NCBI GenBank assembly: GCA_028279065.1
Contig: JANQSY010000101.1
Span: forward strand, 1-48,707
Source: Cytophagales bacterium
GTDB taxonomy: Bacteria; Bacteroidota; Bacteroidia; Cytophagales; CCMP332
Reading direction: 5' to 3'
DNA: 48,707 bases
The notes beneath the pieces were generated by a model. The model was not told the DNA's origin and ran no database searches. It saw only the letters and a program-made list of their open reading frames with translations. Each line of letters begins with the position of its first letter. The stretch's first letter is position 1. Position numbers and translations under genes: made by a program. Shown here one piece after another: positions 1 through 48,707 of the stretch.

Positions 1-78
1 CCCAATGTGAATAGGACCATTGGCATAGGGGAGGGCAGCTGTTACTGTGGTTCTTTTGAATTCCTTGGGTCGGCTCAT
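1..78 (-). CDS. metG: Methionyl-tRNA synthetase, N-terminal fragment
   Basis: Only the first 26 codons are inside the window; the gene runs off the left edge. Read on the minus strand from the ATG at 78-76, the peptide contains [16 protein letters not shown]. This is the N-terminal Rossmann-fold segment of class I methionyl-tRNA synthetases, with the first part of the HIGH-type ATP-binding motif (HIG visible at the edge). The enzyme charges tRNA-Met with methionine in the cytoplasm. It lies downstream of the mechanosensitive channel gene on the same strand, 69 bp away, with its own candidate promoter box between them. The family call rests on a short but very characteristic stretch. Confidence 0.88.
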
Positions 79-90
79 AAAAATCGACCG

Positions 91-98
91 CAAAGATA
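91..98 (-). promoter_or_regulatory. Candidate -7 box of metG promoter
   Basis: On the minus strand this reads TATCTTTG, an exact match to the Bacteroidota -7 consensus TAnnTTTG. It is followed by CGGTCG and a short T run just before the metG ATG at 78. The expected TTG-type -33 element about 20 bp upstream is not clear, so the call is tentative. The leader would be only a few bases long. Confidence 0.45.
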
Positions 99-147
99 AT
101 CGGGGATCGATTAGAGATGGTACTAATTAATAGCTATTGGAATTATA

Positions 148-2526
148 TCAATCCTTTTTATTGACATCGATGTTCATATTGGGTTTTTCAACCTTGATTC
201 CATTTTTTTCAAGGCCGTCATGCACGAACATTCCCCCCTTGCTTTCCGCGACAAAAACATCTCCTGTGGTCCAAAGAAGGACGCGGAAATTCAGTACTCC
301 ATTTTCATAGCCTACAAATAAAGCCTGAGGGGCAGGTTCTTCCATTAGTTCTGGAACTTTTGCCGCTGACTCCTCGATGACCTTGGCCACCTCCAGGGGG
401 TTGTTGCCAAAGGCAACAGGAATCCTTAATTCCACTCGCCTCTTGGTATCTGACAGGGTCCAGTTAATAACTTCCTTGGCTACCAGGTCATTGTTGGGAA
501 CCACAACTTCTGCACCCTTGAAGGTCCGGATAGTACTTGCCCTGATACCGATATTCAGGACCTTACCCATGGTTTGGCCAACGGTTACCGTGTCTCCCTT
601 GTTGATCGGCCTTTCAAAAACCAGGATCAATCCGGAAATGAAGTTGGCCACCACATTCTGGAGGCCAAATCCTATACCCACACCCAGGGCACCCGCAATA
701 AAGCCAACCCTATCCAGATCGATCCCCGTGGCCCCAATGGCAAAGAAGAATCCGATCACCACTAGGGTGTATTTGACGATCAGGGAAAACGCAAGCGGCA
801 CTCCCTTTTTGAGGTTTAACCTGCCTAGGATCTCCCTTTCCAACAGGATCTTCAGAGCGTTTGCCGTAAAAAGGGAAACCAATAAGATCAGGAAGAAGAA
901 TAGCACGGCTTCAATGGAAAGTTTGGATGTTCCAACCTCCCATTCCTTTTCAATAAATTCTCTTCCGGCACTGAGGAGGATCTCCCAGATCCCGGAAGTA
1001 TTCAAAACAGCTCTTAAACCGATGTACGATGAAACCAGTGTTAGGCCGGTATAAATTCCCCTCGTAATGGACTGGCGGTTTTCCTGGATCACCCTTGACC
1101 ATTCAAGGAAAGGGGCCTTCAACAGTATATGAACGTATCCCTTAGAAATCCCCAGGAGGATCAAAAGGATATATCCGACATAATAGCTTGTGATCAGGCT
1201 CCGCTGTAGGAAGAGTCCCATACGAAGGTAGCCGAGCATGTTTAGGATCAGACCTGCCAGAATTCCAAAAATGAAAAAGAAGAAGAACAGGTTTTCATAG
1301 CCCTTGACTTCTTCCTTGGTTTTTCTCACCAGAAAATAGCTATATCCAAGCACAATTGTGCTTGCACCTGCAAGGAAAATAAACCAGTTCCTTTTGAGAT
1401 AGGGATCGAGTATCCTTTGCTGGATCAGGATCCCTGAAATAAAAAGGACGAATAAGCCCAGGGAAAGAAAGCGATAGCCTTTGTTGCTGATGAAAAAACC
1501 CTGAACCGAGTAGGAAATGAGAATTATGAATGAAAAGAATACCGCACCGATCAACTCTGGTGGGTTTTCAAATACGAGGATCTGGGTAAGGATCAGTGAG
1601 ATGAATATCCCCGAGAACCAAGGCTTTTTGAAGATCGCATGGGTGCCATTGATGGCCAGATTGCCCGATTTGACCAAACCCTCCCGAGATTTTGAGAATA
1701 TGAATGTCAGATAAAAAAGAGCAAAGAATAACAGGGTCCAGACCAGGTAGTAAGAATGTTGAACCGCATATTTCTTGCTATCCTTAAAACTGCTCTCGAA
1801 CAGCTTTTTTGCGCTTAAATAATCAACAATTAGCGAATCCTGATCTTCAGCTCTTCTCCAGATCGGATTGGCAGTCCGTTCAAAGGTGGCAGAAAGGTAA
1901 TTCTGCTGAAATTCAAGGATCCTTGCCTGATATTTGGAAATGGTGTTAATGGTTTTTTGAACCTCACCATTAAAATCTATCAGTTGGTTTAGGGTATCGT
2001 TCAAACCCTGTATTGCATGATCCAGAATAAGGATCGCGGAATCGATCTGCCCCTTGGTTACTTCAGGGATCTCCAGTTCCCTTGGCATATCGCGAGTCGT
2101 TACCCACACCTCCTTTTTATTCTTTAGCTCGGAAATATCCTGTTCAATTTTGGAGGAATGCTTTGTGATTGCTGTCTGGAAGTTTCCTACGGCATCGGCT
2201 TTGCGATTCCAGTGGTTCCTGGCATCCGCCATCTTCGACTGCTCAATCTCAAACTCGAGTATGAATTCCGTATAGATGATCAGGCTGTCGATCTCCGGAT
2301 TGAGAAGGTCAAGCTCTTCTCTCAGGCTAGCGATCTCATCGGATACCTGATCTTCCTCTTTCTTTTTGTCAATAAATGACTCAAGCTCATCAGCTTTGCC
2401 GGCAATATCAATGAGGGGTAGGACCTCGGTTTTTAATGAATCACCTTTTTCTTGTCCTAGTAGGTCAAAAGGCAGGATCAGTAGCAGTGCAGCAAGAATA
2501 ACAACGGACTTCCTCATATCAGACAT
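148..2526 (-). CDS. Large MscS-family mechanosensitive ion channel
   Basis: This 792-residue protein would open under membrane tension to release solutes during osmotic downshock. The N-terminus (about residues 1-25) is a signal peptide. A charged, probably coiled-coil extracytoplasmic region follows to about residue 250, then a long series of hydrophobic segments. The MscS core begins near residue 612 with the Gly/Ala-rich pore helix GVGIGFGLQNVVANF, followed by the beta domain (FERPINKGD, VPNNDL). It is much longer than minimal MscS (about 286 residues) and resembles the MscK/YbdG-like extended architecture. The start at 2526 gives MSDMRKS; the Met at 2517 is an equally good start. Same strand as metG; divergent from the SIR2-like gene. 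Confidence 0.88.
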   Translation of the reverse strand: MSDMRKSVVILAALLLILPFDLLGQEKGDSLKTEVLPLIDIAGKADELESFIDKKKEEDQVSDEIASLREELDLLNPEIDSLIIYTEFILEFEIEQSKMADARNHWNRKADAVGNFQTAITKHSSKIEQDISELKNKKEVWVTTRDMPRELEIPEVTKGQIDSAILILDHAIQGLNDTLNQLIDFNGEVQKTINTISKYQARILEFQQNYLSATFERTANPIWRRAEDQDSLIVDYLSAKKLFESSFKDSKKYAVQHSYYLVWTLLFFALFYLTFIFSKSREGLVKSGNLAINGTHAIFKKPWFSGIFISLILTQILVFENPPELIGAVFFSFIILISYSVQGFFISNKGYRFLSLGLFVLFISGILIQQRILDPYLKRNWFIFLAGASTIVLGYSYFLVRKTKEEVKGYENLFFFFFIFGILAGLILNMLGYLRMGLFLQRSLITSYYVGYILLILLGISKGYVHILLKAPFLEWSRVIQENRQSITRGIYTGLTLVSSYIGLRAVLNTSGIWEILLSAGREFIEKEWEVGTSKLSIEAVLFFFLILLVSLFTANALKILLEREILGRLNLKKGVPLAFSLIVKYTLVVIGFFFAIGATGIDLDRVGFIAGALGVGIGFGLQNVVANFISGLILVFERPINKGDTVTVGQTMGKVLNIGIRASTIRTFKGAEVVVPNNDLVAKEVINWTLSDTKRRVELRIPVAFGNNPLEVAKVIEESAAKVPELMEEPAPQALFVGYENGVLNFRVLLWTTGDVFVAESKGGMFVHDGLEKNGIKVEKPNMNIDVNKKD

Positions 2527-2700
2527 TGTGCTCTGTAAAGTAAAGGAAGAAATGGGTTTGACGAAAAAGCAAAAAAACTGGACAATAGAATAGAAATTGT
2601 CAAGTAGGATAACAGGACATATTGGCTTTCAAAAAGGAGCAGACTAATTAGGTATCTTTATATTTATTAATTTTTTCTTTAAAAAATATAATCTTAACAT

Positions 2701-3717
2701 ATGGGAAAGACTACTTACTTACTAGGGGCTGGAGCGAGTGCAAATGAAATCCCGATCGATTCAAATCTCGCGGTTGAATTAAAGGAGTTTATAAAATTTT
2801 TGAGAAAGAATGAAAATCAACTGAAGAATGAAGATTTTCAAAGATTCCCAGGAACAAATAAATTTCAAACCCAGACGGAATTGATTAATGATCTTGAGGA
2901 TTTGGCAATTAAGCTAAGCGGTATAAATCAACAAGGTAAAATTGATACCCGGGCTTATGCAATTCGTAATAAGGAAACCCAATTTCGCAAATTGAAAATT
3001 GCCGTAACCTGTTTTTTCCTTTACCTCGAACGCAAGGGGGGTATTAACCCAAGATATAACAATGTGATGCCTGCATGGATAGGTGATACTTTAGGAAATT
3101 TTAGGGATGACATCAGAGTCCTTTCCTGGAATTATGATATCCAAATTGAGCGAGCAATCGGGGCTCAGTTTGATATGGATGATTTTGAGGATATTCAAAC
3201 AAAAGGGAATTTTTACACGAAATTCCAAGATCCCCTTATTCAAGACCAGGGATTTGAAATAATCAAATTGAATGGTTCAGCGACAATTTTTGATGGGGCG
3301 GACAGATCGAAATCATTCTATTTTTATTATTTATCAGAATTAAAGGGAGAGGAATTTGTAGAAAAAATTTGCGAAGCGTTTGCATGGCTTTCTTCTAGAC
3401 GAATCTTTCCAGGACTTTCATTTGCATTTGAGGAGTTTGGTCAACAAGAATTGTTAAAAAGAGTCGAATACTCTATCCAAAATACTGAGCGATTGATCGT
3501 CATAGGTTATTCCTTCCCCCCAGTTAATCAGCATATCGATAAAAAAATTCTATCATTGATAGAACCAAAATATTTGGAGATATATGATTTTGACCCGAAT
3601 TCAATTCGGCTAAGAATGAATAAGCTTGTTACTCACATTTCGAATTCAGAAGTCACAGAACACGAAATATCCAGGGACAGTCTCTACGCTCCATTTCCAA
3701 CCCCACCTCTTTATTAA
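2701..3717 (+). CDS. Orphan SIR2-like domain protein
   Basis: The 338-residue protein starts with a nucleotide-binding loop YLLGAGASA (residues 6-14). It has SWNYD (142-146) where SIR2-like domains carry their conserved Asn-Tyr-Asp, IIKLNGSA (187-194) where many members have KLHG, and VIGYSFPP (267-274) near the C-terminus. This is the layout of SIR2-like NAD-binding domains found in several prokaryotic antiphage systems (ThsA, DSR, SIR2-HerA). No second domain and no obvious partner gene adjoin it. The His-to-Asn change at KLNG may mean altered chemistry, or may be normal in this subfamily. The gene and its upstream region are clearly more AT-rich than their neighbours, which suggests transfer. 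A defence role is inferred, not shown. Confidence 0.75.
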   Translation: MGKTTYLLGAGASANEIPIDSNLAVELKEFIKFLRKNENQLKNEDFQRFPGTNKFQTQTELINDLEDLAIKLSGINQQGKIDTRAYAIRNKETQFRKLKIAVTCFFLYLERKGGINPRYNNVMPAWIGDTLGNFRDDIRVLSWNYDIQIERAIGAQFDMDDFEDIQTKGNFYTKFQDPLIQDQGFEIIKLNGSATIFDGADRSKSFYFYYLSELKGEEFVEKICEAFAWLSSRRIFPGLSFAFEEFGQQELLKRVEYSIQNTERLIVIGYSFPPVNQHIDKKILSLIEPKYLEIYDFDPNSIRLRMNKLVTHISNSEVTEHEISRDSLYAPFPTPPLY

Positions 3718-3795
3718 GCACCTCGAAGAAGGTTTTTCCACCAATCTTATTCCAGGGTATAAAAAAGGCTTGAAAATCAGTGATAGGCTTTATTG

Positions 3796-3814
3796 TGCAC
3801 CCGGAGGGACTCGA
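3796..3814 (-). repeat. Degenerate copy of tRNA-Arg 3' end (att-like)
   Basis: These 19 bases match the 3' end of the tRNA-Arg gene at 5508-5526 in 16 positions and in the same orientation (T-loop side plus the 3' acceptor strand). The rest of a tRNA is not present on the upstream side. An intact tRNA at one end and a 3'-end copy at the other is the usual geometry of an element integrated into a tRNA gene. The three mismatches make it an old or uncertain site. Confidence 0.4.
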
Positions 3815-3940
3815 CCTTCCGCTAGCGAGGATGCCTCTAACTGACCTTTGGGTCTTTTGTCAATGAGTTTGCTGTTCCAGTTGTACCTTTGGCTGTTCTA
3901 GAAATCATGTGGGCATGGAATCACTGCCTTGATTATACGA

Positions 3941-4324
3941 TCATAAATATCCATCCGATATAAGGCGGGAAATTTTGGTGACCTTCTGAACAGCAGCCTG
4001 AAGAGCCGAATCAGATCCATCCAGGGTGATGGTGATCGATGTCGGGTTGGTACCAGTGGGTCGGTTTTTGTAACTGGATTCAGAGTCATTCGTAATGGAT
4101 GGAAATTGGCGCATTGACCGACCGCCTGAATCATCCCCGGTAAAGAATTCCAGATCCACCCCATACAGTTCGGCCAATTTCAGCAGATGTTCCAGGATCG
4201 GAACGGTTTCTCCCCTTTCCCACCGGGCATAGGTGGTATAGTGGACCCCGATTTTTTCTCCAATGAATGCCTGGGTGTATCTATTAGCGGCTTTTAGTTG
4301 ACGTAATTTTTCCGGAATTCCCAT
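3941..4324 (-). CDS. XRE-family helix-turn-helix transcriptional regulator
   Basis: From the internal ATG at 4324 the product is 127 residues. It begins MGIPEKLRQLKAANRYTQ, continues with IGVHYTTYARWERGETVP, and ends the domain with LLKLAELYGVDLEFF. This is a typical Cro/C1-type HTH over about residues 3-65. The tail is Ser/Thr-rich and ends with a short predicted helix (ALQAAVQKVTKISRLI). An upstream start at 4369 would add 15 residues unlike the family, so 4324 is preferred. It is divergent from the broken gene at 4526 and lies within the putative tRNA-Arg element. It probably regulates itself or its neighbour; the target is unknown. Confidence 0.82.
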   Translation of the reverse strand: MGIPEKLRQLKAANRYTQAFIGEKIGVHYTTYARWERGETVPILEHLLKLAELYGVDLEFFTGDDSGGRSMRQFPSITNDSESSYKNRPTGTNPTSITITLDGSDSALQAAVQKVTKISRLISDGYL

Positions 4325-4333
4325 TCGGATCCG

Positions 4334-4347
4334 TTTTAGATCTAAAA
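4334..4347. promoter_or_regulatory. Perfect 14-bp palindrome, candidate operator of the XRE regulator
   Basis: TTTTAGATCTAAAA is a perfect palindrome nine bases upstream of the preferred start of the XRE gene. HTH regulators of this family often bind such dyads and repress their own promoters. A second, wider inverted repeat (AATCAAGC at 4364-4371 and GCTTGATT at 4411-4418) lies further upstream in the same divergent intergenic region. The operator role is inferred from position and symmetry only. Confidence 0.35.
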
Positions 4348-4525
4348 TCAAATTACTTCCAACAATCAAGCCGAAAAAAGGGGTATATATGCTTAAAAAA
4401 TTGTATTAAAGCTTGATTTTGTGCAAAAATATGCTTTTCGTTGCCTTTATATCCGGAAATCAAGGGAATCAGACCACCAATATATGCCCTGATTCTAGGG
4501 TTTAATGTTCTAAAATCATGCACTT

Positions 4526-5193
4526 GTGAGCAAAATCAGGCGGAATCAGATCAAAAACATCCTGGGAGATGGCGAAATCAAGGAAATGGGTTCGACTGAT
4601 GCCCAGCTAAACCGCCTTGAAATTCCACGGAAACACTTTTTCCAAATCTCCATATTGAGATCATCAAGCTCCGGATTTTTGAATCCTTCCGTTTGCAACT
4701 CCGGCCGAAATTGGCATTGATCGATTTTCCATTACTACTAGAAGAATTTGAAGATCATGCCGGGCCAGGGTCTAGGGGTGCCCTGGTTCGGGAACCTTTG
4801 CTGATCAAAAAACAGCAAATCATAGAAGTGTTTTCCGAATTCTGTTCCAGGCGCCGGATCCAGTTCGAAAAAAACGGTGATGAATACCGTAACCGAGGGG
4901 AAATCATCAAAAAAGCCCTTCAAAGAGTAACAGCAAGTCTTTCAAATTTCAAACTCATGGACCTGGATTCCATCTATCGGGAACTGGTGGCCCTTACTCC
5001 TGAATTCAGGCTTCTTTACCTGGGGATTTCCCCGGAATTCACTGAAAAAACCAACATCCATTTGGCCATTGCTGAAAGGCACTTCCATTCGAGTATTAAT
5101 ATCCATTTCAAACCCAAAAAGCATGTACGGAAAAGTGCGAAATCTAGCTATTCAATTACAGCAAGGAGAGATTCAGAATCCTGGAGGGAATAG
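4526..5193 (+). pseudogene. Unknown gene with an apparent frameshift
   Basis: A GTG-started frame runs from 4526 through QLNRLEIPRKHFF, then becomes Ser-rich nonsense and stops at 4720. The frame open from 4621 to 5193 reads well (PNLHIEIIKLRIFESFRLQLRP and onward, about 180 residues). The two frames join naturally at the T5 run at 4637-4641: one extra T would give HFFPNLHIEII without a break. This indicates a one-base deletion, or a homopolymer sequencing error, in a gene of about 220 residues. I do not recognise the family. The product is soluble, helical and rich in charged residues, with a basic C-terminus. It is divergent from the XRE regulator and could be its partner. Confidence 0.5.
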
Positions 5194-5420
5194 GGTGGTT
5201 CCCTTTGGGATTCTGTTTTTTGCACCGGATCCGGGTGAAGGGATTGAGATCGATGACTTCATGGGCAGTTTGTTAAATCTATTAACCCGTTGCCCCTGTT
5301 GTTTATTGGATAGAGTGCGGGAGATTTCAAGGCTTTTCAGCCAAGTACAGACCTGAGATGGAGTGGATCCGTTCAGACGCAGCGTTTCGAGAGGATTTTG
5401 CAGAAGTTAGGAAGAATTCT

Positions 5421-5502
5421 AGATTTCTCGAGTGAGTCCCGACAAAGTCGGGAGAGAACAGACCTTCGAGTGACTCGCTGACACTCTCACTCTTTGGTCT
5501 GT
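5421..5502. repeat. Complex inverted-repeat region in the gene-free stretch 5194-5507
   Basis: The 314 bp between the broken gene and tRNA-Arg contain no credible ORF. They do contain nested dyads. TCCCGAC/GTCGGGA (5437-5443 and 5447-5453, 3-base loop) is a tight hairpin. ACAGACC/GGTCTGT (5458-5464 and 5496-5502) encloses GAGTGA/TCACTC. The left edge AGATTTCTCGAG resembles the edge of the palindromic repeats near 7225 and 7686 (AGATTCTTCGG), so it may be a distant member of the same family. It could also work as a terminator for the minus-strand tRNA. Confidence 0.45.
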
Positions 5503-5507
5503 CAAAG

Positions 5508-5580
5508 TACACCCGGGAGGACTCGAACCCCCACCTCAAGAACCGGAATCTTGTATTCTATCCTGTTGAACTACGGGTGC
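5508..5580 (-). tRNA. tRNA-Arg (anticodon CCG)
   Basis: On the minus strand the sequence folds into a full cloverleaf. It has a 7-bp acceptor stem GCACCCG/CGGGTGT with discriminator A, a D arm, an anticodon stem CAAGA/TCTTG around loop TTCCGGT (anticodon CCG), and a T arm with loop TTCGAGT. It reads Arg codon CGG. CCA is not encoded. Its 3' end points left, towards the remnant element and its degenerate 3' copy at 3796-3814. Confidence 0.93.
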
Positions 5581-5693
5581 AAGGCTGCAAAACTAGTCCA
5601 TGGGTTTTTGAAAAACCATTCCCCTTCTTTTGAGGTTACCAATTTGTTCCTTTTCAGGCGCTCACCTTGGTGGTTCCTGGGGAATTAATTTCA

Positions 5694-5701
5694 TAAATTT
5701 G
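5694..5701 (+). promoter_or_regulatory. -7 box of ahcY promoter
   Basis: TAAATTTG matches TAnnTTTG exactly, 19 bases before the ahcY ATG. It is followed by CGGTCC and an A run, close to the start of the transcripts proposed for the translation-gene promoters further right. A CTTGG at 5666-5670 could serve as the -33 element, though the 24-bp spacing is slightly long. Confidence 0.6.
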
Positions 5702-5720
5702 CGGTCCAAAAAAATTCAAC

Positions 5721-7028
5721 ATGGAGGTAAAAACACTGAATTACAAGGTAAAAGACATTAATCTGGCCGAATGGGGCCGAAAAGAGATCAAACTGGCTGA
5801 AGCAGAAATGCCTGGCTTGATGGCGATAAGAGAAGAGTTTGGGGCTGATCAGCCACTTAAGGGAGCAAGGATTGCTGGTTGCCTTCATATGACCATCCAA
5901 ACTGCGGTGCTGATAGAGACATTAACAGCCCTGGGGGCAGAGGTCACATGGTCTTCATGCAATATTTTTTCTACTCAGGACCACGCCGCCGCTGCGATTG
6001 CTGCCACTGGTGTCCCTGTTTTTGCCTGGAAAGGGATGAGCGAAGAGGAGTTTGATTGGGCAATCGAGCAAACCCTGGATGCCTTTGAAGATGGTAAAGC
6101 TTTGAACATGATCCTCGACGATGGGGGAGACCTGACCAATATGGTCCTTGACCGTCGGCCTGAATTGGTTCCTGAGATCAAGGGATTATCCGAAGAAACC
6201 ACCACCGGTGTTCTTCGCCTCTATGACAGAATGAAGAATGATACTCTTCCAATGCCTGCTATCAACGTGAATGACTCGGTAACCAAGTCAAAGTTTGATA
6301 ACAAATATGGCTGCAAGGAGTCTGCAGTTGATGCGATCAGAAGAGCAACCGATGTTATGATGGCTGGTAAGGTAGCCGTTGTTGCCGGATATGGCGACGT
6401 TGGAAAAGGTACTGCGCAATCCCTGAGAGGTGCTGGCGCAAGAGTGATAGTAACCGAGATCGACCCTATTTGTGCTCTTCAAGCAGCCATGGATGGATTT
6501 GAAGTCAAGAAAATGGAGAATGCCGTTCCAAGAGCTGATATTGTTATCACCGCTACAGGTAATAAGGATATTGTAACCGGGGATCTGTTTAAAATGATGA
6601 ACGATAAGACCATTGTCTGCAACATCGGCCACTTCGACAATGAGATCGATATTGCATGGTTGGAGCAGAACTATGGCGAGACCAAGTATACTGTTAAACC
6701 TCAGGTTGATGTTTTTAACGTTGATGGAAAAGAGATCATCATTCTTGCCGAAGGAAGGCTGGTAAACCTGGGATGTGCTACCGGGCACCCTTCATTTGTG
6801 ATGTCCAACTCTTTCACCAATCAGACCCTGGCTCAGATCGAGCTTTGGAATAATTCTGATAATTATGAGAATAAGGTGTATACACTCCCTAAGCATTTGG
6901 ATGAGAAAGTAGCCAAGCTACACCTTGCCAAGATCGGTGTTGAGTTGACCGAACTTACCGATGAGCAGGCTAATTACATTGGAGTTCCAAAGCAGGGACC
7001 CTACAAGCCTGAGCATTACAGGTACTAA
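5721..7028 (+). CDS. ahcY: S-adenosylhomocysteine hydrolase
   Basis: The 435-residue enzyme reversibly splits S-adenosylhomocysteine into adenosine and homocysteine, clearing the inhibitor of SAM-dependent methylation. Family hallmarks are [16 protein letters not shown] and [15 protein letters not shown] in the substrate domain, then [20 protein letters not shown], the NAD-binding Rossmann motif, near residue 220. A C-terminal [14 protein letters not shown] is followed by the final KPEHYRY, whose Lys/Tyr reach the neighbouring NAD site. Length and ends match bacterial SAHH. It is transcribed alone between its own promoter box and a strong terminator. A short Met-Glu-Val start after an A/T-rich leader without Shine-Dalgarno is normal for Bacteroidota. 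Confidence 0.97.
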
Positions 7029-7050
7029 GATTTAGTATTTTATTTTTTTG

Positions 7051-7082
7051 CCCCGCTTCTCATCGAGGAGCGGGGTTTTTTT
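7051..7082 (+). terminator. Rho-independent terminator of ahcY
   Basis: The arms CCCCGCTTCTC and GAGGAGCGGGG form an 11-bp stem (one G-U) around a 3-base loop, followed by seven T. It lies 22 bases after the ahcY stop codon. Confidence 0.9.
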
Positions 7083-7096
7083 ATGTCTCCTTTTTC

Positions 7097-7132
7097 GTCA
7101 CCCACAGGTTTTTAGCAAAAACCGAAGAGTCT
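7097..7132. repeat. Palindromic repeat, copy A (one arm)
   Basis: This is a diverged copy of the right arm seen at 7270-7305 and 7940-7975. It starts GTCACCCACAGG, continues with an AAAACCGAAGAGTCT end, and is followed by ATCGATTA at 7134-7141. No matching left arm is visible beside it. It is part of the 324-bp gene-free stretch 7029-7352, which otherwise holds the ahcY terminator and copy B. Confidence 0.65.
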
Positions 7133-7224
7133 GATCGATTAAATCTGATCCATCAAATCCTTTTTCTGAGGGCGTAATTATTGAGTGGAGGCGGATCTAT
7201 TGTCTAATTCCGGTATTGTCTTTA

Positions 7225-7305
7225 AGATTCTACGGCTCAAAGAGCCTCTGAATGACGGAAAAAATAATTGTCACTCAGAGGTTTTCAGCGAAAACCGAAG
7301 AGTCT
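7225..7305. repeat. Palindromic repeat, copy B (two arms), left of the GIY-YIG gene
   Basis: The left arm 7225-7256 (AGATTCTACGGCTC...GAATGAC) is an imperfect inverted repeat of the right arm 7270-7305 (GTCACTCAGAGG...GAAGAGTCT), with a 13-base A/T-rich spacer. The right arm runs into a perfect 14-bp palindrome TCTAATCGATTAGA (7303-7316), which contains ATCGATTA. Copy B ends 47 bp before the nuclease start codon. As RNA it would form a long stem-loop. Confidence 0.8.
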
Positions 7306-7352
7306 AATCGATTAGATCCGCTTAGCATAGGACTTATTCTTATTGTTCCGGA

Positions 7353-7652
7353 ATGGAATCAGGTGGAGCGGTTTACATAATAACCAATAGAAACCATACG
7401 ACATTTTATACGGGGGTCACATCCGATCTATATCCAAGAATTGTCGAACACCGGGAAAAGAAGTACCCAAGGTCATTTACCGCTAGATATCGACTCAAGA
7501 AGCTGGTCCATTTCGAATCCTATTTAACAATCATGGAAGCCATTGACCGTGAAAAGTATATCAAAGGGAAAAGCCGTCAATGGAAAATTGATCTGATTGA
7601 ACAAAACAATCCAAATTGGGAGGACCTCTTTTATGAAATAATGGGATGGTAG
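7353..7652 (+). CDS. GIY-YIG domain nuclease, small stand-alone type
   Basis: The 99-residue protein is essentially one GIY-YIG domain. AVYIITN (residues 6-12) stands for GIY and FYTGVTSDL (residues 19-27) for YIG. RIVEHR carries the conserved Arg, and MEAIDREKYIKG the catalytic Glu region. It resembles the UvrC/YhbQ-like excinuclease-type endonucleases common in Bacteroidota, which would cut DNA; their cellular role is unknown. The gene sits alone between palindromic repeat copies B (ending 7305) and C (starting 7686), with no operon partner. This arrangement resembles REP-associated transposase loci, so a link between nuclease and repeats is plausible but unproven. Confidence 0.88.
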   Translation: MESGGAVYIITNRNHTTFYTGVTSDLYPRIVEHREKKYPRSFTARYRLKKLVHFESYLTIMEAIDREKYIKGKSRQWKIDLIEQNNPNWEDLFYEIMGW

Positions 7653-7685
7653 CAAAGCTGTGATGTACTTGAGCTGCTATCGATT

Positions 7686-7757
7686 AGATTCTTCGGCTCA
7701 AAGAGCCTCTGAATGACGAAAAAAGTTAGCGTCACTCAGAGCGGAAGCGAAGAGTCT
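7686..7757. repeat. Palindromic repeat, copy C (two arms), right of the GIY-YIG gene
   Basis: The left arm 7686-7717 matches the copy B left arm with one difference (AGATTCTTCGG in place of AGATTCTACGG), and the right arm 7731-7757 starts with the same GTCACTCAGAG. The right arm is shortened inside (GCGGAAGCG in place of the longer loop) but ends in the same GAAGAGTCT. ATCGATTA (7679-7686) adjoins its left edge, as it does the right edge of copies A and B. The copy begins 34 bp after the nuclease stop codon. Confidence 0.8.
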
Positions 7758-7845
7758 CACGCACATAATTCAAAATATTCCGCTCCCACATACTTGAAAG
7801 GTTGACTTAAGGAAGACGCTTTCAAATTAGCCCCCTTCAATCCAT

Positions 7846-7975
7846 GAGATTCTTCCCTTGAAGTATGGGAAATCTTAACTTCAGAGTTTCAATGACGGAA
7901 TTTGAGAGGATTCGGACCAAAATCAAAACAAGCGCAAACGTCACTCAGAGGTTTTCAGCGAAAACCGAAGAGTCT
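7846..7975. repeat. Palindromic repeat, copy D (degenerate left arm, intact right arm)
   Basis: The right arm at 7940-7975 is identical over 36 bases to that of copy B. On the left, GAGATTCTTCCC (7846 onward) and TCAATGACGGAA near 7888 look like a decayed and expanded left arm. Together with copy C it fills most of the 377-bp gene-free stretch 7653-8029, between the nuclease gene and the 3' end of the ABC transporter gene. Confidence 0.65.
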
Positions 7976-8029
7976 CCTGATCTACATACTCCGCAGATCC
8001 ATGACTTGCATTCTCTGATCAAGGGTATT

Positions 8030-9865
8030 TCAAACCTGGATCCCCTGCATTTCGGAGAGACGGGAGTAAAGCCCGTCCCCATTTTGGATCAGATCATCGT
8101 GGGTTCCCTGCTCGACTATTTTTCCCTCATTAAGCACAACGATCTGGTCAGCCTTCTGGATGGTGCTGAGCCGGTGGGCAATGACCAAAGAAGTTCGATT
8201 TTGCATTAGGTGATCAAGGGCATCCTGGACCAGCTTTTCGCTTTCCGTATCCAGGGAGGAGGTGGCCTCGTCCAAAATCAGAATTGGTGGGTTTGCCAAA
8301 ATTGCCCTTGCTATACTGATCCTTTGTTTTTGACCTCCTGAGAGCTTCATTCCTCTATCCCCAACCATGGTCTGGTAACCATTTTCGGTCTCCAGGATGA
8401 AGTCATGGGCGTGAGCTATTTTCGCAGCCCTTTCAACATCCTCTTGACTTGCCGATTTTCCAAAGGCTATATTGTTATAGATGGTGTCGTGAAAGAGGAT
8501 CGGCTCTTGTGTTACAATGCCCATTAACTTTCTCAAAGATGAGATCCTGCACACTTTTATATCTATACCATCAATGGTGACCCTCCCTTCAAATGGATCA
8601 TAAAATCTAGGGATGAGGTCAGACATGGTGGTTTTTCCTGATCCGGATGGACCAACCAGGGCTACCATTTTCCCCCTTTTGATCTCCAGGTTTATTTGCT
8701 CAAGAACAGCTTTCTTCTCGTAGGCGAAAGATACCCCTTCAAATCGGATGGCCTCCTGAAAGCCATCAAGGTCCATGGCATCTTTCTTTTCGGGAATCGC
8801 ATTATCTATTTCGTTGATCTCCAGGATCCTTTTACCGGCAACAAGGCTCCTTTGAACATTACTGAAGGTCTCAGATAGTGATTTGGCTGGCCTGATAACC
8901 TGTGAGAAAACCGCCAAGTAGGCTATAAAGCCACTTGCACGCAAAGCGGATTCCTGATTGAGAACCAAAGAACCTCCAACAAGTAAAATAATGGATACCA
9001 AAATGATGCCCATAAACTCTGAAAGGGGAGGTGTGAGTTGCCTTCTGATATTCAGTTTTCTAACGGCTCTTGAGTAAAAGGAATTCTCGTTTTCAAAGGC
9101 CCCGGTGATGAATTTTTCCGCATTGAAGGATTTGATCACTCTTAATCCGGAAATGGTTTCCTCGAGGTATGTCACCAATTGGCCAAGACTTTTTTGGGTC
9201 TTTTCTGCGTCTTTTTTCAATTTTTTGATCAATGCTCCGATAAGCCCTCCTATCGCAGGTATAATGATCAAAGAATAAAGGGTGAGTTTCGCAGAAAGCG
9301 AAAACAGAATAATGAAGAAACCGATCAGAGTGATGGGATCCCTGAAAAGTACAGTCAGAGCATGGATCACCGTTGCTTCTACTTCCTGCATATCAGAGGT
9401 CATCCTTGAAATAATATCTCCCTTCTTTTTCTTTTCGTAAAATCCCAGATGCAAGGAAACCAGCTTATTGAATATCTTTTGTCTGAGGTTTCTGATAAAT
9501 GTAGCCCTGATCCCTTCCAGTATCCTGTCTGAAAGATGTTTCGATAGATTTGAAATGAAGGCAGCCGAAACCACGATGATGCATACGATCTTAAGGGCAC
9601 TGAAAGCTCCCTCATCCGCTACCAACCTTGCCAGGTAAAACGAAAAATTTGCCCTGATACTGTTCACGGAAAAACTCAGTTCGGGGACCTGCGTTGGGTC
9701 AGCCATTGTGGTCTGAGTAGTGCCAAACAGAATATCCAGTAGAGGTATGATCATCACAAAATTCAGCTGGCTGAATAGCACATGAAGGATCATGAAGAGG
9801 GCGAATGGAATCACATATCCTCTGATCCTGGGAGCGAATTTTAATAACTGGAAGTAGGTTCTCAT
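8030..9865 (-). CDS. MsbA-like ABC exporter (fused permease and ATPase)
   Basis: This 611-residue half-transporter has an N-terminal ABC type-1 transmembrane domain (about residues 15-340, six hydrophobic segments) and a C-terminal ATPase. The ATPase shows Walker A GPSGSGKTT (near 405), the signature LSGGQKQR (508), Walker B ILILDEATSSLD (528) and the switch His in IAHRLS (564). It acts as a dimer in the inner membrane and most likely flips lipid A-core or a similar lipid. The two LPS-type glycosyltransferase genes directly upstream on the same strand support that role. Multidrug export cannot be excluded from sequence. Confidence 0.9.
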   Translation of the reverse strand: MRTYFQLLKFAPRIRGYVIPFALFMILHVLFSQLNFVMIIPLLDILFGTTQTTMADPTQVPELSFSVNSIRANFSFYLARLVADEGAFSALKIVCIIVVSAAFISNLSKHLSDRILEGIRATFIRNLRQKIFNKLVSLHLGFYEKKKKGDIISRMTSDMQEVEATVIHALTVLFRDPITLIGFFIILFSLSAKLTLYSLIIIPAIGGLIGALIKKLKKDAEKTQKSLGQLVTYLEETISGLRVIKSFNAEKFITGAFENENSFYSRAVRKLNIRRQLTPPLSEFMGIILVSIILLVGGSLVLNQESALRASGFIAYLAVFSQVIRPAKSLSETFSNVQRSLVAGKRILEINEIDNAIPEKKDAMDLDGFQEAIRFEGVSFAYEKKAVLEQINLEIKRGKMVALVGPSGSGKTTMSDLIPRFYDPFEGRVTIDGIDIKVCRISSLRKLMGIVTQEPILFHDTIYNNIAFGKSASQEDVERAAKIAHAHDFILETENGYQTMVGDRGMKLSGGQKQRISIARAILANPPILILDEATSSLDTESEKLVQDALDHLMQNRTSLVIAHRLSTIQKADQIVVLNEGKIVEQGTHDDLIQNGDGLYSRLSEMQGIQV

Positions 9866-9895
9866 TTAATAAAAGAGTCGGCCGAAGGTATCACT

Positions 9896-10840
9896 TTATT
9901 GGCTTAGAACGTTTTCGGTAATCCATTTTTCAACAGATTTCACCTCTATGTTTCTCATGGGATCTTCTCCTTCTCCGGATAAATAGTTCGCATGGGTTCC
10001 CAAAGGAGCCCAACGTCCGGGATGCATAGGCTGTATGGATGGGTAAAGTCCCAGGGTGGAAACCCCACTCGCAGCTGCGATATGGAGTGGGCCCGTGCTG
10101 GCAGCTATCATTCCATCAGAATTCAGTATTGTTTCCATTAATTCCTCAAGACTTTGTTTTCCAGTCAGATCTCTAACATTTTCCTCTGAAAAAAATTGCC
10201 CACCCTCTTCTAGGATTTTCTTCCGCTCGGCTTCCACTCCCGTGATCAAGAACTCAAGATCTTCCCCCTTAAAACGTTCGATCAGAGCAGAAAAATGGTC
10301 CAGGGGCCATTCCATTGCGCTTCCTCTTGATTTCGGATGTAGAATGATGGTCTTGTGTGAGTTCGGAGTATCGTCCCTTGGTTTTTCAGGAAGGCCATAC
10401 CATTCAGGAATCTCCTCCAGGTCTGGGATATGATCGATCCCCAAAGGTTCCAAAAGTTTGAAGTTAAGCTGTGCTTCATGAAGCTCAGATCTTCGTCTCG
10501 AAAAGTTCACCCTTTTGTTCAGATATAAATAGTGAACAAAACGATGTCCAGTACCTATTCTTTTTTTTATTCCTACCTCCTTCGACCATTTTGCTATTGA
10601 CCTTTCAGGGAGAGCAAAAATGATCGCATCAGCATCTTTAAGGGAATCATGTTCATGGACCTTTTCCTTATCGATAAACTCATCCACAAACCGTGACCTC
10701 AATACTACTGCCTGGGTATAGGCCTTGCCGATAAACGAGATCCTGATTGAAGGAAAGCGAGATTTTAAAAACCCAGCCAGTGGAAGGGTCAATACCACGT
10801 CACCAATAGAATCGGTTCTCGATAAAATGACATGCTCCAT
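9896..10840 (-). CDS. Glycosyltransferase family 9 (heptosyltransferase-like)
   Basis: The 314-residue protein starts VILSRTDSIGDVVLTLPL, the nucleotide-sugar transferase N-domain start of ADP-heptose:LPS heptosyltransferases. In the C-domain it carries IILHPKSRGSAMEWP and SDGMIAASTGPLHIAAASG, the GT9 hallmark loop that binds the sugar donor. It probably adds a heptose or related sugar to the lipopolysaccharide core on the cytoplasmic face. It is the middle gene of the envelope operon: 2 bp after the GT2 gene and 30 bp before the MsbA-like gene. Donor and acceptor sugars cannot be read from sequence. Confidence 0.88.
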   Translation of the reverse strand: MEHVILSRTDSIGDVVLTLPLAGFLKSRFPSIRISFIGKAYTQAVVLRSRFVDEFIDKEKVHEHDSLKDADAIIFALPERSIAKWSKEVGIKKRIGTGHRFVHYLYLNKRVNFSRRRSELHEAQLNFKLLEPLGIDHIPDLEEIPEWYGLPEKPRDDTPNSHKTIILHPKSRGSAMEWPLDHFSALIERFKGEDLEFLITGVEAERKKILEEGGQFFSEENVRDLTGKQSLEELMETILNSDGMIAASTGPLHIAAASGVSTLGLYPSIQPMHPGRWAPLGTHANYLSGEGEDPMRNIEVKSVEKWITENVLSQ

Positions 10841-10842
10841 TT

Positions 10843-11610
10843 TTATTTGAGATGCGGATTGTTATAGTATTCCCTAAGCCGGGAGTATTTCATATAGGTT
10901 GCGAATGCAGAGATCTTGCAAATCTGAAACCCTGCATATCCATCAAGGAACCCTAGTTGTAGGAAATAGCTCTGAAAGAATTTAAAGGGAGCGCCAAAGA
11001 GTTCTTTTAACATGCTTGGTTTCTTCCCACTCGCGACCATTCCTTTGGCCATGATACTGGTGAAATAATCTATCTGCTTTAAATGGCTTCCAAGATCAGG
11101 ATAAGAATAATGAAGGATGTCACCCTCGACTTTTGTTGGTCTGATCCCGTCTTCAAGTATTATTTTATCATGAGGATTTTCACCTCCCCAGCTTGACTTT
11201 CTGCGGTCAAATAGCCTGACTTTTGAATCTGGATACCAGCCACAATGCTTGATCCAATTCCCCCTGTAATTTGTAAGGCGATTCATTATATATGCAGGCT
11301 TAGGCTCATTCTGCTTTGCCTTCTGAATAGAATCACTTAAGCCCCGAGATAAGGCTTCATCTGCATCAAGGGAAAGAATCATGTCATTTTGGCATTGGTG
11401 CATAGCAAAGTTCTTCTGCTCTATATGTCCCTCAAACCTATGCTCAATTACCTTTGCCCCGGCAGCTCTTGCAATTTCCTGGGTTCTGTCCTCGGACCCT
11501 GAATCAATCACAACAACTTCATCAGCAACACCATTTACCGACTCCAGGCATCGATTGAGGTTGTTTTCTTCATTATAAGTAATAATGGCGACAGAGAGCC
11601 GAAAGGCCAT
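10843..11610 (-). CDS. Glycosyltransferase family 2 (WaaE/KdtX-like)
   Basis: The 255-residue protein is a GT-A fold transferase. It has SVAIITYNEENNLNRCLESV at the N-terminus, VVIDSGSEDRT (donor binding) and the DXD-type LSLDADEAL. NRLTNYRGNWIKHCGWYPD and RLFDRR then follow, typical of the LPS core beta-glucosyltransferase group around WaaE. It is the first gene of the minus-strand envelope operon and ends 2 bp before the GT9 gene, so the two are probably translationally coupled. The exact sugar is unknown. Start at 11610 fits the family N-terminus. Confidence 0.88.
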   Translation of the reverse strand: MAFRLSVAIITYNEENNLNRCLESVNGVADEVVVIDSGSEDRTQEIARAAGAKVIEHRFEGHIEQKNFAMHQCQNDMILSLDADEALSRGLSDSIQKAKQNEPKPAYIMNRLTNYRGNWIKHCGWYPDSKVRLFDRRKSSWGGENPHDKIILEDGIRPTKVEGDILHYSYPDLGSHLKQIDYFTSIMAKGMVASGKKPSMLKELFGAPFKFFQSYFLQLGFLDGYAGFQICKISAFATYMKYSRLREYYNNPHLK

Positions 11611-11635
11611 AAATACCTTTGTTGGGATTAGGCCT

Positions 11636-11667
11636 CAAAATTGAGGAAGTGCAATTTATAAACCAAA
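11636..11667 (-). promoter_or_regulatory. Candidate promoter of the envelope operon
   Basis: On the minus strand TTTG (11664-11667) is followed after 20 bp by CAATTTTG (11636-11643). This is one base off the -7 consensus TAnnTTTG, 25 bp before the GT2 start. The -7 box lies in a palindrome CCTCAAAATTGAGG (11633-11646). Confidence 0.45.
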
Positions 11668-11725
11668 ACAAGGCGGTCAGTTCGTCTGTTTTAAAATTGG
11701 ACTGGATTTTGTATCTTATAGGACA

Positions 11726-12325
11726 ATGATTACTGGAGAAAAAACTGCAGACCGACCACAGAAGAATCTGAACCTTCCCGAAAGGCAGAAGATGTTCGTT
11801 AGTGAATTTCTGCCCTACGTGGATGCCCTCTACAATTTTGCCTATAGATTGGTTCTGGATGAAGATGATGCAAATGATCTGGTCCAGGATACCTTTTTGA
11901 AGGCATATAGATTCTTTGATTCCTATCAACCCGGAACTAATGCAAAAGCGTGGATGTTCCGTATCTTGAAAAACAGTTTCATTAACGATTTCCGGAAGAA
12001 AAGCAAGGAACCCGGAAAGGTTGATTACAATGATATTGAGAAGACCTATAATTCTGACGATGTTCAGTCCAACAAGACTGTTGATCTCAGAGTGGAAACC
12101 GAAAAGGACAAAATTGGCGATGAAGTCGCAAATGCTTTGAACAATCTTGATGTGGATTTCAGAACTGCAATAATTTTGTGTGATATTGAAGGTTTCACTT
12201 ACGAGGAGATGGCAAAGATCCTCGATATTCCGATCGGGACTGTCCGGTCAAGGCTCCACAGGGCAAGGAATCTTTTGAAAGAAAAACTGAAAGACTACGC
12301 TGTAACTATGGGCTATAAGAATTGA
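11726..12325 (+). CDS. ECF-type RNA polymerase sigma factor
   Basis: The 199-residue protein has sigma region 2 (about residues 25-95) with DANDLVQDTFLKAYRFFDSY, which binds core polymerase and the -10 element, and AKAWMFRILKNSFINDFRKK. Sigma region 4 is at about 130-185, with DFRTAIILCDIEGFTYEEMA and the helix-turn-helix IPIGTVRSRLHRARNLLKEKL. No sigma 1.1 or region 3 is present, so it is group 4 (ECF). It is the first gene of a coupled run with a putative anti-sigma factor, gmk and nadD. The stimulus is unknown. Confidence 0.93.
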   Translation: MITGEKTADRPQKNLNLPERQKMFVSEFLPYVDALYNFAYRLVLDEDDANDLVQDTFLKAYRFFDSYQPGTNAKAWMFRILKNSFINDFRKKSKEPGKVDYNDIEKTYNSDDVQSNKTVDLRVETEKDKIGDEVANALNNLDVDFRTAIILCDIEGFTYEEMAKILDIPIGTVRSRLHRARNLLKEKLKDYAVTMGYKN

Positions 12326-12615
12326 TGTCTATGGCAGAAGAAATTACCTATTTAGAGACGGGAGAAAAAAAGAAGGTTTATACGGTTTGTGAGGAGTTTG
12401 TGAGGGTTATGCATTTGGTGATCGATGGAGAGGCGGATGAGCAGGAGAAGCATTGGTTTGCCAGGCATATATCGTCATCAGATGATTGCCTAAAACACTT
12501 CGACGAAGAAAAAACCTTCAGAAACTTTTTTAAGGAAAAATGTCATTGCCTTTCAATGCCCAAAGAGGTAATTGAGGAGATCAAGGCAAAACTTGCTTCC
12601 TTAGGGACTGAATGA
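12325..12615 (+). CDS. Putative zinc-binding anti-sigma factor
   Basis: The ATG at 12325 overlaps the sigma factor stop codon (TGATG), giving 96 residues; a TTG at 12322 is a less likely start. The layout VCEEFVRVMHLVIDGEADEQE, then HISSSDDCLKHF, then EKCHCL recalls zinc-binding anti-sigma domains of the zf-HC2/RsrA type, with one ligand apparently His in place of Cys. There is no membrane segment, so it would be cytoplasmic, as in redox-sensing anti-sigma factors. Position after the sigma gene supports the call. It ends overlapping the gmk start. Confidence 0.75.
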   Translation: MSMAEEITYLETGEKKKVYTVCEEFVRVMHLVIDGEADEQEKHWFARHISSSDDCLKHFDEEKTFRNFFKEKCHCLSMPKEVIEEIKAKLASLGTE

Positions 12616-13178
12616 GAAAGGCAGCACTGATTATTTTCTCTGCTCCTTCGGGATCGGGGAAAACGACTATCGTCAGGTCCCTAATGGCAAAATTCCCCTG
12701 GTTGAAATTTTCAGTTTCAGCCACTACGCGAGAACCCAGGCCTGGAGAACAAGATGGAATTGACTATCATTTTCTATCTGAGACCGAATTCGCAAAAAGA
12801 ATTGATTCCGGAGAATTTGCAGAGTGGGAAGAGGTGTATCCAGGCAGGTTTTATGGAACTCTGAGATCCGAGATCAATTCTATCCTTCAATCAGGGAATT
12901 CCGCGATTTTCGATATTGATGTGATTGGGGGACTGAACCTTAAAGAGATTTACGGCCAAAAGGCACTGGCGGTTTTCATCCAACCCCCAAGCCTGGCTAC
13001 CTTGGAAGAAAGATTGAGAAAGAGGGAAACCGAAGATCAAGCTGATCTGGAAAGAAGAATTACCAAGGCCAAACAGGAGATGGAGTTTGCGCCCAGGTTC
13101 GATAAGATCCTTGTGAACGATAATTTAGATTTGGCAATTGAGCAAGCAGAATCCCTGCTGCTTAACTTTGTGGCATGA
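12612..13178 (+). CDS. gmk: Guanylate kinase
   Basis: The 188-residue enzyme phosphorylates GMP to GDP with ATP. It shows the P-loop FSAPSGSGKTTIVRSL (residues 9-24) and the GMP-binding stretch SATTREPRPGEQDGIDYHF. GEFAEWEEVYPGRFYGT and FDIDVIGGLNLK follow, then the lid RLRKRETED. Length is normal for the family. Its ATG overlaps the stop of the anti-sigma gene (ATGA), and its own stop overlaps the nadD start, so translation of the four-gene run looks coupled. Confidence 0.97.
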   Translation: MRKAALIIFSAPSGSGKTTIVRSLMAKFPWLKFSVSATTREPRPGEQDGIDYHFLSETEFAKRIDSGEFAEWEEVYPGRFYGTLRSEINSILQSGNSAIFDIDVIGGLNLKEIYGQKALAVFIQPPSLATLEERLRKRETEDQADLERRITKAKQEMEFAPRFDKILVNDNLDLAIEQAESLLLNFVA

Positions 13179-13753
13179 CACTGAAAACCGGGGTCTTTTT
13201 TGGATCCTTTAATCCCATCCATATTGGCCATCTGATCATTGCCAACACCATGTTGGAGAGGGCTGATCTGGATAAGATCACTTTTGTGGTAAGTCCACAA
13301 AACCCATTGAAAGAAAAATCGAATCTTCTTCCGGAGTACGACAGACTGGAGATGGTTAGGAGGGCGGTTTATGAGAACTACAATTTTGATGCAAGTGACA
13401 TTGAGTTCCATATGCCACGCCCCAGTTATACCATTGATACCTTAAGCTACCTGTATGAAAAATACCCTGATAGGAAGTTCTGGGTAATCATAGGCCAGGA
13501 CAACCTTGAACATCTTTCCAAGTGGAAGAATTACGAGAAGATCCTGGAATATTACCCCCTGTTGGTTTACCCCAGGGCTAAATCCAAGCCCAGCGAATTT
13601 GATAATCATCCAGGAATTAGGATGATGGATGCCCCGATCATCGAGGTGTCAGCTTCTTTTATTAGGGAAAACGTAAGGAAAGGCTTGTCAATTAAGTACC
13701 TGGTTCCTCAGGAAGTTGAAGAATATATCCTTCAAAAAAAGATCTTCCTTTAG
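13175..13753 (+). CDS. nadD: Nicotinate-nucleotide adenylyltransferase
   Basis: The 192-residue enzyme transfers AMP from ATP to nicotinate mononucleotide, the penultimate step of NAD synthesis. Motifs are GVFFGSFNPIHIGHLIIA (nucleotidyltransferase HxGH at residues 16-19), VVSPQNPLKEK, RPSYTIDTLSYL, WVIIGQDNLEHLSKWKNYE and the C-terminal VSASFIRENVRKG (ISSTxIR-type). The start overlaps the gmk stop by ATGA. The 3' end overlaps the convergent frr gene by four bases. Confidence 0.96.
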   Translation: MTLKTGVFFGSFNPIHIGHLIIANTMLERADLDKITFVVSPQNPLKEKSNLLPEYDRLEMVRRAVYENYNFDASDIEFHMPRPSYTIDTLSYLYEKYPDRKFWVIIGQDNLEHLSKWKNYEKILEYYPLLVYPRAKSKPSEFDNHPGIRMMDAPIIEVSASFIRENVRKGLSIKYLVPQEVEEYILQKKIFL

Positions 13754-14310
13754 ACGGTAAGGATCTCAGTTTCCTTTGCTTTGAAGATCTCATCGATCTG
13801 ATGAGAATAGGAATCTGTTAATTTTTGAACTTCAGCTTCTCCGTCTTTTACAAGGTCTTCGGAAACACCATCATTTTGAAGCTTCTTGATGGAGTCATTG
13901 GAATCTTTTCTGATGGACCTGATGCTGACCTTTCCATTTTCACACTCGGATTTAACCTGCTTTACCAATTGTAGTCTTCTTTCCTCGGAAAGGGGTGGAA
14001 TATTGATCCTTACATTTTCTCCATCGCTTTGAGGAGCAAAGCCAAGGTCAGAATTGATAATTGCTCTTTCGATCTCCTGAACCAAGGTCTTTTCCCAGGG
14101 CTTGATCAGGATGGTTCTCCCATCAGGGGTGTTTATGGAAGCTACCTGGTTCAAAGGGGTAGGTGTGCCGTAGTATTCCACAACTATGCCATCAAGCATA
14201 GATGGACTTGCCTTACCAGCCCTGATCTTGTGAAGCTCGGATTTGGTATGCTCTATGGCCTTGCCCATCAACTCTTTAGCCTCATCTAAAAACATTTGGA
14301 TCTCTTCCAT
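13750..14310 (-). CDS. frr: Ribosome recycling factor
   Basis: The 186-residue protein works with EF-G to split the post-termination ribosome. HKIRAGKASPSMLDGIVVEYYGTPTPLNQVASI and NDLGF-like NSDLGFAPQSDGENVRINIPPLSEERR are diagnostic, and length matches the family (about 185). It is the last gene of the biotin carrier-pyrH-frr operon, seven bases after pyrH. The pyrH-frr pairing is very common in bacteria. It converges with nadD, overlapping by four bases. Confidence 0.97.
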   Translation of the reverse strand: MEEIQMFLDEAKELMGKAIEHTKSELHKIRAGKASPSMLDGIVVEYYGTPTPLNQVASINTPDGRTILIKPWEKTLVQEIERAIINSDLGFAPQSDGENVRINIPPLSEERRLQLVKQVKSECENGKVSIRSIRKDSNDSIKKLQNDGVSEDLVKDGEAEVQKLTDSYSHQIDEIFKAKETEILTV

Positions 14311-14317
14311 ATCTATT

Positions 14318-15025
14318 TCAGTTACTTACCAGGGTTCCTATTTCTTCACCCTTGACGATTTTGAAAAGGTTACCCTTTTCGTTCATTTCAAATACTATAA
14401 TGGGAACATCATTTTCCTGACACAAAGCAAATGCGGTAAGGTCCATGACCTTCAATCCCTTTTCAAATGCCTCAGTGAAAGAAAGCTTTTTGAATTTGAT
14501 TGCTTCCGGGTCCTTTACAGGATCAGTGTTGTAAACCCCGTCTACCTTGGTGCCTTTTAGCACTACATCTGCCTCTATTTCGATCGCCCTCAAACTCGCC
14601 GCACTATCTGTGGTGAAGTAGGGGTTTCCAGTTCCTGCCGCGAAGATCACAACCCTTCCTTTTTCGAGATGTCTAACAGCCCTTCTTTTTATAAATGGTT
14701 CGCAAACCTGCTCTACCCTGATCCCACTTAAAAGCCTGGTATAGACTCCGATCTTCTCAAGCGAGCTTTGGATGGCCATTCCATTGATAAGGGTTGCAAG
14801 CATGCCCATGTAGTCTCCTTGAACACGGTCTATACCGATCTCCTCTGCATCGGAACCCCTCATGATATTTCCTCCCCCAATTACAATTGCAACTTCTACT
14901 CCTTGTTGGCTGACCTGTTTAATTTCCTGGGAGTATTGCTCCAGTACCTTATAGTCCAATCCCTGCCCATCCTTTCCGGCAAGTGCCTCACCGCTCAGTT
15001 TTAATAATATTCTTTTATACTTCAT
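14318..15025 (-). CDS. pyrH: UMP kinase
   Basis: The 235-residue amino-acid-kinase-fold enzyme phosphorylates UMP to UDP. It shows [13 protein letters not shown] at the start, [50 protein letters not shown] and the [14 protein letters not shown] loop. All of these are typical of bacterial PyrH, which is hexameric and usually GTP-activated. Its start codon overlaps the end of the biotin carrier gene (15022-15025), and frr follows after seven bases. Confidence 0.97.
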
Positions 15026-15531
15026 TTCTGAGTATCATCAAAAGCCACCAGAATCGCATTCTTCTCTACTTTATCTCCCTTTTGGACCAGAACATCCTTT
15101 ATCGTTGCATCAACAGGTGATTTGATCACATTTTCCATTTTCATGGCCTCAAGAACAACTAAGGGGTCCCCCTTTTTTATATCAGCACTTCCATTGACCT
15201 TAACCTCAAGGATAACACCCGGCATCGGAGCTTTGACCTCTTTAACAATGTCACTTGAAGCTCCCCCCATACCCATTTTTTCCAAAACCTCATCCAACTC
15301 CTCGATCACCCTTGCCTTTAGTTTTTTGTCGGGAAAGGAAAGCTCGTACTCTTTTTCTCCACTTTCATTAACCAATACGGAAAAGGACCTTCCTTTATAT
15401 ATTAGGTGAAATTCATTTTCTCCTACCTTTTTAATGTCAATAGCCTGATCGCTTCCATCCAGGGATATGCCCTCTGGAGTAATTTTTTCTACGAGGACCG
15501 GCTCCTCATCATTTACCTGAATCTTTATCAT
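15022..15531 (-). CDS. Biotin/lipoyl-attachment carrier protein of a biotin-dependent carboxylase
   Basis: In this 169-residue protein the last 75 residues form a biotinyl domain: [24 protein letters not shown] and then [14 protein letters not shown], where the Lys of EAMKM carries biotin. The N-terminal half is a beta-rich linker as seen in carrier subunits or C-termini of acyl-CoA carboxylases. It would shuttle CO2 between biotin carboxylase and carboxyltransferase. Neither of those partner genes is adjacent; it heads the pyrH-frr operon instead. Propionyl-/methylmalonyl-CoA type is more likely than fatty-acid AccB (which has EAMKL or EAMKM near a Pro-rich linker), but this is uncertain. 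Confidence 0.85.
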
Positions 15532-15532
15532 A

Positions 15533-15555
15533 TATATTTGGCGGCCTCAAATATA
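15533..15555. promoter_or_regulatory. Facing -7 boxes forming a palindrome between biotin carrier and M1 peptidase genes
   Basis: TATATTTG (15533-15540, plus strand) and its exact inverse CAAATATA (15548-15555) flank seven bases. Each matches TAnnTTTG in its own direction. The plus box would serve the M1 peptidase gene (ATG 15580) and the minus box the biotin carrier gene (ATG 15531). The minus promoter has a TTG 22 bp upstream at the expected -33 place; the plus -33 element is unclear. Polymerases at both would overlap. The dyad could also bind a regulator. Confidence 0.55.
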
Positions 15556-15579
15556 CTTAGGCATTGAATATTTAGAACA

Positions 15580-18099
15580 ATGGGACCCAAGCTTGGGATA
15601 AATAGTCTTTATTTTTTTCTGGGTTTGGCTTTGCTTTTTTCCTGTAAAGCCGAATACCCTACAGTGAAGTCAGCTATTCAACCGATCCAATTTGTAAACG
15701 AGGAAAAGGAAGAAGGGGAAATGGAATTGAGAAGGAAACTGAGAACCAGGGAGGACCAATTACTAAAATTGAAACACATGGACCTGTGGATCGATGTTGA
15801 TTTTCAGGAAGAAAAGATTAGCGGAAAGTCCAGGATTTTTTTAGAACCCTATTTCTACCCGGTTGATACTTTGAGGCTGGATGCAAAATATCTTTTCATT
15901 ACCTCATGTCGAGTGGATGGGGATAGTGGTGAAACTCCATTTTCTTATAACTCAAAGATCCTGACCATACCCTTATCTCGACAGGTCTTAAAAGGTGAAA
16001 TGATCTCTGTTGAGCTTGAATACAGTGTGGACCCCTCTTTAGCAAGGGACCGAATGGGCAAGGCCGTGGACGGGCTTTTTTTCGTGACTTCTCAGTCAGG
16101 CAAGGAGATCTGGTCTCAGAATGAGACTGAGTCCGCTTCAACATGGTTCCCGACCATTGACCATCCGAGTCAAAGGTTTACTCATGATATTTTCTTAAGC
16201 GTTGATAGCGGAATGGTAACTCTTTCTAACGGAAGCTTAATTTCTGCCCAAACCGATTCCTTAGGGAACAAAACCGATCATTGGAAAATGGATATTCCTC
16301 ATCCCCCTTATTTGGTAATGATCGCTGCAGGCTTTTTTAGCAAAAGCAGCCACACCCATAAGGGACTGACTTTGGAATACATGATGGACCCATTATTTGC
16401 GGAAACAGCTGATTACCTTTTCGGCAGGACCCCAGCCATGTTGGATTTCATAGATTCTCTTACAGGAGTGAAATACCCATGGCAGAAATACTCCCAACTG
16501 GTTGTCCATGATTTTGTGACGGGGGCAATGGAGAATACCTCTGCTTCTGTCTTCCATGAAGGATTGAACATGGATGTAAAGAGCCTGGTTGATGATTATC
16601 AGGATGATATCATCATTCATGAACTTGCTCATCAATGGTTCGGGGATTATGTGACCTGTGCAGACTGGGGCTCTGTTGCCCTTAATGAAGGTTTCGCCAC
16701 CTACTTCGAATACCTGTGGTACGAACATACTGAGGGAAAAGAGGTAGCTGATCTGAATGGTTACAACGAAGTTTGGAGCTACCTTGAACAATCCAGGATC
16801 ATTACTCATCCGCTAATCTGGGATAGCTACCGAGATGCTAACGAAGATCTTTTTGATGATCATTCATACGCCAAGGCAAGCAGGATCCTTCATATGCTTC
16901 GAAGGGAAGTCGGAGATGAGGCATTTTGGGCGTCGGTCAACCATTACCTAAAGGAGAATTCCTTGAGCTCAGTTGTAGCATCTGATCTTCAATCCTCATT
17001 TGAGAAAGTCACAGGAAGAAATTTATCAACTTTTTTTGAGCAATGGTTTTATAGGGAAGGGCATCCCAAGATCAAGACCAAGTTTGAATTCAAAGAAGGA
17101 ACCACCTTGGTTGAAATTAACCAGATACAGGATGGGAATACTCCATTTCACTTTTCTTTCGATCTGGACCTTTTCTATGCTGACACCATCCTGAGGAGAA
17201 CTTTCACAATGGATGAATGGGAGCAGCAATATTCTATCCCCTGGCCTGATTCACCTGTTGGGATCTGTTTTGATCCTGAGATGGAACTTCTTTTCGAGCC
17301 CAGTTCCTTTACCGACATCGATTATGAGGCTATGAGATTAAAAAGGATCTCAAATCCGGCCCTGGTCTATCATCTTGGATATGATATCGAGGATTCTCTT
17401 TCCATATCACAAAAAAGAGATCTTGCTTCCGATATGATCCAGAACGATGCCTGGTTTTTAAGAAGCCTGGGTTTGGATTTTTACCTGGATATAGAAGAGG
17501 AGATAGATTTTAATGATCAAGAAATAGCTTCTTTTAGGAAAATGGCGACTGATGATCCTGAACCTATGAACCGCGGTTCGGCGATCGATCTTTTAAAAGA
17601 GGAAAATGAGGACAGGGATATCTTTAAAAGATCCCTGACTGATACTTCATGGTATGTGAACTCCGGTGCCCTGTTGAGGATGATGGACTTTGAGCAAGAT
17701 CCATTTCTTCTTCCAGGCCAACTACAAAGGTTCAAGCAGACCTATGATGAAAACATGATCTATGCCATGGCCCAATACCTGACAAAATACTTTCCGGGAA
17801 CGAATTACTCATGGTTCAAAGAAAAGTCATGGTACATCGGAAGGTGGGACCAATTCTGGTTTTACGATTTTCTGTGTCAGGATGTGGAGATGGGTCCGGA
17901 GGAAAGTGCGGATCGATCTCTTGAATGGCTCAAGGAGTTGGCCACTGAGTCAAAAGAAAGCCTTCGGTTCTTTTTATTGGCCCGGTTGGAGGACATGACC
18001 TTTGAGAAAGCAGGTAAGGTTTATGCCGAATGTTTGGAGGATCCCGTAAATGCTGAGTATCAAAGCTGGGATGAAAAGAGAAAAAACCAGGGAAAATAA
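15580..18099 (+). CDS. M1-family zinc aminopeptidase, lipoprotein
   Basis: This 839-residue protein begins with a lipoprotein signal peptide ending LLFSC (Cys22), so it is anchored in the periplasm or outer membrane. The M1 N-domain carries the substrate loop GAMEN (from residue 314). The catalytic domain has HELAH (347-351) and, 18 residues on, the Glu of NEGFATYFEY, together the gluzincin HEXXH-X18-E site. Helical repeats occupy the C-terminal third. It probably trims N-terminal residues from peptides for nutrition. It is the only gene of its transcription unit. Confidence 0.93.
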   Translation: MGPKLGINSLYFFLGLALLFSCKAEYPTVKSAIQPIQFVNEEKEEGEMELRRKLRTREDQLLKLKHMDLWIDVDFQEEKISGKSRIFLEPYFYPVDTLRLDAKYLFITSCRVDGDSGETPFSYNSKILTIPLSRQVLKGEMISVELEYSVDPSLARDRMGKAVDGLFFVTSQSGKEIWSQNETESASTWFPTIDHPSQRFTHDIFLSVDSGMVTLSNGSLISAQTDSLGNKTDHWKMDIPHPPYLVMIAAGFFSKSSHTHKGLTLEYMMDPLFAETADYLFGRTPAMLDFIDSLTGVKYPWQKYSQLVVHDFVTGAMENTSASVFHEGLNMDVKSLVDDYQDDIIIHELAHQWFGDYVTCADWGSVALNEGFATYFEYLWYEHTEGKEVADLNGYNEVWSYLEQSRIITHPLIWDSYRDANEDLFDDHSYAKASRILHMLRREVGDEAFWASVNHYLKENSLSSVVASDLQSSFEKVTGRNLSTFFEQWFYREGHPKIKTKFEFKEGTTLVEINQIQDGNTPFHFSFDLDLFYADTILRRTFTMDEWEQQYSIPWPDSPVGICFDPEMELLFEPSSFTDIDYEAMRLKRISNPALVYHLGYDIEDSLSISQKRDLASDMIQNDAWFLRSLGLDFYLDIEEEIDFNDQEIASFRKMATDDPEPMNRGSAIDLLKEENEDRDIFKRSLTDTSWYVNSGALLRMMDFEQDPFLLPGQLQRFKQTYDENMIYAMAQYLTKYFPGTNYSWFKEKSWYIGRWDQFWFYDFLCQDVEMGPEESADRSLEWLKELATESKESLRFFLLARLEDMTFEKAGKVYAECLEDPVNAEYQSWDEKRKNQGK

Positions 18100-18108
18100 A
18101 TTCGCATA

Positions 18109-18139
18109 TTTGATAAAAACCAAAATCCCTCTACTTTTG
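18109..18139 (+). promoter_or_regulatory. Promoter of the tRNA-Tyr/Gly/Thr-tuf unit
   Basis: TTTG (18109-18112), 19 bp, TACTTTTG (18132-18139): both elements match the Bacteroidota consensus with ideal spacing. CAACTCC and a T run follow, as at the other translation-gene promoters in this window. Confidence 0.75.
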
Positions 18140-18152
18140 CAACTCCTTTTTC

Positions 18153-18179
18153 AAAACTGGCCTTTTTTGGCCGTTTTTT
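18153..18179 (+). terminator. Terminator-like hairpin before tRNA-Tyr
   Basis: AAAAC and GGCC (18153-18162, one bulged T) pair with GGCC and GTTTT (18169-18177) around a T6 loop, and T's continue to 18179. It could end the M1 peptidase transcript, but it lies downstream of the tRNA promoter box, so it is also in the tRNA leader. Confidence 0.55.
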
Positions 18180-18188
18180 GTTGCATTT

Positions 18189-18271
18189 GGGGAGATACTC
18201 AAGCGGTCAACGAGGACAGACTGTAAATCTGTTGGCATACGCCTTCGTAGGTTCGAATCCTGCTCTCCCCA
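18189..18271 (+). tRNA. tRNA-Tyr (anticodon GTA)
   Basis: The acceptor stem is GGGGAGA/TCTCCCC with discriminator A. The anticodon stem ACAGA/TCTGT encloses loop CTGTAAA. A long variable arm marks a class II tRNA, and the T loop is TTCGAAT. CCA is not encoded. It is first in a tRNA cluster ahead of tuf. Confidence 0.96.
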
Positions 18272-18305
18272 CCGAAAGAGGAATAAGTCCTCGGAGTAAT
18301 TTAAT

Positions 18306-18378
18306 GCGGGAGTAGCTCAGTTGGTAGAGCGACAGCCTTCCAAGCTGTAGGTCGCGGGTTCGAACCTCGTCTCCCGCT
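18306..18378 (+). tRNA. tRNA-Gly (anticodon TCC)
   Basis: The cloverleaf has acceptor stem GCGGGAG/CTCCCGC and discriminator T. The anticodon stem ACAGC/GCTGT encloses loop CTTCCAA, and the T loop is TTCGAAC. It reads GGA/GGG codons. It is second in the cluster. Confidence 0.96.
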
Positions 18379-18484
18379 CAATTGGTCGAAAGAAGTTCGG
18401 CCTTGAGTTTTGTTTTTAAGGATTCCAAGAGCGATGATTCTCTTATTATCTTTTAAACAAAGATTTGGGTGATCCTTGCAACAA

Positions 18485-18556
<72 letters not shown>

Positions 18557-18599
18557 CAAAGAATAAGAATTTTAATAAGAACTTAAATTAAATATCAGA

Positions 18600-19787
18600 A
18601 TGGCAAAGGAAACGTTTCAAAGGGACAAGCCGCACGTCAATATCGGAACTATCGGTCACGTTGACCATGGTAAGACCACGTTGACTGCAGCTATTTCTAA
18701 AGTATTAGCAGATGCAGGTCTTGCAGAGACCAGGTCTTTCGACTCGATCGACAATGCTCCGGAAGAAAAAGAAAGGGGTATTACGATCAACACATCTCAT
18801 ATCGAGTATCAAACAGGAAAAAGGCATTATGCCCATGTCGACTGTCCAGGTCACGCTGACTATGTTAAGAACATGGTTACTGGAGCGGCCCAAATGGATG
18901 GTGCTATTTTGGTAGTTGCTGCAACTGACGGACCAATGCCTCAAACAAGGGAGCACATTCTTCTAGCTCGTCAGGTGGGAGTGCCAGCTATCGTTGTTTT
19001 CATGAACAAGGTAGACATGGTTGATGATCCTGAACTTCTGGAGCTTGTTGAAATGGAGATCCGTGAGCTTTTGAGCTTCTACGAATTCCCAGGCGATGAT
19101 ATTCCTGTTATTCAGGGATCTGCTCTAGGTGCTCTTAATGGAGAAGGTCAGTGGGTTGATAAAGTAAAAGAGTTGATGGATGCGGTTGATGACTACATCC
19201 CTGTTCCTGAAAGGTTGGTTGACAAGGATTTCCTTATGCCTGTCGAGGATGTGTTCTCTATCACAGGCCGTGGAACTGTTGCTACCGGAAGGATCGAAAG
19301 AGGAGTTATCAATTCCGGAGATGCAGTAGATATCATTGGAATGGGTGCAGAAAACCTTAAGTCCACCATCACCGGAGTTGAGATGTTCCGTAAGATCCTC
19401 GATAGAGGTGAGGCTGGAGATAACACAGGACTTCTTTTGAGAGGTATCGAAAAAACCGATATCAAAAGGGGTATGGTTATCTGTAAGCCGGGTTCCGTTA
19501 CTCCTCATGATGAGTTCAAGGCTGAGGTCTATATCCTTAAAAAAGAAGAAGGTGGAAGACACACTCCATTCTTCAACAAATACAGACCACAATTCTACTT
19601 CCGTACCACCGATGTTACCGGTGAGATCAAGCTTCCTGACGGTGTTGAAATGGTTATGCCGGGTGATAATGTTACCATACACGTAAACCTGATCAATACC
19701 ATCGCTTTGGAAAAAGGACTGCGTTTTGCGATCCGTGAAGGAGGAAGAACTGTAGGAGCCGGACAGGTTACCGAGGTCATTAAATAA
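18600..19787 (+). CDS. tuf: Elongation factor Tu
   Basis: The 395-residue GTPase delivers aminoacyl-tRNA to the ribosome. The G domain shows [14 protein letters not shown] (G1), [11 protein letters not shown] (switch I), [12 protein letters not shown] (G3, switch II) and [11 protein letters not shown] (G4). Domains II and III follow with [18 protein letters not shown] and the C-terminal [14 protein letters not shown]. Length is normal. It is the last gene before a strong terminator and is probably co-transcribed with the three tRNAs upstream. Confidence 0.99.
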
Positions 19788-19804
19788 TCTCCTTTTTATA
19801 GGTC

Positions 19805-19845
19805 AATGCCTCTCCAAAATTATTTGGAGGGGCATTTGTTTTTTC
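19805..19845 (+). terminator. Rho-independent terminator of tuf
   Basis: The arms AATGCCTCTCCAAA (19805-19818) and TTTGGAGGGGCATT (19823-19836) form a 14-bp stem with one G-U and a 4-base loop, followed by a T run. The T run carries the -33 element of the next promoter, so the two signals overlap. Confidence 0.9.
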
Positions 19846-19866
19846 AGCGGGATACATCTAATTTTG
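19835..19866 (+). promoter_or_regulatory. Promoter of the tRNA-Trp-secE-nusG-rpl-rpo unit
   Basis: TTTG (19835-19838), 20 bp, TAATTTTG (19859-19866). CAGTCC and seven T follow, identical to the start region of the rplC promoter at 34925. tRNA-Trp begins 19 bases after the -7 box. Confidence 0.78.
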
Positions 19867-19884
19867 CAGTCCTTTTTTTGAGAG

Positions 19885-19957
19885 ACGGGTGTAGCTCAGC
19901 TGGTAGAGCAGTGGTCTCCAAAACCAAAGGTCGAGAGTTCGAATCTTTCCACCCGTG
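19885..19957 (+). tRNA. tRNA-Trp (anticodon CCA)
   Basis: The cloverleaf has acceptor stem ACGGGTG/CACCCGT and discriminator G. The anticodon loop is CTCCAAA, on a stem GTGGT/ACCAA whose last pair is mismatched, and the T loop is TTCGAAT. It lies between tuf and secE, a position conserved in many bacteria. secE starts 13 bases on. Confidence 0.95.
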
Positions 19958-19970
19958 CAAAAGGTAGTAA

Positions 19971-20162
19971 ATGAATAAGTTAAGAGCATACCTAAGAGAG
20001 TCAGTAAATGAGATGAGATACAAGGTCTCATGGCCCAAATATTCGGACCTTCAAAGCAGTTCGATTTTGGTTCTTGTTGCCTCTCTGATCTTCGCCTTAT
20101 TAATAGGTGTTATGGATCTGATCTTTGACAATGGAATGCAGGTTTTTTACCAGTCATTTTAA
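19971..20162 (+). CDS. secE: Preprotein translocase subunit SecE
   Basis: The 63-residue single-span membrane protein has the conserved amphipathic SVNEMRYKVSWPKYSDLQSSS, followed by one transmembrane helix (SILVLVASLIFALLIGVMDL). It clamps the SecY channel. This is the short form usual outside Enterobacteria. It follows tRNA-Trp closely and precedes nusG by 12 bp. Confidence 0.95.
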   Translation: MNKLRAYLRESVNEMRYKVSWPKYSDLQSSSILVLVASLIFALLIGVMDLIFDNGMQVFYQSF

Positions 20163-20174
20163 GCTGAGTTAAGG

Positions 20175-20729
20175 ATGGAGGATGTCAAATGGTATGTGGT
20201 AAAGGCCGTTAGCGGTCAGGAAAAAAAAGTTAAGAACTATCTCGAGAGTGAGATAGAGCGTGAGGGTTTGCAAAATCTTGTTTCTCAGACACTTATACCT
20301 TCCGAGAAGGTGTATGAAATGAGGAATGGGAAGAAAAGAATAAGGGAGAAGAATTTCTTCCCCGGGTATATTCTTATTCAGGCAGACCTCTCCAATGGTG
20401 AGATCATACACCTTATTAAAGGGGTGCCCGGAGTTCTGGGGTTTTTGGGTAATGAAAAGGGGGCATCTAAGGATCCTGTTCCGCTACGTCAGGCTGAGGT
20501 TGACAGGATCTTCGGAAGGGTTGATGAGAACGCTGAGATGGAGACAAAATTGGAGAGACCATTTGTGCTGGGAGAAGAGGTGAATGTAATGGATGGTCCG
20601 TTTAATGGTTTCACTGGAACTGTTCAGGAGATTTTTGAAGACAAGAGGAAGCTTAATGTGATGGTGAAGATCTTCGGAAGGAACACTCCGGTGGAGTTGA
20701 ATTTTTTTCAGGTAGAAAAGATACAGTAA
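20175..20729 (+). CDS. nusG: Transcription termination/antitermination factor NusG
   Basis: The 184-residue protein has the NGN domain at the N-terminus (WYVVKAVSGQEKKVKNYLE; FFPGYILI; GVPGVLGFLG) and a C-terminal KOW domain (GEEVNVMDGPFNGFTGTVQEI). It binds RNA polymerase and couples it to Rho or to the ribosome. No insertion is seen between the domains. It is adjacent to secE and rplK in the conserved order. Confidence 0.97.
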   Translation: MEDVKWYVVKAVSGQEKKVKNYLESEIEREGLQNLVSQTLIPSEKVYEMRNGKKRIREKNFFPGYILIQADLSNGEIIHLIKGVPGVLGFLGNEKGASKDPVPLRQAEVDRIFGRVDENAEMETKLERPFVLGEEVNVMDGPFNGFTGTVQEIFEDKRKLNVMVKIFGRNTPVELNFFQVEKIQ

Positions 20730-20735
20730 AGAAAA

Positions 20736-21179
20736 ATGGCAAAGGAGATTTCAGGATATCTCAAATTGCAGATCAGAGGCGGAGCAGCTAACCCTTCACC
20801 TCCGGTTGGACCTGCTCTGGGTGCAAAAGGGGTGAATATCATGGAGTTTTGCAAAGCGTTCAATGCAAAGACCCAGGAAAAACAAGGACAGCTGCTTCCA
20901 GTGGTTGTTACGGTTTATTCCGATAAGTCGTTTGACTTCATTATTAAGACCCCTCCAGCTGCAACCCTGCTATTGGAGAAATCCAAATTGAAGAAAGGCT
21001 CAGCCGAATCCAACCGTCAAAAGGTGGGTTCTGTGACCTGGGACCAGGTTAAGGAGATCGCGGAGATCAAAATGCCAGACCTGAATTCGCATACCGTGGA
21101 GTCCGCCATGAAAATGGTAGCGGGTACTGCAAGGAGTATGGGTATCAATGTTAAAGGAAACGCCCCCTGGGATAATTAA
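20736..21179 (+). CDS. rplK: 50S ribosomal protein L11
   Basis: The 147-residue protein of the GTPase-associated centre binds 23S rRNA helices 43-44. N-terminal [29 protein letters not shown] and C-terminal [12 protein letters not shown] are diagnostic. It starts six bases after nusG and is followed by rplA, with which it normally forms an autoregulated pair. Confidence 0.98.
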
Positions 21180-21189
21180 TCTGAGGACC

Positions 21190-21879
21190 ATGAAATTGAC
21201 AAAGAATCGTAAGGCGGCTGCGGAAAAACTCGATAGGGAAAAGGATTATAACCTTAATGAAGCTGCACAGCTCGTTAAGGACATTTCTTTCACCAAATTC
21301 GATGCATCTATTGATATGAGTATCAGATTAGGAGTGGATCCTAAGAAAGCCGATCAAATGGTTAGGGGAACGGTTACCCTGCCCCATGGAACGGGAAAGG
21401 ACTTGAAGGTCTGTGTCCTGTGTACTCCTGAAAAAGAGGAGGAAGCGAAAAAAGCTGGTGCAGACCACGTTGGTCTTGACGAGCTGGTTAAAAAAATTGA
21501 AGGTGGCTGGGTTGATTTTGATGTTGTTGTGACCATGCCTGCTGTAATGGCAAAAGTTGGAAAGCTTGGAAAGGTGCTTGGTCCAAGAGGGTTGATGCCA
21601 AATCCGAAATCCGGAACTGTAACAGCAGAAGTTGGGAAGGCTGTTGAGGATGTTAAGAAAGGAAAAATCGATTTCAAGGTTGATAAGGCCGGGATCATCA
21701 ATAGCGCCATCGGAAAGATCAGTTTCACTCCTGAGAAGATCGTTGATAATGCAACAGAATTGGTGAACGCGGTCAACAAGCTGAAACCATCCTCTTCAAA
21801 GGGAGATTATTTCAAAAGCATTACTATTTCCAGCACCATGAGTCCTGGAATCAAGATAGATAAAAAGAACCTGGTTTAA
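21190..21879 (+). CDS. rplA: 50S ribosomal protein L1
   Basis: The ATG at 21190 gives 229 residues, the usual L1 length. An upstream TTG at 21148 would extend into the rplK 3' end and add non-family sequence. The core [29 protein letters not shown] is cited here only in part: [14 protein letters not shown] is the L1 signature. L1 forms the mobile stalk near the E site and often represses its own operon by binding the mRNA. Confidence 0.98.
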
Positions 21880-21890
21880 ATAAACCGATT

Positions 21891-22415
21891 ATGACAAGGG
21901 AAGAAAAAGCCGAGATTATTTCTTCACTCAAAGTAAAATTTGAGGAAAACGCTCATTTCTACATTGCCGATGCTTCAGGATTGACTGTTGCTGAGATCAA
22001 TGAGTTCAGGTCTGAGTGTTTCAAGAATGGAGTAGAATATAAGGTTGTAAAAAATACCCTTATCAAAAGGGCTCTTGATGAGATCGAAGGGGATTTCTCA
22101 GAGCTGGAGCAGGTATTGAAAGGAACCTCTGGAATCTTGTTTTCAAAGGAATCGGGTAATACACCTGCCAAGATCATCAAGAGTTTCAGGAAAAAAGGAA
22201 ATGAAAAGCCAATTCTAAAGGCGGCTTCAATAGAGAGTGAGATCTACCTGGGTGATGAGAATCTCGATGCGTTGAGTTCTTTGAAATCCAAGAACGAGCT
22301 TATCGGCGAGGTCATTCTTCTGTTGCAGTCACCAGCACAGCGTGTTATTTCTGCTCTAGAAAGCGGAAAGTCCACCTTGGCTGGCGTAGTAAAAACTTTA
22401 TCAGAAAAAGAGTAG
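21891..22415 (+). CDS. rplJ: 50S ribosomal protein L10
   Basis: The 174-residue stalk base protein shows REEKAEIISSLKVKFEENAHFYIADASG at its start (abridged signature: DASGLTVAEINEFR), VVKNTLIKRAL, and an amphipathic C-terminus that binds L7/L12 dimers. It begins 11 bases after rplA, leaving no long leader, so any L10 autoregulatory site would have to lie in the rplA end. rplL follows after 28 bp. Confidence 0.96.
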   Translation: MTREEKAEIISSLKVKFEENAHFYIADASGLTVAEINEFRSECFKNGVEYKVVKNTLIKRALDEIEGDFSELEQVLKGTSGILFSKESGNTPAKIIKSFRKKGNEKPILKAASIESEIYLGDENLDALSSLKSKNELIGEVILLLQSPAQRVISALESGKSTLAGVVKTLSEKE

Positions 22416-22443
22416 CAAATCTAAAACTTAATAAAAAAGGAAA

Positions 22444-22827
22444 ATGGCGGATTTAAAAGCGTTTGCGGAACAGTTGGTTAACCTATCTGTGAAAGAGGTC
22501 AACGAGCTTGCCGGGATCTTAAAGGATGAATATGGTATCGAGCCAGCGGCGGCTGCTGCACCTGTAATGGTTGCGGGTGGTGCCGGAGGTGGAGGCGAAG
22601 CTGGAGGCGAAGAGAAATCTGAATTCGATGTTGTATTGAAATCCCCTGGTGGAGCTAAGCTTCAGATCGTAAAATTGGTTAAGGAAATCACCGGACTTGG
22701 ACTGAAAGAAGCCAAGGATATCGTTGACAATGCTCCAAAACCTGTCAAGGAGGGCGTAGCCAAGGACGAGGCCGAAAGCATGAAGGCCAAATTCGAAGAG
22801 GCAGGAGCTGAAGTCGAATTACAATAA
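22444..22827 (+). CDS. rplL: 50S ribosomal protein L7/L12
   Basis: The 127-residue protein has an N-terminal dimerisation domain, an Ala/Gly-rich hinge (about residues 36-57) and the C-terminal factor-binding domain with [20 protein letters not shown] and [13 protein letters not shown]. It recruits and activates translation GTPases. AAGGAAA just before the ATG is a weak Shine-Dalgarno-like site. A hairpin separates it from rpoB. Confidence 0.98.
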
Positions 22828-22854
22828 AAGGTATTTCCCTTTTTATAGCAGTAC

Positions 22855-22880
22855 AGACCTGCCAAATGGCCAGGTCTTTT
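22855..22880 (+). terminator. Attenuator-like hairpin between rplL and rpoB
   Basis: AGACCTG (22855-22861) pairs with CAGGTCT (22871-22877), followed by T's. In many bacteria the rplL-rpoB gap holds a partial terminator or RNA-processing site that lowers polymerase subunit output relative to ribosomal proteins; a similar role here is inferred. Confidence 0.6.
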
Positions 22881-22926
22881 GCTGTTTGTGCCCATTTCAA
22901 TCTGGTTCCATTAAAACAACAGTGTT

Positions 22927-25900
22927 TTGGCCAAAGTAGATAATCAAACAGGTAGAATTAACTTTTCTACCACCAAATCAATAATGGAATATCCGGACTT
23001 TCTGGATGTTCAACTCAAGTCCTTTGAAGACTTTTTTCAGCTCGAGACCGATCCTGATAAAAGGGTAAATGAAGGGCTTTTTAAGGTTTTCAATGAGAAC
23101 TTCCCAATCTCTGATTCAAGGGAAAATTACCTCCTTGAATTCATCGACTATGTGGTCGATCCTCCCAAATACAACATTGAGGAGTGTATTGAGAGAGGGT
23201 TGACCTATGCTGTGCCGTTAAAGGCGAAGCTTAGGTTGTCCTGCAATGATGAGGATCATGAGGAGTTTGAGACCATAGAGCAGGAGGTTTTCCTTGGAAA
23301 TATTCCTTATATGACCCCAAGGGGTTCTTTTGTTATCAATGGAGCAGAAAGGGTCATTGTTTCTCAGTTGCACAGGTCCCCAGGTGTGTTCTTTGCCCAG
23401 AGCAAGCATACCAATGGAACTACTCTTTATTCCGCCAGGATCATTCCATTCAAGGGTTCATGGATCGAGTTTGCAACCGATGTTAACAATGTAATGCACT
23501 CCTATATAGACAGGAAGAAGAAATTCCCTGTTACCACCCTACTCAGGGCCATAGGATATGGAAGTGATAAGGACATCCTTAACCTTTTTGGTCTTTCTGA
23601 AGAGGTTAATGCAGATGAAAAAAGCCTTAAGAAGGTTGTTGGAAGAAAATTAGCCGCAAGGGTTCTAAAAACCTGGACGGAGGACTTTGTTGATGAGGAT
23701 ACCGGTGAGGTGATCTCTATCGACAGGAACGAGGTTCTGCTGGAAAGGGATTCCGAGATCACGGGGGAGGATATTCCTTTGATCATTGAGTCCGGTGCCA
23801 AATCGATCATCCTTCACAGGGAGGACATCAATATCGCTGAGTACCAGATCATCTACAATACCCTTCAGAAGGATACTTCAAACTCTGAAAAAGAGGCGGT
23901 GGAAACAATCTACCGTCAGTTGAGGAATACTGAGGCTCCGGATGAGGCGACCGCAAGAGAAGTGATTCAAAATCTTTTCTTCTCTGATAAAAGGTATGAC
24001 CTTGGAGAAGTTGGCAGGTACAGGATCAACAAGAAACTTGATCTTGACATTGACCACGATAAAAAAGTCCTTACCAAGGAGGATATCATTTCCATAATGA
24101 AGTACCTCATTGGTTTGATCAACTCCAAGGCCCTGGTTGATGATATTGACCACCTAAGTAATAGAAGGGTAAGGACGGTTGGTGAGCAGCTTTATGCTCA
24201 ATTCGGTGTCGGACTTGCCAGGATGGCCAGGACCATCAAGGAAAGGATGAATGTTCGTGATAATGAAGAATTCAAGCCTGTTGACCTGATCAACGCAAGG
24301 ACCCTATCTTCTGTTATCAATTCCTTCTTTGGGACAAACCAGCTTTCTCAGTTCATGGATCAAACCAACCCATTGGCTGAGATCACCCACAAAAGAAGGA
24401 TGTCTGCACTTGGACCTGGTGGACTTTCAAGGGAAAGGGCCGGATTCGAAGTTAGGGACGTTCACTACACCCACTACGGGCGTCTTTGTACGATTGAGAC
24501 CCCGGAAGGACCGAATATTGGATTGATCTCATCCCTATGCGTTCATGCAAAAGTGAACAACATGGGATTCATTGAGACACCATACCGGGATGTGACCAAA
24601 GGAAAGGTAGACCTTTCCGGAAAGGTACAATACCTCACCGCTGAAGAAGAAGATACTCTTTTCATTGCTCAGGCCAATGCCGTGATCAATGATAGTGGGA
24701 AATTTGTGAACCCAAAGGTTAAGGTTCGTTTTGAGGGTGATTTCCCGGTAGTCGAGCCTGATAAGATCGCCTTGATGGACGTAGCGCCTAATCAGATCGT
24801 TTCAGTAGCTGCTTCTCTGATCCCATTCCTGGAGCATGATGATGCAAACAGGGCATTGATGGGATCCAATATGCAACGTCAGGCTGTGCCTTTGATGATC
24901 TCTGAAGCTCCGATCGTAGGAACAGGAATGGAGGCAAGGGCAGCCAGGGATTCAAGGACTCTTGTTACTGCAGAAGGTACCGGAGTTGTTACTTACGTTG
25001 ACTCTAAGAAAATATCCGTCAAATACAATCAAAGTGAGACAGACAAACTGGTTCATTTTGAAGATCCTGAGAAAACATACTCTTTGATCAAATTCAGGAG
25101 GACCAACCAGGATACCTGCATCAACCTTAACCCAATTGTAACTGTTGGTCAAAAGGTTAAAAGGGGAGATGTTCTTTGCCAGGGATTCTCAACTGAAGGA
25201 GGAGAGCTTGCACTTGGTAAAAACCTGCTTGTAGCATTCATGCCTTGGCAGGGTTACAACTTTGAGGATGCCATTGTGGTCTCTGAAAAGCTTGTTAAAA
25301 ACGATGTCTTCACTTCGGTTCATATTGAAGAATTTGAGCTTGAGGTAAGAGATACCAAAAGAGGAGAAGAGGAATTGACCTCTGAAATCCCAAATGTTAG
25401 CGAAGAAGCCGTAAGCGAGTTGGATGAGAACGGGATCATCAGGATGGGAGCTGAGGTAAAAGAAGGAGATATCCTTATCGGAAAGATCACTCCTAAGGGA
25501 GAATCTGATCCTACTCCCGAAGAGAAGCTTCTCCGCGCGATTTTTGGAGACAAGGCCGGTGATGTTAAGGATGCTTCGCTCAAAGCACCTCCATCACTTA
25601 AGGGTACTGTTATTGACACCAAGTTGTTTACCAGACCCAGACGGGATAAGGACGCAAGGACAAGGGTCAAGAAAGAGGTAGAGCTTCTGAAGCAGAGGTA
25701 TTCTGCTGACCTTATTGCCCTGAAAGATGTGGCCATTGAAAAACTTGCTAAGATCCTTGAAGGAAAACCAAGCCAGGGAGTATTCCACAAGTTTGGTGAT
25801 GAAGTCCTTCCAAAAGGAAACAAGTTCAGCAAGAAGAGCATCAAGGAAAAGCTTTTCCCTGAGAGCAATAAGTATAGGGATGAAAGTACCTATAGCGTTC

Positions 25901-26802
25901 AGGAGGAGGCAAACCTGATCAGTGACCTGAGATTGGAAGGTTGGACTACCGACAATAAGATCAACGGCTTGATCAAGGATCTTGTGAAGAATTACTCGAA
26001 CGAGAGAAACCGCTTGATGGGTAGGTTCAAAAAGGACCGTTATACCATTGAGGTTGGAGATGAGCTTCCCGCGGGAATCGTTTCCATGGCCAAAGTTTAC
26101 ATCGCCAAGAAGAGGAAGATCACTGTTGGTGATAAAATGGCTGGACGCCACGGAAATAAGGGTGTGGTTGCTAAGGTTGTCCGCGAGGAGGATATGCCAT
26201 TCCTGGAGGATGGAACTCCGGTGGATATAGTCCTGAACCCACTTGGTGTACCATCAAGGATGAACCTTGGTCAGATCTATGAAACCGTACTTGGTTGGGC
26301 TGGATTGAAACTCGGTAGGAAGTACGCTACTCCGATCTTCGATGGAGCAAGCGAGGCCGAAGTGGATGCAGAACTCAGCGAGGCAGGTTTACCATCATTT
26401 GGTAGGACGGACCTTTATGATGGATTGACAGGTCAGAAGTTTGACCTTCCTGTAACCGTTGGTGTGATCTATATGCTGAAACTGGGTCATATGGTTGATG
26501 ATAAGATGCACGCAAGGTCAATTGGACCTTACTCATTGATCACTCAGCAACCTCTTGGTGGTAAAGCTCAATTTGGTGGGCAGCGTTTTGGTGAGATGGA
26601 AGTTTGGGCACTTGAGGCATTTGGAGCTTCAAATATCCTTCAAGAGATGTTGACGGTTAAATCCGATGATGTGATCGGAAGAGCGAAAACATATGAATCA
26701 ATTGTGAAGGGCGAGAACATTCCTAAACCAGGTGTTCCCGAGTCCTTTAACGTGTTGGTTCACGAGTTACGTGGATTGGCACTTGAAATAACAATGGATT
26801 AA
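22927..26802 (+). CDS. rpoB: DNA-directed RNA polymerase subunit beta
   Basis: The product is 1291 residues from a TTG start at 22927, giving [25 protein letters not shown]. The N-terminal Phe-Ser-Thr-Thr and [13 protein letters not shown] match the family, and the first in-frame ATG (22984) would cut off this segment. The rifampicin pocket (from about residue 466, [20 protein letters not shown] and then [13 protein letters not shown]) carries wild-type Asp, His and Ser. [12 protein letters not shown] lies further on, and the C-terminus has [20 protein letters not shown]. It lies in the usual order before rpoC, 21 bp away. Confidence 0.98.
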
Positions 26803-26823
26803 TTACGATAACAGAATTCTAGC

Positions 26824-29800
26824 ATGGCTTTTAGAAGAAGTAAAAAAATAAAAAGCGACTTTTCGAGCATTACAATCAGTCTTGCCTCGCCTGAGTCGAT
26901 TCTTGAAAGTTCATACGGAGAGGTAACTCAGCCGGAGACCATTAATTACCGAACCTACAAACCTGAAATGGGTGGTTTGTTCTGTGAAAGGATCTTCGGG
27001 CCTGTAAAGGACTATGAGTGCCACTGCGGTAAGTACAAGAGAATTCGTTATAAAGGGATCATCTGCGACCGTTGTGGTGTAGAGGTAACGGAGAAAAAGG
27101 TCAGAAGGGAAAGAATGGGACATATCGAATTGGTTGTTCCTGTAGCCCATATCTGGTACTTCCGTTCACTGCCAAACAAAATAGGTTACCTCCTTGGTCT
27201 TCCAACCAAAAAACTTGATCAGATCATATACTATGAAAGGTATGTGGTGGTTCAGGCGGGTATCAAGGAAGAAGATGGTATCAATTATCTGGACTATCTG
27301 ACCGAAGATGAGTATCTGGATATACTTGATAAACTGCCCAAGGAAAATCAATTACTTGAGGATGATGATCCTCAAAAATTCATCGCAAAGATGGGAGCTG
27401 AGGCCCTGGAGATGTTATTGGCCAGGCTTGATCTTGACCAGTTGAGTTATGATCTGCGCTACCAAGCGGCTCATGACACCTCCCAGCAAAGAAAAGCTGA
27501 AGCTCTAAAAAGACTTAGGGTTGTTGAGGCTTTCAGAGATGCCAGAACCAGGATCGAGAACCGTCCGGAATGGATGGTGATAAAGATGGTTCCTGTTATT
27601 CCGCCGGAGCTAAGACCATTGGTGCCGTTGGATGGAGGAAGATTTGCTACATCTGACCTGAATGACCTGTATAGAAGGGTCATTATCAGGAACAACAGGC
27701 TGAAAAGGCTGATCGAGATCAAGGCCCCGGAAGTTATACTGAGGAATGAGAAAAGGATGCTCCAGGAAGCTGTGGATTCACTCTTCGATAATTCCAGAAA
27801 GGTAAATGCCGTAAGGTCAGAAGGAAACCGTGCACTTAAATCTTTGAGCGATATGCTTAAAGGAAAGCAGGGTAGGTTCCGTCAAAACCTTCTTGGAAAG
27901 AGGGTTGACTATTCTGGTCGTTCGGTAATTGTGGTTGGTCCGGAGTTGAAGATGCATGAATGTGGTCTACCGAAAGATATGGCTGCTGAACTCTTTAAAC
28001 CTTTCATAATCAGGAAGTTGATAGAAAGGGGAATTGTTAAAACCGTAAAATCAGCCAAGAAGATCGTTGAGAAGAAAGAGCCGGTAGTTTGGGACATTCT
28101 GGAGAACGTCCTTAAAGGACATCCAGTGTTGTTGAACCGGGCTCCGACACTTCACAGGTTAGGAATTCAGGCATTCCAGCCAAAACTGATCGAAGGAAAA
28201 GCTATCCAGCTTCACCCATTGGTTTGTACAGCCTTCAACGCTGACTTTGATGGTGACCAGATGGCGGTTCACGTTCCATTGGGACAGGCTGCGATCCTGG
28301 AAGCCACCTTGTTGATGCTTTCAGCTCATAATATCATGAACCCTGCCAATGGAGGACCAATTGCTGTTCCTTCACAGGATATGGTATTGGGTCTTTACTA
28401 TCTGACCAAAGGCCGTCCAGGAAGCAAGGGAGATGAGGTTCCAGGCGAAGGAAAAGTATTCTACGGACCAGGAGAGGTGATCATCGCTCTTAATGAGAAA
28501 ATGATCGACAAGCATTCCATCATCAAGGTCAGGACCAAGGTGAAGAATGAAGAAGGCGAACTCGAAGAGCAGATCGTTGAGACCGTTGCAGGAAGGGTAT
28601 TGTTCAACCAATTCGTTCCTGAAGAGGTAGGGTTCATCAACGAACTTCTTACCAAGAAGAAGCTTCAGCAGATCATTTCGAGGATCTACAAGGAAGCAGG
28701 GGTTTCCAAAACCTCGCATTTCCTTGATGACATCAAAAACCTTGGATTTGAGAACTCTTATAAAGGAGGATTATCCTTTGGTCTTGAAGAGGTCATCGTT
28801 CCAACCGTTAAGGAGGAATTGATCGAGCAGGCTAAAAAAGAAGTTGATGCAGTTTCTCAGAACTATATGATGGGTCTGATCACCGATAACGAAAGGTATA
28901 ATCAGGTGATCGATGTTTGGACAAGGATCAACAACCAGATCACTAACACCCTGATGAATGAGCTTGAAAAGGACAAGAAAGGCTTCAATTGTATCTACAT
29001 GATGATGCATTCCGGAGCTAGGGGTTCTAGAGAGCAGATCCGTCAGCTTGGTGGTATGAGGGGATTGATGGCCAAGCCGCAAAAGTCCCTCGTTGGTTCT
29101 GTAGGTGGAATTATTGAAAACCCGATCATCTCAAACTTCAAAGAAGGACTTGATGTGATCGAATACTTTATTTCGACTCACGGAGCAAGGAAAGGACTGG
29201 CCGATACGGCTCTTAAAACTGCGGATGCTGGATACCTGACCAGAAGGCTGGTTGATGTATCTCAGGATGTGGTTGTTTCCGAGTTTGATTGTGGGACATT
29301 GAGAGGAATATCTATCTCTGCTCTTAAGGACCAGGAGGATATTGTTGAGCCATTATCTGAGAGGATTTTGGGAAGGGTTACCGTAAACGATGTAATCGAT
29401 CCACTTTCGGAAGAGGTGATTATCAAGGCTGGTGATGAGATCACAGAGGAGATTGCTCAAGAGATTGACGAATCGGGAATTGAGACAGTTGAGATCAGAT
29501 CCGTACTGACCTGTGACGCCAAGAAAGGTGTTTGTGCCAAATGTTACGGAAGAAACCTTGCTACCGGGCAAATGGTACAAAATGGTGAGGCAGTTGGTGT
29601 TATCGCTGCACAATCCATTGGAGAGCCTGGTACCCAGCTTACTCTTAGAACCTTCCACGTTGGTGGTACTGCATCAAACATTGCTTCTGACGCGAATATC
29701 AAAGCCAAATTTGACGGTAAGGTTGAATTTGAGGATATCAGATCCGTTACCTACAAGGACCCGGACGGCAAGAAATCCGAAGTTGTAATGACAAGGATGG

Positions 29801-31143
29801 CTGAGATCAGGATCATAGAGCCAAAATCGAAGAAGATCCTTATTTCTAACCACGTTCCTTACGGTGCTTACCTAACCACCAAGGATGGAGCCACCGTTAA
29901 GAAAGGTGACGAACTATGTTTCTGGGATCCATATAATGCCGTAATTCTCTCAGAGATCGCTGGTAAGGTTGAGTATGATGCCATTGAAGAGGGTATTACT
30001 TACCGTGAGGAATCTGATGAGCAAACAGGTCACAGGGAAAAGGTTATTGTCGATACCAAGGACAAGACCAAGAACCCTGCTCTGATCGTAACAGACAAGA
30101 AAGGGACTGAGAAGACCTATAACATTCCTGTTGGAGCTCACCTTGCCGTTAATTCAGGTGATGCCATTGTTGCAGGACAGGTTCTTGTTAAGATCCCAAG
30201 GGCGACAAGTAAAACAAGGGATATCACTGGTGGTCTTCCAAGGGTTACCGAGCTTTTCGAGGCAAGGAATCCTTCCAGTCCAGCGGTTGTGAGTGAGATC
30301 GATGGTGTGGTCGAGTTTGGTGGTGTGAAGAGAGGAAACCGTGAGGTCTTCGTCGAGTCCAAGGATGCTGTGAAGAAGAAATATCTTGTTCCTCTTTCAA
30401 AACATATACTTGTTCAGGATGGTGATTTCGTTAGGGCGGGATATGCTCTTTCTGATGGTGCTATCACTCCTTCGGATATTCTTTCCATCATGGGACCAAC
30501 AGCTGTTCAGGAATACATCGTGAACGAGATCCAGGAAGTCTATAGGCTTCAGGGTGTAAAGATCTCTGATAAGCATATTGAGGTTATCGTAAGACAGATG
30601 ATGCAGAAACTCGAGATCGTAGATGCGGGTGATACCACATTCCTTCCAGGTCAACCTGTCAACAAATTCCAGTTCATGGAAGAAAATGACAGGATCCTTG
30701 AAATGAAAGTAGTGGAGGATCAAGGTGATTCAGAGGTTCTGAAAAAAGGCCAGATCATTACCATGAGCAGGTTGAGGGATGAGAACTCAAGTCTGAAGAG
30801 AAGAGACATGAAGTTGGTAGAAGTAAGGGATGCAGGAGCAGCTCTTGCCAAGCCTACTCTTCAGGGTATTACTCAGGCTTCATTGGGTACTGAGAGCTTT
30901 ATCTCTGCAGCTTCATTCCAGGAAACCACCAAGGTTCTAAGTGAGGCTTCGATCAGAGGAAAAGCTGACAACCTACTTGGTCTGAAAGAGAATGTTATCG
31001 TAGGTCATCTGATACCAGCTGGAACTGGATTCAGGGATTACCAAAATGTTATCGTTGGATCCAAGGATGAGTACGATGCCATGTTGGATGAGGATACGGA
31101 GATCGAAGAATTGGAGGATCTTAAGGTAGAGGATAATGGCTGA
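26824..31143 (+). CDS. rpoC: DNA-directed RNA polymerase subunit beta'
   Basis: The 1439-residue protein has an N-terminal zinc site [20 protein letters not shown], the bridge and rudder regions, and the catalytic [15 protein letters not shown], whose three Asp hold the active-site Mg2+. [19 protein letters not shown] (trigger region) follows, then the second zinc site [19 protein letters not shown]. It is a single uninterrupted polypeptide. The last eight bases overlap the start of the DUF3467 gene. Confidence 0.99.
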
Positions 31144-31462
31144 GGGCAAGAAGGAAGATCCAAAGAATCCCAATCAGATCAATATTGAACTTACCGATGA
31201 GAATGCGGAAGGCATTTATGTCAACCTCGCGATGATCGCGCATTCTTCAAGCGAGTTTGTGATCGACTTTATCAAATTGATGCCTGGACTTCCCAAAGCA
31301 AAGGTGAAGTCCAGGATCATCATCACTCCCGAACACGCAAAAAGGCTCAGAAAAGCACTGGATGATAACATCCAGAAATACGAATCCAATTTCGGCGATA
31401 TCAAACAGACCGAGGAGATCAAAATCCCTCTGAATTTTGGGGGAACCGTCGGTGAAGCCTGA
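31136..31462 (+). CDS. DUF3467-family protein
   Basis: The 108-residue protein has the features of DUF3467: [32 protein letters not shown], here cited only in part ([20 protein letters not shown]), then [22 protein letters not shown] and a helical [13 protein letters not shown]. The function is unknown to me. Its start overlaps the rpoC end by eight bases, so it is translated from the polymerase mRNA. Before rpsL comes a new promoter. Such placement suggests a role tied to transcription or translation, but this is inference. Confidence 0.88.
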
Positions 31463-31468
31463 TTCTTG

Positions 31469-31499
31469 TTGGGATTTAAATTCATATTCTCTAATTTTG
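31469..31499 (+). promoter_or_regulatory. Internal promoter before rpsL
   Basis: TTG (31469-31471), 20 bp, TAATTTTG (31492-31499), then CACTCCC. A weak stem ACTCC/GGGGT follows at about 31501-31520. It would start the rpsL-rpsG-fusA-rpsJ unit 40 bp upstream of the ATG. Confidence 0.7.
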
Positions 31500-31538
31500 C
31501 ACTCCCAAAATTTTAGGGGTAAAAAAGTAATTTTGTAA

Positions 31539-31913
31539 ATGCCTACTATTCAACAACTTGTAAGAAAAGGGAGAAGGGTAATGGACTCAAAGTCCAAATC
31601 ACCTGCCTTGGATTCCTGCCCTCAGAGGCGTGGAGTCTGTACCAGGGTGTACACCACCACTCCTAAAAAGCCTAATTCGGCCCTTAGAAAAGTGGCCAGG
31701 GTAAGGCTTACAAACGGAAAAGAGGTCAACGCCTATATCCCTGGAGAGGGTCATAACCTTCAGGAACACTCCATCGTCCTGATCAGGGGTGGAAGGGTAA
31801 AAGACCTTCCAGGTGTAAGATATCATATCATTCGTGGTGCTCTCGATACTGCCGGAGTAAATGGTAGGCTACAAAGGAGGTCGAAATACGGTGCCAAAAG
31901 GCCTAAAAAATAG
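31539..31913 (+). CDS. rpsL: 30S ribosomal protein S12
   Basis: The 124-residue decoding-centre protein has the start [37 protein letters not shown] and [25 protein letters not shown]. Lys in PKKPNS and in GRVKDLP are the unmodified wild-type residues; changes there give streptomycin resistance. It heads the str unit (rpsL, rpsG, fusA) behind its own promoter. Confidence 0.98.
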
Positions 31914-31922
31914 TAAGCAGGA

Positions 31923-32390
31923 ATGAGGAAATTAAAACCAAAAAAGCGCAGCATACTACCTGATCCTAAGTACAAGGATGAAATGGTAACCAAATTCGTA
32001 AACAACCTGATGCTTCAGGGAAAAAAGAATTCGGCATATGCGATCTTTTATGATGCCTGCGATCTAGTTTCTCAGAGGACCGAGGAAGATGGATTGGAAG
32101 TATGGAGAAAGGCATTGGAAAATATTATGCCCTCGGTTGAGGTAAAAAGCCGTAGGGTAGGAGGAGCCACCTTCCAGGTGCCAATTGAGGTTCGCCCTTC
32201 AAGGAAAACCGCTCTTGGTATGAAGTGGTTGATCAAGTTCGCAAAAGCGCGAAGCGAAAAGACCATGACGGAGCGCTTGGCAGGAGAGATCGTTGCGGCC
32301 TCCAAAGGAGAAGGAGCTGCGGTCAAGAAGAAGGATGATACTCACCGTATGGCTGAAGCCAACAAAGCATTTTCACACTTTAGATTCTAA
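31923..32390 (+). CDS. rpsG: 30S ribosomal protein S7
   Basis: The 155-residue protein nucleates assembly of the 30S head. The start is [34 protein letters not shown]-like sequence ([19 protein letters not shown]) and the C-terminal [18 protein letters not shown] match the family. It is nine bases after rpsL and three bases before fusA. Confidence 0.98.
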
Positions 32391-32393
32391 TTG

Positions 32394-34520
32394 ATGAGCC
32401 GGGATCTTAATTATACAAGGAACATTGGCATCATGGCCCACATCGATGCCGGAAAGACCACGACAACCGAGCGTGTTCTCTATTATACTGGACTTACCCA
32501 TAAGATCGGTGAAGTTCACGACGGCGCTGCTACCATGGACTGGATGGCACAGGAGCAGGAAAGAGGTATCACCATTACTTCTGCTGCAACCACCACCAAC
32601 TGGAATTATCCTACTGAGCAGGGACAGAACACGGCTGGTACGGAGTCCTACAAGGTAAATATCATTGATACTCCAGGTCACGTTGACTTCACAGTTGAAG
32701 TTGAAAGGTCACTGAGGGTCCTTGATGGTGCTGTAGCTCTTTTCTGTGCTGTTTCTGGAGTAGAACCACAATCTGAGACTGTTTGGCGTCAGGCTGATAA
32801 GTATGGAGTTCCAAGGATCTGTTTTGTGAACAAAATGGATAGGGTTGGAGCTGATTTCTTCAATGCTGTTCAGGAAGTAAAATCCAAACTGGGAGCGAAC
32901 CCCGTTCCTCTTCAGATCCCAATCGGGGCTGAGGATAACTTCAAAGGTGTGGTTGACCTGGTTAAGAACGAGGCGATCATCTGGAATGAAGAAGATCAGG
33001 GAATGACCTATAAGGTTGTGGATATTCCGGAAGAACTAAAAGATGAGGTTAAGAAATGGAGGGATGAGTTGATCGAGAACGTTGCTCTTTATGATGAAGA
33101 GTTGTTTTTGAAGTACGATGAGGATCCTGATTCCATCACAGAGGACGAAGTAAGAGCAGCGATCAGGAAAGCTGTTATCGATATGTCTTTCTCACCTGTT
33201 CTTTGCGGATCTGCATTCAAGAACAAAGGCGTACAGGCTCTTCTTGATGCCGTTATCGCCTACTTGCCTTCTCCATTGGATCTCCCTCCGGTTAAAGGAA
33301 TGAATCCTGATAGTGAGCAGGAAGAAGAGAGAAAGCCAGAGGCTGCGGATCATTTTGCTGCCTTGGCCTTCAAGATCATGACCGACCCATTTGTTGGAAG
33401 GTTGTGCTTCATGAGAGCATATTCAGGAAGGCTGGATGCGGGGTCCTATGTTTACAATACTCGTACCGGAAAAAAGGAAAGGATCTCCAGGTTGATGCAA
33501 ATGCATTCCAACAAGCAAAATCCTATTGATTTTGTTGAAGCTGGAGATATCTGTGCCGCAGTAGGTTTCAAAGACATTAAAACCGGGGATACTCTTTGCG
33601 ATGAAAAGCACAAGATCGTCCTTGAGGAAATGTCTTTCCCGGATCCTGTTATCGGGTACGCTATTGAGCCTAAGAAACAGGCTGATGTTGATAAGTTGGG
33701 TATCGCGGTATCCAAGCTTCTTGAAGAAGATCCCACCCTTGTTGTTGAGACCAATCATGAAACCGGTCAGACAGTCCTTAAGGGAATGGGAGAGCTTCAC
33801 CTTGAGATCATCATTGACAGGCTGAAAAGGGAATTCAAAGTTGAGATCAACCAGGGACCGCCACAGGTTGCCTACAAAGAAGCCCTTACATCAAGTACAG
33901 AGCACAAAGAGGTTTACAAGAAACAAACCGGTGGTCGTGGTAAGTTCGCGGATATTGTTTTCGAGATCGGACCACGTGAAGATGAGAAAGAAGGTCTTGA
34001 ATTCGTGAATGAGATCGTTGGTGGTGTCATTCCAAAAGAATTCATCCCTGCGGTTGAAAAAGGATTTGGCCAGGCTATGACCAATGGTGTCCTTGCAGGA
34101 TATCCTATCGACTCTATGAAAGTGAGACTGTATCACGGTTCATTCCATGATGTGGATTCCGATTCATTGTCCTTTGAGGTTTGTGCCAAGATCGGGTTCA
34201 AATCTGCTGCACCAAAGTGCGGACCTAAATTGAAGGAGCCAATCATGGCAGTTGAGGTTGTTACCCCTGATGAATTTACAGGTGCTGTTACCGGTGACCT
34301 GAATAGAAGGAGAGGGATCATGAAGGGAATGGATACAAGGGGAGGCGCTCAGGTGATCAAAGCCGATGTTCCATTGTCTGAACTGTTTGGCTATGTTACC
34401 GACCTGAGGACATTGACTTCAGGAAGGGCTGCAGCAACTTTGACCTTCGCGCATTATGATTTTGTTCCTCAGAACATCGCTGAAGATGTGATCGCTTCTG
34501 AAAAAGGTGCAACCGTTTAA
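32394..34520 (+). CDS. fusA: Elongation factor G
   Basis: The ATG at 32394 gives 708 residues; a TTG at 32391 directly before it is disregarded. The translocase GTPase shows [20 protein letters not shown] (G1), [13 protein letters not shown] (switch I), [17 protein letters not shown] (G3) and [11 protein letters not shown] (G4). Domain IV contains [17 protein letters not shown], and the C-terminus [13 protein letters not shown]. It is a single full-length copy in the conserved str order. Confidence 0.98.
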
Positions 34521-34532
34521 TTATTACAGTCG

Positions 34533-34838
34533 ATGAATCAGAAAATTAGAATCAAGCTTAAGTCATACGATCACAATCTGATTGATAAATCTTCAGAGAA
34601 GATCGTTAGGGCGGTGAAGTCAACTGGGGCTGTAGTGAGCGGACCAATCCCATTGCCTACCGAAAAGGAGGTATTCACTGTACTTCGTTCTCCTCATGTC
34701 AATAAGGAGTCCAGGGAGCAATTTCAGCTTTGCACCTACAAACGTCTGGTGGATATTTATTCGACCAGTACAAAGACCGTTGATGCCCTTATGAAACTTG
34801 AACTCCCCAGCGGGGTTGAAGTGGAAATTAAGGTCTGA
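34533..34838 (+). CDS. rpsJ: 30S ribosomal protein S10
   Basis: The 101-residue protein of the 30S head (NusE) is also part of the NusB antitermination complex. [21 protein letters not shown], here recognisable by [11 protein letters not shown], and [16 protein letters not shown] are diagnostic. It closes the str unit and is separated from rplC by a terminator and a new promoter, so the S10 operon here starts at rplC rather than at rpsJ. Confidence 0.98.
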
Positions 34839-34860
34839 TAATACTTAGAATCCTGACGCG

Positions 34861-34892
34861 GAGATCAAGCCAAAAGCTTGATCTCTTTTTTT
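34861..34892 (+). terminator. Rho-independent terminator after rpsJ
   Basis: GAGATCAAGC and GCTTGATCTC form a perfect 10-bp stem with a 5-base loop, followed by seven T. It splits the str unit from the rplC unit. Confidence 0.92.
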
Positions 34893-34901
34893 GTTTTGGC
34901 C

Positions 34902-34932
34902 TTTGACTGCTAGGTTTAAATTACTAATTTTG
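34902..34932 (+). promoter_or_regulatory. Promoter of the rplC (S10-spc-alpha) unit
   Basis: TTTG (34902-34905), 19 bp, TAATTTTG (34925-34932), then CAGTCC and seven T as at the tRNA-Trp promoter. The leader contains a hairpin GGGCA/TGCCC (34948-34952 and 34956-34960) before the rplC ATG at 34990. Confidence 0.8.
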
Positions 34933-34989
34933 CAGTCCTTTTTTTCAGGGCAATCTGCCCCATAAAAGGAGTGAAAGAAAATATTTGGA

Positions 34990-35610
34990 ATGACAGGGCT
35001 TATTGGTAAAAAAGTAGGAATGACAAGCATCTTCACCGCAGAGGGGAAAAATCTTGCTTGTACTGTATTAGAAGCAGGTCCTTGCGTGGTCACTCAGGTG
35101 AAAAATGAGGATTCGGATGGCTATAATGCCGTTCAGATCGGACATGAACCCATGAGTGAGAAAAATGCTACCAAGGCACAGATAGGTCACTTCAAAAAAG
35201 TTGGCTCCGGCCCTATGAGGAACATGGTTGAGTTCAGGGATGTAGAAGGGGATTTCCAGTTGGGCCAGGAAGTGAAGATCGAAGATGTTTTTACCGAAGG
35301 TGAATTCGTCGATATCGTAGGGATAAGCAAGGGTAAGGGGTTCCAAGGTGTTGTTAAGCGCCATGGTTTCCGTGGAGTTGGAGATCAGACACACGGTCAG
35401 CACAATCGCCAGAGGCATCCTGGTTCTATCGGCGGGGCTTCCTTCCCGGCAAGGGTTTTCAAAGGAATGAGGATGGCCGGAAGGACTGGAAACGAAAGGA
35501 AGACCGTTTTGAACCTCAAGGTTGTGAAGATCCTTCCTGAAAAGAACCTGATGTTGGTAAGTGGTTCAGTACCTGGATCAAAGAATTCAGTGGTAATTAT
35601 TGAGAAGTAA
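34990..35610 (+). CDS. rplC: 50S ribosomal protein L3
   Basis: The 206-residue protein near the peptidyl-transferase centre begins [20 protein letters not shown]. It has the long loop [20 protein letters not shown] and then [10 protein letters not shown]-like [20 protein letters not shown]. It is the first gene after the internal promoter. The rplD ATG follows one base after its stop. Confidence 0.98.
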
Positions 35611-35611
35611 G

Positions 35612-36238
35612 ATGAAGCTCCCAATTCTAAATATAGACGGAAAAGAAACAGGCAAGTCTGCTAACCTTGCTGATGATATTTTCAAGATCGAGCCCAATGA
35701 GCATCTCCTATACCTTTCTGTAAAGCAGTTTCTTGCTGCTAACAGACAGGGAACACATAAAGCCAAGGAGAGGGCGGAGATCGTCGGATCAACAAAAAAG
35801 ATCAAGAGACAAAAGGGAACTGGTACAGCCAGAGCTGGTTCTATCAAGTCCCCGCTTTTCAGAGGAGGAGGTAGAACATTTGGTCCAAGGCCCAGGAATT
35901 ACGATTTCAAACTCAATAGGAAAGAGAAGCAGACAGCCAGAAAATCTGCCCTTTCATTAAGAGCCAAGGAAAAGCAGGTTCAGGTTTTAGAGGATTTCTC
36001 ATTTGAGACTCCAAAGACCAAAAAAATGATTGAGATCCTGAACAATCTCAATCTTCAGGGAAAGAAGGTCTTGATGCTTACCGGGGAGGTAGATTCCACG
36101 ATCTATAAATCATCAAGGAATCTGCAAAAATCAAAGGTCCTTCAGGCTGATAAGGCTTCGACATACGACCTGATGAATTCCAATGCAATTGTTTTTACTG
36201 AGAGTGGTTTAAAGCAGCTTGAACAAACCTTTAACTAA
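35612..36238 (+). CDS. rplD: 50S ribosomal protein L4
   Basis: The ATG at 35612 gives 208 residues; the in-frame TTG at 35600 lies inside rplC and is rejected. KQKGTGTARAGSIKSPLFRGGG in part (GTGTARAGSIKSP, GGGRTFGPRPRNY) forms the tunnel loop. In some bacteria L4 represses the S10 operon; no such leader is recognised here apart from the short hairpin before rplC. Confidence 0.97.
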   Translation: MKLPILNIDGKETGKSANLADDIFKIEPNEHLLYLSVKQFLAANRQGTHKAKERAEIVGSTKKIKRQKGTGTARAGSIKSPLFRGGGRTFGPRPRNYDFKLNRKEKQTARKSALSLRAKEKQVQVLEDFSFETPKTKKMIEILNNLNLQGKKVLMLTGEVDSTIYKSSRNLQKSKVLQADKASTYDLMNSNAIVFTESGLKQLEQTFN

Positions 36239-36239
36239 G

Positions 36240-36527
36240 ATGGGAATACTTATTAAGCCATTGGTTTCTGAAAAAATGACGGATATGTCCGAAAGGGGCA
36301 AGTACGCATTTGTAGTGGACAAGAAGGCCAACAAGGTTGAGATCAAGAAAGAGGTTGAGAAGATCTACGGTGTGAACGTAACCAACGTGAATACCGCGGT
36401 CATGCCTGGAAAACCAAAGACCAGATACACGAAGTCAAGGATACTTTCCGGAGCGAGCCCATCTTATAAGAAGGCCATTGTAACCCTCGCTGAAGGAGAC
36501 CTCATCGATTTTTATAGCGAGATCTAA
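36240..36527 (+). CDS. rplW: 50S ribosomal protein L23
   Basis: The 95-residue protein at the tunnel exit docks trigger factor and SRP. ILIKPLVSEKMTDM at the start and YAFVVDKKANKVEIKKEVE fit the family, as does the loop PGKPKTRYTKSRI. The ATG at 36240 follows the rplD stop by one base; the longer frame from 36219 overlaps rplD and is not favoured. Confidence 0.97.
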   Translation: MGILIKPLVSEKMTDMSERGKYAFVVDKKANKVEIKKEVEKIYGVNVTNVNTAVMPGKPKTRYTKSRILSGASPSYKKAIVTLAEGDLIDFYSEI

Positions 36528-36539
36528 TCGGAACGAAGA

Positions 36540-37360
<821 letters not shown>

Positions 37361-37361
<1 letters not shown>

Positions 37362-37630
37362 TGGCAAGATCTCTAAAAAAAGGGCCATACATTGATTTCC
37401 GCCTCGAGAAGAAAGTTGAGGCCATGAATGATTCAGGAAAGAAATCTGTGATCAAAACATGGTCCCGCAGATCGATGATCTCACCTGACTTCGTTGGGCA
37501 CACTTTTGCTGTTCACAATGGCAACAAGTTCATCCCTGTTTTTGTAACAGAGAACATGGTTGGCCATAAGTTCGGCGAATTTGCCCCGACAAGGAATTTC
37601 AGGGGTCATACTGGCAAAAAGGATAAATAG
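37361..37630 (+). CDS. rpsS: 30S ribosomal protein S19
   Basis: The 89-residue head protein binds S13 and 16S rRNA. It starts [20 protein letters not shown], followed by [23 protein letters not shown] and the C-terminal [19 protein letters not shown]. Its start overlaps the rplB stop by one base. Confidence 0.98.
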
Positions 37631-37636
37631 TTTGAG

Positions 37637-38224
37637 ATGGAAGCTGTAGCAAAACTCAAAAACTGCCCAATACCTCCAAGGAAAATGAGGATGGTAGCTG
37701 ATCTGATCAGAGGCGAGAGGGTAGAAAAGGCATTGGGCATATTGAAGTTTGAACCCAAGGTTGGATCAAGGTACATCGAGAAGCTTTTGATCTCCGCTAT
37801 TTCAAACTGGCAGAACAAGCATGAAGATGAGAACGTAGATGGAGCAAACCTTTACGTTAAAACCATTTTTGTTGACCAGGGAAGAACCCTGAAGAGATTA
37901 AGGCCAGCCCCTCAGGGAAGGGCTCACAGGATCAGGAAGAGGTCTAATCACGTTACTCTGGTTTTGGATTCAATGAATGCCATAATTGAGAAAGCGGATA
38001 AGGAAGCGGAAAAGAAGGCTGAGGAAGTAAAGAGCGAGGCAAAAGCAAAGGCATCAGAGGAAAAGTCATCTGAGAAGAAGACAGAGTCCAAAGCGAAGGC
38101 TCCTGCTGCAAAAACAGAAAAAGCTGCTTCTGCAAAGGTCAAGACGGCCAAGAAAGCTGAGTCAAAGTCAGCTCCAAAAGCAAAGGCTGAAGATTCAAAG
38201 GAAAAAAACGAAAAGAAGAAATAG
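37637..38224 (+). CDS. rplV: 50S ribosomal protein L22 with long C-terminal tail
   Basis: The product is 195 residues, against about 110-135 normally. The L22 core (residues 1-115) has [17 protein letters not shown] and the tunnel beta-hairpin region [20 protein letters not shown]. Residues 116-195 are a low-complexity Lys/Glu/Ala/Ser tail of short repeats such as [20 protein letters not shown] and [14 protein letters not shown]. There is no frameshift: rpsC begins directly after the stop. The tail should be disordered and surface-exposed; its role is unknown. Confidence 0.95.
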
Positions 38225-38938
38225 ATGGGTCAAAAATCAAACCCCATAGCGTTTAGACTTGGACATGTTAGAGGATGGGATTCCGCCTGGTATGGAGGAA
38301 AAGAATTCTCGAAAAAACTTGTCGAAGATGATAGGATCAGGGATTATATCCTTGCGAGGATTCCAAAAGGTGGGATCGCCAAGATCATCATAGAGCGCAC
38401 CATAAAAAGGATCACCATTACCATTCATACAGCCCGTCCGGGTGTTGTGATCGGTAAAGGAGGTGCTGAGGTTGATAACCTTAAGGAAGAACTTAAAAGG
38501 TTAACCGGAAAGGATGTCCAGATCAACATTTTTGAGATCAAGAGACCTGAATTGGATGCTAGGCTCGTAGGTCTTGGCATCGCACAGCAGCTGGAAGGAA
38601 GGATCTCATACAGGAGAGCCATGAAGCAGGCAATTGCCTCTTCAATGAGAGTTGGAGCACAAGGGATCAAGATCACTGTTTCCGGTAGGCTAGGTGGAGC
38701 TGAAATGGCAAGGACTGAAACCTACAAGGAGGGAAGAATCCCATTGCATACCATTAGAGCGGATATCGATTATGCTGTTTCAGAGGCTCATACTGTTTAT
38801 GGGACCATTGGTATCAAGGTCTGGATATTCCATGGTGAGGTTTATGGTAAAAGAGACCTTTCTCCAAATGTAGGTCTATCAAGCAATCAGGGATCCAGAG
38901 GAGGAAAAAGGGATTCCGGTAGAAAAAGAAGAAGATAA
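38225..38938 (+). CDS. rpsC: 30S ribosomal protein S3
   Basis: The 237-residue protein at the mRNA entry has the N-terminal [19 protein letters not shown] and a KH domain with [20 protein letters not shown]. The C-domain shows [20 protein letters not shown]. The Lys/Arg-rich C-terminus [12 protein letters not shown] is ordinary. It starts at the base after the rplV stop. Confidence 0.98.
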
Positions 38939-38950
38939 AAAGAGTAAAGG

Positions 38951-39382
38951 ATGCTTCAGCCGAAAAGAACAAAGTTTAGGAAAAAGCAAAAAGGAAGAGT
39001 CAAGGGAGTTGCCACGAGGGGCTTCTTGATCAACTTTGGAAGCTTTGGTTTGAAATCACTCGAACCTGGGTTCATTACAGCCAGGCAGATTGAAGCAGCC
39101 AGGATAGCCATGACCAGGTACCTGAAAAGGGAAGGTCAGGTCTGGATCAGGATCTTTCCTGACAAACCCATTACTAAGAAACCTGCAGAGGTAAGGATGG
39201 GAAAAGGAAAAGGGGCTCCTGAGTATTGGGTTGCAGTTGTAAAACCCGGAACCATCATGTTTGAAGTTGGTGGTGTTCAGCTTGAGTTGGCAAAAGAAGC
39301 TATGAGGTTGGCAGCCCAAAAGCTTGGAGTGAAAACAAAATTTATGGTCAGAAGAGATTACGTAGGAGATGACAAAGTATAA
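38951..39382 (+). CDS. rplP: 50S ribosomal protein L16
   Basis: The 143-residue protein positions tRNA in the A and P sites. [19 protein letters not shown] at the start and [20 protein letters not shown] are diagnostic. AAGGATG gives a weak Shine-Dalgarno too close to the start to matter. Its end overlaps rpmC by 14 bases. Confidence 0.98.
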
Positions 39383-39575
39383 GGACATTCAGGCGTTAAC
39401 CAACGAGGAAATTTCTGAAAAACTCCTTTTGGAGTCGGATATGCTCCGCAAGTTGAAGTTTTCTCATGCCATCTCGCCGATCGAGAATCCTAATAAGATC
39501 AGGGAGACAAAGAAAATGATTGCGATGCTGAAGACAGAGCAGCGCGCCAGAGAATTACAAAACAGCGAATCTTAA
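39369..39575 (+). CDS. rpmC: 50S ribosomal protein L29
   Basis: The 68-residue two-helix protein at the tunnel exit reads [20 protein letters not shown], then [27 protein letters not shown] in the usual pattern ([20 protein letters not shown]). It overlaps rplP by 14 bases and ends four bases before rpsQ. Confidence 0.96.
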
Positions 39576-39579
39576 ATAA

Positions 39580-39834
39580 ATGGAAAGGAATCTTAGAAAA
39601 GAGCGCCAGGGGAAAGTAGTCGGTGACAAAATGGACAAGACCATTACAGTTGCTGTCGAAAGAAAGGTAAAGCACCCCATTTATGGAAAATTCGTGAAGA
39701 AGACCACCAAATTGACCGCTCATGACGAGAAGAATGAGTGTACCGTTGGGGATAAGGTCAAATTGATGGAAACAAGGCCGCTTAGCAAGAATAAGAGGTG
39801 GCGTTTGGTTGAAATTGTTGAAAAGGCAAAATAA
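39580..39834 (+). CDS. rpsQ: 30S ribosomal protein S17
   Basis: The 84-residue OB-fold protein binds the 5' domain of 16S rRNA. It starts [20 protein letters not shown], followed by [20 protein letters not shown] and [19 protein letters not shown]. The stop overlaps the rplN start (TAATG). Confidence 0.97.
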
Positions 39835-40202
39835 TGATTCAGCAGGAAAGCAGATTAGATGTAGCAGATAACTCCGGAGCAAAGGAAGTCCTTTGTATTC
39901 GTGTGTTAGGCGGTACCGGAAAAAGATATGCCTCCGTTGGGGACCAGATAGTCGTTACCGTTAAGTCTGCACTTACCTCCAGTTCCATGAAAAAGGGGAC
40001 AGTATCCAGGGCAGTAGTCGTACGGACAAAGAAGGAGGTGAGAAGGCAGGATGGATCCTATATCAGGTTTGAGGAGAATGCTGCGGTGTTGATCAATAAC
40101 CAAAAGGAGCCCAAAGGAACAAGGATATTCGGTCCTGTAGCCAGGGAGCTTAGAGAGAAACAATTCATGAAGATCGTGTCATTGGCACCCGAAGTTTTAT
40201 AA
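39834..40202 (+). CDS. rplN: 50S ribosomal protein L14
   Basis: The 122-residue interface protein reads [20 protein letters not shown], with [20 protein letters not shown]-like [20 protein letters not shown] and [20 protein letters not shown]. It starts in the last base of the rpsQ stop and ends two bases before rplX. Confidence 0.98.
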
Positions 40203-40204
40203 TC

Positions 40205-40543
40205 ATGAAAGGATCAGTTAAGAAAATACATATCAGGAAAGGGGATACTGTCAAGGTCCTTTCAGGTAATGATAAAGACAAGACCGGAAGGGTCATGGAA
40301 GTAGACACCAGGAAGTACAGGGCTATCGTGGAAGGGGTCAATATGGTGACCAAGCATAACAAGCCTTCTGCTGAAAACCCTAATGGTGGCATTATCCAAA
40401 CCGAAGCTTCAGTTCATATCAGCAATCTAATGGTTGTGGATCCTTCTTCTGGAGAAGCTACAAGGGTTGGAAGGAAATTGAATGACAAGGGAATACTTCA
40501 GAGGTATTCGAAGAAAACAGGTGAATTTATCAAAGATGTCTGA
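40205..40543 (+). CDS. rplX: 50S ribosomal protein L24
   Basis: The 112-residue KOW-domain protein initiates 50S assembly: [20 protein letters not shown] and [20 protein letters not shown], with [17 protein letters not shown] later. The family identity is clear. The rplE ATG at 40536 lies inside its last codons, an eight-base overlap. Confidence 0.97.
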
Positions 40544-41084
40544 ACCTAGGTTAGTTAAAAAATATAAGGAGGAGATCGTTCCAGCACTGATGGAGAAATT
40601 CAACTACTCCTCAGTCATGCAGGTTCCTAAGATGGAAAAAATCTCCATCAACAAGGGGATCGGTGATGCCGTTTCCGATAAGAAGCTCATGGATGCTGGT
40701 TTGGAGGAGATGACCATGATAACCGGTCAAAAAGCCGTTGCAACCGTTGCAAAAAAGGCGGTTTCCAATTTCAAACTGAGAGAGGGAATGCCGATCGGGG
40801 CAAAGGTTACCCTGAGGGGAAAGAAAATGTATGAGTTCATGGATAGGCTCATGAGTGTCTCCCTTCCTAGGGTTCGGGACTTCCAGGGTATCAACCCTAA
40901 GAGCTTTGACGGCAGGGGGAACTATACCCTTGGCATCAAGGAGCAGATCATTTTTCCTGAGATCAGCATTGATCAGGTCAACAGGATCTCTGGTATGGAT
41001 ATCACATTTGTGACCTCCGCCACAACCGATGAAGAAGGATTTGAATTATTAAGGGCATTTGGAATGCCTTTTAAAAACAATTGA
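40536..41084 (+). CDS. rplE: 50S ribosomal protein L5
   Basis: The ATG at 40536 gives 182 residues beginning [20 protein letters not shown]; the longer frame from 40482 adds rplX-overlapping sequence unlike L5. [16 protein letters not shown] and [20 protein letters not shown] are diagnostic. L5 binds 5S rRNA. rpsN follows after three bases. Confidence 0.97.
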
Positions 41085-41087
41085 TTC

Positions 41088-41357
41088 ATGGCTAGAAAAT
41101 CAATTATAGCAAGGGAAAGAAAAAGAGAAAGGCTTGTCAAAAAGTTTGCTGACAAAAGAGCCGCTCTAAAGGAAGCCGGGGATTATATAGGCTTGGATAA
41201 GCTTCCAAGAAACTCCAGCAGGGTCAGGTTGCATAATCGTTGTATGCTGACCGGAAGACCAAAGGGATACATGAGGAAATTCGGTATTTCCAGGGTCACT
41301 TTTAGAGAGATGGCTGCCCAGGGAAAAATACCTGGAGTGACAAAGGCAAGTTGGTAA
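41088..41357 (+). CDS. rpsN: 30S ribosomal protein S14, zinc-free form
   Basis: The 89-residue long form starts [20 protein letters not shown] and shows [20 protein letters not shown] and the C-terminal [18 protein letters not shown]. The CxxC pairs of the zinc form are missing; only one Cys remains. A 68-bp gap with a promoter separates it from rpsH. Confidence 0.98.
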
Positions 41358-41384
41358 GGAACGTAAAAAAAATTAGTAATTTTG
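41351..41384 (+). promoter_or_regulatory. Internal promoter before rpsH
   Basis: TTG (41351-41353) lies at the rpsN end, with TAATTTTG (41377-41384) 23 bp on, then CGCCTC. The -7 box is exact; the spacing is a little long. Confidence 0.6.
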
Positions 41385-41385
41385 C

Positions 41386-41418
41386 GCCTCGAAAAAATTG
41401 AGAGGCAGTAATTTTTTA
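41386..41418 (+). promoter_or_regulatory. Leader hairpin with T run before rpsH
   Basis: GCCTC (41386-41390) pairs with GAGGC (41402-41406) around an A-rich 11-base loop, followed by AGTAA and six T. It begins two bases after the -7 box, so it lies at the very 5' end of the transcript. It could be a weak attenuator, a stabilising 5' stem, or a protein-binding site. Confidence 0.45.
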
Positions 41419-41425
41419 GAAAAAT

Positions 41426-41815
41426 ATGGATTCACTGGGCGATTTTTTTACCAGGATTAGAAATTCAGTAGGAGCTAATCATAGGGTTTTGGAAGTACCC
41501 GCATCCAAGACCAAAAAGGAGATCACAAAACTTCTTTTTGAGAAAGGGTATATCCAGAATTATAAGTTTGATGAAGAGGGATTTGGCAAGATCAAGATCG
41601 CTCTTAAATACAATCCTATGAACAAAAAGTCCGCGATCTCTGAGATCAAGAGGATCAGTACACCTGGTCTTAGAAGATACTGCGGAGCTGATGAGATCCC
41701 AAGGGTTTTGAATGGGTTGGGTATTGCAATCCTTTCCACATCTAAGGGAATTATGACCGATAAAGAAGCAAGAAAAGAAAACATCGGAGGAGAGATCCTC
41801 TGCTATGTACATTAA
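41426..41815 (+). CDS. rpsH: 30S ribosomal protein S8
   Basis: The 129-residue 16S rRNA-binding protein has DSLGDFFTRIRNSVGANHRV at the start, VLNGLGIAILSTSKGIMTDK and the C-terminal GGEILCYVH. In E. coli S8 represses the spc operon by binding the rplE mRNA; here rpsH itself follows an internal promoter and hairpin, so control may be placed differently. Confidence 0.98.
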   Translation: MDSLGDFFTRIRNSVGANHRVLEVPASKTKKEITKLLFEKGYIQNYKFDEEGFGKIKIALKYNPMNKKSAISEIKRISTPGLRRYCGADEIPRVLNGLGIAILSTSKGIMTDKEARKENIGGEILCYVH

Positions 41816-41824
41816 TAATAGGTA

Positions 41825-42376
41825 ATGTCAAGGGTAGGATTAAAACCGATCGTATGTCCAGAGGGAGTCGAGGTTAACATCAACGGAACCTCTGTATCTG
41901 TTAAGGGACCTAAGGGAGAGCTTTCTGAAACCATCGATCCGAATATCGAGGTTAAGATGGAGGATGGCGTGATTTCTCTTTCCCGAAAAAGCGATTTGAA
42001 GGATCATAAGTCAAAGCATGGTCTTTATCGTGCGTTGATCAATAACATGATCGAAGGGGTTTCTCAGGGTTTCAAAAAGGAACTTGAGCTTAATGGAGTT
42101 GGATACCGTGCGAATCTTCAGGGCTCGGTGATCGATTTTACCTTGGGATACAGCCACCATATTTATTTCCGTCTTCCTGCAGAGATCAAAGCCCAGGTGA
42201 TAGCGGAAAAAGGTAAAAATCCAATCGTATCCCTTGAAAGCCATGACAAGCAATTGTTGGGAATGGTTGCCTCAAAGATCAAATCATTGAGAAAGATCGA
42301 GCCTTACAAAGGCAAAGGAATTAGTTATGTAGGTGAGCGGATCCGAAGGAAAGCCGGTAAAGCTGCTGCTAAATAA
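41825..42376 (+). CDS. rplF: 50S ribosomal protein L6
   Basis: The 183-residue protein near the factor-binding site has two repeated domains. It begins SRVGLKPIVCPEGVEVNING and shows GVSQGFKKELELNGVGYRA and the L6 signature EPYKGKGISYVGERIRRKAG. The first and last segments match the family, with no extension. It is nine bases after rpsH. Confidence 0.98.
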   Translation: MSRVGLKPIVCPEGVEVNINGTSVSVKGPKGELSETIDPNIEVKMEDGVISLSRKSDLKDHKSKHGLYRALINNMIEGVSQGFKKELELNGVGYRANLQGSVIDFTLGYSHHIYFRLPAEIKAQVIAEKGKNPIVSLESHDKQLLGMVASKIKSLRKIEPYKGKGISYVGERIRRKAGKAAAK

Positions 42377-42383
42377 TATTTAA

Positions 42384-42731
42384 ATGGGAACATCACAGAA
42401 AGTTCTTAGAAGGGAAAAGATCAAAAGGGGGATTCGAAAAAGAATTCTTGGAACCTCTGAAAAACCAAGGCTGACGGTTTTCAGGAGCAACAAAAAGATC
42501 TATGCTCAGATCATTGATGATACCAAGGGTTCAACCCTTGTTTCTTCTTCCTCTCCTGGAAATGCAAAAGGAGGTAAAATGGATGAAGCAAAGGCAGTAG
42601 GAATGCAGATAGCAAAAGCTGCAAAGGATAGCGGGATTGAAACGGTTGTTTTCGATCGCAATGGGTATTTATATCACGGTAGGGTAGCCGCTTTGGCCGA
42701 AGGTGCCAGGGAAGGTGGACTTAAATTCTAA
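42384..42731 (+). CDS. rplR: 50S ribosomal protein L18
   Basis: The 115-residue 5S rRNA-binding protein reads [20 protein letters not shown] and [20 protein letters not shown], ending [19 protein letters not shown]. Length is normal. It starts seven bases after rplF and ends six before rpsE. Confidence 0.98.
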
Positions 42732-42737
42732 TTAGGA

Positions 42738-43256
42738 ATGGTAAGCACAAATATTAAAGCTGTAAGAGCAAGCGAAATAGACCTTACTGAAAAAGTGGTC
42801 TCCATCAACCGTGTTGCAAAGGTTGTAAAGGGTGGTAGGAGATTCAGTTTTTCTGCCCTAGTAGTGGTTGGAGATGGAAACGGAGTTGTAGGATATGGTC
42901 TTGGTAAGGCTAATGAGGTTACCAATGCAATTGCAAAGGGAATCGATGACGCCAAAAAGAACCTTATCAAGGTTCCGGTTTTCAAAGGAACCATTCCACA
43001 TGAAATGGAAACCAAATATGATGGTGGCCATGTATTCATGAAGCCAGCGGCACCTGGTACCGGAGTTATTGCCGGTGGTGCGATGAGGGCTGTATTGGAA
43101 AGCGCTGGTGTCCATGACGTTTTAGCAAAGTCCAAAGGTTCCTCCAATCCACATAATGTGGTTAAGGCTTCCATCCGAGCTCTTGAGCTTATGAGGGATC
43201 CATATACCATTGCACAGGAAAGAGGAATTACCCTTGAAGAAGTTTTCAACGGATAA
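42738..43256 (+). CDS. rpsE: 30S ribosomal protein S5
   Basis: The 172-residue protein is involved in decoding accuracy and mRNA unwinding. The dsRBD-like start is [20 protein letters not shown], with [19 protein letters not shown], and the C-domain has [20 protein letters not shown]. rpmD starts two bases after its stop. Confidence 0.98.
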
Positions 43257-43258
43257 GA

Positions 43259-43438
43259 ATGGCAAAGATTCAGATCACACAGAAGAGAAGTACCATCAAC
43301 AGGCCTGAGAATCAAAAAAAGACCATCAAGGCACTGGGGCTTGGGAAGATCAACAGGACTGTTGAGCATGAGCTTAATCCTGCAATTGAAGGGATGGTCA
43401 GGACCGTTAGCCATTTGGTCGAAGTAAAAGAAGTTTAA
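43259..43438 (+). CDS. rpmD: 50S ribosomal protein L30
   Basis: This short gene gives 59 residues: [20 protein letters not shown], then [20 protein letters not shown] and a C-terminal [14 protein letters not shown]. This is the complete L30 fold and usual length. It sits between rpsE and rplO in the conserved order, with gaps of two and one bases. Confidence 0.96.
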
Positions 43439-43439
43439 G

Positions 43440-44207
43440 ATGGAGTTGCACAATTTAAGACCAGCGAAAGGATCGACAGGAAAGGCCAAAAGGATAGGCC
43501 GCGGACAAGGATCCGGTAGGGGAGGAACCTCTACCAGGGGGCATAAGGGTGCTCAGTCCAGGTCCGGCTATTCTAAGAAAATAGGTCATGAGGGTGGTCA
43601 GCAACCCCTTCAGAGGCGTGTTCCAAAGTTTGGTTTCAAGAACCCTTTCAGGGTTTCATATCAGGCGGTTAACCTTGGAAAGCTTGAGGCTATTGCCACG
43701 GAGAAAAAGGTAAAATCCTTTGATCCGAAGGTTTTCGCTGAATTAGGACTTGCTGGAAAAAATGACCTCGTAAAGGTTTTGGCTGATGGAGAATTGAAAT
43801 CCAAGATCGATGTCACAGCTCATGCATTTTCAAAGAAAGCGGTTGAAATGATCGAAAAGGCTGGAGGCAAGGTTGTTTCCCTCAAAGCTGAGATCAAGGA
43901 AGAATCTGAGGCTCCAAAAGCAGCTGCCCCAAAGGCAAAAGCAACAAAGGCTGCTCCAAAAAAGGAGGAAGCTCCTGTTGAGGCAAAAGCGAATAATGCA
44001 GATAAGCCTTCAGCTGAAAAGAAAGAAACAGTTGAAGCTCCCAAAGCTGACGACTCCGCTGATTCCTCCGCCAAGGCTACGGAATCCAAGGAGGATTCGG
44101 CGGCCAAGGAGGAGGCTAAAGCTGATAAGAAAGAGGCAAAAGCAAAGGATGAAAAAGATGCTGCCTCTGATAAATCTTCTGAGAACAAAGAAGAAGAAAC
44201 TGAATGA
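43440..44207 (+). CDS. rplO: 50S ribosomal protein L15 with long acidic C-terminal tail
   Basis: The product is 255 residues, against about 145-150 normally. The L15 core (1-150) has LRPAKGSTGKAKRIGRGQGS, GHKGAQSRSGYSKKIGHEGG and a normal C-domain with GLAGKNDLVKVLADGELKSK. Residues 151-255 are a low-complexity Lys/Glu/Ala/Asp tail (for example KAAPKKEEAPVEAKANNADK) that ends [12 protein letters not shown], more acidic than the L22 tail. It stays open to the end and overlaps the secY start by four bases, so it is not an artefact of a lost stop. The function is unknown. Confidence 0.95.
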   Translation: MELHNLRPAKGSTGKAKRIGRGQGSGRGGTSTRGHKGAQSRSGYSKKIGHEGGQQPLQRRVPKFGFKNPFRVSYQAVNLGKLEAIATEKKVKSFDPKVFAELGLAGKNDLVKVLADGELKSKIDVTAHAFSKKAVEMIEKAGGKVVSLKAEIKEESEAPKAAAPKAKATKAAPKKEEAPVEAKANNADKPSAEKKETVEAPKADDSADSSAKATESKEDSAAKEEAKADKKEAKAKDEKDAASDKSSENKEEETE

Positions 44208-45526
44208 AAAGGTTCTTTGAGACCATAAAGCACATTTTCACGATCGAGGAACTCCGTTCGAGGATCCTGAACACCCTTGGGTATTTGGCGATCTTCCGCT
44301 TGGGTTCTTTCATTGTACTTCCCGGGATCGATCCGAGCAAACTTTCCGGTCAGGCTACCGGTATTTTTGGATTGTTGGATACTTTCCTTGGCGGAGCCTT
44401 TTCAAATGCCAGTATTTTCGGATTGGGGATCATGCCTTATATCTCGGCATCGATCGTAATTCAACTTTTGACGGTTGCTGTTCCCTATTTCCAAAAACTT
44501 CAAAAGGAGGGAGAATCTGGTAGAAGGAAGATCAATCAGCTTACAAGGCTGTTGACGATCGCGATCACTCTTTTCCAATCTATAGGGTATGTTTCAGCTA
44601 CTATTCCTGCTGAAGCCATTCTCGTAGACCAAACCTTCTTCACCTTTTCTTCAATGATAATCCTTACTTCAGGTACCATCTTCACGATGTGGCTTGGGGA
44701 GAAGATCACCGACAAGGGAATAGGAAATGGTATTTCGATGTTGATTATGATCGGTATCATTTCAAGGCTCCCGGCTGCACTTATAGGTGAAGCGGTTACA
44801 AAGGGTATGGGTGGAGCCTTGCTCTTCATCCTTGAGATCCTGGCCCTGTTCTTCGTTGTAATGGCTACCGTAATGTTAACCCAGGCGACCAGGAAGATCC
44901 CTGTTCAATATGCTAAGCAGGTTATGGGAAGCAGGGTTTATGGTGGACAAAGACAGTTTATTCCCCTTAAGGTCAACTCGGCCGGTGTAATGCCGATCAT
45001 CTTTGCTCAATCATTGATGTTCTTACCGGCCATGATTGCTCAGTTCTGGGCTGACAGTACCGATAGTGATATTGCCATTTATATTGGAACTACTTTTTCC
45101 GATTTCACTTCTTGGCAGTACAATCTGGTATTCGGTATCCTGATCATTGTATTTACATTCTTCTATACAGCGATCACCGTAAACCCGACCCAGATCGCAG
45201 ATGACCTGAAGCGGAATGGTGGATTTATCCCGGGCATTAAACCTGGAAGAGATACATCCAATTTCATTGATAATATATTGACCAAGGTGACCATCCCAGG
45301 GTCTTTATTCCTGGCTATTGTTGCTATCCTTCCTGCCTTTGCAGGGATTGCAGGGGTGAGCCGGGAATTCAGCCAGTTTTATGGTGGTACATCCTTGTTG
45401 ATCATGGTTGGGGTGATCCTTGATACCCTCCAGCAGATTGAGAGTTACCTCCTTATGAGGCATTACGAAGGGATGATGAAGTCTGGAAAATTGAAAGGTA
45501 GAACCCAAAATGTTGCAGTAGCATAA
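44204..45526 (+). CDS. secY: Preprotein translocase subunit SecY
   Basis: The 440-residue protein has ten predicted membrane helices and forms the channel of the Sec translocon. Family stretches are [60 protein letters not shown] and [20 protein letters not shown], with the cytoplasmic loop ended by [16 protein letters not shown]. Its start overlaps the rplO stop (ATGA) and its stop overlaps infA (TAATG). Confidence 0.98.
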
Positions 45527-45744
45527 TGGCGAAGCAGGCATCCATAGAGCAGGACGGAACGATAGTGGAAGCATTATCCAATGCCATGTTCAAGGTGGAG
45601 CTTGAAAATGGTCATCAGGTCATTGCACATATTTCAGGAAAGATGAGGATGAATTACATCAAGATCCTTCCTGGTGATAAGGTAAAGCTTGAAATGTCCC
45701 CCTATGATTTAAGTAAGGGGCGTATCGTATTTAGATATAAATAA
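45526..45744 (+). CDS. infA: Translation initiation factor IF-1
   Basis: The 72-residue OB-fold protein binds the 30S A site during initiation: [20 protein letters not shown] and [20 protein letters not shown], ending [15 protein letters not shown]. Length is exact for the family. It starts in the last base of secY and precedes rpmJ by eight bases. Confidence 0.98.
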
Positions 45745-45752
45745 AGGAACTG

Positions 45753-45869
45753 ATGAAAGTTAGAGCATCGGTAAAGAAAAGAAGCGCGGATTGCAAGATT
45801 GTAAAACGCAAAGGCCGCGTCTATGTGATCAATAAAAAGAACCCACGGTTTAAACAAAGACAAGGATAA
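45753..45869 (+). CDS. rpmJ: 50S ribosomal protein L36, zinc-free form
   Basis: This very short gene gives 38 residues: [20 protein letters not shown], then [18 protein letters not shown]. The start and the C-terminal KQRQG are those of L36, but only one of the four zinc ligands (Cys in DCK) remains, so it is the zinc-independent form. AAGGA lies seven bases before the ATG. It lies between infA and rpsM, the usual place. Confidence 0.96.
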
Positions 45870-45871
45870 TT

Positions 45872-46249
45872 ATGGCTAGGATCCAAGGTGTCGATATTCC
45901 GGACAATAAAAGAAGCGTAGTCAGCCTTACCTACGTTTTTGGTATAGGCTCAAGCCGCGCCAAAGAGATTTTGGAAAAGGCGGGAGTAGATCCAAACAAG
46001 AGAGTTAAGGATTGGACCGATGATGAAGCGACTTCCATCAGGAATATCATCAGAGAGGAGTATAAGATCGAGGGTGAACTAAAGTCCGAGGTTCAACTTC
46101 ATATCAAGAGGTTGATGGATATTGGAAGCTACAGAGGCTTAAGGCACAGAAGAGGTCTTCCCGTCAGAGGACAAAGGACCAAAAACAATTGCCGTACCAG
46201 GAAAGGAAAAAGAAAGACTGTTGCTAACAAGAAGAAGGCAACTAAATAA
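45872..46249 (+). CDS. rpsM: 30S ribosomal protein S13
   Basis: The 125-residue head protein contacts P-site t[43 protein letters not shown] and [20 protein letters not shown]. The C-terminal tail is Lys-rich (KKATK). It starts two bases after rpmJ; AAGGA lies eight bases before the ATG. Confidence 0.98.
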
Positions 46250-46257
46250 GAGTCGAA

Positions 46258-46650
46258 ATGGCAGAAGCTAAAAAAGAAAGAGCTAGAAAAAGGAATGTTG
46301 TTGTAGAATCAAACGGGCAGGTTCATATCAAGGCCTCGTTTAACAACATCATCATTTCCATCACCAATAATGCTGGGCAGGTGATCTCCTGGTCTTCGGC
46401 TGGGAAGATGGGATTCAGGGGTTCTAAAAAGAATACCCCATATGCAGCCCAGGTTGCTGCCACAGATTGTACCAAAAAGGCTTTTGAGCTTGGTCTCAGG
46501 AAAGCCGAGGTATTTGTTAAAGGCCCGGGTGCTGGTCGTGAATCAGCCATCAGGACCATCCAGAATAACGGAATTGAGATCACATCTATCAAGGATATGA
46601 CCCCTCTTCCTCATAATGGATGCAGGCCACCGAAAAGAAGAAGAGTATAA
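46258..46650 (+). CDS. rpsK: 30S ribosomal protein S11
   Basis: The 130-residue platform protein shows [40 protein letters not shown] and the C-terminal [16 protein letters not shown]. Family and length are normal. It follows rpsM after eight bases and precedes rpsD by 18. Confidence 0.98.
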
Positions 46651-46668
46651 TTAAGGAACAGGAATCCA

Positions 46669-47271
46669 ATGGCGAGATTTAGGGGACCAAAATCAAAAGT
46701 TTCAAGAAGGTATAGCGAGCCGATATTCGGAGCCAGCAAGGCCCTGAATAAGAAGAACTATCCTCCCGGTCAGCATGGACGCGGTAGGAGAAGAAAACAA
46801 AGCGAATACGCTATTCAGCTTGCTGCCAAGCAAAAGGCAAAATACATCTACGGAGTTCTGGAAAGACAATTCCGTAATCTTTTTGATAAGGCTGCAAGAA
46901 AGGATGGGATCACCGGTGAGAACCTTCTACAGCTTTTGGAAGCAAGGTTGGACAATGTGGTTTACCGTCTGGGTATCGCACCGACTAGAAGGGGTGCAAG
47001 ACAACTTGTTTCCCATAAACATATCATGGTGAATGATCATGTGGTGAATATTCCTTCATTTCATGTTCGTCCCGGAGATGTGATCAGCGTAAGAGAAAAA
47101 TCCAAATCTCTTGAATGTATCAATGAATCATTGTTAAGGCCTAATAAGTCTTTTCCGTGGTTGGAATGGAATGCCAATGACAAGGAAGGGAAATTCATTT
47201 CTTTCCCTACCAGAGAGGATATTCCTGAGAACATTGAAGAGCAGTTGATAGTAGAACTTTATTCTAAATAA
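46669..47271 (+). CDS. rpsD: 30S ribosomal protein S4, zinc-free form
   Basis: The 200-residue primary 16S-binding protein shows [40 protein letters not shown] and the S4 RNA-binding domain [20 protein letters not shown] with [20 protein letters not shown]. The N-terminal Cys cluster of the zinc form is absent. It is followed by rpoA after 16 bases, the usual alpha-operon order. Confidence 0.98.
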
Positions 47272-47277
47272 AATAAC

Positions 47278-47282
47278 GGAGG
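47278..47282 (+). promoter_or_regulatory. Strong Shine-Dalgarno before rpoA
   Basis: GGAGG lies five bases before the rpoA ATG at 47288. It is the best such site I see in the cluster, where most genes have none or only AGGA. It supports the 47288 start. Confidence 0.65.
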
Positions 47283-47287
47283 ATAAT

Positions 47288-48277
47288 ATGGCAATTTTAG
47301 CCTTTCAAATGCCTGAAAAGGTTGTTATGGAAAAAGCCGATGATTTTCATGGGCTTTTCGAGTTCAAACCATTAGAAAAGGGTTACGGTGTAACCATTGG
47401 AAACGCTTTAAGGAGAATTCTTTTATCCTCACTTGAAGGATATGCTATCGTTGGAGTTAGAATTCCTGGAATTCTTCATGAATTCTCCACTATAGAAGGA
47501 GTTATCGAAGATGTAACCGAGTTGATCCTGAACCTCAAAATGGTTCGTTTCAAGAAGGATACCGATGTTCCTGATGGAAAGATCAACATCAAGGTTTCAG
47601 GAAAGGAAGAATTCAAGGCTGGAGATATTGAAGGCTTCACCGAATCCTTTAAGATCCTCAATCCTGATCATGTGATCTGCAGAATGGATCCTTCCAAGGA
47701 ATTGGAGATCGAGATCACAGTTGAAAAAGGTAGGGGATATGTTCCTTCCGAGGAAAACAAGAAAGAAGATGCTCCATCAGGCTATATCGCTATGGATGCG
47801 ATCTTCACTCCTATCAAGAATGTAAAATATAAGGTAGAAAATACCAGGGTCGAGCAAAAGACCGACTACGAAAAGCTTATCCTCGATATCGAATCGGATG
47901 GTTCGATCCATCCCGAGGAAGCTCTTCAGGGTGCGGCCAAGATCCTTATCCACCACTTCATGCTATTCAGCAAGGAGACCATCACCTTGGATATCGACAA
48001 AGCTGAAGAAGAGGAGACTGTAGATGAGGAGATCCTGCACATGAGGAAGTTGCTCAAGACCCAATTGTCGGAGCTTGATCTTTCTGTAAGGGCCTACAAT
48101 TGCCTTAAGGCGGCAAATGTCAAAACCCTGGGAGATCTTGCAGCTCTGGAGGTTTCGGATATGATGAAGTTCAGGAACTTCGGAAAGAAATCTCTTGCTG
48201 AGCTTGAGCAATTGATCGCCGACAAAGGTTTGACCTTTGGAATGGACCTCTCCAAGTACAAATTGGAGGAAGAATAA
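47288..48277 (+). CDS. rpoA: DNA-directed RNA polymerase subunit alpha
   Basis: The 329-residue protein has an N-terminal domain (about residues 1-235) for dimer formation and beta/beta' binding: [40 protein letters not shown]. The C-terminal domain (about 255-320) that binds DNA and regulators shows [20 protein letters not shown] and [20 protein letters not shown]. It is full length, between rpsD and rplQ. Confidence 0.99.
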
Positions 48278-48283
48278 AGAAAA

Positions 48284-48707
48284 ATGAGACACGGGAAGAA
48301 GTTTAATCATTTAAGTAGGACTGCCCCTCATCGCAAGGCCATGCTTTCAAATATGGCGTCTTCGCTGATCCTTCATAAGAGGATCTCTACCACAGTAGCA
48401 AAAGCGAAGGCCCTGAGGAAGTATGTTGAGCCCATCTTGACCAGGTCCAAAGAGGACACCACTCATTCCAGAAGGATTGTTTTCTCCTATCTTCAGGATA
48501 AAGAATCCACCAAGGAACTGTTTGGGTCTATAGCCGGGAAGATCGCTGAGAGGCCAGGGGGATATACCAGGATCATCAAGATTGGGAACAGGCTTGGAGA
48601 TAATGCCGACATGTGCATCATCGAGTTGGTTGATTTCAATGAGAACCTGATCAAGGAACCCAAAAAGAATACTACCCGGAGACCCCTCGCTCCGAAAGCC
48701 GCGCACT
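48284..48707 (+). CDS. rplQ: 50S ribosomal protein L17, cut by the window end
   Basis: The ATG at 48284 opens a frame that stays open to the window end (141 codons). It begins [20 protein letters not shown] and has the L17 features [35 protein letters not shown] and [20 protein letters not shown]. The L17 core (about 120 residues) is complete. The frame goes on through a basic [16 protein letters not shown], so this protein too may carry a C-terminal extension. Confidence 0.96.

Follow-up and report, generated by a model that had tools for sequence, protein, structure and literature searches.

CGTC REPs carry a CGTC or TGTC head and a short tail, form head-to-head dimers and have an uninterrupted stem of 8-9 bp that nearly always begins with AT (di Nocera et al. 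2013, PMC3733652). They have been sorted into the classes CGTC-1 to CGTC-4, those of Neisseria being the dRS3 repeats, and are without a dedicated transposase (PMC3733652). In REPtrons, a small nuclease gene of the RAYT kind lies between inverted REPs and gene-less REP pairs are dispersed elsewhere, an anatomy that resembles the one described here; there, however, the enzyme is of the HUH/Y1 type and the REPs and REPINs have GTAG-type heads, whereas the locus of this study combines a GIY-YIG enzyme with YGTC (CGTC-type) heads. The Neisseria protein Ssn, reportedly the subject of a study by Chenal et al. in Nature Communications in 2025, is said to be a GIY-YIG nuclease with many homologues that cuts single-stranded DNA at the NTS repeat, and the same work is said to have found an effect on transformation. 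To our knowledge, neither the anatomy of a mobile unit nor a link to the whole CGTC-REP superfamily is part of the description of Ssn. In the open literature we found no paper linking GIY-YIG proteins to CGTC REPs. The closest solved structures by sequence are those of UPF0213 proteins (PDB 1zg2, 1ywl), which belong to the same nuclease family but to a different subfamily from the protein considered here.

A GIY-YIG gene between inverted hairpins

The window, a 48,707-nucleotide stretch that makes up contig JANQSY010000101.1 of a Cytophagales bacterium, contains a 99-aa open reading frame whose product matches the GIY-YIG domain of Pfam (E=1.5e-12), while NCBIfam assigns no family to it. The protein retains Y8, Y19, R29, H33, E67 and N86 (window numbering), at the Tyr, Tyr, Arg, His, Glu and Asn positions that are invariant across its subfamily, and with them the catalytic Tyr, Tyr, Arg and Glu of the GIY-YIG superfamily (Y8, Y19, R29, E67). 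Seven hairpin arms lie near the gene:

7097-7132, + strand: single diverged REP arm, downstream of the ahcY terminator (from sequence)
7225-7256, - strand: outer left REP arm, head-to-head partner of 7270-7305 (sequence, folding)
7270-7305, + strand: inner left CGTC-type REP arm, with its GTC head away from the gene and its tail towards it (sequence, pattern search, folding)
7353-7652, + strand: GIY-YIG nuclease gene, 99 aa, 'NPxW' subfamily (ORF, Pfam match, subfamily-invariant residues)
7686-7717, - strand: inner right CGTC-type REP arm, inverted relative to 7270-7305, head away from the gene (pattern search, folding)
7731-7757, + strand: outer right REP arm, head-to-head partner of 7686-7717 (pattern search)
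7847-7896, - strand: degenerate REP arm, head-to-head partner of 7940-7975 (by eye from sequence)
7940-7975, + strand: further REP arm, with 36-base identity to 7270-7305 (genome search, pattern search)
7270-7717, no strand: proposed minimal element of 448 bp (REP, nuclease gene, inverted REP), its limits deduced from sites in another genus at which a homologous element is missing

A sequence-only reading of the window had described a 99-residue GIY-YIG nuclease between two two-armed palindrome copies, and this arrangement stands, with the open reading frame, the domain match and the arms all located. Its claim that two right arms share 36 bases proved exact (7270-7305 and 7940-7975, 36/36 bases). 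The further partial copies that it placed at 7097-7132 and 7846-7975 are both present, the former as a single arm and the latter with a badly degenerate left arm. The heads round the gene are CGTC or TGTC, single arms fold into hairpins that leave the GTC head unpaired, and 7225-7305 and 7686-7757 are head-to-head dimers. The inner arms 7270-7305 and 7686-7717 form an inverted pair, the 18 bases at their inner ends being 94% complementary, and since they are oriented as in the element of relatives described below, we marked 7270-7717 as the proposed unit. The gene-plus-hairpin layout is real and not a product of chance.

These repeats resemble CGTC-tagged REPs in their YGTC head, in a stem that mostly starts with AT, in a short tail beginning with C and in their head-to-head dimers. 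They differ in bracketing a GIY-YIG gene and in having, in the window, stems that are broken by an internal loop: left arms begin ATTC and right arms ACTC, and these 4 bp are followed by the loop and a further stem, of 5-7 bp in the longer arms, so that, taken strictly, they fall outside the published stem definition. Relatives from Neisseria and rhizobia conform exactly to the CGTC REP stem definition (8-9 bp, AT start, 4-5-nt loop). The window protein is 45% identical over 88 aa to a homologue in N. gonorrhoeae (E=2e-24), which we take to be the published ssn product; both are single-domain GIY-YIG proteins, and cognate repeats round the gene, a feature of the Ssn type, are found at the window locus and in relatives. 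Given what is reported of Ssn, we regard the window gene as, most likely, a new member of that kind; site-specific single-strand cleavage is here a prediction for a protein known from its sequence, made because of the hairpin form of the repeats together with the reported Ssn work.

A search for the 36-base arm, as the sequence-only reading had suggested, recovered just two copies of its 32-base core at up to 3 mismatches in the bacterium's own genome (3.59 Mb, 191 contigs), namely those in 7270-7305 and 7940-7975. The looser pattern GTCAYTCAGAG-N2-32-GAAGARTCT occurs seven times genome-wide, four of them within 300 bp of the window gene, and its reversed control has 0 copies in this genome; one copy elsewhere (contig C14:29586) is identical to the arm at 7731-7757. 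With 7 copies the window repeat is a low-copy example, and repeat activity in this genome may be weak or past.

Hairpin association across phyla

Of the ten GIY-YIG matches in the window's genome, one is UvrC-like, one is fused to an exonuclease domain and eight are small proteins. Four of the eight, the window gene among them, share the C-terminal motif 'KGxxR..K..LI...N..W.DL' (NPxW), and each of these four genes has palindromic repeats on both sides, of a sequence particular to each by eye. The three besides the window gene (L005, L007 and L010) are thus each bracketed by a different palindrome. Across 39 related genomes, scores against this subfamily are clearly bimodal (>78 bits or <45 bits), and the gene is patchily distributed among 148 Bacteroidota genomes, with up to 10 paralogues in one genome.

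The association of gene and hairpin was measured in 80 relatives from named genomes, with up to 10 kb per side, covering 18 named phyla and a further 8 records that give no phylum. As repeats lie preferentially between genes, the comparison was restricted to intergenic gaps, controls being gaps of the same contigs more than 1.5 kb from the gene. A YGTC hairpin is present in 95 of the 111 gene-adjacent gaps against 41 of 405 others (odds ratio 53, P 3e-53). Within 250 bp of the gene the word GTCAT has a density of 7.9 per kb as against about 1.6 per kb at distances above 2 kb, an excess of about 5x, and GCGAAGC one of 1.8 against about 0.12 per kb, about 15x, while permuted control words show no excess near the gene in the same 80 loci. 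At 56 of 78 loci the two 500-bp flanks have a word of at least 14 bases in common, as compared with 42 of 2084 positions drawn at random from these contigs (2%). A 5-bp stem begins exactly after GTC at 76 of the 80 loci, most commonly as ATTGC...GCAAT followed by C, and 269 of 405 GTCAT heads pass the stem test against 7 of 405 when the stem is rotated. Close head-to-head spacings are seen in the relatives, and tail-to-tail pairs are likewise common.

Homologues from a plasmid collection also lie beside CGTC REPs, on one or both sides, in Neisseria, Sinorhizobium, Rhizobium, Shinella, Azospirillum, Novosphingobium and Sphingobium; species with repeats beside the homologue include S. meliloti, A. 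lipoferum, N. aromaticivorans and A. caviae, and Photobacterium is a further case. A 2.17-Mb record of N. gonorrhoeae, in which one homologue was found, contains 200 dRS3, eight of them no more than 400 bp from the gene, whereas in R. tumorigenes (L298) the gene is present with no recognisable CGTC REP beside it. Three of the records (NZ_CP119142.1, NZ_CP119140.1 and NZ_AP026896.1, from N. gonorrhoeae and A. caviae) are filed as plasmids and are chromosome-like in size. Among phage records, none encodes a relative of the window nuclease.

The remaining four small GIY-YIG proteins of the window's genome form a second subfamily. In the same genomes as the NPxW set, its genes have a mean of 1.1 GTCAT words against 3.1 for the NPxW subfamily, and GCGAAGC is absent round them. 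A tRNA gene lies within 1.5 kb in 10 of 14 loci examined, and duplicated pieces of a tRNA gene flank the nuclease gene as direct repeats in at least five (L003, L028, L036, L038 and L041), so that this subfamily looks like a tRNA-targeting mobile gene. Since its members lack GCGAAGC and the majority are located beside tRNA genes, in many cases with parts of the tRNA gene duplicated, the hairpin association is specific to the subfamily of the window gene, and we rejected the idea that any small GIY-YIG gene carries such hairpins. Loci of the second subfamily in the window's genome and its relatives also include L004, L026, L027, L037 and L042; at L011 (1001-1360) a member follows what by eye is an apparent tmRNA gene, for which ARAGORN made no call. 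As regards a defence role of the window nuclease, it is unsupported, the PADLOC matches for the alignment being marginal and inconsistent.

Genome-level counts agree with the local ones. Using the pattern GTCAT[TGC][CG][TC]GAG-N-CGAAG in the 148 Bacteroidota genomes, 79 with the gene and 69 without, at least five repeats were found in 49 of the former and 12 of the latter (Fisher 2e-8; genus-level test 7e-6; within-family permutation P=0.009), and the reversed pattern gave <0.5 per genome. The exception is G040, a genome of one complete contig (3.93 Mb; L263-L282) with 694 CGTC-type repeats, which are arranged as pairs with outward heads, at least one pair being nested inside another. No small GIY-YIG gene and no Y1 transposase were found in it, so repeats can outlast a resident nuclease or do without one. 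The window's genome likewise lacks a Y1/RAYT transposase (no PF01797 match), and spread driven by a RAYT was therefore rejected for both genomes.

Co-variation of nuclease and repeat

We compared nucleases and repeats in 157 genes with a readable stem. Between genera, stem similarity rises from 0.03-0.05 at 35-50% protein identity to at least 0.7 above 60%. The similarity of a stem to that of its nearest homologue in another genus is 0.602, against 0.267 (sd 0.057, P<=0.0005) when stem labels are shuffled only among the paralogues within one genome. Hairpin type therefore tracks nuclease type even among paralogues of a single genome, and host relatedness does not explain the co-variation. The strongest single predictor is residue 73, where Gly accompanies G at stem base 4 and Trp or Lys accompany C or T (128 of 132 rows agree among homologues, added relatives included). 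In a phylogeny that leaves these columns out, both traits show 13 changes, with three contrasts on well-supported branches; because there are only three, residues 73-74 (window 7569-7574) are put forward as a candidate specificity site whose phylogenetic independence is weak.

The sequence-only reading had asked whether repeats cluster round genes of this subfamily, are commoner in genomes that have one and vary together with the nuclease. The enrichment of gene-adjacent gaps, the shared flank words and the word excess bear out the first point, the genome counts the second, with G040 as the exception, and the within-genome permutation the third.

A unit present or absent as a block

Relatives in other genera indicate what the borders of the unit are. 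At a first site in one genus, G091, G064, G183 and G106 carry the gene and two inner REPs with outward heads between one and the same pair of flanking genes; in G076 these flanks meet at a single GACTTC, and no REP is present. A second site is occupied by the element in G112 and lacks it in G174 and G185. None of the three empty sites (G076, G174, G185) has a REP pair, and the borders of the unit coincide with the outer GTC heads. The unit is thus present or absent at orthologous sites as a block with inverted repeats at its borders, at two loci, and shows signs of a minimal mobile element that was either gained or lost at these sites. The first genus also commonly carries truncated gene remnants and dispersed copies of the REP that are 96-100% identical. 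At the first site in G135 (contig C29:4229-4740, L236), REP ends of the kind found in the GIY-YIG element enclose a different small ORF, possibly a cargo swap or replacement. For the window locus itself no direct empty site was seen in the two genomes compared, G001 being without an ahcY match and G002 having ahcY and the ABC-transporter gene about 9 kb apart.

We consider it probable that the single-domain GIY-YIG nuclease has the CGTC-tagged REP bracketing its gene as its specific substrate, and that gene and inner inverted REPs together make up a mobile element. The substrate would be a hairpin whose YGTC head is unpaired and whose stem mostly begins with AT and is immediately followed by a C. 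Gene and inner inverted REP pair would constitute the minimal element, of about 450 bp, and REP pairs without a gene would be its non-autonomous, MITE- or REPIN-like relatives, moving in trans. The nuclease would most likely nick the REP near the GTC/AT junction when it is folded in single-stranded DNA, such as that of the lagging strand or that taken up by the cell; host repair might then, at a guess, copy the ends so released or broken into new sites. Against this reading count the 694 repeats that G040 has with neither enzyme, the R. tumorigenes gene with no recognisable CGTC REP, the low copy number in the window's genome and the fact that a lone nuclease is not known to transpose DNA. The layout like that of REPs round RAYTs, which the sequence-only reading had pointed out, is confirmed, and its suggestion that the nuclease recognises the hairpins is well supported by inference from the co-variation; its other suggestion, that the nuclease spreads them, stays at the level of a prediction.

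Other explanations account for parts of these data. The nuclease could instead serve the host: its action on REPs would do no more than process single-stranded DNA that has come in or become exposed, and so tune natural transformation or recombination, while the REPs persist as its sites without being spread by it. The reported work on Ssn, NTS repeats and transformation speaks for this, as does the fact that repeats can far outnumber genes, the 2.17-Mb Neisseria chromosome being the example; but the gene and its REPs come and go as a block at orthologous sites, and a patchy distribution, many paralogues per genome and dispersed truncated remnants are mobile-like rather than housekeeping features, and we regard this explanation as unlikely. 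Still less probable in our judgement is that the GIY-YIG gene alone is mobile, as a homing endonuclease that enters pre-existing REP pairs serving only as its target. Freestanding GIY-YIG homing endonucleases are established, and the different gene between the same kind of REP ends in G135 would suit such a history, but the empty sites hold no REP pair that could have been the target.

That the gene is a mere passenger, among REPs that act simply as terminators or mRNA-stabilising hairpins or owe their movement to another transposase, we consider very improbable. It would fit the common intergenic position of REPs and the many repeats that G040 retains without a nuclease; against it, gaps beside the gene are enriched over other intergenic gaps, the second GIY-YIG subfamily is without GCGAAGC and has fewer GTCAT words, neither the window's genome nor G040 has a Y1/RAYT transposase, and nuclease and REP co-vary. 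The reading of a REP-specific nuclease within a mobile unit can be extended, far more tentatively, to the whole CGTC-REP superfamily, comprising dRS3, the rhizobial and sphingomonad REPs and the Bacteroidota repeats GTCATTGC and GTCATCCT. Together with the GIY-YIG lineage, it might form one two-part mobile system across bacteria that has no transposase or recombinase of its own, in which the nuclease would be the missing mobilising enzyme and residues 73-74 would largely set specificity by reading stem base 4; taken as a whole, we think this extension possible but would sooner doubt than affirm it.

To conclude, our data connect CGTC-type repeats, across 18 named phyla, with one particular small nuclease, and point to a partnering of the CGTC-REP superfamily with a GIY-YIG nuclease of which we found no earlier report, the nuclease family itself having reportedly been described recently. 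CGTC REPs are one of the two large superfamilies of bacterial palindromic repeats, and for di Nocera et al. (2013) the enzyme serving them was an open question. What gives the wider pattern its interest is that a candidate partner enzyme is offered here for a repeat superfamily that lacked one. Each nuclease's likely cognate hairpin can be read from its flanks and a candidate pair of specificity residues is named, and the pairing of nuclease and repeat makes the question approachable with small proteins and short oligonucleotides, and suggests that many hairpin-reading nucleases whose targets can be predicted exist in nature.
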